NCBI GenBank assembly: GCA_937927755.1
Contig: CALBDB010000039.1
Location: 1-35,456 of the forward strand
Source of the DNA: an uncultured Lysobacterales bacterium
Lineage (GTDB): Bacteria; Pseudomonadota; Gammaproteobacteria; Xanthomonadales; SZUA-36
DNA length: 35,456 bases
Reading direction: 5' to 3'
This document shows positions 1 through 35,456 of the stretch, one piece after another (positions within the stretch are counted from its first letter, which is position 1; every line of letters starts with the position of its first letter). The notes under the pieces were generated by a model. The model did not search any database, had not been told where the DNA came from, and saw only the letters and a program-made list of their open reading frames with translations. A program made the translations under genes and the position numbers.

Positions 1-227
1 CCGGTCTTGGCCTGGGTGGGTTCGGCGATCTCGCGGGTTGAACGGCCCACATCCACCACCACTGTCTTGAGCAGGGCGGTCAGATCGTCGTACTTGATGG
101 TAAATTTGGAGGTGTTGTCAAACCCCTGGAATGGCTCAGGAACTTCTGACTCCGCAGCTTGTGCTGTAAAGCTCATGGTCAGCAACCCCGTGAGGATAAA
201 CGCAGCCGATCGGATCTTTATGTACAT
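1..227 (-). CDS. DUF547 domain-containing exported protein, N-terminal part only
   Basis: Reading leftwards from an ATG at 227, the frame is open to the window edge, giving about 75 residues of the N-terminus. It starts with a basic n-region and a hydrophobic stretch ending in a TAQAA-type signal peptidase site. The mature part (FQGFDNTSKFTIKYDDLTAL, then VDVGRSTREIAEPTQAKTG) matches the usual opening of DUF547 proteins, including the conserved R-S-x-R and QAKTG segments. An AAGGA Shine-Dalgarno lies about 7 bases upstream. The family has no firm biochemical role; members are exported proteins of proteobacteria. The C-terminus lies outside the window. The family call rests on motif memory over a short segment. 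Confidence 0.75.
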   Translation of the reverse strand, partial: MYIKIRSAAFILTGLLTMSFTAQAAESEVPEPFQGFDNTSKFTIKYDDLTALLKTVVVDVGRSTREIAEPTQAKT

Positions 228-518
228 AGTTATTCCTTGTGACAATAGATTATTACAGCATAAAACCCTTTAATTGGATAGACATGGTTCGGCCGATAGC
301 GGTTTGAAGAGAGATATACGCGATAAATTCCACTAAACCGGGTTCGTCGTTGGAGTTGAAACAGGACGTGAATTCCTCAATCATCGCCTTGTGTATAAAA
401 TACTGATCATGGGAGATGTATCTGCTAGTCTGGTAGAGCGTGTTTTTTTATCCGGTTTGCAATGGGGTAAAGTCTTGCCTCGGCGAATTTTGACAACATT
501 TTGGGAAGATCAATCAGA

Positions 519-989
519 ATGAAATCCTTTTTAAAAATAGCGATAAGGCCGTTGTTGTGCGGAATTGCTGTAATGCTGTTTGCATTACAGCCTCTTCAGG
601 CTGATGAGCCTGTGAATGTTAGCGATATGAAAGATTGTCGCGAGTTCAAGGCGGATGCTGAGCGTCTGCTTTGTTACGACACGGTTGCCAATGGCGGGGT
701 CTTCAACCAGCAGCAACTGGAGCAGGTCCAGGTCGAGAATTTTGGCAGCAAGGAGAAGCAGACAGAAATCTCGGTTGACAAGATAGGTACAACAATTGTG
801 CGTGTACAGAAGGACGTCAACGGTCTCCGCTACTTTGTTACATCCGAAGGTCAGGTCTGGAAGCAGAGCAACAGGGGCAGCTTCAATTCAGGGGCTCCGT
901 TTGAGGTTGTAATAGAGGAAGGCATGATGGGTTCTTTCTTCATGACCAACGATGATGGACGGTCAATCCGCGTCAAGCGGGTGAAGTAA
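519..989 (+). CDS. Small exported protein of unknown function
   Basis: A 156-residue protein. I chose the ATG at 519 over the in-frame TTG at 501 because GGAAG lies about 10 bases upstream and the ATG gives a clean signal peptide (MKSFLKIAIRPLLCGIAVMLFAL, cleaved near LQADE). The mature protein begins with a short segment, DCREFKADAERLLCYD, that recurs at the start of many small gammaproteobacterial periplasmic proteins and carries two cysteines that could form a disulfide. The rest is mostly hydrophilic and beta-like, ending in SIRVKRVK. No catalytic motif is visible. The esterase gene follows after 5 bases, so the two are probably co-transcribed. I do not recognise a function. Confidence 0.8.
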   Translation: MKSFLKIAIRPLLCGIAVMLFALQPLQADEPVNVSDMKDCREFKADAERLLCYDTVANGGVFNQQQLEQVQVENFGSKEKQTEISVDKIGTTIVRVQKDVNGLRYFVTSEGQVWKQSNRGSFNSGAPFEVVIEEGMMGSFFMTNDDGRSIRVKRVK

Positions 990-994
990 AAGTT

Positions 995-1774
995 ATGCGG
1001 CGGGGCGTTCTGAAACGGCAGATATGCCTGTTGCAGGTCTCGATGCTACTGGCAGTAACTGCGGTTGCTGATGAAGGCAGCCTGGGTGACAACCAGCGTA
1101 TAGCCAGTAATCATCTGGGCTATGAACTGCAATACAGGGTCTATCGGCCAACCGCCACATCGGCCGAAGATAAATTACCCAGTCTTTATGTGACAGACGG
1201 TCAATGGTACCTGTCCCAGGGGAATTTCAAGTCCATCCTGGACCAGGCTATCGATACAGGTGTTATCGAACCGGTATTGGTGATTTTCCTGGATAGCAGG
1301 AATCCCGATAAGCTGGAGGAAAACCGCCGTAATTCACAATTTATGTGCAGTACCGATTTCGCTTCTTTCTTTGCCGCAGAGTTCATTCCAACCATCAGCC
1401 GGGAACAGCCTGTAAGCTCAACACGTGAGGATCGCGCAATTATGGGCCTGTCGTTTGGCGGGTTGAACAGCGCCTGTTTTGGCCTGATGCTGCCGAAATT
1501 GTTCTCGGGGATCATCATGCAGTCACCAGCAAGCGGTAAGCATGTCGATGTCGTGCGTGAATTGTACGAGGAAAGAGATGTTTTACCGCTCAAGATGTTT
1601 ATGAGTGTTGGTACGAAAAATGACAATTTACGTGCAGCGAAGCGCTTCAGGGACAGCCTGGAAGACAAGGGTTATGACCTGACCTTTATCAAGGTAAAAG
1701 AGGGGCACGATTGGCAAAACTGGGGACCGCTGCTGGATGATGTCCTGCTGACTTTTTACAGAAAGCCGGAATAA
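995..1774 (+). CDS. Exported alpha/beta-hydrolase, esterase D/enterochelin esterase type
   Basis: A 259-residue protein of the putative esterase family (Fes/esterase D fold). An N-terminal signal-like segment (about residues 8-25, ending AVADEG) predicts export. The nucleophile elbow is GLSFGG with Ser153, and the catalytic His is probably His238 in EGHDWQNW near the C-terminus. Asp210 in the GTKND turn is a reasonable acid residue. The substrate cannot be read from sequence: relatives hydrolyse siderophore esters, S-formylglutathione or carbohydrate esters. The start follows the preceding stop by 5 bases with only a weak GAAG upstream, which fits translational coupling. It converges on the GTPase genes, with 12 bases between the stops. 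Confidence 0.85.
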   Translation: MRRGVLKRQICLLQVSMLLAVTAVADEGSLGDNQRIASNHLGYELQYRVYRPTATSAEDKLPSLYVTDGQWYLSQGNFKSILDQAIDTGVIEPVLVIFLDSRNPDKLEENRRNSQFMCSTDFASFFAAEFIPTISREQPVSSTREDRAIMGLSFGGLNSACFGLMLPKLFSGIIMQSPASGKHVDVVRELYEERDVLPLKMFMSVGTKNDNLRAAKRFRDSLEDKGYDLTFIKVKEGHDWQNWGPLLDDVLLTFYRKPE

Positions 1775-1786
1775 AGCGCACGTGGT

Positions 1787-3136
1787 TCAGACCGCGCCCT
1801 TAAGTTTACCCATAATTTCGTTGCGCGCGGACCTGAGGATTGAGTCCTGGTCCAGCGAACCCAGGATTTCATTGATCGTGTCCTTGGGTCCTTCAGAGCC
1901 CCAGGACTTGCCCTTGGCAAACCATGATTCCGCCGCCCTGCCTGTGACGTAGGTGGCATACCAGGCCAATGTCCCCTGAGCACCGGCGGTCAGCGCTGCA
2001 GACATACCTGCACTGATGGTTTTCATGGCGGCAGAAACCATGTTCACGCCCCAGTATGCTCCCATTAACAACAGCAATTGCGCGGAAATGGTCAGCAGCA
2101 GCTTACTGGCTTCTCGTTTTGACAGTTGGAAGCCGTATATATTTCCAAGGTGTATTACCATTGCAACATCGGTACCGGCAGCGGCCAGCAAGTCAGCAAC
2201 GGGAATGGGATTCACCGCCACGACGACACCCTTGGCAATGCAGTAATTCCCGATGACCTTCTCAGCAATGGTTTTTCTCGCCTGCACAATTTTTGTTGCT
2301 ATGCGGTTGTCAAGTTCAGACGTGAAGAGGGCTGCGTTCAACGCAGCAAGTGTCTTGCCATCCTTCTCCAGGATACGCCAGAGCCGGGCTTTCAGCCGGC
2401 CGATATCGGGTTTGCGCGGGCGCTCGGCTGGAAACTCCCTGCCCGTCGCGTCGACGCGGATCAGCTGTTCCGGCCTGGGGTCTGCACTGGCGGCCAGGAT
2501 ATTCTCATCGTCCAGGAATCCCGCACAACGCGCTCGCAGGTGCCCCAATAATGTCTCCAGTTCGTCACGGTTGTAGCGGTCTGATTTATTCAGCACCAGC
2601 AGCAACGGCATGTTACGCCCGGCCAGGCTGCGAACAGCCTTGAATTCCGTCTCCGTCAGGTCGCCTTCGCAGACCACCAGGACAATATCCGACATCCGGG
2701 CTATTGAACGGGCCAGTTCTTCGCGCGCCTCCCCTTCCAGTTCATCTATACCGGGTGTGTCGATCAATAAGACATGGTCTGAACTAGCCGTATCCCACTG
2801 GCTGCGCTGCTGGACCAGTGTTTCACCATGCAACGGGCTGGTTGAAAATGCCTTGCGGCCCAGTAATGCATTCAGCAGCGAGGATTTTCCTGTGCCGACA
2901 CGCCCGAATGCCGCAATGTGAATTTCACCATGCTGCAGTTTCTCGGAGATGGCCTCCATCTCTGAGAACTCCTGGAACAATTCCTGCCGGACTGCTGATG
3001 GGACACTGGTATCGGTCAGCAGGGTCTGAATTTGCTGGTTGGCATTGAGCAGGTGCTGATCAGGGTTTTTTGTCTTTTCCTTTTTCAGCCAGGGCAAGTT
3101 TTGCAAAACGGACTGCACCTGTTTCAAGATTGTCAT
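1787..3136 (-). CDS. Era-like GTPase with C-terminal DUF697-type hydrophobic domain
   Basis: A 449-residue protein. The GTPase core shows G1 GRVGTGKS (78-85), G3 DTPGID (126-131) and G4 NKSD (183-186), as in the TrmE/Era/Septin-like class. After residue 285 the protein turns hydrophobic, with a VAVNPIPVADLLAAAGTD segment and amphipathic or membrane-associating helices typical of DUF697/YcjF-type tails. No dynamin-type stalk is evident. The start is well supported by GAGGAG 7 bases upstream. It begins inside the end of the upstream GTPase gene, with a 77-base overlap in another frame, so it is the second gene of a coupled pair. The role is unknown; such GTPases are generally linked to envelope or stress functions without proof. 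Confidence 0.85.
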   Translation of the reverse strand: MTILKQVQSVLQNLPWLKKEKTKNPDQHLLNANQQIQTLLTDTSVPSAVRQELFQEFSEMEAISEKLQHGEIHIAAFGRVGTGKSSLLNALLGRKAFSTSPLHGETLVQQRSQWDTASSDHVLLIDTPGIDELEGEAREELARSIARMSDIVLVVCEGDLTETEFKAVRSLAGRNMPLLLVLNKSDRYNRDELETLLGHLRARCAGFLDDENILAASADPRPEQLIRVDATGREFPAERPRKPDIGRLKARLWRILEKDGKTLAALNAALFTSELDNRIATKIVQARKTIAEKVIGNYCIAKGVVVAVNPIPVADLLAAAGTDVAMVIHLGNIYGFQLSKREASKLLLTISAQLLLLMGAYWGVNMVSAAMKTISAGMSAALTAGAQGTLAWYATYVTGRAAESWFAKGKSWGSEGPKDTINEILGSLDQDSILRSARNEIMGKLKGAV

Positions 3137-4520
3137 TCAACATCTCCTCAAAGGCTTTGGCTGCCGGGTAGGGGCGCAATTCACCCCGACTGGCAAGTGT
3201 TTCTGCTGCGGCGCGCCCAAGACTGTCGAAAATCATACCGTAGGCCACGGCATGGACCAGGCCGCCGGTCAGTGTTCCCGCCCCCGGAAATGCCTTGAGT
3301 GCATTGCCGGTGATGGCCAGTGTTATCGCGGTCAGTTTTTTTACCTTTCCACCGGCAAGGTGCAGGAACGCCTCGATCTCTACGTCTTTCACCGAAACCC
3401 CGTAAAGCTCACACAGTGCCTGGACCAGGCGCGTGGCCAACAGGCCCTGGATAATCAGATCTGAACCAGGGGCGACCGCTGCGAGTGCGCCGATGACGGC
3501 TCGCTTCGAATATTTCTGTACCAGTTCGGACGCCTGTTGTTCCCGGTGGAGGTCGCGGGCCTGCTCTAGCTTTTCTGTAGCAAGCAACAGTACCGCGCTA
3601 TCCCGAAGTTGTTCCATTAACTCGTGGTTGCCATCCAGCTTGCGTTGCAGGGCATTTCTAAGTGGTTCAATGTTTTTTGTGCGATCCCGGGTAACGGTTT
3701 CCTCGCTGCCATCGCTCAACAGCCTGACTACTTCCTCGTGGCCGCCGGTCTGGATAAATACGACGTCACCACGGTTGATACCAGTGCGTTGGGTGATGCT
3801 TTCAGCAATGGTCTGAGCTTCAGCGGCGGAAAAGCGGTCAACCTTGTTGAGTGCCACTACCAGTGGTTTCTGCATGGAAAGCAGGCTTTTCAGTTGCTCC
3901 ATCTGGCTGCGCGTGATGTCGCTGTCGCAGAGCAGTACCACCAAATGGGCGCGGCGTGCCTCCTCGAGAATCACGGGATTACTCTCAAGATTGAAACCCG
4001 GCAGATCGGCAATTATGACTGCATCCCCGGAACCGGCTTGCCAACGGTAATGTATCACTTCGTGAGTGGTTCCACCCCTGGGGTCGCTTTCCATATCCGC
4101 CTGCGGCAGCAAGGCCTTGACGAGGCTGCTCTTACCGGTGCTGATTTCACCAAAAATTGCGATGTATACTTCACCGCTTTGTTTGCGCCGATTTTGTTCC
4201 TTTATCTCTGCAATAGCGTCACTGACATCTACACCGGCGCTTGCAGATTCGACCAGGTCTTCCTGCAGGGACACGGGATCAAGGGGCCTGGTTTCGGGGG
4301 CGGGTTTTTTACCAGCCGGCTTCAGCCAGCGCCACGACAGCCAGAGCGTGGCAGCGGAAACCGTCGTAAGTAACAGTACGTAGGCAAGCTGTAACCAGGA
4401 TGGCGCTTCACGCAGACGCTGCCACACCGACAATGCCGTATCAGTCGCCAACAACAAAAGGAACAGCGTCACAACTGCCACCAGCGATAAGGCAATGATC
4501 AATAGTATTCGAACCTGCAT
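3060..4520 (-). CDS. Membrane-anchored Era-like GTPase with DUF697-type domain
   Basis: A 486-residue protein starting at the ATG at 4520, preceded by GGAGG with a 5-base spacer; a longer in-frame reading lacks such a site. Two N-terminal membrane helices (about residues 5-25 and 44-62) are followed by a linker and a GTPase domain with G1 GEISTGKS (124-131), candidate G2 Thr151/152, G3 DLPGFN (172-177) and G4 NKVD (225-228). The C-terminal third contains VAPGSDLIIQGLLATRLVQALCELYG and further hydrophobic helices of DUF697 type. It is the first gene of the pair and resembles its partner in order of domains, but only it has the membrane anchor. The pair may work together at the inner membrane; this is inference from linkage. 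Confidence 0.85.
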   Translation of the reverse strand: MQVRILLIIALSLVAVVTLFLLLLATDTALSVWQRLREAPSWLQLAYVLLLTTVSAATLWLSWRWLKPAGKKPAPETRPLDPVSLQEDLVESASAGVDVSDAIAEIKEQNRRKQSGEVYIAIFGEISTGKSSLVKALLPQADMESDPRGGTTHEVIHYRWQAGSGDAVIIADLPGFNLESNPVILEEARRAHLVVLLCDSDITRSQMEQLKSLLSMQKPLVVALNKVDRFSAAEAQTIAESITQRTGINRGDVVFIQTGGHEEVVRLLSDGSEETVTRDRTKNIEPLRNALQRKLDGNHELMEQLRDSAVLLLATEKLEQARDLHREQQASELVQKYSKRAVIGALAAVAPGSDLIIQGLLATRLVQALCELYGVSVKDVEIEAFLHLAGGKVKKLTAITLAITGNALKAFPGAGTLTGGLVHAVAYGMIFDSLGRAAAETLASRGELRPYPAAKAFEEMLNDNLETGAVRFAKLALAEKGKDKKP

Positions 4521-4656
4521 AGAAACCTCCCTGACCAACGCTATTCTAGGAATTTCATTGCGAAAGGAATAGTGACAAAAGTATGGAGACGCTTCGACAG
4601 GGTTAGGGTATCCTTGCCTGCCGCAGTACAATCACTTTTTTGGCAGGGCATTGAGC

Positions 4657-6621
4657 ATGGACATGTTGGAAGCATACAGGATAAATGGAACACTGGAGGC
4701 GCTCGAAGCCTGGATTCCAAAGGACGTAGAGAAAGTAAAGCTCGCCCTTGATGACTTTCTGAACAAGCATGACCTCGATAAGCGGGCCTTGTTCTTGCTG
4801 GCACGTTGTCATCTGCTTTGTGATGAGACGGAAAAAGCCAAAGATACGCTTCAGGTGCTGGTCAGGAGTCACCCGGGCCATATTTCTGCAAAAGTTGAAT
4901 TGGCAAAGATTCTCTTCGGGCAGGGCGATACGACAGCAGCGATCAAACTGTTGAGGGAAGCGACCAATGCCGACCCCGTCTATCACGATAACTGGCGCTT
5001 GCTTGGCGAATATCTGGAGCATGATGAACAGCACCAGGAGAGCAAGGAAGCCCTCGCGCAATACGATATGATCAAGGCGTTTAACGCTGTATTGCAGCAA
5101 GCACAGCAGGAATTGAACAATGGTAATTTTGAAATGGCGGACAAAATGTGCCGGCAATTGCTGCAAAAGGTGCCCAATGAAATTCGGACACTCAGGTTAC
5201 TAGCTCGCATTGCCAGGCACTTTCATTACTTTGAAGTCAGTACATCTATTTTGACAGACTGCGTTAAATCCAGGCCCGACGATGTAGCCCTGGGGTTTGA
5301 ACTGGCGGGCTCGCTGCTGGCTAACAGGCGCTTTCAACAAGCACTTGAACAATGTAACCGGCTTATCGAACTCGCTCCTGAGAATATTGACACCTACGAA
5401 CTTAAAGCAGAGGTGTTGTTTAACCTTGGGCAATACGAAGAGACGATCGCAATTTATCGTGAATTGACAGAGGTACATGAAATGAGCGAACTGTGCCTGG
5501 TCCCTCTGGGTAAAGTGCTGAAAACCGTGGGGAATACGGAAGAAGCGATCTCTTGTTTTCACAAGGCAACCAAGAGTGAACTAACGCGGGGCCAGGCATT
5601 CTGGGAATTGGCAAACCTGAAAACCTACCGGTTTACCGATGAAGAAATTGCTTCGATGCAAAGTTTGGAAATGGCGGATGACACCCCGGCTATGGACAAA
5701 GTTCTTATCCGGTTCGCGTTGGGCAAGGCAATGGAGGATCAAAAACAGTTCGCAGAGAGTTTCGAACATTATCAAGCTGCAAACAGGGGCTACCTGGAAA
5801 TTCGCCCCGTCCAATACGCCAGCCGGACCGCCAGCCTGAAGTCTTTTTTCAACGCTGAATATTTTTCAGGCAAGAATGAGAAGGGTAATACTACCAACGC
5901 GCCGATTTTTGTCGTGGGCCTGCCACGAAGTGGATCAACCCTGGTGGAGCAAATCCTGACCTGTCACAGCATGGTCGATGCAACGACCGAGTTAAACGAG
6001 ATCACTTCGATAGCCCGCGAACTGAGTATGTCAAATTCACCAGGCGGGGCACAGTACCCCCAATCAATGGCCGGGCTGGAAGCCAATGAAATTCAGGGCC
6101 TTGCACAACGGTATCTTGATTTCGTGCAGCCAATGAGACAGCAGGCGGCACATTTTGTCGATAAACAACCCGATAATTTTCATCACATCGGTTTGATTAA
6201 AACACTCTTCCCCAACGCCAAAATTATTGATATCAGGCGTGATCCGATGGCGAGTGGCTGGAGCTTATATAGTCAGTTCTTTGCGGAAAGTTTCCGGTTC
6301 TCCTACGATCTGGCAACAATCGGACAATACTATAACGACTATATTGAGTTGATGGATCATTGGCACGCCGTGTTGCCTGGGCAAATTTTGACCGTCAGCT
6401 ATGAAGAACTGGTTTCCGATTTGTCCACCGCCGTTGAAAGCATGCTGCAGTACTGCGGCCTGGAGTTTGAACCGGCCTGTCTTGACTTTCATAAGAACAG
6501 GCGCGCGGTGGCGACACCAAGTTCCGAGCAGGTCCGCCAGGCACTTTATGTCAAGGCGATTGATCACTGGAAGAACTACGACGAATTTCTCACGCCGCTG
6601 AAACAGGTCATTGGCAGGTAG
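4657..6621 (+). CDS. Tetratricopeptide-repeat sulfotransferase (first of two)
   Basis: A 654-residue protein. The first 400 residues are helical and contain several TPR-like units, for example ALFLLARCHLLCDETEKAKDTLQVLVRSHPG and TYELKAEVLFNLGQYEETIAIYREL. The C-terminal part is a sulfotransferase domain of the Sulfotransfer_3 type. The 5'-phosphosulfate loop is IFVVGLPRSGSTLVEQIL (about 418-435) and the 3'-phosphate-binding segment is IDIRRDPMASGWSLY (about 524-538). Such enzymes move sulfate from PAPS to an acceptor; this architecture is common in marine proteobacteria and recalls tyrosylprotein sulfotransferases, but the acceptor is unknown. I prefer the ATG at 4657, with AGGG 8 bases upstream, over the TTG at 4651. 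No signal peptide, so cytoplasmic. A paralogue follows 62 bases downstream. Confidence 0.88.
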   Translation: MDMLEAYRINGTLEALEAWIPKDVEKVKLALDDFLNKHDLDKRALFLLARCHLLCDETEKAKDTLQVLVRSHPGHISAKVELAKILFGQGDTTAAIKLLREATNADPVYHDNWRLLGEYLEHDEQHQESKEALAQYDMIKAFNAVLQQAQQELNNGNFEMADKMCRQLLQKVPNEIRTLRLLARIARHFHYFEVSTSILTDCVKSRPDDVALGFELAGSLLANRRFQQALEQCNRLIELAPENIDTYELKAEVLFNLGQYEETIAIYRELTEVHEMSELCLVPLGKVLKTVGNTEEAISCFHKATKSELTRGQAFWELANLKTYRFTDEEIASMQSLEMADDTPAMDKVLIRFALGKAMEDQKQFAESFEHYQAANRGYLEIRPVQYASRTASLKSFFNAEYFSGKNEKGNTTNAPIFVVGLPRSGSTLVEQILTCHSMVDATTELNEITSIARELSMSNSPGGAQYPQSMAGLEANEIQGLAQRYLDFVQPMRQQAAHFVDKQPDNFHHIGLIKTLFPNAKIIDIRRDPMASGWSLYSQFFAESFRFSYDLATIGQYYNDYIELMDHWHAVLPGQILTVSYEELVSDLSTAVESMLQYCGLEFEPACLDFHKNRRAVATPSSEQVRQALYVKAIDHWKNYDEFLTPLKQVIGR

Positions 6622-6683
6622 GACCTTAGACTTGGATTTGGTAGGCTGCATGAGAAATCGGAGATTGACCCAGGTTGCCGGCA

Positions 6684-8210
6684 ATGAGTAAAAAACCGCG
6701 TAAAGTCAAAAATAAGCTTAACAAGACGGTCAAGGCAAGGCAGTCTGTTTCGAGCCAGCAAAATATGCGCTTGCAGCAAGCTATTCATGCCCATTCAGCG
6801 GGTAATGCGGCATTTGCCGAAGCGGAGTACCGGGCCCTGATCGCTGAAAAAATCAGAACGCCCCAGATCTACAGTAACCTGGCCCTGCTCTGTGCCCAGT
6901 CAGGGCGCCGGGCAGAGGCCGAGGACCTGTGGAAAAAAGCACTTGCCGTTGATCCCCGCTTTCTTGATGCGCGGATGAACCTGGCTGACAGCTATCAGCA
7001 AAGAGGAAGTATTGAGCAGGCGATCGGCCAGTATCAACGTGTTCTCTCCGATCAAAAGAATTTTGTCATTGCCAGGTACTTATTGGCTAACCTGCAGAAA
7101 GCACAAGGAAAACTGGAAGACGCAGCAAGCAACTACAGGCAGATCATGGCCCTGCAGCCTGAATATACCCAGGCCCACTTTACTTATTCTGGCATACACA
7201 AATACAGGGATGAGGCCGACCCGCACATCAGTTCGATGCTGAGCCTGTATCATCAGGGTGACCTGAAGAACGAGGGCAAAATCCATCTTGCATTTGCCCT
7301 GGCCAAGGCCTTCGAGGATATTGGTGATTACCCCCGGGCGTTCGGCTACCTGCAGACGGGTAATGACCTCAGGTCCGCCGAGTCCCATTACGATATCGAA
7401 AGTGACCGACAACTCATTCAGAGTATTATCGATGTCTTCAGTAGTGATGCCATCTCAGGTGTAAAAATCGATGCCGGGGAATCTGACAGGCCCATTTTTA
7501 TCGTCGGTATGCCCCGCTCCGGCACATCCCTGGTGGAGAAGATCTTAGCCAGCCATTCCGATGTCCACGGTGCGGGTGAGTTGGATTATATCTTTTCGCT
7601 TGGTACGCGGCTTTTCCTGAAAGAGTCGGCTGACTACCTATTCAAATCGCTGGATTCCTACCCGGCAAGCAGGTTTGAAACAATGGGCAGGACTTATCTT
7701 GAACAAATCAACGTGCTGAACAGCCAGGCTCCCCGTATCACGGACAAGATGCCATTCAACATGATGATGGTGGGCTTGATCAAAATTGCGCTGCCCAACG
7801 CAAAAATCATTCACTGCGTCAGGGATGCAAAAGATACCTGTTTGTCCATCTTCAAACAGAACTTTACGACCGGGAATTACCGGTTTGCTTATAACCTGAA
7901 GACCGTAGCCCAGTTCCACAACCAGTACCGGATGTTGATGCAGCACTGGCACGAGGTCATGCCCGGTGAGATTTATGATATCAGCTACGAATCACTTACA
8001 CGCAACCCCGAGCATGAAATCAGGGCGCTGCTGTCAGCCTGCGATCTGGATTTTCAGCAAAGTTGTGTCAATTTTGAGAAAAGCGATGCAATTGTCAAAA
8101 CCGCGAGTGCATTCCAGGTCCGTCAGCCCATGTATACGAGTTCGGTCAAGCTGTGGGAAAGTTACCGGGAGTTCCTGGGTCCGATGCTTGATGAATTAGA
8201 GCAGAGCTAA
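6684..8210 (+). CDS. Tetratricopeptide-repeat sulfotransferase (second of two)
   Basis: A 508-residue protein with a very basic N-terminal tail (MSKKPRKVKNKLNKTVKARQ), then TPR units (for example QIYSNLALLCAQSGRRAEAEDLWKKALAVDP) and a sulfotransferase domain. The PAPS loop is IFIVGMPRSGTSLVEKIL (about 271-288) and the 3'-phosphate segment is IHCVRDAKDTCLSIFKQNF. The domain plan matches the upstream gene, with fewer TPR units, so the two are probably ancient tandem duplicates rather than recent copies. The ATG at 6684 has AGG 9 bases upstream; an in-frame TTG slightly upstream has no site. Acceptor unknown: a peptide, a polysaccharide or a small molecule are all possible. Confidence 0.87.
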   Translation: MSKKPRKVKNKLNKTVKARQSVSSQQNMRLQQAIHAHSAGNAAFAEAEYRALIAEKIRTPQIYSNLALLCAQSGRRAEAEDLWKKALAVDPRFLDARMNLADSYQQRGSIEQAIGQYQRVLSDQKNFVIARYLLANLQKAQGKLEDAASNYRQIMALQPEYTQAHFTYSGIHKYRDEADPHISSMLSLYHQGDLKNEGKIHLAFALAKAFEDIGDYPRAFGYLQTGNDLRSAESHYDIESDRQLIQSIIDVFSSDAISGVKIDAGESDRPIFIVGMPRSGTSLVEKILASHSDVHGAGELDYIFSLGTRLFLKESADYLFKSLDSYPASRFETMGRTYLEQINVLNSQAPRITDKMPFNMMMVGLIKIALPNAKIIHCVRDAKDTCLSIFKQNFTTGNYRFAYNLKTVAQFHNQYRMLMQHWHEVMPGEIYDISYESLTRNPEHEIRALLSACDLDFQQSCVNFEKSDAIVKTASAFQVRQPMYTSSVKLWESYREFLGPMLDELEQS

Positions 8211-8224
8211 TACAAGCTAACCAG

Positions 8225-8241
8225 GCCGGTTTCAAACCGGC
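8225..8241. terminator. Hairpin between convergent sulfotransferase genes
   Basis: GCCGGTT-TCA-AACCGGC is a perfect 7-bp stem with a 3-base loop. It lies just after the stop of the TPR-sulfotransferase gene and covers the last codons of the convergent gene, whose TGA sits in the loop. There is no T-run on either side, so the termination role is inferred from position only. Confidence 0.4.
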
Positions 8242-9371
8242 AGTGGCCCGCTTAACTCAGGTTGTAACTTTGTTCCGGGGTTGTTTCTTAGCAGCCACCT
8301 GAGACCGTTGTCCAGGTCCTCGCCGTAAAATCTCTCAAGCACCTGGTACGCCTCTTTCCGTTTTTGCACACTGAATTGTTCGCCTTCATTCTTGGCATCG
8401 GCAGAAAGACCATCGCTTTTCACCAACGAGTCAATCTGCGCGGCTGGAATCTCAAGGTCCAGGTATTGATTGACGGCGTGCAGACTTTCCAACGGAGTCT
8501 GAATCAGTTTTTCTCCGTACAGGGAAGCCATCTCATTTTTTGGTGAGAATTGCTGGAGTGCCATTTCGGCCTGTTCTATCTGCAACCGCCAAAGTGTCAT
8601 GATGACCCTCAGGTCGGTCATGTGGATCGCATGTGTCAGTTGCAGGTCGGACAAATGCTGAAAATCACATCGGATGAGATCAAACATCGATCTGACGGTT
8701 TGTTTGCCTCCTTCAGCTTTTTTCAGCGTGGACAGGATAAAGTTCCTGGCGTCTGTATAAAGCATCAGGGATTTTGTCGGGCCGGTAATCTGCAACAGTT
8801 CAGGGATGATGTTGTTGATTGAGTTTATCGGCTTGATCACCAGTTTCTCGGATGGTGCAGCGTGTTTCTGCAGCAGTAACAATCCCAGTTGCAGCAGGTC
8901 ACGATAAAAGATACCTGTTGTTTTTGACTGCCAGTGCAAACGTTTTGCATTTGCCGCGTCGAGAAGAATTTGCGGTTCCCTGAGACTGGTACTGACCCCG
9001 TCTACGTCCAGGCAACGTGATAAAAAAGTGGATGCACAAAATGCCGTGTGAAAAATGAACCGGGGCGGATTGTCGACCAGGGATTGGCTGGCAGAATCCA
9101 ACAGCGGCAACAATTCGGAAAGGTGAACGGCAATCAGCTGCCTGCCAGGATCGATATAGCCGTGTTTTAGTGCGCTGACCTTGCGCAATTCCGTTCGGTC
9201 TACCGGCAAAAATTCCACATTCTCCGTATTGAAATTGAACTTGTACGCCAGGTAAGCCGGGCTGGATATCAGGTCTTTCACGGCAGCCATGTCGGTAGCG
9301 CCCTCTGGTGATAAATTGAGGCCCGAATACTGGTTCACCCCCACTGACTTGTCAATAAAATCGCCAAACAT
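8232..9371 (-). CDS. Sulfotransferase-like protein with divergent PAPS loop
   Basis: A 379-residue protein starting at the ATG at 9371, preceded by AAGG with an 8-base spacer. A longer frame from GTG 9413 has no ribosome site. The segment RFIFHTAFCASTFLSRCLD (about 104-122), followed by SLREPQIL, looks like the beta-strand, P-loop, helix unit of sulfotransferases, but with CAST in place of the usual RSGT and no arginine in the loop. A later LMLYTDARNFILSTLKKAE segment stands where the 3'-phosphate motif would be. The rest is mainly helical. It converges on the two TPR-sulfotransferases with 21 bases between the stops, so the functional link rests on proximity and fold. It could be a non-catalytic relative. 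Moderate confidence in the family, low in activity. Confidence 0.6.
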   Translation of the reverse strand: MFGDFIDKSVGVNQYSGLNLSPEGATDMAAVKDLISSPAYLAYKFNFNTENVEFLPVDRTELRKVSALKHGYIDPGRQLIAVHLSELLPLLDSASQSLVDNPPRFIFHTAFCASTFLSRCLDVDGVSTSLREPQILLDAANAKRLHWQSKTTGIFYRDLLQLGLLLLQKHAAPSEKLVIKPINSINNIIPELLQITGPTKSLMLYTDARNFILSTLKKAEGGKQTVRSMFDLIRCDFQHLSDLQLTHAIHMTDLRVIMTLWRLQIEQAEMALQQFSPKNEMASLYGEKLIQTPLESLHAVNQYLDLEIPAAQIDSLVKSDGLSADAKNEGEQFSVQKRKEAYQVLERFYGEDLDNGLRWLLRNNPGTKLQPELSGPLPV

Positions 9372-9461
9372 TGACAGCGCCTTGGTTGCTGGAAAGCCAA
9401 ACCCCCAATCCACATGCAGGGTGGTATTCTAGTCAACGGCATAATTTTCAAAGCGTCTGGA

Positions 9462-9743
9462 ATGATAGATCCGACACTGAAAGACGAGGGTACGATCGCC
9501 GTCCTGTTGCTCGAATTGAATGAGGAGCATCTGCCGCGCGCCAGGCGTTTACTGGAAAAAGTCAATCAAGGCGAGAAACTAAGCGATGGTGACATCCGTT
9601 TTCTCACCCAGGTTTGTGATGACGCCACAAGTAACCCCTTACTGGTGAAGCGTCATCCCGAGTACCGGGCGCTGATTTCCCGCATAATGGACCTGTATAC
9701 CGAAATTATCATCAAGGGCCTGGAAAACGAGAAATTGTCATAG
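9462..9743 (+). CDS. Small conserved protein of unknown function
   Basis: A 93-residue, helical, charged protein beginning MIDPTLKDEGTIAVLLLELNEEHLPRAR and ending GLENEKLS. The opening and the HPEYRALISRIMDLYTEIIIKGLENEK end are familiar from small uncharacterised proteins of gammaproteobacteria. The reading frame stays open to an ATG at 9414, but I favour 9462 because the family usually starts at MIDPTL; neither start has a strong Shine-Dalgarno. No signal peptide, membrane segment or metal motif is visible. It is divergent from the sulfotransferase-like gene across a 90-base gap, and its stop is one base from the stop of convergent hemE. Confidence 0.7.
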   Translation: MIDPTLKDEGTIAVLLLELNEEHLPRARRLLEKVNQGEKLSDGDIRFLTQVCDDATSNPLLVKRHPEYRALISRIMDLYTEIIIKGLENEKLS

Positions 9744-9744
9744 A

Positions 9745-10821
9745 TTAAGCTGGCTCTTTGTGCCACGCCGGGCTGAACTCTCGCACGGATTCAGTCAAAA
9801 CGGTCATATGATGTGGGTCCACATCGGGTGTAATCCCGTGGCCGAGATTGAATACATGGCCACTGCCTTCTCCATAACTGGCCAGTGCCGCCTTTACCTG
9901 CTCCTGGATGATGGCCGGGTTGCTTAGCATGATGGCCGGGTCGAGGTTGCCTTGCAGGGAGACACGATCACCCACCCTGGCCCTGGCCTCGGCCAGTGTT
10001 ATCGTCCAATCGACCCCGAGGCCATCGCAGCCTGTATCCGCCAGTTCTTCAAGGTGGGAATTGCAGCCTTTGCAAAACAGCACCACTGGTATGGTATCGC
10101 CGTCGTATGAGCGATGTAATCCGTTAACGATTTTTTCCAGGTATCTCAGCGAAAACTCCCTGAACATATCCGGTGCCAGCACACCACCCCAGGTGTCAAA
10201 GATTTGCACGGCCTGTGCGCCGCTTTCGATCTGGGCATTGAGGTAATCGATAATTGCATCTGCCAGTTTGTCCAGCAAAAGATGGGCTGTGCCGGGGTCG
10301 GCATAGATCATGTTCTTGGTTTTTGCGAAAACCTTGCTGGAGCCGCCTTCGACCATGTATGTGGCCAATGTCCATGGGCTGCCGCTGAAACCGATCAGGG
10401 GCACATCCCCATTGAGGGTCTTACGGATCAATGCGACGGCATCCATGACGTAAGCCAACGAGCTTGCCGGGTCGGGCCGTTTAAGTTTTTCAACATCGGC
10501 GGCGGATTTGACGACTTTCTCAAACCTGGGGCCTTCACCTTCGGCAAACGACAGGCCCAGGCCCATGGCGTCAGGTATGGTCAAAATATCTGAAAAAAGT
10601 ATTGCGGCATCAAGCGGAAACCTGCGCAGGGGCTGCATCGTAACCTCGCAGGCGAGTTCCGGGTTGGTGCACAGGTTCATGAAACTTCCCGCCCTGCCTC
10701 GCACTTCGCGGTACTCCGGCAGATAGCGCCCGGCCTGGCGCATAATCCAGATAGGCGTCCTGTCTGTAGGTTGACGGAGTAATGCCCTCAGATAGGTATC
10801 GTTTTTTAAAGATGAATTCAT
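9745..10821 (-). CDS. hemE: Uroporphyrinogen decarboxylase
   Basis: A 358-residue protein, the normal family length. HemE removes the four acetate carboxyls of uroporphyrinogen III to give coproporphyrinogen III in cytoplasmic heme biosynthesis. Both family signatures are present: [17 protein letters not shown] near the N-terminus, with the substrate-binding arginines, and [17 protein letters not shown] about 100 residues on. The C-terminal [14 protein letters not shown] segment is also typical. I start at the ATG at 10821 ([14 protein letters not shown]), which has GGA 7 bases upstream; the frame stays open further upstream but into the end of aroB. It follows aroB by 25 bases and is probably the last gene of an aroK-aroB-hemE unit. 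Confidence 0.97.
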
Positions 10822-10846
10822 TTGGATTCCGTTGGATTGATTTGAA

Positions 10847-11932
10847 TCAGGTTTGTTTTTGACTTGCAGTGATCGCTGCGGCAACCTGTAGTTTATCAGA
10901 GCTGCTGTCGATAAACCCGTGGCCTGCCGCCTTGACCAGGATCAGCCTGGCCGACCCGGCAATTACTTTTTTGTCCAGTTTCATGGTTTCAATGATACTG
11001 GACGGTTCCAGGTCTTCCGGAATATGCAAGGGCAGGCCGAAAGACGTCATTAATTTGCCTAAACGGTCGCTGAAGCCGGTCTTGCACAGGCCCCTGATCT
11101 CACTGAGCCTTGTGGCAACCATCATGCCAATGGCGACGGCTTCGCCGTGAAGATACAGCCGGTAGTCGGTGAGGGTCTCAATCGCGTGTGCGAAGCTGTG
11201 TCCGAAATTAAGCAGGGCCCGGACACCTGACTCACGTTCGTCTTCAGCAACAATTTCAGCCTTGTTGGCAATGCTGCGCCTGATCAATTCGATAACCAGT
11301 TCAGGCTCGCGGGATGCGATGGCATGACGGTTTTCTTCCAGCCAGTCGAGAAAGTCTGCATCACGCACGGCCGCGATCTTTATCACTTCTGCCAGCCCCG
11401 CTGAAAATTCGCGCCCGGGCAGGGTATCCAGCGTGTCGATATCAATCAGCACTGCGGTTGGCTGGTGAAAGGCGCCGATCAGATTTTTTCCCAGCGGGTG
11501 GTTGAACCCGGTTTTACCGCCCACCGAGGCGTCCACCTGCGCCAACAGGCTCGTTGGGACTTGCACAAAATCAATTCCCCGCATGTAGCTGGCGGCAGCG
11601 AAACCACCCATGTCACCGATGACACCACCACCCAGCGTGAATACCGTGGCGTCGCGCGTGGCGCGTATCTCCACCAGCCTGTCTATGATTTGCGCCCAGT
11701 TTTCCAGTGTTTTAAAAGACTCGCCATCTGGCAGGACCAGATTGTGAACTTCTACCCCTGCCAGGGAGGCCTCAAGCGATTCCAGGTACAGGGGAGCAAC
11801 TTTTTCATTACTGACGATAAGTGCTGTGCTTCCACGGGGGATATCAAAAGCCGGGTGCCCGGAACCCAGTATGCCGGTTCCGATGAATACGGTGTAGCTC
11901 CGGTCTGCCAGGTCGACTCTAACTGTTTGCAT
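10847..11932 (-). CDS. aroB: 3-dehydroquinate synthase
   Basis: A 361-residue protein that cyclises DAHP to 3-dehydroquinate, the second step of the shikimate pathway, using NAD+ and a divalent metal. The NAD-binding [16 protein letters not shown] and the core [33 protein letters not shown] are plain, as are metal-ligand regions around LAEVIKIA and [11 protein letters not shown]. The ATG at 11932 ([13 protein letters not shown]) has GGAG about 8 bases upstream and matches the usual start; the upstream open frame runs into aroK. It overlaps the end of aroK by 14 bases, indicating translational coupling. The aroK-aroB pairing is standard in gammaproteobacteria; here hemE follows instead of damX-dam. 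Confidence 0.97.
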
Positions 11933-12479
11933 TGTATGTCTCCGGCTTGAGTATGGCCAAATTCTGGAGAATGGCGGCAGAAAGGGCTTTTGCGCCCGCG
12001 TGAACACTTGAGTTCCGGTTGCTGAAAACAAGGTCGGCGGTTTCATCGTAAAGCGGATTGCGAACCCGGGCGAGGCTGGTTAATCGTTCGACTCTGTCTT
12101 CGGCTTGCAGTAGTGGCCGGCTTTTATCCTGGCTCAGGCGTTTGAGTTGTTTATCAACACTGGTTTTCAGGTAAACGACAAATCCCCGGGAGCGCAATAT
12201 GCGGCGGTTTTCCTTTTCACAGACAACGCCACCGCCTGTTGCGATTAACACCCCGTTCAATTTGCTAAGCCGCCTGAGCATCCGGCGTTCCCGCAATCGG
12301 AACCCCGCTTCGCCCTCAACATCAAATATCAGGTTAACGCTGGCACCTGTCAGTCGCTCAAGCTCATGATCACAATCGTAAAACTCAAGGCCGAGCATTT
12401 TTGCCAGGTGTTTTCCGATAGAAGTTTTACCGGAACCCATCGGGCCGATCAGGAAAATATTCTGGTTTACCTTTCTCAT
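11919..12479 (-). CDS. aroK: Shikimate kinase
   Basis: A 186-residue NMP-kinase-like enzyme that phosphorylates shikimate with ATP. Visible motifs are Walker A GPMGSGKTSIGKHLAK, the shikimate-binding DCDHELE, the GFRLRERR segment, the GGGVV loop, and the lid and adenine region ending RNPLYDETADLVF. I start at the ATG at 12479 (MRKVNQNIFLIG), which fits the family; the upstream frame has only a TTG and no good site. The ribosome site before 12479 is weak. It is the first gene of the aroK-aroB-hemE run and is divergent from xrtH over 93 bases. Confidence 0.96.
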   Translation of the reverse strand: MRKVNQNIFLIGPMGSGKTSIGKHLAKMLGLEFYDCDHELERLTGASVNLIFDVEGEAGFRLRERRMLRRLSKLNGVLIATGGGVVCEKENRRILRSRGFVVYLKTSVDKQLKRLSQDKSRPLLQAEDRVERLTSLARVRNPLYDETADLVFSNRNSSVHAGAKALSAAILQNLAILKPETYNANS

Positions 12480-12492
12480 GCCGTTACGCCGT

Positions 12493-12505
12493 CCGTAATT
12501 TACGG
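12493..12505. promoter_or_regulatory. Short dyad in the aroK/xrtH divergent intergenic region
   Basis: CCGTAA-T-TTACGG is a perfect 6-bp dyad with one central base, lying 14 bases upstream of the aroK start and about 68 bases before the xrtH start. It could be an operator or a chance palindrome. I see no convincing -10/-35 pair beside it. Confidence 0.2.
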
Positions 12506-12572
12506 CGTGCAAGCCCGCATGGCTTTGGGTACCATTGCCTCGTCTCGCATCACAGGATTGATTACAGGAACA

Positions 12573-13082
12573 ATGCTTCGGTTTTTCATCATATTTTCAG
12601 TTCTGCTGATCGGCTTGTTTACGCTGGAGATTCTACAGCCCGCTGAAAAGTACGTCATCATTCCGTTTACATCCATGATCGCGGATATCAGTGTATGGCT
12701 TGTGCAGATTTTTGACGAAAATGTCATCGCTACCGGCAACGTGATCCGGGACAGCGTCTCGGGTTTTGGTGTGCGAATTGAACGTGGATGTAACGGGCTT
12801 GAGGCCGTAATTATTTTGTTTTCGGCCATATTCGCCTTCCCTGCACCATTTAAAAACAAACTGATTGGTTTTTTCATCGGTTTTTTTGCTATCCAGTTAC
12901 TTAACCTGGTACGAATCATAAGCCTTTATTACCTTGGTCAGTGGAACTACACGGCTTTTGAGTGGTTCCATCTTTACCTGTGGCAAGCCCTGATCATCCT
13001 CGACGCACTGGTAGTGTGGTTAATTTGGCTGAGAACACTACCGGGTTCGCGTGCCGGCAAGGTTGAACCGGAGCCTGCATAA
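12573..13082 (+). CDS. xrtH: Exosortase H (XrtH type)
   Basis: A 169-residue integral membrane protein with about five hydrophobic helices. The exosortase triad is present: Cys73 in IERGCNGLEA, Arg114 in LNLVRIISLYYLG and His133 in FEWFHLYLWQ. Exosortases are membrane transpeptidase-like enzymes that process C-terminal sorting tails; the short single-domain XrtH class is paired in other genomes with proteins carrying an IPTLSEWG-type C-terminal signal. That pairing is family knowledge; no such tail occurs on any protein in this window. The ATG at 12573 has AGGA close upstream; an in-frame ATG at 12519 would add 18 residues. The stop overlaps the SDR start in TAATG, so the two genes are coupled. 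Confidence 0.85.
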   Translation: MLRFFIIFSVLLIGLFTLEILQPAEKYVIIPFTSMIADISVWLVQIFDENVIATGNVIRDSVSGFGVRIERGCNGLEAVIILFSAIFAFPAPFKNKLIGFFIGFFAIQLLNLVRIISLYYLGQWNYTAFEWFHLYLWQALIILDALVVWLIWLRTLPGSRAGKVEPEPA

Positions 13083-13912
13083 TGCGTGTGCTGATAGCCG
13101 GCTGTGGTGATGTAGGAAGCGTACTTGCGGTTTCATTGTTGAAGGACGGTCACGTCGTTTATGGATTGAAGCGCGATACTTCGAGTTTGCCGGAAGGTGT
13201 GCTGCCTGTACAGGCCGACCTGACAAATCCTGAATCACTCAGCAATCTGCCACAACAAATCGATAGCCTGGTGTTCATGCCGACACCCTCCAGCCGTGAC
13301 CAGGCCGGCTACGAGGCAATTTTTGTCCAGGGCTGGAAAAACTTGTGGGCCGGCTTGAAGCAACCACCCATGCGTACAATCCTGGTCTCAAGTACCGCCG
13401 TATACGGTGAATCACAAGGCGGTGTTGTCAATGAAGAGACGCCGCCCGGCCCCACCGGGTTCAACGGCAAAGTATTGTTGCAAATGGAACAATTGGCAGC
13501 CGCTTGCACGGATGAGCTTGTGATTGTGCGAATATCCGGAATTTACGGCCCCGGACGCGAAAGGTTGATCAGGCAGGCGGCATCGGAAGGACTCGAGGTC
13601 CAGCATAACCCACCATTTTATACCAACCGTATTCACCGCGACGATGCCGCCGCTGCGCTAAAGCACCTGTTGGAACTTGAACGGCCACAAACTTTGTATG
13701 TGGCGACCGATAATAATCCGGCACCGCGTTACGAGGTGGTCGAGTGGCTGGCCAAAGCTCAGGGCAAATCATCGCCAACCCCTCTAAACGACGAGCACGC
13801 AGCATCTGGCAAACGTGTAAATAACCAGAGATTGCGCGACAGCGGTTTCAAACTCTCCTATCCGGATTACCGTGCAGGCTACGGAGCGGTCCTGAAACAA
13901 AGAGCAGGTTGA
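13082..13912 (+). CDS. SDR-family NAD(P)-dependent epimerase/oxidoreductase (YeeZ-like)
   Basis: A 276-residue Rossmann-fold protein. The N-terminus MRVLIAGCGDVGSVLAVSLLKDGH gives the GxGxxG dinucleotide motif, followed by VQADLTNPESL and VSSTAVYGESQGG, as in extended or atypical SDRs such as YeeZ. The C-terminal half has NRIHRDDAAAALKHLLE, typical of sugar-nucleotide epimerase relatives. A classical YxxxK pair is not obvious after AVYGES, so catalysis may be atypical. Substrate unknown. The ATG shares one base with the xrtH stop. Linkage could hint at a cell-surface role but may be incidental. Confidence 0.82.
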   Translation: MRVLIAGCGDVGSVLAVSLLKDGHVVYGLKRDTSSLPEGVLPVQADLTNPESLSNLPQQIDSLVFMPTPSSRDQAGYEAIFVQGWKNLWAGLKQPPMRTILVSSTAVYGESQGGVVNEETPPGPTGFNGKVLLQMEQLAAACTDELVIVRISGIYGPGRERLIRQAASEGLEVQHNPPFYTNRIHRDDAAAALKHLLELERPQTLYVATDNNPAPRYEVVEWLAKAQGKSSPTPLNDEHAASGKRVNNQRLRDSGFKLSYPDYRAGYGAVLKQRAG

Positions 13913-13921
13913 ATACCTACT

Positions 13922-14362
13922 CTACTCGGTATAAAACTGCTGTCTGAATTCAACTAGAAAGGTCTTGGTCTGGCCTTCCGGCATGACATTTACCGTGAAG
14001 CTGAAAGTCTCCATATTCCTGACAGACAGTTCGCCGATGTAATAGATGGCGTCGCCGTCATTGATTTCCCGCATTTCAATATTGCGGGATTGTCCGGTCA
14101 GGTTGCGGCCGGTTGCAGTTACATTGGCTTTTACTGCGGTTGTTGCCTGGTTCTCTGCATTTTTTAGAACTGAAATATTGACCAGGGCGCGGCTATCGGA
14201 GCGACGGATGCCGTAGGCTTTGGCGACCTCGGGGGTTAGCAGGCTGGAGTTCAGCGCATTGTAGTGAACACTGTATTCACCAAACTCCTGGGCCTGTTGC
14301 GCCAGGGCGGGTAGCGCTGTGAGTGCAGTGACAAAAACAAGTATTTTTGAGAGCTTTTTCAT
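13922..14362 (-). CDS. DUF4426 domain-containing exported protein
   Basis: A 146-residue protein with a signal peptide (MKKLSKILVFVTALTALPALAQQ) and a mature part beginning FGEYSVHYNALNSSLLTPEVAKAYGI, the typical DUF4426 opening; RRSDSRALVNISVL and the closing FLVEFRQQFYTE also fit. It is a small periplasmic beta-rich protein of unknown function. AGGGA lies about 7 bases before the ATG. In several gammaproteobacteria it sits downstream of yggT as here, separated by 87 bases, so it is probably part of the yggS-proC-yggT run. It converges on the SDR gene, 9 bases away. Confidence 0.88.
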   Translation of the reverse strand: MKKLSKILVFVTALTALPALAQQAQEFGEYSVHYNALNSSLLTPEVAKAYGIRRSDSRALVNISVLKNAENQATTAVKANVTATGRNLTGQSRNIEMREINDGDAIYYIGELSVRNMETFSFTVNVMPEGQTKTFLVEFRQQFYTE

Positions 14363-14449
14363 CGATTTTCCCTATCCGACATCAGCGTTCAATATTTCAA
14401 TTTGCAAAATTACAGACCGGAACTGGTCCATAAATTATTCAGCTGTTAC

Positions 14450-14986
14450 TTACCATCCTAGCAGAAGCAAAAGAAAACGCAGGGCGATCAGGGCGAATAA
14501 CGGAGACAGGTCGACACCACCCAGTGGCGGAATCAACTTACTGAAAGGCCTCAATACCGGCTCTGTCAACTGGTAGATAAGCGGGATTAACGGGTGTCTG
14601 GACTGGCTTGCAATCCAGCTGACAATTACCCTGGCGATGATCAGTACAAAGTATGTCATCAGCAAGGTGAACAGCAATTTTCTGAAAGCAAACAACAGTA
14701 AATACTGCATTCCGAATTCGGTCGGTGCCAATTGACTGATTATGGCAAGCTGGGCCAGTTCCAGCAGCAACATGACCACGACTGAGGCGGTATCAAGTTT
14801 GCCAAGTGATGGTATCAGCCGCCTGGCCGGGACGATCACCGGGTTGGTAACCTTGACCAGGAACTGGCTCAGGGGATTATAAAAATCCGCCCTGACCCAT
14901 TGCAGCAAAAGACGCAACATGATTGCAGTGATATAAAGATCGGTCAATGTGCTTATCAGGTAGACCAGGGCGCCGGTTGGATTCAT
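14450..14986 (-). CDS. YggT-family integral membrane protein
   Basis: A 178-residue membrane protein with two YGGT repeats. Each has a helix followed by a loop of the type RLLLQWVRADFYNPLSQFLVKVTNPVIVPARRLIPSLG; the second copy reads IVSWIASQSRHPLIPLIYQLTEPVLRPFSKLIPPLGGVDLSP. The family is linked to osmotic or K+ related phenotypes, without a settled mechanism. The start codon overlaps the proC stop in ATGA, and GAGGG lies 9 bases upstream, so expression is coupled to proC. Confidence 0.93.
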   Translation of the reverse strand: MNPTGALVYLISTLTDLYITAIMLRLLLQWVRADFYNPLSQFLVKVTNPVIVPARRLIPSLGKLDTASVVVMLLLELAQLAIISQLAPTEFGMQYLLLFAFRKLLFTLLMTYFVLIIARVIVSWIASQSRHPLIPLIYQLTEPVLRPFSKLIPPLGGVDLSPLFALIALRFLLLLLGW

Positions 14987-15798
14987 GTCTGCAGACCCTC
15001 TTCGGATAGCTCCTCTCCGCGTTTCGTTGCAGCGGCGATGGCTGAATCCACGAGTTCTGCGAAGTGACCGGCTTCCAGAATGTCCATTGCCGCCTGGGTG
15101 GTTCCGCCCTTGGTTGTGACCCTGGCCCGCAATTCAGTGACATCAGCATCGCTTCGTACGGCCATGGAACTGGCACCGTAGGCAGTGTACAAAGCCAGCC
15201 TCGCCGCTACATCTGCCGGCAATCCCAGCCGCGTCCCGGCGTTGCGCAGACATTCAACAAGGTAGCAAAAATAGGCAGGCCCGCTGCCTGACACAGCCGT
15301 CACGACATCCAGCAGGTTTTCTCTTTCCAGCCATACTACTTCGCCGGCGGATTCCATCAGGTTCTGGGTCAATTCACGTTGCGCGAGATTGCAGGTGATC
15401 GGGGCATACATGCCGGTTATTCCCAGGCCGATCAGGGCAGGTGTGTTTGGCATGGTGCGGACTATGGGTGAATTGGATTTCAGTTTGGCAGCGATCTGGC
15501 TGGTATGTATACCCGCCACGATGGATATCACAAGCTGCTCGTTTGTTACGAGGTCTCCGATCTCATCAAGTACCTCGGGCAGAACCTGTGGTTTGACTGC
15601 CAGCACTATGGCATCCATGTCTCTGATTGCATCGGCGGCGTTTTCAAAACAATGCACGGGCCAACGCCTTTGTAAGCGTTCTCGCGCGGCAGCGCCGGGG
15701 TCGGCGACTTGTATGCGGTCGACATTGTGCCGGGATGCGAACAGGCTGCTGATAAGGGCGGTGGCCATGTTGCCACCACCGATAAATGCGATTCTCAT
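14983..15798 (-). CDS. proC: Pyrroline-5-carboxylate reductase
   Basis: A 271-residue enzyme that reduces pyrroline-5-carboxylate to proline with NAD(P)H, the last step of proline synthesis. The N-terminal MRIAFIGGGNMATALISSL is the dinucleotide-binding motif, VLAVKPQVLPEVLDEI follows, and the signature TAVSGSGPAYFCYLVECLRNAG and the VTTKGGTTQAAMDIL segment are intact. I use the ATG at 15798, the usual start; the upstream extension runs into yggS. It lies 22 bases after yggS and overlaps yggT by 4 bases. Confidence 0.97.
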   Translation of the reverse strand: MRIAFIGGGNMATALISSLFASRHNVDRIQVADPGAAARERLQRRWPVHCFENAADAIRDMDAIVLAVKPQVLPEVLDEIGDLVTNEQLVISIVAGIHTSQIAAKLKSNSPIVRTMPNTPALIGLGITGMYAPITCNLAQRELTQNLMESAGEVVWLERENLLDVVTAVSGSGPAYFCYLVECLRNAGTRLGLPADVAARLALYTAYGASSMAVRSDADVTELRARVTTKGGTTQAAMDILEAGHFAELVDSAIAAATKRGEELSEEGLQT

Positions 15799-15820
15799 GA
15801 CTGATATCCGTTTTTGAACT

Positions 15821-16507
15821 TCATGTTTCCCGTATTCCAAGCAGATCGGTGCCAATGCGAACCATGGTACTGCCTTCAGCGATGGCTATCTCCAGGTCGG
15901 ACGACATACCCATGGATAATGTATCGACGTCGTGTCCTGCTTTTGCAAGTCTATCAAATAGCATTCTGACCTTTTTAAAGCTCAAATGCTGTTCTTCCGG
16001 AACATTCGTCATCCTGGGTATCGCCATCAAGCCTCTTAACCTGATGTTGGCAAGACCTTCAGATATCTCAGCCAGCTGCATAATTTCCTCCGGGCTGGCA
16101 CCGGCTTTTTGCGGTTCCCGGTCGATATTAACTTGTAAACAGATATTCAGCGGGTCTAGTTGCTCAGGCCGTTGCGTAGACAGGCGGTTGAGGACTTTTA
16201 ACCTGTCCACGCTCTGTACCCAATTGAAATTTTCGGCAATTTCACGGGTCTTGTTGGACTGAATGGCACCGATAAAATGCCATTCCAGATCCAGGTCCGT
16301 GAGCTCACGTTGCTTTTGCAGCGCTTCCTGCAGCTTGTTTTCTCCAAACGAACTTAGACCTAACTTATTGAAAATTCTGATCTTTTCTGATGGTTGTTTT
16401 TTGCTCACCGCAAGCAGGGAGACCTGATGCGACTGTCTTCCAGCAGTGATACAGGCTTTTTCGATTCGATGCCGGACAAATTTTAACCTTTCAAGTGAAG
16501 TTTTCAT
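15821..16507 (-). CDS. yggS: YggS/PLPBP-family pyridoxal phosphate-binding protein
   Basis: A 228-residue single-domain PLP protein of the alanine-racemase-barrel type. The PLP lysine is in LLAVSKKQP, with FGENKLQEA, WHFIGAIQSNKTREIAENF, MGMSSDLEIAIAEGSTMVRIGTDLLG as the family hallmarks. It has no known catalytic reaction and acts in vitamin B6 and amino-acid/keto-acid homeostasis. It is the first gene of the yggS-proC-yggT run and is divergent from pilT across 131 bases. The ribosome site before 16507 is weak, but the start matches the family. Confidence 0.95.
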   Translation of the reverse strand: MKTSLERLKFVRHRIEKACITAGRQSHQVSLLAVSKKQPSEKIRIFNKLGLSSFGENKLQEALQKQRELTDLDLEWHFIGAIQSNKTREIAENFNWVQSVDRLKVLNRLSTQRPEQLDPLNICLQVNIDREPQKAGASPEEIMQLAEISEGLANIRLRGLMAIPRMTNVPEEQHLSFKKVRMLFDRLAKAGHDVDTLSMGMSSDLEIAIAEGSTMVRIGTDLLGIRET

Positions 16508-16638
16508 GTTGCAGCAAGTGTATGCATTGTCTATGGTTATGCCTGTTGCGGTAAAACCAGGGATACGGTTTCAAGCAATTTTCAGATATTGAGTCATAAT
16601 GTATTGTAACGCGACAGTATCCCCGCACGGAGGGTTTA

Positions 16639-17676
16639 ATGGATATTGCTGAGCTACTGGCCTTTGCGGTAAAGAACAAAGCTTCGGATTTACACCTGTC
16701 ATCTGCGCTGCCACCCATGATTCGTGTGGATGGCGACCTGCGGCGGTTAAATTTGCCGGCCCTGGATAATCAACAACTAATCGAACTGCTGTACAGCACG
16801 ATGAGCGATCACCAGCGGCGTGACTTCGAAGCAAATCTGGAAGTGGATTTCTCATATGCGGTTCCGGGACTTGCCCGTTTCCGTGTCAATTGCTTCCACC
16901 AGGACCGCGGTGTTGGCGGTGCGTTCAGAACCATTCCAGCTGCAGTGTGGACATTGGAAGACATTGGTGCGCCACCGTCCTTCAAGGAAATCATCAATGT
17001 GCCACGTGGGCTTGTACTGGTAACCGGGCCAACCGGATCTGGTAAATCCACGACCCTGGCGGCAATGATCGATCACCTCAATACTACCCAGGCGGGGCAT
17101 ATTCTAACGATTGAAGATCCGATCGAGTTTGTACACACATCACGCAAATGCCTGATCAACCAGCGCGAAGTTCACCGCGATACGCATGGATTCAACCAGG
17201 CGCTACGATCGGCGCTCCGTGAGGATCCGGATATTATCCTGGTTGGTGAAATGCGTGATATCGAAACCATCCGCCTGGCTTTGACAGCGGCGGAAACCGG
17301 CCACCTTGTATTTGCAACATTGCACACGAGTTCAGCAGCCAAGACCATTGACCGCATCATCGATGTATTCCCCGCAGGTGAGAAATCCATGGTGCGTTCG
17401 ATGCTGTCAGAATCCCTGCGTGCGGTTATTGCCCAGACATTGATGAAGCGCATTGGTGGTGGACGAATTGCGGCCCATGAAATCATGCTGGCCACACCAG
17501 CGATAAGGAACCTGATACGCGAGGACAAAGTGGCGCAGATGTATTCCGCGATTCAGACCGGCCAGAATGTTGGTATGCATACGCTTGATCAGTATCTCGA
17601 AGGCCTGGTCGGCCGCGGAATCGTCGCACGCCAGGAGGCGGCCAGAAAAGCCGTCGACCGCAAACTGTTTATGTAA
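16639..17676 (+). CDS. pilT: Type IV pilus retraction ATPase PilT
   Basis: A 345-residue secretion-type ATPase that powers pilus depolymerisation, giving twitching and DNA uptake. It begins MDIAELLAFAVKNKASDLHLS, the usual PilT start. Walker A is GPTGSGKST (130-138), the Asp box follows as LTIEDPIEFVH, Walker B is IILVGEMRDIETI and the His box is GHLVFATLHT. The C-terminal AIRNLIRE motif, needed for retraction in PilT, is present in ATPAIRNLIREDKVAQM. GGAGGG lies about 6 bases before the ATG. pilU follows after 61 bases. Confidence 0.97.
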   Translation: MDIAELLAFAVKNKASDLHLSSALPPMIRVDGDLRRLNLPALDNQQLIELLYSTMSDHQRRDFEANLEVDFSYAVPGLARFRVNCFHQDRGVGGAFRTIPAAVWTLEDIGAPPSFKEIINVPRGLVLVTGPTGSGKSTTLAAMIDHLNTTQAGHILTIEDPIEFVHTSRKCLINQREVHRDTHGFNQALRSALREDPDIILVGEMRDIETIRLALTAAETGHLVFATLHTSSAAKTIDRIIDVFPAGEKSMVRSMLSESLRAVIAQTLMKRIGGGRIAAHEIMLATPAIRNLIREDKVAQMYSAIQTGQNVGMHTLDQYLEGLVGRGIVARQEAARKAVDRKLFM

Positions 17677-17737
17677 GGGTAATTTCCGGTCCGAAAGTTT
17701 ACCGGAAGACCGTGGGTACTAATTTGGAGGTGCAGGA

Positions 17738-18859
17738 ATGAGTGCAATACACGATTGGCTGATGAAGGTTCATGAAGAGAAGGGCTCTGACCTCTTTGTC
17801 ACCGCAGATGCCCCCCCGTGCATAAAGGTCAACGGCAAAATACGGCCGATTTCAACAGAAGTCCTGTTGGCCGAAGAGGTTGCTGAAATCGTCAATGGCA
17901 TCATGACAAAGAAACAGTCCAGGGAGTTTGAAGATACCCAGGAGTGCCAGTTTGCAATTGCACTTGGCGAGGATGTCCGTTTTCGTGTTAGTGCTTTTTA
18001 CCAGCAGGCCAATATCGGCATGGTGTGTCGTCGTATTGAGACCAATATACCGACATTTGAGGATCTTGGTTTACCGGAATTGCTGACCGATCTTTCGTTG
18101 GCAAAGCGGGGCATCATATTGTTTGTGGGCGCCACCGGCACCGGCAAATCCACTTCGCTGGCAGCCATGATCGGCTATCGCAACAAGAGGATGAGTGGCC
18201 ACATAATTTCCGTTGAAGATCCGATTGAGTACGTTCACTTCCATGGCAAGAGCCTGGTGACACAGCGTGAAGTAGGTATTGATACGGAATCATTTGAAAT
18301 AGCGTTGCGCAACACTTTACGGCAGGCACCGGACGTTATCATGATCGGCGAAGTCCGTACGCGTGAGACCATGGAATACGCAATCACTTTTGCTGAAACA
18401 GGTCATCTGGTTTTGTGCACGCTGCACGCAAATAACGCCAACCAGGCGCTCGACCGGATTTTGCATTTCTTCCCTGAAGAGGCTAAGGAACAGGTGTTGC
18501 TCGACCTGTCATTCAACATGAAAGCGATCATAGCCCAGCAACTGGTCCCTTCTGCAGACCAGACACGGCGCTGGGCGGCGGTCGAAGTATTGCTGGCTAC
18601 GCCATTGGTGCAGGAGAGAATCCGCAATGGTGAAATCACAGAGCTGAAGAAGATCATGAAAGAGTCAAACCACCATGGCATGATTACCTTTGATCAGTGC
18701 CTGTTCGGAATGTACAAGTCAGGCCAGATCACCTACGACGAGGCTATTCGTCACGCCGATTCAGCCAATGAAGTCCGCTTGGCCGTGAAAATGTCAGAAG
18801 GTGGGGACGCTGACACCCTTTCCGAGAACCTCAGAGATGTCGAGGTGATGGATCTATGA
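17738..18859 (+). CDS. pilU: PilT-dependent accessory retraction ATPase PilU
   Basis: A 373-residue PilT paralogue. Walker A is GATGTGKS (131-138); ISVEDPIEYVH, VIMIGEVRTRETM and TGHLVLCTLHANN give the Asp, Walker B and His boxes. It lacks the exact AIRNLIRE motif of PilT, having LVQERIRNGEI at that place, and has an acidic C-terminal tail (SEGGDADTLSENLRDVEVMDL), both typical of PilU. PilU needs PilT for retraction. GGAGG is 9 bases before the ATG. A strong terminator hairpin follows the gene at 18887. Confidence 0.95.
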   Translation: MSAIHDWLMKVHEEKGSDLFVTADAPPCIKVNGKIRPISTEVLLAEEVAEIVNGIMTKKQSREFEDTQECQFAIALGEDVRFRVSAFYQQANIGMVCRRIETNIPTFEDLGLPELLTDLSLAKRGIILFVGATGTGKSTSLAAMIGYRNKRMSGHIISVEDPIEYVHFHGKSLVTQREVGIDTESFEIALRNTLRQAPDVIMIGEVRTRETMEYAITFAETGHLVLCTLHANNANQALDRILHFFPEEAKEQVLLDLSFNMKAIIAQQLVPSADQTRRWAAVEVLLATPLVQERIRNGEITELKKIMKESNHHGMITFDQCLFGMYKSGQITYDEAIRHADSANEVRLAVKMSEGGDADTLSENLRDVEVMDL

Positions 18860-18886
18860 CCAGGCCACGATGATCCTGGAAGCGGT

Positions 18887-18921
18887 TTAACGGAATATTC
18901 CACTTCCGTTAACTGATTTTT
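18887..18921 (+). terminator. Rho-independent terminator after pilU
   Basis: A perfect 9-bp stem, TTAACGGAA with TTCCGTTAA, with an 8-base loop, followed after 4 bases by TTTTT. It starts 27 bases after the pilU stop and marks the end of the pilTU unit. Confidence 0.7.
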
Positions 18922-18985
18922 AACGAGCAGCACCTACACTAGCAATGACTTGATGCTTCAGGTGAAAGCTTGTTCGTATTAAAGT

Positions 18986-19002
18986 ACAGCATCTCCTGCT
19001 GT
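18986..19002. repeat. Small inverted repeat in the pilU/response-regulator gap
   Basis: ACAGCA-TCTCC-TGCTGT is a perfect 6-bp inverted repeat with a 5-base loop. It stands between the pilU terminator and the second hairpin at 19027. It could be part of a structured leader or small RNA, or an operator. Confidence 0.3.
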
Positions 19003-19026
19003 GAAATACAGTTGACAGGGCGTTTT

Positions 19027-19074
19027 GGGTCCAGGCACGGTGGTAGTATCATCTGTCTGGACCCTTCTTATTTT
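19027..19074 (+). terminator. Terminator-like hairpin upstream of the response regulator
   Basis: GGGTCCAGGCA (19027-19037) pairs with TGTCTGGACCC (19054-19064): 11 pairs with one G-U and a 16-base loop, followed by the T-rich TTCTTATTTT. It ends 27 bases before the GTG start of the response regulator. It follows an intact terminator for pilU, so it may end a separate short transcript or attenuate the regulator operon. Confidence 0.55.
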
Positions 19075-19101
19075 CAGGTTCATTGAACACAGGAATCGAA
19101 T

Positions 19102-19788
19102 GTGCGCATTTTAATTATTGAAGACAATCCGGACATAGCGGCCAACATTGGTGATTACCTGGATGAAAAGGGGCATACCGTCGATTTTGCGGGGGATGGC
19201 ATTACCGGACTGCACCTCGCCGTTGTTAATGATTTCGATGCCATCGTTCTGGACCTGGCCTTGCCGGGGATGGATGGACTGGAAGTCTGCCGCAAGCTGC
19301 GGCAGGAGGCTGGCAAGAACACACCGGTTCTTATGTTGACCGCAAGAGATCGCCTTGAAGACAAGCTGGCTGGATTCGAGACCGGGGCGGATGACTACCT
19401 CGTCAAGCCGTTCGAATTGCAGGAAGTTGAAGTGAGGCTGGAGGTCCTGGCTACGAGGGGTATCCGGCGTGCAAGCAAGGATATCCAGATAGGTGATCTT
19501 TCATACAACGTTGACACATTGGTTGTCAGTCGTAACGGACAGGAGATAGACCTTAATCCGATCGGTCTTAAATTATTGCGCTGCCTGATGGAAGCTTCCC
19601 CAAACGTCGTCACCCGCACCGAGCTTGAAAAAAAAGTGTGGGGTGAGGAAATGCCTGACAGCGATAGCCTGCGGGTGCATATTCACTCCCTGCGGTCAGC
19701 AATCGATAAACCCTTTGGCAGCAAAATGATCCAGACACGCCATGGCATTGGCTATCGCCTGGTGGAGTCAGATGCTGTACAAACGTAG
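19102..19788 (+). CDS. OmpR/PhoB-family response regulator
   Basis: A 228-residue two-domain regulator starting at GTG with AGGA 7 bases upstream. The receiver has the acidic pair Glu7/Asp8, phosphoacceptor Asp51 in IVLDLALPGMDGLE, Thr80 in LMLTARD and Lys102 in DDYLVKPFE. The C-terminal winged helix (about 130-225) shows LNPIGLKLLRCLMEASPNVVTRTELEKKVWG and DSLRVHIHSLRSAIDKPFG, ending with TRHGIGYRLV as usual. It overlaps the kinase gene by 17 bases, so the two form one operon. The inducing signal and target genes cannot be inferred; PilTU genes upstream are separated by two terminator-like hairpins. Confidence 0.94.
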   Translation: MRILIIEDNPDIAANIGDYLDEKGHTVDFAGDGITGLHLAVVNDFDAIVLDLALPGMDGLEVCRKLRQEAGKNTPVLMLTARDRLEDKLAGFETGADDYLVKPFELQEVEVRLEVLATRGIRRASKDIQIGDLSYNVDTLVVSRNGQEIDLNPIGLKLLRCLMEASPNVVTRTELEKKVWGEEMPDSDSLRVHIHSLRSAIDKPFGSKMIQTRHGIGYRLVESDAVQT

Positions 19789-21073
19789 GCTTCGCAGCCG
19801 TATCGTACTTTCCTTTCTGCTGTTCGGTACCTTGCTGAGCGGCCTTTTTGCAATCAGCACGCTGGTTTTGCAAAGTAATCTTGAAGACGAGCTAATCGGT
19901 TCCACGCTGAAGCAGGAACTCGATGACTACCTGGTCCAGTTGCATAAGGATCCGACACTGGTCGAACCGTTCCATACCCGTATCCAGGGCTTTATTACCC
20001 GGCCCGGCGATCCAAACCACCGGGTCATTGCGCAAATCAGAAATCTCGAAACCGGTGTGCACGAAGTTGCAACTCCGGCGGGTTACTTCAAGGCAGCGGT
20101 TCGCAAAGACGATGATTTGTGGGCATTTCTGATCTATGACATTACCGAGAATCAGCGTCTGACCAATCGCCTTATTTGGTCGCTGATCGCGGCAGTACTG
20201 GTATTTTCATTTTTATCGCTGGCACTGGGCCTTTGGTCTTCGAGCAGGGTCATGAAACCCGTGAGTGACCTGGCAGAACGCTTGAGACAATTGGGTGAGG
20301 AGACACCTTCGCCTGGCCTGGCTCGGTGGTTCGCGGACGACGAGGTTGGCCAACTGGCTGCAGCTCTTGATTCTTATGCTGAGCGTGTTCACCAACTGGT
20401 TGAGCGCGACCGTGAATTCAACGCCGATGTCAGCCATGAACTAAGGACACCCCTCGCAGTTATATCCGGGGCGGCGGAATTGTTGCTGGCCCAGAAAGAC
20501 CTGCCGGACAAGACAAGAACCCGAATCCTCCGTATAGCGAGGGCTGCGAGACAATCAACGGATATCACCACGGCACTACTTCACCTTGTACGTGCTGAAC
20601 AGGGTACCAACCAGGACAGTGAGGCCCACGATGTGTGCAAGATTGTCGACAAGTTGATTCACCTGCATGAACCATTGCTTGACAACAAGCCGCTCGAGTT
20701 GAAAATAGCGGGAGAAGACAGGGTCAGTGTAATTGCGCCGGAGTCCGTGATTGCAGTCACCGTCGGCAACCTGATCAGCAATGCAATCCGCTACACACCG
20801 GCAGGTGAAGTGGTTTGCACGATCGGAAACGGGCGAATCCTGGTGGAGGATACCGGGCCCGGTATTCCGGAGTCGGAGCTATCCCAGGTCATGGACCGTC
20901 ATTATCGTGGCGAGGGCGTTTCCGGCAAAGGATCGGGTCTGGGTCTGGCGATCGTAAAACGACTGTGTGAGTTATATGGTTGGTCGATACATTTCGAAAA
21001 CCGAAAAAGTGGTGGGTTGCGTGCAGAATTGAGGTTCTTCGGTGTCAATAAGGCCACGTCTACTGGTCAGTAG
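19772..21073 (+). CDS. Membrane sensor histidine kinase
   Basis: A 433-residue kinase with membrane helices at about 11-33 and 134-156 and a periplasmic sensor of about 100 residues between them. A HAMP-like linker follows, then the dimerisation helix with His222 in FNADVSHELRTPLAV. The ATPase domain has N box NLISNAIRYTPAG, G1 VEDTGPGI and G2 GKGSGLGLAIVKR. The ATG at 19772 lies within the regulator gene, with GGAG 4 bases before it; an earlier in-frame ATG at 19742 lacks such a site. The periplasmic domain carries no motif I recognise, so the ligand is unknown. Confidence 0.93.
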   Translation: MLYKRRLRSRIVLSFLLFGTLLSGLFAISTLVLQSNLEDELIGSTLKQELDDYLVQLHKDPTLVEPFHTRIQGFITRPGDPNHRVIAQIRNLETGVHEVATPAGYFKAAVRKDDDLWAFLIYDITENQRLTNRLIWSLIAAVLVFSFLSLALGLWSSSRVMKPVSDLAERLRQLGEETPSPGLARWFADDEVGQLAAALDSYAERVHQLVERDREFNADVSHELRTPLAVISGAAELLLAQKDLPDKTRTRILRIARAARQSTDITTALLHLVRAEQGTNQDSEAHDVCKIVDKLIHLHEPLLDNKPLELKIAGEDRVSVIAPESVIAVTVGNLISNAIRYTPAGEVVCTIGNGRILVEDTGPGIPESELSQVMDRHYRGEGVSGKGSGLGLAIVKRLCELYGWSIHFENRKSGGLRAELRFFGVNKATSTGQ

Positions 21074-21084
21074 ATATGTGCCGT

Positions 21085-21103
21085 GAGAATCTCCAGGATT
21101 CTC
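21085..21103. repeat. Hairpin after the histidine kinase gene
   Basis: GAGAATC-TCCAG-GATTCTC is a perfect 7-bp inverted repeat starting 12 bases after the kinase stop. It is not followed by a T-run, so it may be a processing or stability element rather than an intrinsic terminator. Confidence 0.3.
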
Positions 21104-21165
21104 CGAGGTCTGCCTGAAGTGGCATTCCTCGCAAGATTTGTTTCAGATAGTCGGAAGGTTTGAGT

Positions 21166-21516
21166 ATGGCCATTATTTCCTGCCCTGAATGTGACAAGCC
21201 AATATCCAGCCGCACCATGTTGTGCCCGTATTGCGGTTTTCAGCGGGGGCAAGTATCCGAAGAGCAATTGAGGGAATTTCGGCGGAGAAAGCTAAGAGAC
21301 CGTATCTATCAATTGAAGATGGCCAGTTACGCGGCCCTGACACTTCTGGTAGGTGCATTTGGCTGGTATCTCGCGGAAACATCGGGCTTCCAATACACAT
21401 CGTCTGCCGGGCCTTATATTCTTTTCACCATTGGCGCTGCGTGTTACCTCATCATCAGGGTCTACCTGTACAGGTTCAAAGCAGCATTGCGGAAACTCGG
21501 CAACCGGCCACTCTAA
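21166..21516 (+). CDS. Small zinc-ribbon membrane protein
   Basis: A 116-residue protein. The N-terminus has a two-knuckle zinc ribbon, SCPECDKPISSRTMLCPYCGFQRG, followed by a basic helix (EFRRRKLRDRIYQLK) and two membrane helices (about 49-66 and 78-96 of the protein). It resembles small uncharacterised zinc-ribbon proteins that sit in the inner membrane with the ribbon in the cytoplasm. The ATG at 21166 has AAGG 7 bases upstream; a TTG 6 bases earlier is also possible. It lies 92 bases downstream of the kinase and may belong to that operon, but nothing in it shows a link. Confidence 0.78.
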   Translation: MAIISCPECDKPISSRTMLCPYCGFQRGQVSEEQLREFRRRKLRDRIYQLKMASYAALTLLVGAFGWYLAETSGFQYTSSAGPYILFTIGAACYLIIRVYLYRFKAALRKLGNRPL

Positions 21517-21585
21517 TCTGCTTTAGCTATTACAGCGCAGCTTTTTCGGAGGGGTTAAGAAAACCTGTGCCTGAGCAATTTTAAA

Positions 21586-22755
21586 TCAGAGATCCTGCTG
21601 GTACCGGACGTAAGGAATGCGACCATAGACGGATTCGAACGGGTCTTTCATGCCGCTGTCGGGTTTGCCGGAATCCTCGCTACTGGAATTGAGCAGGTTG
21701 GTGGTACCGACACTGAGGCTGGCATTCCAGGGTGCGCGCCAGGTGAAATGCACGTCAAAAGTAGTTGAACTGGACAGGTCTTCACGGTTAAGAAACTGAA
21801 CCTGCTCACGGTAAAAGCCCTGGATACCACCGCTGAAATTACCCTTACTCCAGTCCACGTTCACCTGGGCGCTGTCATAGGGATTGGCAATGGCCCAGTT
21901 CTGCAGGTTGGGGGCGTAAGTCGAAGTGGTCTGGTAGGAACCATCCAGAATACGGGTTAACTGCAGCCCGAGTTGTACGGCGCCTGCGCTGTCCATGGTA
22001 AAACCGACCTGGAATTCCAAATCGAGACCTGATGATTCACCTGCCAGGTAATCAAGTGTTTGTCCATTTCCAATAACCGGGAACAGCGAGTCAATCTGTC
22101 CGGATGTTCCGGTGCCCAACATTGGCCCGATCATTGATGCGGCATGGTTGATTACGTCTTGCTGTCCGATACTGGAATTGTTTCTGAACATGCTGACAGA
22201 CGTGCTGAAGTTATCATTGCCATAACGCAACCCCAAGGCGACCTGGTCCTGTTTCAGGATATTTGCCTGGTTGATAAAGTAGCAATCAGATGCGCGGTAT
22301 GAACCCTGGTCAAGCACACCATTTTGGCAGTGAATGCTGCCCAGAGGCTGAAATGAGGCCTGGCTCTTTCCGGCACCCAGGCTTGCCGTGATGTCCAGGT
22401 TGTCATTCAGGTGCAGATTCAGTGAGCTGTCAAGAAAAACGGATCCGACACCGGATGAGGATCTGTGCAATGCACTGTTGGCGTTAAGTGTTAACGGCTC
22501 TGACAGTTGTAATTCAAGTTTGCGTTTTTCTGATCCACCCAGGTCAAAGGCCAGACCGGGGTTGGGCTGTTCCTTTTGTAATGGTAGCAGCACCAGTGGC
22601 TGGTTCGCTTCAGTATGGCTGGCGCTTGATTGAACTTGCGAAGCAGAGTTGCCGGCAGCAAATAGTGTAGGCGAAGCAACAATCGTCAAGCCAGCCAAGA
22701 GGCTGCCCAGACAACTGAGTACTTTCTGCCTTTGTCCATTCACGCTTGTTCTCAC
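21586..22755 (-). CDS. Outer-membrane beta-barrel protein with TonB-receptor-like C-terminus
   Basis: A 389-residue exported protein. The likely start is GTG 22755, with GGGG 5 bases upstream, giving a signal peptide ending SPTLFAAG. The body alternates polar and hydrophobic residues in barrel-like strands (LNLHLNDNLDITASLGAG, DQVALGLRYGNDNFSTSVSMF, QVNVDWSKGNFSGGIQGFY, FDVHFTWRAPWNASLSVGTTNLLN). The end, DPFESVYGRIPYVRYQQDL, is like the last strand of TonB-dependent receptors. However, there is no TonB box or plug domain, and the length is about half that of a receptor. It may be a derived porin-like barrel or a shortened receptor. Two cysteines (HCQNG and SDCYF) could make a disulfide. Substrate unknown. 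Confidence 0.7.
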   Translation of the reverse strand: MRTSVNGQRQKVLSCLGSLLAGLTIVASPTLFAAGNSASQVQSSASHTEANQPLVLLPLQKEQPNPGLAFDLGGSEKRKLELQLSEPLTLNANSALHRSSSGVGSVFLDSSLNLHLNDNLDITASLGAGKSQASFQPLGSIHCQNGVLDQGSYRASDCYFINQANILKQDQVALGLRYGNDNFSTSVSMFRNNSSIGQQDVINHAASMIGPMLGTGTSGQIDSLFPVIGNGQTLDYLAGESSGLDLEFQVGFTMDSAGAVQLGLQLTRILDGSYQTTSTYAPNLQNWAIANPYDSAQVNVDWSKGNFSGGIQGFYREQVQFLNREDLSSSTTFDVHFTWRAPWNASLSVGTTNLLNSSSEDSGKPDSGMKDPFESVYGRIPYVRYQQDL

Positions 22756-22845
22756 CGTATCCCCACCCTGCCGGTACACATTTATAGAGTCCCCACCGGC
22801 GAATAAGTTCTGTAATTAATAATAGCAAAGATAGCAACATTTTGC

Positions 22846-22877
22846 TTGACCTGATTACCCGTATTGCCTGATATACT
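22846..22877 (+). promoter_or_regulatory. Candidate sigma-70 promoter of the peroxiredoxin-like gene
   Basis: An extended -10 of the form TG-A-TATACT (22869-22877) stands 29 bases before the ATG. A TTGACC -35-like hexamer at 22846 is 20 bases upstream, longer than the ideal 17, so the extended -10 would carry most of the weight. Confidence 0.45.
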
Positions 22878-22878
22878 G

Positions 22879-22901
22879 CGGTTTTCAGAAAAACCGGAGG
22901 G
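22879..22901 (+). promoter_or_regulatory. 5'-leader hairpin abutting the Shine-Dalgarno of the peroxiredoxin-like gene
   Basis: CGGTTTT-CAGA-AAAACCG is a perfect 7-bp hairpin at 22879-22896. Its last base is the first of the GGAGGG ribosome site (22896-22901), which sits 5 bases before the ATG at 22907. It could modulate translation or protect the 5' end. Confidence 0.35.
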
Positions 22902-22906
22902 TCAAT

Positions 22907-23467
22907 ATGGTGAGCTTAACGACACCCGTATGCGAGTTTGGAACCAAGGCGATTGATTTTTGTCTGCCGGGCGTGGATCACCAGAACTGGACTCTCGAAA
23001 ATTGCCGAGGTAAGCGAGGGTTACTGATCATGTTTATTAGTAATCATTGCCCGTATGTGAAGGCAATAAGAAAAAAACTGGTGCGTGATACGCGCGACTT
23101 AATAGCGTTGGGCATCAACAGCGTTGCATTAATGCCCAACGATACCGTTGCCTATCCTGAAGACTCAGCCGCTAATATGTTACGGATTTCAAAAGAGTTT
23201 GATTTTCCTTTTCCTTATCTCCTGGATGAAACCCAGGAAGTTGCCAGGGCTTATGGGGCAGTGTGCACACCCGATTTTTTCGGTTACAACGCCGACCTGG
23301 AATTACAGTACCGTGGCCGTCTCGATGCCGCCGGACCAAAGTCCGATGATGATACCCAGGTAAGAGAATTATTCGAGGCCATGAAGCAGGTTTCTGAAAC
23401 CGGCCGGGGTCCCGAGCACCAGATTCCTTCCATGGGCTGCTCGATAAAATGGCGAGAGCACGGGTGA
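22907..23467 (+). CDS. Peroxiredoxin-like thioredoxin-fold protein (PRX_like1 type)
   Basis: A 186-residue cytoplasmic protein without signal peptide. It matches the PRX_like1 subgroup: FISNHCPYVKAI at the active-site position, MPNDTVAYPEDSAANM, FPFPYLLDETQEVARAYGAVCTPDFFGYN, LQYRGRLD and the closing PSMGCSIKWREHG. The usual two-cysteine CxxC is absent; the active site has a single Cys in HCPYV, and a second Cys in VCTPDFF and a third near the end could act as partners. Peroxide reduction is the family expectation, not proven for this subgroup. GGAGGG and an extended -10 precede the gene. Confidence 0.88.
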   Translation: MVSLTTPVCEFGTKAIDFCLPGVDHQNWTLENCRGKRGLLIMFISNHCPYVKAIRKKLVRDTRDLIALGINSVALMPNDTVAYPEDSAANMLRISKEFDFPFPYLLDETQEVARAYGAVCTPDFFGYNADLELQYRGRLDAAGPKSDDDTQVRELFEAMKQVSETGRGPEHQIPSMGCSIKWREHG

Positions 23468-23590
23468 CCTGGTTTGTAAGATCGAAATTTCTCATACCGC
23501 CTTACTTTCACCGATTATGGTGTATAGTCGCTGCTGTTGTTTTACCCGTTGCGGTAGACTAATGCGGTATTGCATCATGGAGAGAGGTTG

Positions 23591-24025
23591 ATGACTTCAG
23601 TTTTGATGGTAGGTGTGGATTGCAGTGATTGTAGCGAAAGGGCGGTTGAATACGCGGCAGAGCATGCCAGGGAGTCAAAAGCCCGCTTATACGTGGCTCA
23701 TGTTATAGAGTGGTCACCATTTAGTTTTTCCACTGTTGAAGAAAATTTTGAACGTCATAAACGGCGCGAAGAAGAACTCAAGCGCGCTTACTCCGATGTT
23801 ATTGATCCCATTGTTAACCCCTTGAAAGCCGAGGGTCTCAATGTCGAAGGGTTGGTACGGCATGGACATGTCGCCGATACGATTAATACTCTTGCCGTGG
23901 AGAATGGTGTTACAAATATTATCCTTGGGCGGCAGGGGACAACAAAGCTCAAAGCACATGTTTTTGGCAGCGTGGGCAGCCGCCTGGTGCAGGTCGCAGA
24001 TTGCGCCGTGACCGTCGTGCCATAA
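23591..24025 (+). CDS. Universal stress protein, UspA family
   Basis: A 144-residue single USP domain. It begins MTSVLMVGVDCSDCSERAVEYAAEHARE, and the C-terminal nucleotide-binding segment is intact: ILGRQGTTKLKAHVFGSVGSRLVQVADCAVTVVP, giving the G-2x-G-9x-G-S pattern of ATP-binding UspA proteins. I use the ATG at 23591, with AGAGG just upstream, rather than a TTG 21 bases earlier. It sits between the peroxiredoxin-like gene (123 bases) and the symporter (66 bases). It may be co-transcribed with the symporter, as Usp genes often are with transporters. Confidence 0.92.
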   Translation: MTSVLMVGVDCSDCSERAVEYAAEHARESKARLYVAHVIEWSPFSFSTVEENFERHKRREEELKRAYSDVIDPIVNPLKAEGLNVEGLVRHGHVADTINTLAVENGVTNIILGRQGTTKLKAHVFGSVGSRLVQVADCAVTVVP

Positions 24026-24091
24026 CCAATACAAGCAACCACTTCCCAACTCGCTGAACTCGCAGTTATCACCTTGAAGGAGCACCAGTTA

Positions 24092-25621
24092 ATGTCAAAA
24101 TTAAGAGTGGGAATCACCACCCTTGTTGGTCTGTTGGCCAGTTTTTCTGTATTTGCTGATATCGGGATTGATGAGAAGATAAATCTCGCCGTCAAACCAT
24201 ATTCGGACGCAGTCACCGGGTTTATTTTTTCTTCATTTCCTGTTGCCGGTGTACAGATTCCTTTTGTACTGGTCTGGCTGATCATTGCTGCAACTATTTT
24301 CACGTTTTATTTTAACTTCATAAACCTGCGGGCATTCAAACACGGTTTTCAGCTGGTGCGGGGTGATTACCATGATCCGAAAGCCGCCGGCGAGGTAACT
24401 CATTTCCAGGCATTGGCAACCGCGTTATCGGGTACGGTTGGTCTTGGCAATATTGCCGGTGTTGCAGTCGCGGTATCACTGGGTGGTCCGGGAGCAACTT
24501 TCTGGATGATACTGGCTGGTTTCCTTGGCATGTCTTCCAAATTCACTGAATGCACACTGGGTGTGAAATACCGTAACACACTACCGGATGGCACGGTTTC
24601 CGGCGGTCCGATGTACTACCTGACCAAGGGCCTCGCTGAAAAGGGCCCCAACTTTGCCAAGCTTGGTAAAGTGCTGGCCGTATTATTTGCCGTTTTTTGT
24701 GTAGGTGGTTCATTTGGCGGCGGCAACATGTTCCAGGCCAACCAGAGTTTCGCACAGTTAGTAAATGTCACCGGCGGTGAAGCCAGCTTGATGGCTGACA
24801 AGGGCTGGCTATATGGTTTGGTCATTGCTGCCCTGGTCGGATTGGTCATCATCGGCGGGATCAAGGGTATTGCCCGGGTTACGTCAAAAATCGTTCCCTT
24901 CATGGCTGTTACCTACGTAATTGCAGGCCTTGCCATCATATTGCTGAATGCTTCACTGGTACCTTCGGCATTTGGTGCAATAATTGCAGGTGCTTTTACT
25001 GCAGAGGGTATCTCTGGTGGTGTAATCGGTGTGCTTTTCCAGGGTTTCAAACGTGCTGCGTTTTCAAATGAGGCAGGTGTTGGTTCCGCAGCGATCGCGC
25101 ACTCGGCAGTTCAAACCAATCGCCCGGTAACCGAAGGCTTCGTAGCCCTGTATGAACCCTTCATCGATACCGTTGTTGTTTGTACGATAACCGCGTTGGT
25201 TATCATTATCACCGGCACCTGGAATCCATCGGTTGATCCGAGTGCCGGTGTTCAGCTGACTTCTACCGCATTTGAATCAGCCTTTTCCTGGTTTCCTTAC
25301 GTATTGACGGTTGCCGTGCTTCTGTTTGCGTTCTCCACCATGATTTCATGGTCGTATTACGGGTTGAAAGCATGGACTTTCCTGTTTGGCGAGAACCGCT
25401 ACACGGATGGCACTTACAAAATTTTGTTCCTGTTTTTCGTGGTTGTTGGTTCTTCGATGCAGTTGGGTGCCGTAATAGATTTTTCCGATGCAATGATCTT
25501 CGCCATGGCCTTCCCTAACCTGTTGGGTTGTTATTTCCTTTTGCCGGTTGTGAAGAAGGAATTGAACGAATACTGGGCGGACTACAAGTCGGGAAGGCTG
25601 GTCAAGACAAGAAATTCTTGA
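24092..25621 (+). CDS. Alanine/glycine:Na+ symporter, AGCS family
   Basis: A 509-residue inner-membrane transporter of the AGCS (AlsT/DagA) family, which imports alanine or glycine with sodium. The family signature is visible in [31 protein letters not shown], with [25 protein letters not shown] next and [24 protein letters not shown] in the middle. About ten membrane helices can be traced. The N-terminus has an extra signal-like segment ([15 protein letters not shown]), which some gammaproteobacterial members share. Start: ATG at 24092 with AAGGAG 9 bases upstream. No glycine riboswitch is visible in the 66-base leader. A hairpin terminator follows. Confidence 0.93.
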
Positions 25622-25643
25622 TCCCTATCAAGAATGTGCCAAA

Positions 25644-25671
25644 AAGAGCCAACATTTCGGCGTTGGCTCTT
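25644..25671. terminator. Terminator hairpin after the AGCS symporter gene
   Basis: AAGAGCCAAC (25644-25653) pairs perfectly with GTTGGCTCTT (25662-25671) around an 8-base loop ATTTCGGC. It starts 23 bases after the stop. The run of A before the stem would be a T-run on the other strand, so it may work in both directions. Confidence 0.65.
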
Positions 25672-25779
25672 GCTTAAATATGCACGTATCAGCGAGAATC
25701 ATAGCCAGACTTTATTACCGGCAGGAGTGTGTGAAATTCGCCTACCGACCGTTCCATAACCCAAGCTCAGGAAATCCCA

Positions 25780-27783
25780 ATGTCTACCCGACGTGAACTC
25801 GCAAATGCCGTCCGTGCTTTGTCCATGGATGCAATCCAACAGGCCAATTCAGGTCACCCCGGCGCGCCGATGGGCATGGCGGATATTGCAGAGGTCCTCT
25901 GGAATGACCACCTGAAACACAATCCGGCGAATCCAGGTTGGTATGATCGCGATCGCTTCGTGCTGTCCAATGGACATGCCTCGATGCTTCTCTATTCCGT
26001 GTTACACCTGAGCGGCTATGATCTGCCGATGTCGGAGATTCGCAATTTTCGTCAGATGCACTCCAAAACAGCGGGGCATCCGGAGTATGGTGAAACACCC
26101 GGTGCAGAGACTACGACCGGGCCGTTGGGACAGGGTATCACCAATGCCGTAGGTATGGCGTTGGCTGCAAAAGTTCTGGCCAACCGGTTCAACAAGCCCG
26201 GCCACCAGGTCGTGGATCATCACACATGGGTTTTGATGGGTGATGGCTGCCTGATGGAAGGAATATCCCATGAAGCGTGTTCACTGGCGGGAACGTGGGG
26301 GTTGGGTAAATTGATCGCATTCTGGGATGACAATGGCATTTCTATCGATGGCGAAGTGCATGGCTGGTTTACCGACGACACCCCGGCACGTTTTGAAGCC
26401 TATGGCTGGCAGGTAATACGCGATGTTGACGGACATGATCCGTTGGAAATTAACCAGGCGATAGCAACCGCCCGGGCTGAAACTGAACGCCCGACCCTGA
26501 TCTGCTGCAGGACAGTGATTGGATTTGGTTCGCCAAATAAACAGGGAACCTCGGCCACCCATGGTGCCCCATTAGGTGAGGATGAAATTGTAGCGACCAA
26601 AGAGGCCCTGGGATGGAATCACCCGGCATTTGAAATACCGGATGATATCTATGCCGGCTGGGATGCGCGTGCAAATGGAATGGCAGTTGAGTCTGACTGG
26701 AATGAACGATTTGCAGCTTATGAGCAAAGCTACCCTGAACTGGCTGCTGAATTCAACCGCAGAATGCGCGGAGACCTTCCTGGAAACTGGCAACAGATGA
26801 CAAACGATGCAATTGCACAGCTTCAGGAACAAGGCGCCGCCGTGGCGACACGCAAGGCTTCGCAGATGGCACTGGATGCATTTGGGCCCCTGTTACCGGA
26901 ATTAATTGGTGGTTCTGCTGACCTGGCCGGATCGAACAATACGATATGGAAACAAAGCGTGGACGTGAGCGAGGCCACCGAAGACGGCAATTACATCTAT
27001 TTCGGTGTACGTGAATTCGGCATGGCCGCCATATGTAATGGCCTGGGTCTGCATGGTGGTTTCATACCGTATAATGCGACTTTCCTGGTCTTCTCTGACT
27101 ATGCGCGTAACGCAGTCCGCATGTCGGCGCTGATTCCTGCTCACAATATTCACGTTTACACGCACGATTCAATTGGCCTGGGTGAGGATGGCCCTACCCA
27201 CCAGCCCGTAGAACATGTTTCAAGTCTGAGGCTGATACCAAACCTGAGCGTCTGGCGCCCATGTGACACGGTTGAGTCGGCAGTTGCCTGGAAGTGTGCG
27301 ATTGAAGAAAGTTCCGGTCCCAGCGCCCTGATCTTTACACGCCAGGGTCTGCCGCATCAGCAACGCGATGAAGAACAACTGGCAGCCGTCGCACGAGGCG
27401 GTTACATTCTGCGTGAAGCAGGCGGTCCGGTAGATGCTATTATCATTGCGACCGGTTCAGAGGTTGGTATGGCAATGGCGGCCGCAGAAGAACTGTCTGC
27501 GCAAGACATCCATACGCGAGTGGTGTCCATGCCCAACCCCGGACGTTTTATGGCACAGGAGCGGATATACCGCGAGTCTGTCCTGCCTTCTGATTGCAGG
27601 GCCAGGGTGGCCGTTGAAGCCGGCGTTGGGCATTATTGGTATCCATTTGTTGGTGACCGCGGCCGAATCATCTCCATTGAAAGCTTTGGCGCTTCCGCAC
27701 CGGCATCCGAATTATTTGAGTTTTATGGTTTAACAGTTGAAAACGTCAGCAAGGCAGTTAAAGAACTGCTGGAAACTGACTGA
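25780..27783 (+). CDS. tkt: Transketolase
   Basis: A 667-residue thiamine-diphosphate enzyme of normal length that transfers two-carbon ketol units in the pentose phosphate pathway (or Calvin cycle). The N-terminal [40 protein letters not shown] is the family signature 1; [13 protein letters not shown] with [10 protein letters not shown] is the TPP/Mg motif; the [12 protein letters not shown] signature 2 is in the second half; the C-terminal domain ends in an intact TKC-like region. AGGAAA lies about 7 bases upstream. It opens a tkt-gap-pgk run with 22 and 21 bases between genes. Confidence 0.97.
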
Positions 27784-27805
27784 ACATATTCCAGGAGAAA
27801 TATAA

Positions 27806-28813
27806 ATGACAGTAAAAGTTGCAATTAATGGCTATGGTCGTATTGGCCGTAATATCATGCGGGCCCTGTATGAACTGGACCGTACCGACGAGATCAGCAT
27901 CGTAGCTATTAATGATCTGGGCGACGCGAACAGCAACGCCCATCTGACCCGATACGACACCGCCCATGGCAAGTTCCCCGGAACGGTCAGTGTGGATGAC
28001 GGTGACCTGGTTATAAATGGTGACCGTATCAAGGTTTTCGCGGAGCGTGATCCTTCAAAATTGCCGTGGGCCGAACTGGGTGTAGACTTGGTAATGGAGT
28101 GCACTGGTTTCTTCCGCAGCCGTGAGACTGCCGGAGCGCATATAACCGCTGGTGCAAAGAAGGTTATCGTTTCAGCCCCTGGCCAGAGTGTCGATAACAC
28201 GGTGGTTTACGGGGTTAACCATGACACCCTGAAAGCAAGCGACGTGGTAATTTCAAATGCGTCCTGCACAACCAACTGCCTGGCACCTGTGGCCAAGGTT
28301 TTAAATGACGCAATTGGTATTGAGCATGGTCTTATGACAACCATTCACGCCTATACCAATGACCAGGTATTGACGGATGTCTTGCACAGTGATTTGCGTC
28401 GTGCGCGCTCAGCCACCATGAGCCAGATTCCCACCAAAACCGGCGCAGCCGCCGCGGTTGGCATGGTTTTGCCTGAGCTGAGCGGAAAACTGGATGGTTT
28501 TTCGATGCGTGTTCCGACCATCAATGTCTCAGTTGTGGATCTTACCTTCACCGCAAGCAGGGCAACGACTATTGAAGAAGTCAATGCAGTGGTCAAAGCG
28601 GCTGCAGAAGGCAGTCTGAAAGGTGTGTTGGGATACAACGACGAGCCGTTGGTATCCATTGATTTTAATCATGATCCGCGTTCATCAATTTTTGATGCAG
28701 GCCTGACCAGGGTTATGGAAGGCAATATGGTCAAGGTCCTAAGCTGGTATGACAACGAGTGGGGTTTCAGTTGCCGCATGCTCGATACCACCATTGCATT
28801 GATGAACGCCTAG
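27806..28813 (+). CDS. gap: Glyceraldehyde-3-phosphate dehydrogenase, type I
   Basis: A 335-residue enzyme for the NAD(P)-dependent phosphorylating oxidation of glyceraldehyde-3-phosphate. The N-terminal [19 protein letters not shown] binds NAD, the active-site [15 protein letters not shown] holds the catalytic Cys, and [15 protein letters not shown] closes the protein. GGAGAAATATAA before the ATG gives a good ribosome site. It is second in the tkt-gap-pgk operon. The sequence alone does not separate a glycolytic from a Calvin-cycle role. Confidence 0.97.
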
Positions 28814-28834
28814 AAAATTTGGGAGGCCCTGGAT

Positions 28835-30013
28835 ATGTCATTCCTGCGTATGGACGAAATGAACCTGACCGGAAAGCGTGTGTTGATCCGTGAGGATTTC
28901 AACGTTCCGATTGAGTCGGGCAGGGTTGCTTCGGATGCGCGGCTAAGGGCCGGGCTGCCAACTATACGTATGGCGCTGGATGGTGGTGCTGCCGTGATGT
29001 TGATGTCCCACCTGGGACGTCCTGTCGAAGGGCAGTACAAGGAAGAATTTTCACTGGCGCCGGTGGCTGAACACCTGTCCGGCTTGCTGGATAAGCCAGT
29101 GAAACTTCAAAGTAACTGGCTGGACGGCATTGATATTCAGCCAGGTGAGGTTGTCCTGTGTGAGAACGTGCGCTTCAATCCCGGCGAAAAGAGCAATGAC
29201 GAAAACCTTGCCCGGAGGATGGCAGCGCTGTGCGATGTTTTTGTCATGGATGCTTTTGGGACCGCCCACCGTGCCCAGGCGTCTACCGAAGGTGTCATTC
29301 GATTTGCGCCCAGCGCATGTGCGGGACCATTGCTCAGCCGTGAGTTGTACGAATTGGACAAAGCGTTGACTGAGCCGGAACGGCCAATGCTTGCAATTGT
29401 CGGCGGTTCCAAGGTTTCAACCAAGTTAACGGTACTCGAGTCCCTGATGTCCAAGGTTGACGAGTTGATAGTTGGCGGTGGAATCGCAAATACATTTATT
29501 GCCGCCAGTGGTTACGATGTCGGCAATTCTTTGTATGAGCCCGACCTGATTGGCGAAGCCCAGCGCCTGATTCGCCTGGCTCACGAAAAGGGCGGTGAGA
29601 TACCTATACCGAAAGACGTCGTTGTCGCCAAGTCTTTCTCAAAGGATGCCAAAGCAGTTGTTCGTTCGGTGGATGAGGTTCAGGCCGACGAAATGATTCT
29701 CGACATAGGTCCGCTCACGTCGGTGGACTACGCAGGGATAATCCAGAATGCCGGTACCGTGATCTGGAACGGACCGGTCGGCGTATTCGAGTTTAAAAAC
29801 TTCGCTGCCGGAACACGCGCGATTGCTGATGCGGTCGAGATATCCAATGCCTTCAGTATAGCCGGGGGTGGCGATACGCTGGCTGCTATCGACCAGTTTA
29901 ATATTGCCGATGGCGTCAGCTATATCTCAACGGGTGGTGGCGCATTCCTCGAGTATGTCGAGGGTAAGACCTTGCCCGCGGTCGCTGCACTGGAAGCACG
30001 CTATACCGACTGA
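28835..30013 (+). CDS. pgk: Phosphoglycerate kinase
   Basis: A 392-residue enzyme that transfers phosphate between 1,3-bisphosphoglycerate and ADP. The signature [29 protein letters not shown] is intact, followed by MSHLGRP, the [11 protein letters not shown] hinge region, [16 protein letters not shown] and the nucleotide-binding [12 protein letters not shown] with [14 protein letters not shown] at the end. GGGAGG lies 9 bases before the ATG. In many gammaproteobacteria pyk and fba follow pgk; here the next gene is a convergent patatin gene 33 bases away, so the operon ends at pgk. Confidence 0.97.
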
Positions 30014-30046
30014 CTTTGTACTGGCCTTTGCTGAAAATATGGTTGC

Positions 30047-32308
30047 TTAACGCCGCCCCAGGCTGCGTGGGCCGAATACCGTACCCAACCTGAGGAAATA
30101 AATGGGACTGCGTTCTTCGCTCCAGCCTATGCCAAGATAGACCGGCCCCAGCGGAGAGCTATAGGCAAGGTAAAAACTGCCATTCAGAAGGCCTTCCGAG
30201 AAAATGTCGCTACGGTCCTCAGTAGCATTACCATACTCAAGAGTCATCCCTGCATAACCGGGCAGGAAACCACTCTTGCCTACCCGGTAACGGTAACCGG
30301 CAAGGACGTGACCAAAATGTTGTCCTATCAGTGAATTTGGCTCAAAACCTGACATATTCAGAAAGCCGCCACCAGTGTACCAACTATAGATCGAATCATT
30401 GTCTTCAAGACTGGTGTTGTACTGTGTTCCCCAAATCAGGTTATGTAGTCCGAAAGTATGGCTGCCGAACAAGCTAAACTCCAACTGATTGAAACCCACG
30501 TCGGCGCCCAGACTTTCGGGAGAGTTTGTGTACCTTAAACTTGATAAAACGCCACGCGTGGGAAGATAGCGGTCATCCAGTCGATCAAAATCCAGCTCGA
30601 TAAATAATTCAGAGCCGTCAAATGAAAAGGGTTTCAGGTCAGGGTCACCAACCAGAATGTCCATGTTCCCGGCGTAACGGGTAAATCCTGCGGAGAGTTT
30701 TGCGTAGCGGCCGAATTCCCGTCCAAATGCAATGGCGCCGCCAATCTCATCCAGCTCTATTTCCGCTATCGCATCGCCATTGGAATTATAGATATACAAT
30801 GGTCGACTGAATATTGAGATGCTGGGGTTAAAACTGTATTTGAGCGCATCGTCCAGTGGCCTGAAATAGTCTGCAAAAATTCCGGGCGACTCACCGAGTT
30901 GAACCATTGCCCGCACTTCAGAGCCACGATCATCAAGACCTGTATTCAGGTAGCCGCCCCTGAGGTTGAATTCCGTGCCGCGCCCACTGAAGCTTAGGTC
31001 AAGACCGGTTTCGATGAATTGTGTTCCGCGTTCGTCTTGCTTTACGGTGATTTTAATACCCTGCTGTCCATTCTGTTCAACCACGCTGTAGCTGGCCTGA
31101 CGGATAAACCCCAGACCATAGATCTGGCGCAAATCTTGGTCAAGCTGGGCCAGATCGAGAGTTTTTCCAGGTTGGATGGTGATAAATTCCAGGATAACGT
31201 CATCAGAAAACCTTGATTGGTTATCCAGCTGAACAAAGTGAACCTGTGGTGGCCCGTCTACGCAGTTGTCAATCTGCTGGCGCCAGGCACGATAGTCTTT
31301 CTCGGACAATGAATACTGCTGTAACCGGGCTTGTACAGCCTCTGCAGCTGCGTAGCCAAGAGGTATAGCCTCGTCGAGCTTGTTGAAATCTGCAGAACCG
31401 ATTTTATGACCTATGTCCGGTGCGATTAATACATCACCTTCAACCAGCGTTTCGATCTGGCGGTCGGTATTATGGACGGTCAGCAGTCCGCTCATCTGGT
31501 AAACAATAGCCAGGGCGTTATTGATTTCATCCTTACCAGCCAGCTTGGTGCCGACATCAACTGCAATAACAACATCCGCGCCCATATCCCTGGCGACATC
31601 TACTGGCAGGTTTCTGACCAGGCCGCCATCAACCAACAGCGCGTCGCCCCGTTGGACCGGGTCAAAAATCCCGGGTACCGCCATGCTGGCCCGCATGGCG
31701 ATTGAAAGCTCACCTGTACCCATGATAACCATTTCACCCGACACGATATCGGTTGCGATGGCGCGGAAGGGAATGGGTAGTTGATCAAAATCGGATGTAT
31801 TGACACGCTGGGATGCAAGCGATTCAAACATAAAGATAATCTTTTGACCGGAAACCACACCCTTGGGTAACAGGCTGCTGTCTTTTCCTATACCGAGCTT
31901 GGGCCCGAACAAACCCAGCGGGTCATCGGCTTTTCGTCTGAAGGGCAAATCTTCACGTTCTGTCTCATCCTTGAAGAGATCATCCCATTCCGCTTCTCTT
32001 ACGACTTGGCCCACCTCTTCAGACTGCATTCCGGTGGCGACGAAGCCGCCGACAATGGAACCCATGCTGGTACCTGCGATGAAATCGAAGGGGATGCGCA
32101 TTTCCTCGAGTTTTTTGAGCACACCAACATGAGCGTATCCGCGTGCACCGCCACCGCCGAGGACCAGTCCTACTTTGGGACGGTGGGTCACTTCGCTTTT
32201 AAAGCACTGACCCGTGGACGCGAATGCAGAGAGGGAAATGCCGGCTGATGAGATGGCGATTGCAACCAGAATCAGTCCCGGCATACTAAAGCGTGATGTC
32301 TTCGACAT
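30047..32308 (-). CDS. Patatin-like phospholipase with POTRA and Omp85-type barrel (PlpD-like)
   Basis: A 753-residue exported protein. A signal peptide (about 1-30) is followed by a patatin domain with the oxyanion loop GGGGARG (51-57), nucleophile Ser81 in GTSMG and catalytic Asp227 in VDGGLVRNLP. A POTRA-like module (about 355-430: VHFVQLDNQSRFSDDVILEFITIQPGKT and LRQIYGLGFIRQASYSV) precedes a C-terminal barrel of about 310 residues (QFIETGLDLSFSGRGTEFNLRGGYLNTGL onward). This is the layout of PlpD-type V(d) secretion proteins. The barrel ends FLRLGTVFGPRSLGRR, with a short basic tail after the last aromatic. Start: ATG at 32308 with GGA 8 bases upstream; a TTG 48 bases earlier is less likely. 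Confidence 0.9.
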   Translation of the reverse strand: MSKTSRFSMPGLILVAIAISSAGISLSAFASTGQCFKSEVTHRPKVGLVLGGGGARGYAHVGVLKKLEEMRIPFDFIAGTSMGSIVGGFVATGMQSEEVGQVVREAEWDDLFKDETEREDLPFRRKADDPLGLFGPKLGIGKDSSLLPKGVVSGQKIIFMFESLASQRVNTSDFDQLPIPFRAIATDIVSGEMVIMGTGELSIAMRASMAVPGIFDPVQRGDALLVDGGLVRNLPVDVARDMGADVVIAVDVGTKLAGKDEINNALAIVYQMSGLLTVHNTDRQIETLVEGDVLIAPDIGHKIGSADFNKLDEAIPLGYAAAEAVQARLQQYSLSEKDYRAWRQQIDNCVDGPPQVHFVQLDNQSRFSDDVILEFITIQPGKTLDLAQLDQDLRQIYGLGFIRQASYSVVEQNGQQGIKITVKQDERGTQFIETGLDLSFSGRGTEFNLRGGYLNTGLDDRGSEVRAMVQLGESPGIFADYFRPLDDALKYSFNPSISIFSRPLYIYNSNGDAIAEIELDEIGGAIAFGREFGRYAKLSAGFTRYAGNMDILVGDPDLKPFSFDGSELFIELDFDRLDDRYLPTRGVLSSLRYTNSPESLGADVGFNQLEFSLFGSHTFGLHNLIWGTQYNTSLEDNDSIYSWYTGGGFLNMSGFEPNSLIGQHFGHVLAGYRYRVGKSGFLPGYAGMTLEYGNATEDRSDIFSEGLLNGSFYLAYSSPLGPVYLGIGWSEERSPIYFLRLGTVFGPRSLGRR

Positions 32309-32404
32309 GTTATTGATCCGCTTGATAGCAGTTGAGAACGTGTCAATACTACACAAAAACCACTATCATTACGCACCGCTCTGAAACTGCTATGGGAATT
32401 ACAA

Positions 32405-34609
32405 TTGATTAAGTACTCTCACCTGTTTGGTCTGATGATCATATCCATTTTGGTCTTTTTCTGCGAAACGATAGCGGCAGATTCCCATGACAAATCAGCG
32501 CCTGGCTCGGAAATCGATCAACTGACGAATTACCCGCGTGTTGAGCGCTTTGAGCAAGGCAGTGTGCAGGTTGATTTTCCGACTCTCGAGTCATGGCCTG
32601 AGTTTCGTTTCCTGAGGGCATGGTTACCGGTTGAGGTCAGTTTGAACGGTGACAATCAGATACACGTGGGTTCGGCATACGTCCAGGCTACGACAGATAT
32701 TAATTTTGATCAGCGAACCGTGAGCATTTCAAACCTCGAGGTGCTTGATACAAAATTCCCGCCAAAAGATAAATTAGAGTTGGTTACAAGTCTTGTATCC
32801 CAGGCATTCCAGGGCCGCGAAAGCATCGTGCCCCTTGATGTCCTGCTGCGTTTGTTGCCGGAAGATTTTGAGATTCCGGAGCAGGGAGGCAGGAGTTCGG
32901 CGCTGAATTTTGAGCCACCGGTGATTCTGGTATCTGAAACCCCGGTCAAACTGCTGTCAATTGACAAGGAACCGGTCAGGGCTGCGATCCAAGGCACAAA
33001 GCTCGAATACATTGTGAATACAAATTGGTATGTCTTTTTCGATAGCCAGGGGGAGCGCTGGTACGTGCTCAACGAAGGTGCCTGGCAACAGAATAATTAC
33101 CTGTCAGATGGTGGTTGGACTACCATTGACAAACTCCCTGCTGATTTCAACAAATTGCCGCGCAATGATGACTGGCAGGAAGTTCAGGATGCTCTGCCTG
33201 CCAGCATACCCGGGCATACCCCAACACCTTTTGTGATCAGCCTCGAGGTTACCGAACTTATCCTTTTGGATGGCGCACCACGTTTAAGTGCGATCGGGAA
33301 CACCGGCATTTCCTATGTCACCAATACGCAAAGTGATTTGTTTTACCAAGGTGAGCGTTGGTATTTCCTTGTGTCCGGGCGGTGGTTCAGCAACAGCGAT
33401 CTGTACGGGCAATGGCAGGCTGTCAAAAACTTGCCGGACAATTTTGCACAGATACCATCCAGGCATCAGAAAGGACATGTTTTGTATTCCGTTCCAGGTA
33501 CCCGGCAGGCGAAGCTGTCACTGATTGAAGCAGCGTTGCCCCATCGTGTATCAGTTGGGAAAGAGACTGTTGCCGCAACAGAGGTGACATGGGTCGGCGA
33601 GCCACGTTTCGAAAGCATTGAGAACACCAGGCTCGAGCGTGGCTTGAACACGCCTTTCCAGGTCATCAGGCACAATAATTTCTATTACTTGTGTTACGAG
33701 GGTGCATGGTACTTCTCTGCGACACCCACAGGTCCATGGAAAGTGGCACAGCAGGTTCCCGCTGAAATCTATCGTATTCCGGCTACCGACCCTGCCTATA
33801 ACGTCACTTTCGTAGTATTGGATGAGGACACGGGCGATTCAGATGAATATGTAGGTTTTAGCTACTCGGATGGTTACAACGGTAATTATTCAACCACCGT
33901 GAGCGTGGTCTATGGTACCGGTTGGTATTACCCCTCCAGTGTCTACTGGGGCCCGTATAACAGGCCGTACTACTGGCATTACTGGCCGACTTACGGCTAC
34001 AACTTCGGCTACCACCCGGTAGGAGCATACTATGGAGGGCGATCCCGATATTACTACCCCTGGGGTGGTTGGTATGGCTATGGTCACAGCACGGTAACCC
34101 TGACCTCGCCAGCGTTAGAATTCAATCACGAATCCGGCTCAGCATGGGAAGGGCCGTTACAGACAACACCGGGTGAGCCGGCGAATGCTGTTGAGGATTC
34201 TCTCGCATCCTTCATGCCAAAGAAAAAGGTCGACGGCACGGAAGAATTTACCAGCACCAGCAAGGATGGAGCAGCAGCGCCAACGAAAATCTCGGCATCT
34301 TCCCTTTATGCGAGTACAGCACTCTCATCAAACCGGTTTTCCGGCCCCGGCGGAGAGGTATACAAACGCGAAGATGAGGAATGGAGCCAGTACGACGAGG
34401 GCAACTGGACGACCATGGAGGCCATGGAGCAGCAGCAACGTACCACGTCAAAACGACAGAGCAGGCCAGAGACACAGAAAAGGGAGCAGTGGTTGCCCGC
34501 GCACAAACGGACTTTGAGCAGGTCGGAGTTGGACCAACAGGAACTGGCCCGCCAGGAAGGTATGGAGAATTACGCCAGGTACCGGATGGAAAAAGAATCC
34601 CAGAAATAA
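32405..34609 (+). CDS. Large exported protein with internal repeats and a Tyr/Trp/Gly-rich segment
   Basis: A 734-residue protein, probably started by TTG 32405 with GGGA 7 bases upstream, giving a signal peptide (MIKYSHLFGLMIISILVFFC, cleaved near AADS). Residues 40-160 form a non-repeated domain. Three diverged repeats of about 75-80 residues follow at roughly 171-252, 280-352 and 389-459. Each has a beta segment, a GERWYVLxxGxW-type motif and a closing LPxxFxxIP. A degenerate fourth copy may lie at 649-672 (EEWSQYDEGNW). Residues 483-560 are very rich in Tyr, Trp and Gly; the C-terminal 150 residues are charged and Gln/Arg-rich. I recall similar WY/GW-repeat exported proteins but no known function. 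It is divergent from the patatin gene over 96 bases. Confidence 0.75.
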   Translation: MIKYSHLFGLMIISILVFFCETIAADSHDKSAPGSEIDQLTNYPRVERFEQGSVQVDFPTLESWPEFRFLRAWLPVEVSLNGDNQIHVGSAYVQATTDINFDQRTVSISNLEVLDTKFPPKDKLELVTSLVSQAFQGRESIVPLDVLLRLLPEDFEIPEQGGRSSALNFEPPVILVSETPVKLLSIDKEPVRAAIQGTKLEYIVNTNWYVFFDSQGERWYVLNEGAWQQNNYLSDGGWTTIDKLPADFNKLPRNDDWQEVQDALPASIPGHTPTPFVISLEVTELILLDGAPRLSAIGNTGISYVTNTQSDLFYQGERWYFLVSGRWFSNSDLYGQWQAVKNLPDNFAQIPSRHQKGHVLYSVPGTRQAKLSLIEAALPHRVSVGKETVAATEVTWVGEPRFESIENTRLERGLNTPFQVIRHNNFYYLCYEGAWYFSATPTGPWKVAQQVPAEIYRIPATDPAYNVTFVVLDEDTGDSDEYVGFSYSDGYNGNYSTTVSVVYGTGWYYPSSVYWGPYNRPYYWHYWPTYGYNFGYHPVGAYYGGRSRYYYPWGGWYGYGHSTVTLTSPALEFNHESGSAWEGPLQTTPGEPANAVEDSLASFMPKKKVDGTEEFTSTSKDGAAAPTKISASSLYASTALSSNRFSGPGGEVYKREDEEWSQYDEGNWTTMEAMEQQQRTTSKRQSRPETQKREQWLPAHKRTLSRSELDQQELARQEGMENYARYRMEKESQK

Positions 34610-34627
34610 CCGGGAATCACCTTCTGC

Positions 34628-34705
34628 TGTAGGAGCGACGCTTGCGTCGCGATCTCTTAGGCCTCTGTGAACACGAACAATCGCGACGCGAGCGTCGCTC
34701 CTACA
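34628..34705. repeat. REP-like double palindrome between convergent genes
   Basis: Two 26-base arms (34628-34653 and 34680-34705) are inverted copies with 25 of 26 matches, around a 26-base spacer. Each arm contains its own hairpin: GCGACGC-TT-GCGTCGC on the left and GCGACGC-GA-GCGTCGC on the right, flanked by TGTAGGAGC or its complement. The GTAGGAGCG head is typical of repetitive extragenic palindromes in gammaproteobacteria such as Pseudomonas. It lies between two convergent genes and could end transcription in both directions. No other copy is seen in the window. Confidence 0.8.
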
Positions 34706-34714
34706 AGGTCCGAG

Positions 34715-35456
34715 TTATTCCTTGGGCGGTATTGTCAGCTCCGTACCATCCCTGGTCGCCATGAACATCGGTGACATGATTTCCACGCCTGCCTCGTTGA
34801 AAGCATCCAGGATATTCGCGTTCAGGCTGGAATGTGTTCTGGGCATACCCACGGCGTCTTTTGTGGTTGCATTCAACTGGTAATTCACCGAATAGTCATC
34901 CAGTGATTTTTGTAGAACAAAAGGTTCCGGGTCTGCTTCAATATTGTCGGTTTTCAGCGCCGCGCTGATTAGCAGTTCGTGGACTCTTGTCCATGGCACA
35001 TCGTAACCGATGGTTACCGAGGTAAACAGGATCAGTCCCGGCCCCCTGGCCTGCTCGCTGTAGTTGATGATGTGGCTGGTGAGTGTCATGGAATTGGGAA
35101 TGGAAATGATCTCTTTCTTTGTGTTTTCCAGGCGCGTCACAAAACTTCCGCGCTCGACCACCACGCCAACTGTATCGTTAACCGAAACACGGTCGCCTAC
35201 GTTGAATGCACGGGTGTAGGTAAGAACGATGCCGGCGACCACGTTTGCCACGGCGGTTGTCGAGCCCAGTGACAACAGCAGGCCAATAAACAGGCTCAGC
35301 CCCTGGAACGCCGGGGAATCCGAGCCGGGTAAATAGGGGAAGATAATGATCAATGTCAGCGCATAGATCAGAAGCCTCAACAGGTTGAAACTGGTGGCCG
35401 ACCACTCCGAATAGAATCCCGGGATATTGATCCTGCCCCTGGCAATACCCTTAAAA
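34715..35456 (-). CDS. Mechanosensitive ion channel, MscS family, C-terminal part only
   Basis: The frame is open from the right window edge to a stop at 34715, giving about 247 residues; the N-terminus is missing. The visible part begins FKGIARGRINIPGFYSEWSATSFNLLRLLIYALTLIIIFPYLPGSDSPAFQG, then the pore-lining and beta-domain region LSLGSTTAVANVVAGIVLTYTRAFNVGDRVSVNDTVGVVVERGSFVTRLENTKKEIISIPNSM, which is characteristic of MscS (TM3 followed by the beta domain). The alpha/beta C-terminal domain follows, ending ELTIPPKE. MscS channels open under membrane tension and release solutes in hypo-osmotic shock. Long family members have extra N-terminal helices; how many are present here cannot be seen. 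Confidence 0.92.
   Translation of the reverse strand, partial: FKGIARGRINIPGFYSEWSATSFNLLRLLIYALTLIIIFPYLPGSDSPAFQGLSLFIGLLLSLGSTTAVANVVAGIVLTYTRAFNVGDRVSVNDTVGVVVERGSFVTRLENTKKEIISIPNSMTLTSHIINYSEQARGPGLILFTSVTIGYDVPWTRVHELLISAALKTDNIEADPEPFVLQKSLDDYSVNYQLNATTKDAVGMPRTHSSLNANILDAFNEAGVEIMSPMFMATRDGTELTIPPKE

Follow-up and report, generated by a model that had tools for sequence, protein, structure and literature searches.

It is an open question how lipids transit the Gram-negative periplasm, and to our knowledge few bacterial TULIP families are known. Those recognized before PMC6791001 were, according to its abstract, P47, OrfX2 and YceB. The YceB/DUF1439 family (PF07273) consists of bacterial TULIP lipoproteins with a solved structure (PDB 3l6i), and a lipobox for outer-membrane anchoring is given for 55% of the family (PMC6791001). 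The clostridial TULIP-like proteins P47 and OrfX2 have two TULIP-like domains and other partners, and DUF4403 (PF14356) is a double TULIP, two-domain protein for which no beta repeats are described there (PMC6791001).

In the window, i.e., the whole 35,456-nucleotide stretch of DNA analyzed in this study, a gene near the end of the contig encodes a protein in which a probable TULIP-like head is joined to three tandem repeats of unmatched fold. Database labels exist for such proteins, and literature searches on these labels and on TULIP proteins found no publication on the protein family; the papers under the name 'carbohydrate-binding family V' appear to concern chitinases and a metallopeptidase.

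Gene and architecture of the exported protein

The 734-residue open reading frame described in an earlier note on this DNA was recovered with a TTG start (Table 1), upstream of which inspection found GGGA, a weak Shine-Dalgarno-like sequence. The protein is probably exported, as had been claimed: by inspection, its N-terminus MIKYSHLFGLMIISILVFFCETIAA resembles an ordinary Sec signal, and 47 of 51 long family members carry a hydrophobic N-terminal stretch. On inspection, the signal of the window protein reads LVFFC and is without a lipobox; a lipobox-like motif occurs within the first 60 residues in 4 of the 51 long members. A periplasmic location of the protein is most likely.

Table 1. Features of the exported protein and its neighboring genes in the window.
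Feature	Position	Strand	Basis
CDS, three-repeat exported protein	32405..34609	+	734 aa, TTG start; ORF list and relatives
Sec-type signal peptide (predicted), residues 1-25	32405..32479	+	inspection; hydrophobic N-terminus common in long members
N-terminal domain, probably YceB/TULIP-like, residues about 38-146	32516..32842	+	AlphaFold2, VIA, profile-profile comparison
Repeat R1, residues 169-262	32909..33190	+	self-alignment, profiles, structure prediction
Repeat R2, residues 274-366	33224..33502	+	self-alignment, profiles, structure prediction
Repeat R3, residues 392-470	33578..33814	+	self-alignment, profiles, structure prediction
Tyr/Trp/Gly-rich segment, residues 482-561	33848..34087	+	composition, alignment, model
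C-terminal beta hairpin motif, residues 650-668	34352..34408	+	present in 26 of 51 long members
Predicted C-terminal helix, residues 706-733	34520..34603	+	model; conserved in near relatives
Patatin phospholipase, POTRA and Omp85 barrel, divergent neighbor	30047..32356	-	Pfam on window copy
MscS-type mechanosensitive channel, cut by contig end	34715..35455	-	Pfam

At E up to 10, the window protein had no match in Pfam, NCBIfam, PHROGs or the PDB sequences, and the family profiles, when compared with PDB sequences, gave E values of 3.5 (one hit) and about 1 (two hits), none below 0.95, which were taken as chance. When 49 family rows were scanned with Pfam at E up to 1, 20 families appeared, each in one or two rows, among which only SH3_CYT4 and Cupin_6 fell below E 0.001 (one row each); a second family scan of the same rows gave five families at E up to 1. 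Foldseek found no match for the whole-protein model among viral models at E 0.001, and Rfam reported nothing within positions 30000-35456.

AlphaFold2 prediction of the mature protein with 48 relatives (49 sequences) reached a pTM of 0.75, with ten-residue pLDDT means mostly at or above 90 over residues 46-505, values below 50 across most of residues 531-633, and a well predicted C-terminal hairpin and helix. The anatomy of the protein (signal peptide, three repeats and a compact high-confidence model) is well supported, in agreement with the modular make-up first proposed for it.

A probable YceB-like N-terminal domain

Between the signal peptide and R1 lies a conserved N-terminal domain (N-domain) that had been overlooked in the earlier note. 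Its best structural match by VIA is E. coli YceB (3l6i_A) with a Z of 8.7, an rmsd of 3.8 and 109 residues, a score only just above the Z of 7-8 that is typical for models without a clear match. Well below this score, the next rows are P47 (5.9, two entries), ToxS (5.7), a chain of a BoNT-NTNH-OrfX2 complex (5.2), BPIFA1 (4.9) and a bovine salivary protein (4.6), after which nucleoporin and polo-box rows are intermixed with more BPI-like proteins; the aligned range in some rows extends as far as the C-terminal hairpin. The overall likeness is thus to solved TULIP domains, with P47 and OrfX2 as the next TULIP matches after YceB, and nine of the top 14 rows are proteins that we take to be TULIP members. 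The ToxS, nucleoporin and polo-box rows among the same 14 count against a YceB-like fold. Foldseek gave no match for the model at E 0.001, and the two YceB chains (E 0.049 and 0.089) had the highest probabilities, 0.98 and 0.87, among the 50 matches listed.

Set beside the six-element TULIP core of a helix, four long strands and a further helix, the predicted domain has three long strands (residues 44-55, 61-75 and 80-92) followed by a helix (99-110), the earlier strands being short. Its first helix covers only five residues (37-41), and the model therefore contains no long first TULIP helix, so that a hydrophobic, lipid-binding cavity in the N-domain remains putative. Compared with YceB, the domain is shorter, is without this long first helix, without a lipobox and without a Pfam match, and is followed by the repeats.

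Profile comparison points to the same family. A profile of 37 N-domains was compared by hhalign with a DUF1439 profile of nine sequences found with PF07273 (seven over the cut-off of that family and two under it, with a tenth, weaker match excluded), giving a P of 3.4e-5 over 92 columns. The score of 34.4 exceeded the maxima of 17.1 and 24.2 from 150 column shuffles and 150 block shuffles, respectively, whereas reversed profiles scored about 12; among 41 profiles compared with the N-domain, DUF1439 ranked first and the runner-up scored 17.7. The match was weaker on two of three subsets tried: P was 0.035 with 11 subfamily rows alone, 1.2e-5 with the other 26, and 0.0022, with the register shifted, against only the six strongest DUF1439 rows. 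PF07273 itself did not match the window protein at E up to 10, and a scan of the complete genome with it found nothing at E up to 1. The N-domain profile also matched the C-terminal half of DUF4403 (six sequences; score 30.8, P 7e-4), a fit close to that of DUF1439 itself with DUF4403, which served as a yardstick (31.9, P 9e-4), and at overlapping positions; the observed 30.8 is barely above 29.6, the maximum of 60 block shuffles.

Combined, the likeness to YceB/DUF1439 comprises the predicted fold, the profile match and export. The profile comparisons support a putative remote tie of the N-domain to this family, the YceB-like fold is supported but not proven, and the N-terminal domain is, in our judgment, probably YceB/TULIP-like.

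Three tandem repeats of predicted beta structure

The three diverged repeats proposed in the earlier note are real, as the self-alignment scores beat every shuffle. Local alignment gave 126 for R1-R2, 78 for R1-R3 and 84 for R2-R3 against maxima of 51, 67 and 48 (1000 shuffles each), and profile-profile comparison between repeats, with up to 48 rows per repeat, gave probabilities of 99.3-99.8%. The repeats carry the motifs GERWYVLNEGAW (residues 216-227), GERWYFLVSGRW (316-327) and NNFYYLCYEGAWYFS (424-438). Each had been said to close with LPxxFxxIP or a variant, which holds for LPDNFAQIP (343-351) and VPAEIYRIP (451-459), whereas LPADFNKLP (244-252) ends in KLP rather than IP.

When residues 165-512 were predicted alone with 47 relatives, the pLDDT was 92.7 and the pTM 0.87, with seven short strands in R1, seven in R2, five in R3 and a short helix after each repeat; the repeats are accordingly predicted as beta modules, which agrees with their proposed nature as small beta domains. 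The best Foldseek match of the repeat model had an E of 0.026, no probability among the 50 matches listed exceeded 0.15, and many of the best rows are presumably beta-propellers. The best VIA match to the PDB had a Z of only 2.6, and the lack of a common family among rows at this Z and below is not taken as evidence. Because both sets of matches are only weak, the predicted repeat fold is likely, although not proven, to be without a close solved relative. WG-type repeats (PF14903) were considered as the identity of the repeats and rejected on an unconvincing profile match.

Additionally, about 25-36 residues of each repeat resemble one segment of the GH43 beta-propeller. The three matches (P 0.0026, 0.002 and 0.00029) are weak; none of 50 column shuffles per repeat scored as high, but one of 60 block shuffles scored as high as the match of the joint repeat profile, and no overall fold match accompanies the likeness. 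In the VIA comparison, R3 aligned over 35 residues with one GH43 and two GH117 chains at a Z of 2.2-2.4, which is background. A derivation of the repeats from GH43 propeller segments may thus be regarded as a lead only.

These matches also bear on the view, taken in the earlier note, that the repeats may bind carbohydrate in a protein of the surface or a matrix. The aromatic-rich beta repeats, the 'carbohydrate-binding family V/XII' label of one homolog and the GH43 and GH117 resemblances would all fit such a protein, but the last of these is at background or matched by one of 60 block shuffles, neither Pfam nor NCBIfam has a family that the window protein matches at E up to 10, and the families matched by the 49 rows are scattered, with no carbohydrate-binding family among the 20 and 5 found at E up to 1. 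The nearest approach to an adhesin was Collagen_bind_2 (one row, E 0.066), and the profile searches gave no match to a characterized enzyme or adhesin that would explain the repeats. No surface anchor was recognized, and nothing tested favors the surface or a matrix over the periplasm. We therefore regard carbohydrate binding at the surface as unlikely. For the window protein, the label 'carbohydrate-binding family V/XII' is not supported, and neither is 'SH3 domain-containing'; SH3 profiles matched the window protein nowhere and one of 49 family rows once (SH3_CYT4, E 6e-4), the rhizobial SH3 label being an annotation.

Aromatic segment and C-terminal tail

The dominance of Tyr, Trp and Gly noted after the repeats was confirmed, the richest 80-residue stretch (residues 482-561) holding 43 of these residues, as was the charged character of the C-terminal part (D, E, K, R or Q at 55 of 135 positions in residues 600-734). 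The first part of the aromatic segment (GY...VVYGTGWYYP) is conserved, with residue-by-residue agreement among relatives at the segment's start (VVYGTGWYYP, YW, TYG); the remainder varies in length among relatives and is short in some, and from residue 531 onward its pLDDT is below 50. A structural protein, in which this segment self-assembles into a gel or fiber and the folded part forms a cap, would be in line with the composition and the low model confidence. Position-by-position conservation at the start, set beside a rest of variable and sometimes short length, argues against it, and we consider such a role quite improbable.

On visual comparison, Tyr and Trp in the C-terminal hairpin are spaced in a way that fits the repeats, and the hairpin is possibly, but not provably, a degenerate repeat. 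As a fourth repeat it was rejected, its profile scores (13.6, 12.0 and 9.2) lying inside the shuffle range and the joint profile giving 11.4.

Distribution and phylogeny of the family

The family is widespread and covered by no Pfam or NCBIfam entry, a conclusion that is well supported. At E 0.001, 31 of 61 near genomes contain relatives, counting the genome of the window itself. A search with a 22-row profile and a threshold of E 1e-20 found them in at least 3 of the 274 genomes that sample the class and at least 11 of the 299 that sample the phylum, counts that include the window's genome and are rough lower bounds, as at most three to four candidates were scored per genome. Relatives were also found on 39 plasmid records, mostly from rhizobia and Paraburkholderia, whereas no phage record matched and none of 20 pattern matches in viral contigs was a relative.

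Labels among the relatives include 'carbohydrate-binding family V/XII' and, in rhizobia, 'SH3 domain-containing protein'. The proteins so labeled are true relatives, mostly over about 500 residues, with identities of 27-34% among the 20 listed of the 39 plasmid records; two rhizobial members that were aligned have an extra N-terminal segment ahead of the homologous part.

A tree built from 48 repeat regions places the window protein in a 17-row clade (support 100/100) with three subclades, and all 17 rows belong to its own taxonomic family. In one subclade, six of seven rows are missing the N-domain (L050-L054 and L058) and L048 has kept it; therefore the repeats, and not the N-domain, are the constant part within this clade.

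Several further copies were observed. A second copy in the same genome (L079, G000:C82:10783-12732; 31% identity) lies near genes that recur in four genomes and that we take, from their sequence, to be MsrP/MsrQ-like, encoding a molybdopterin oxidoreductase with its partner in the membrane. In genome G005, the gene is reduced to its last part (L059:7256-10676, with a 73-aa ORF at 8018-8239), located between DUF4136-like and patatin-Omp85 genes, which reflects either natural loss or an assembly fault. The relative at L057 (G014:C2) is interrupted by two in-frame stops, one TAA and one TAG, and is either a broken gene or the result of sequencing errors.

Gene neighborhood and possible function

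The divergent patatin-POTRA-Omp85 neighbor presumably encodes an outer-membrane phospholipase of the PlpD type. A gene of this kind is divergent and adjacent in all five loci of the window's subclade (window and L040-L043) and is present nearby in L047 and L049 but not in L044-L046, these and the following neighbor counts being descriptive. A DUF4136-type lipoprotein gene, assigned from Pfam on the L040 copy, lies directly downstream in L041-L043 and L049 and one gene later in L040. In the sister clade, MacB-type exporter genes lie upstream in all six tree rows with upstream DNA (L048 and L050-L054) and also upstream of the broken copy L057, L058 having too little upstream DNA; these calls rest on gene clusters, with Pfam run in L053. 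Genes for an adaptor, an AcrB-type pump and an outer-membrane factor follow in L051-L053, all of one genus, and an adaptor-like gene is also present in L048 and L057 but in neither L050 nor L054. In two rhizobial plasmid loci, a gene for a Phenol_MetA_deg-type outer-membrane protein is directly downstream, with sulfatase-linked or Bat-type genes close by. Synteny inside one taxonomic family can be mere inheritance.

The YceB/TULIP-like N-domain points to hydrophobic ligands, and a head resembling a lipid carrier, together with confidently predicted repeats without a solved match, may indicate an unrecognized lipid-handling envelope protein. Our tentative preference, held at somewhat less than even confidence, is a periplasmic envelope protein that handles lipids or other hydrophobic ligands, presenting or carrying them with its N-domain while the repeats serve as a docking scaffold. 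The N-domain, as a remote and shortened relative of the YceB/DUF1439 branch of TULIP proteins, would accommodate an acyl chain or a ligand of that kind; the tandem array of three beta modules would form a rigid platform for docking to partners in the membrane; and a tether or secondary contact could be provided by the aromatic segment and the tail. Ligand binding by the N-domain, the docking or platform role of the repeats, and a working link to the patatin-Omp85 phospholipase or, in the sister clade, to MacB/RND pumps are points that we only infer. Differences in neighborhood from clade to clade count against this lipid-handling function, and ligand handling by the N-domain cannot be the function in the MacB-linked clade, where six of seven rows are without this domain.

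Because most of the sister clade does without the N-domain, a role purely in binding partners competes closely with this proposal. The protein would then be an accessory of envelope assembly or efflux, with repeats that bind protein partners such as an Omp85-type barrel or MacB/RND pump parts and with the N-domain as a structural add-on without a ligand. The constancy of the repeats in the window's clade, set beside the loss of the N-domain in the MacB-linked rows, speaks for such an accessory, as does the tight packing in L053, where the family gene starts 10 bases past the preceding gene and overlaps by 4 bases the next gene, for an HlyD-type adaptor, after which come RND and outer-membrane factor genes. 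The distant member L055 is likewise located behind OMF-adaptor-RND cluster genes, across a gap of about 500 bases. However, only L051-L053, three loci of a single genus, have RND genes downstream, other clades have other neighbors, and the evidence for partner binding is gene context; we consider the accessory role somewhat doubtful.

A more ambitious form of the lipid-handling function would make the protein the founder of a new bacterial TULIP branch, fused to a triple-repeat beta platform whose fold is absent from the PDB. It would carry lipids between other parts of the envelope and either an outer-membrane patatin-Omp85 phospholipase, as here, or the tripartite exporters of the sister clade. 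We regard this as improbable on present evidence. More generally, a family combining a remote TULIP-like head, an unmatched but confidently predicted repeat module and phospholipase or exporter neighbors would make a concrete, testable new player in lipid transit, and the 'carbohydrate-binding' and 'SH3' labels now on such database proteins would be corrected.

Other genes recur near members of the family. In four loci (e.g., L053:5996-6748), the stretch from the MacB-type genes to the family gene includes a gene for a methyltransferase-like exported protein, its L053 copy having no NCBIfam match and its L050 copy no Pfam match. An exported, possibly outer-membrane protein family is encoded near the gene in six loci, two of them rhizobial (e.g., L041:4176-5159 and L078:1652-2533), with no Pfam match in three scanned copies and no NCBIfam match in two. 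On the rhizobial plasmids L025 and L026, the family gene occurs with genes for a TPR-like protein, a MetA-type outer-membrane protein, a sulfatase or formylglycine-generating enzyme and Bat/VWA proteins; L080 has the TPR-like gene and the sulfatase in common with them, making this a recurring set. Elsewhere in the window, two adjacent ATPase genes at 16639-18859 on the plus strand, which fall into one sequence cluster, are taken from their sequence to be PilT/PilU-like.
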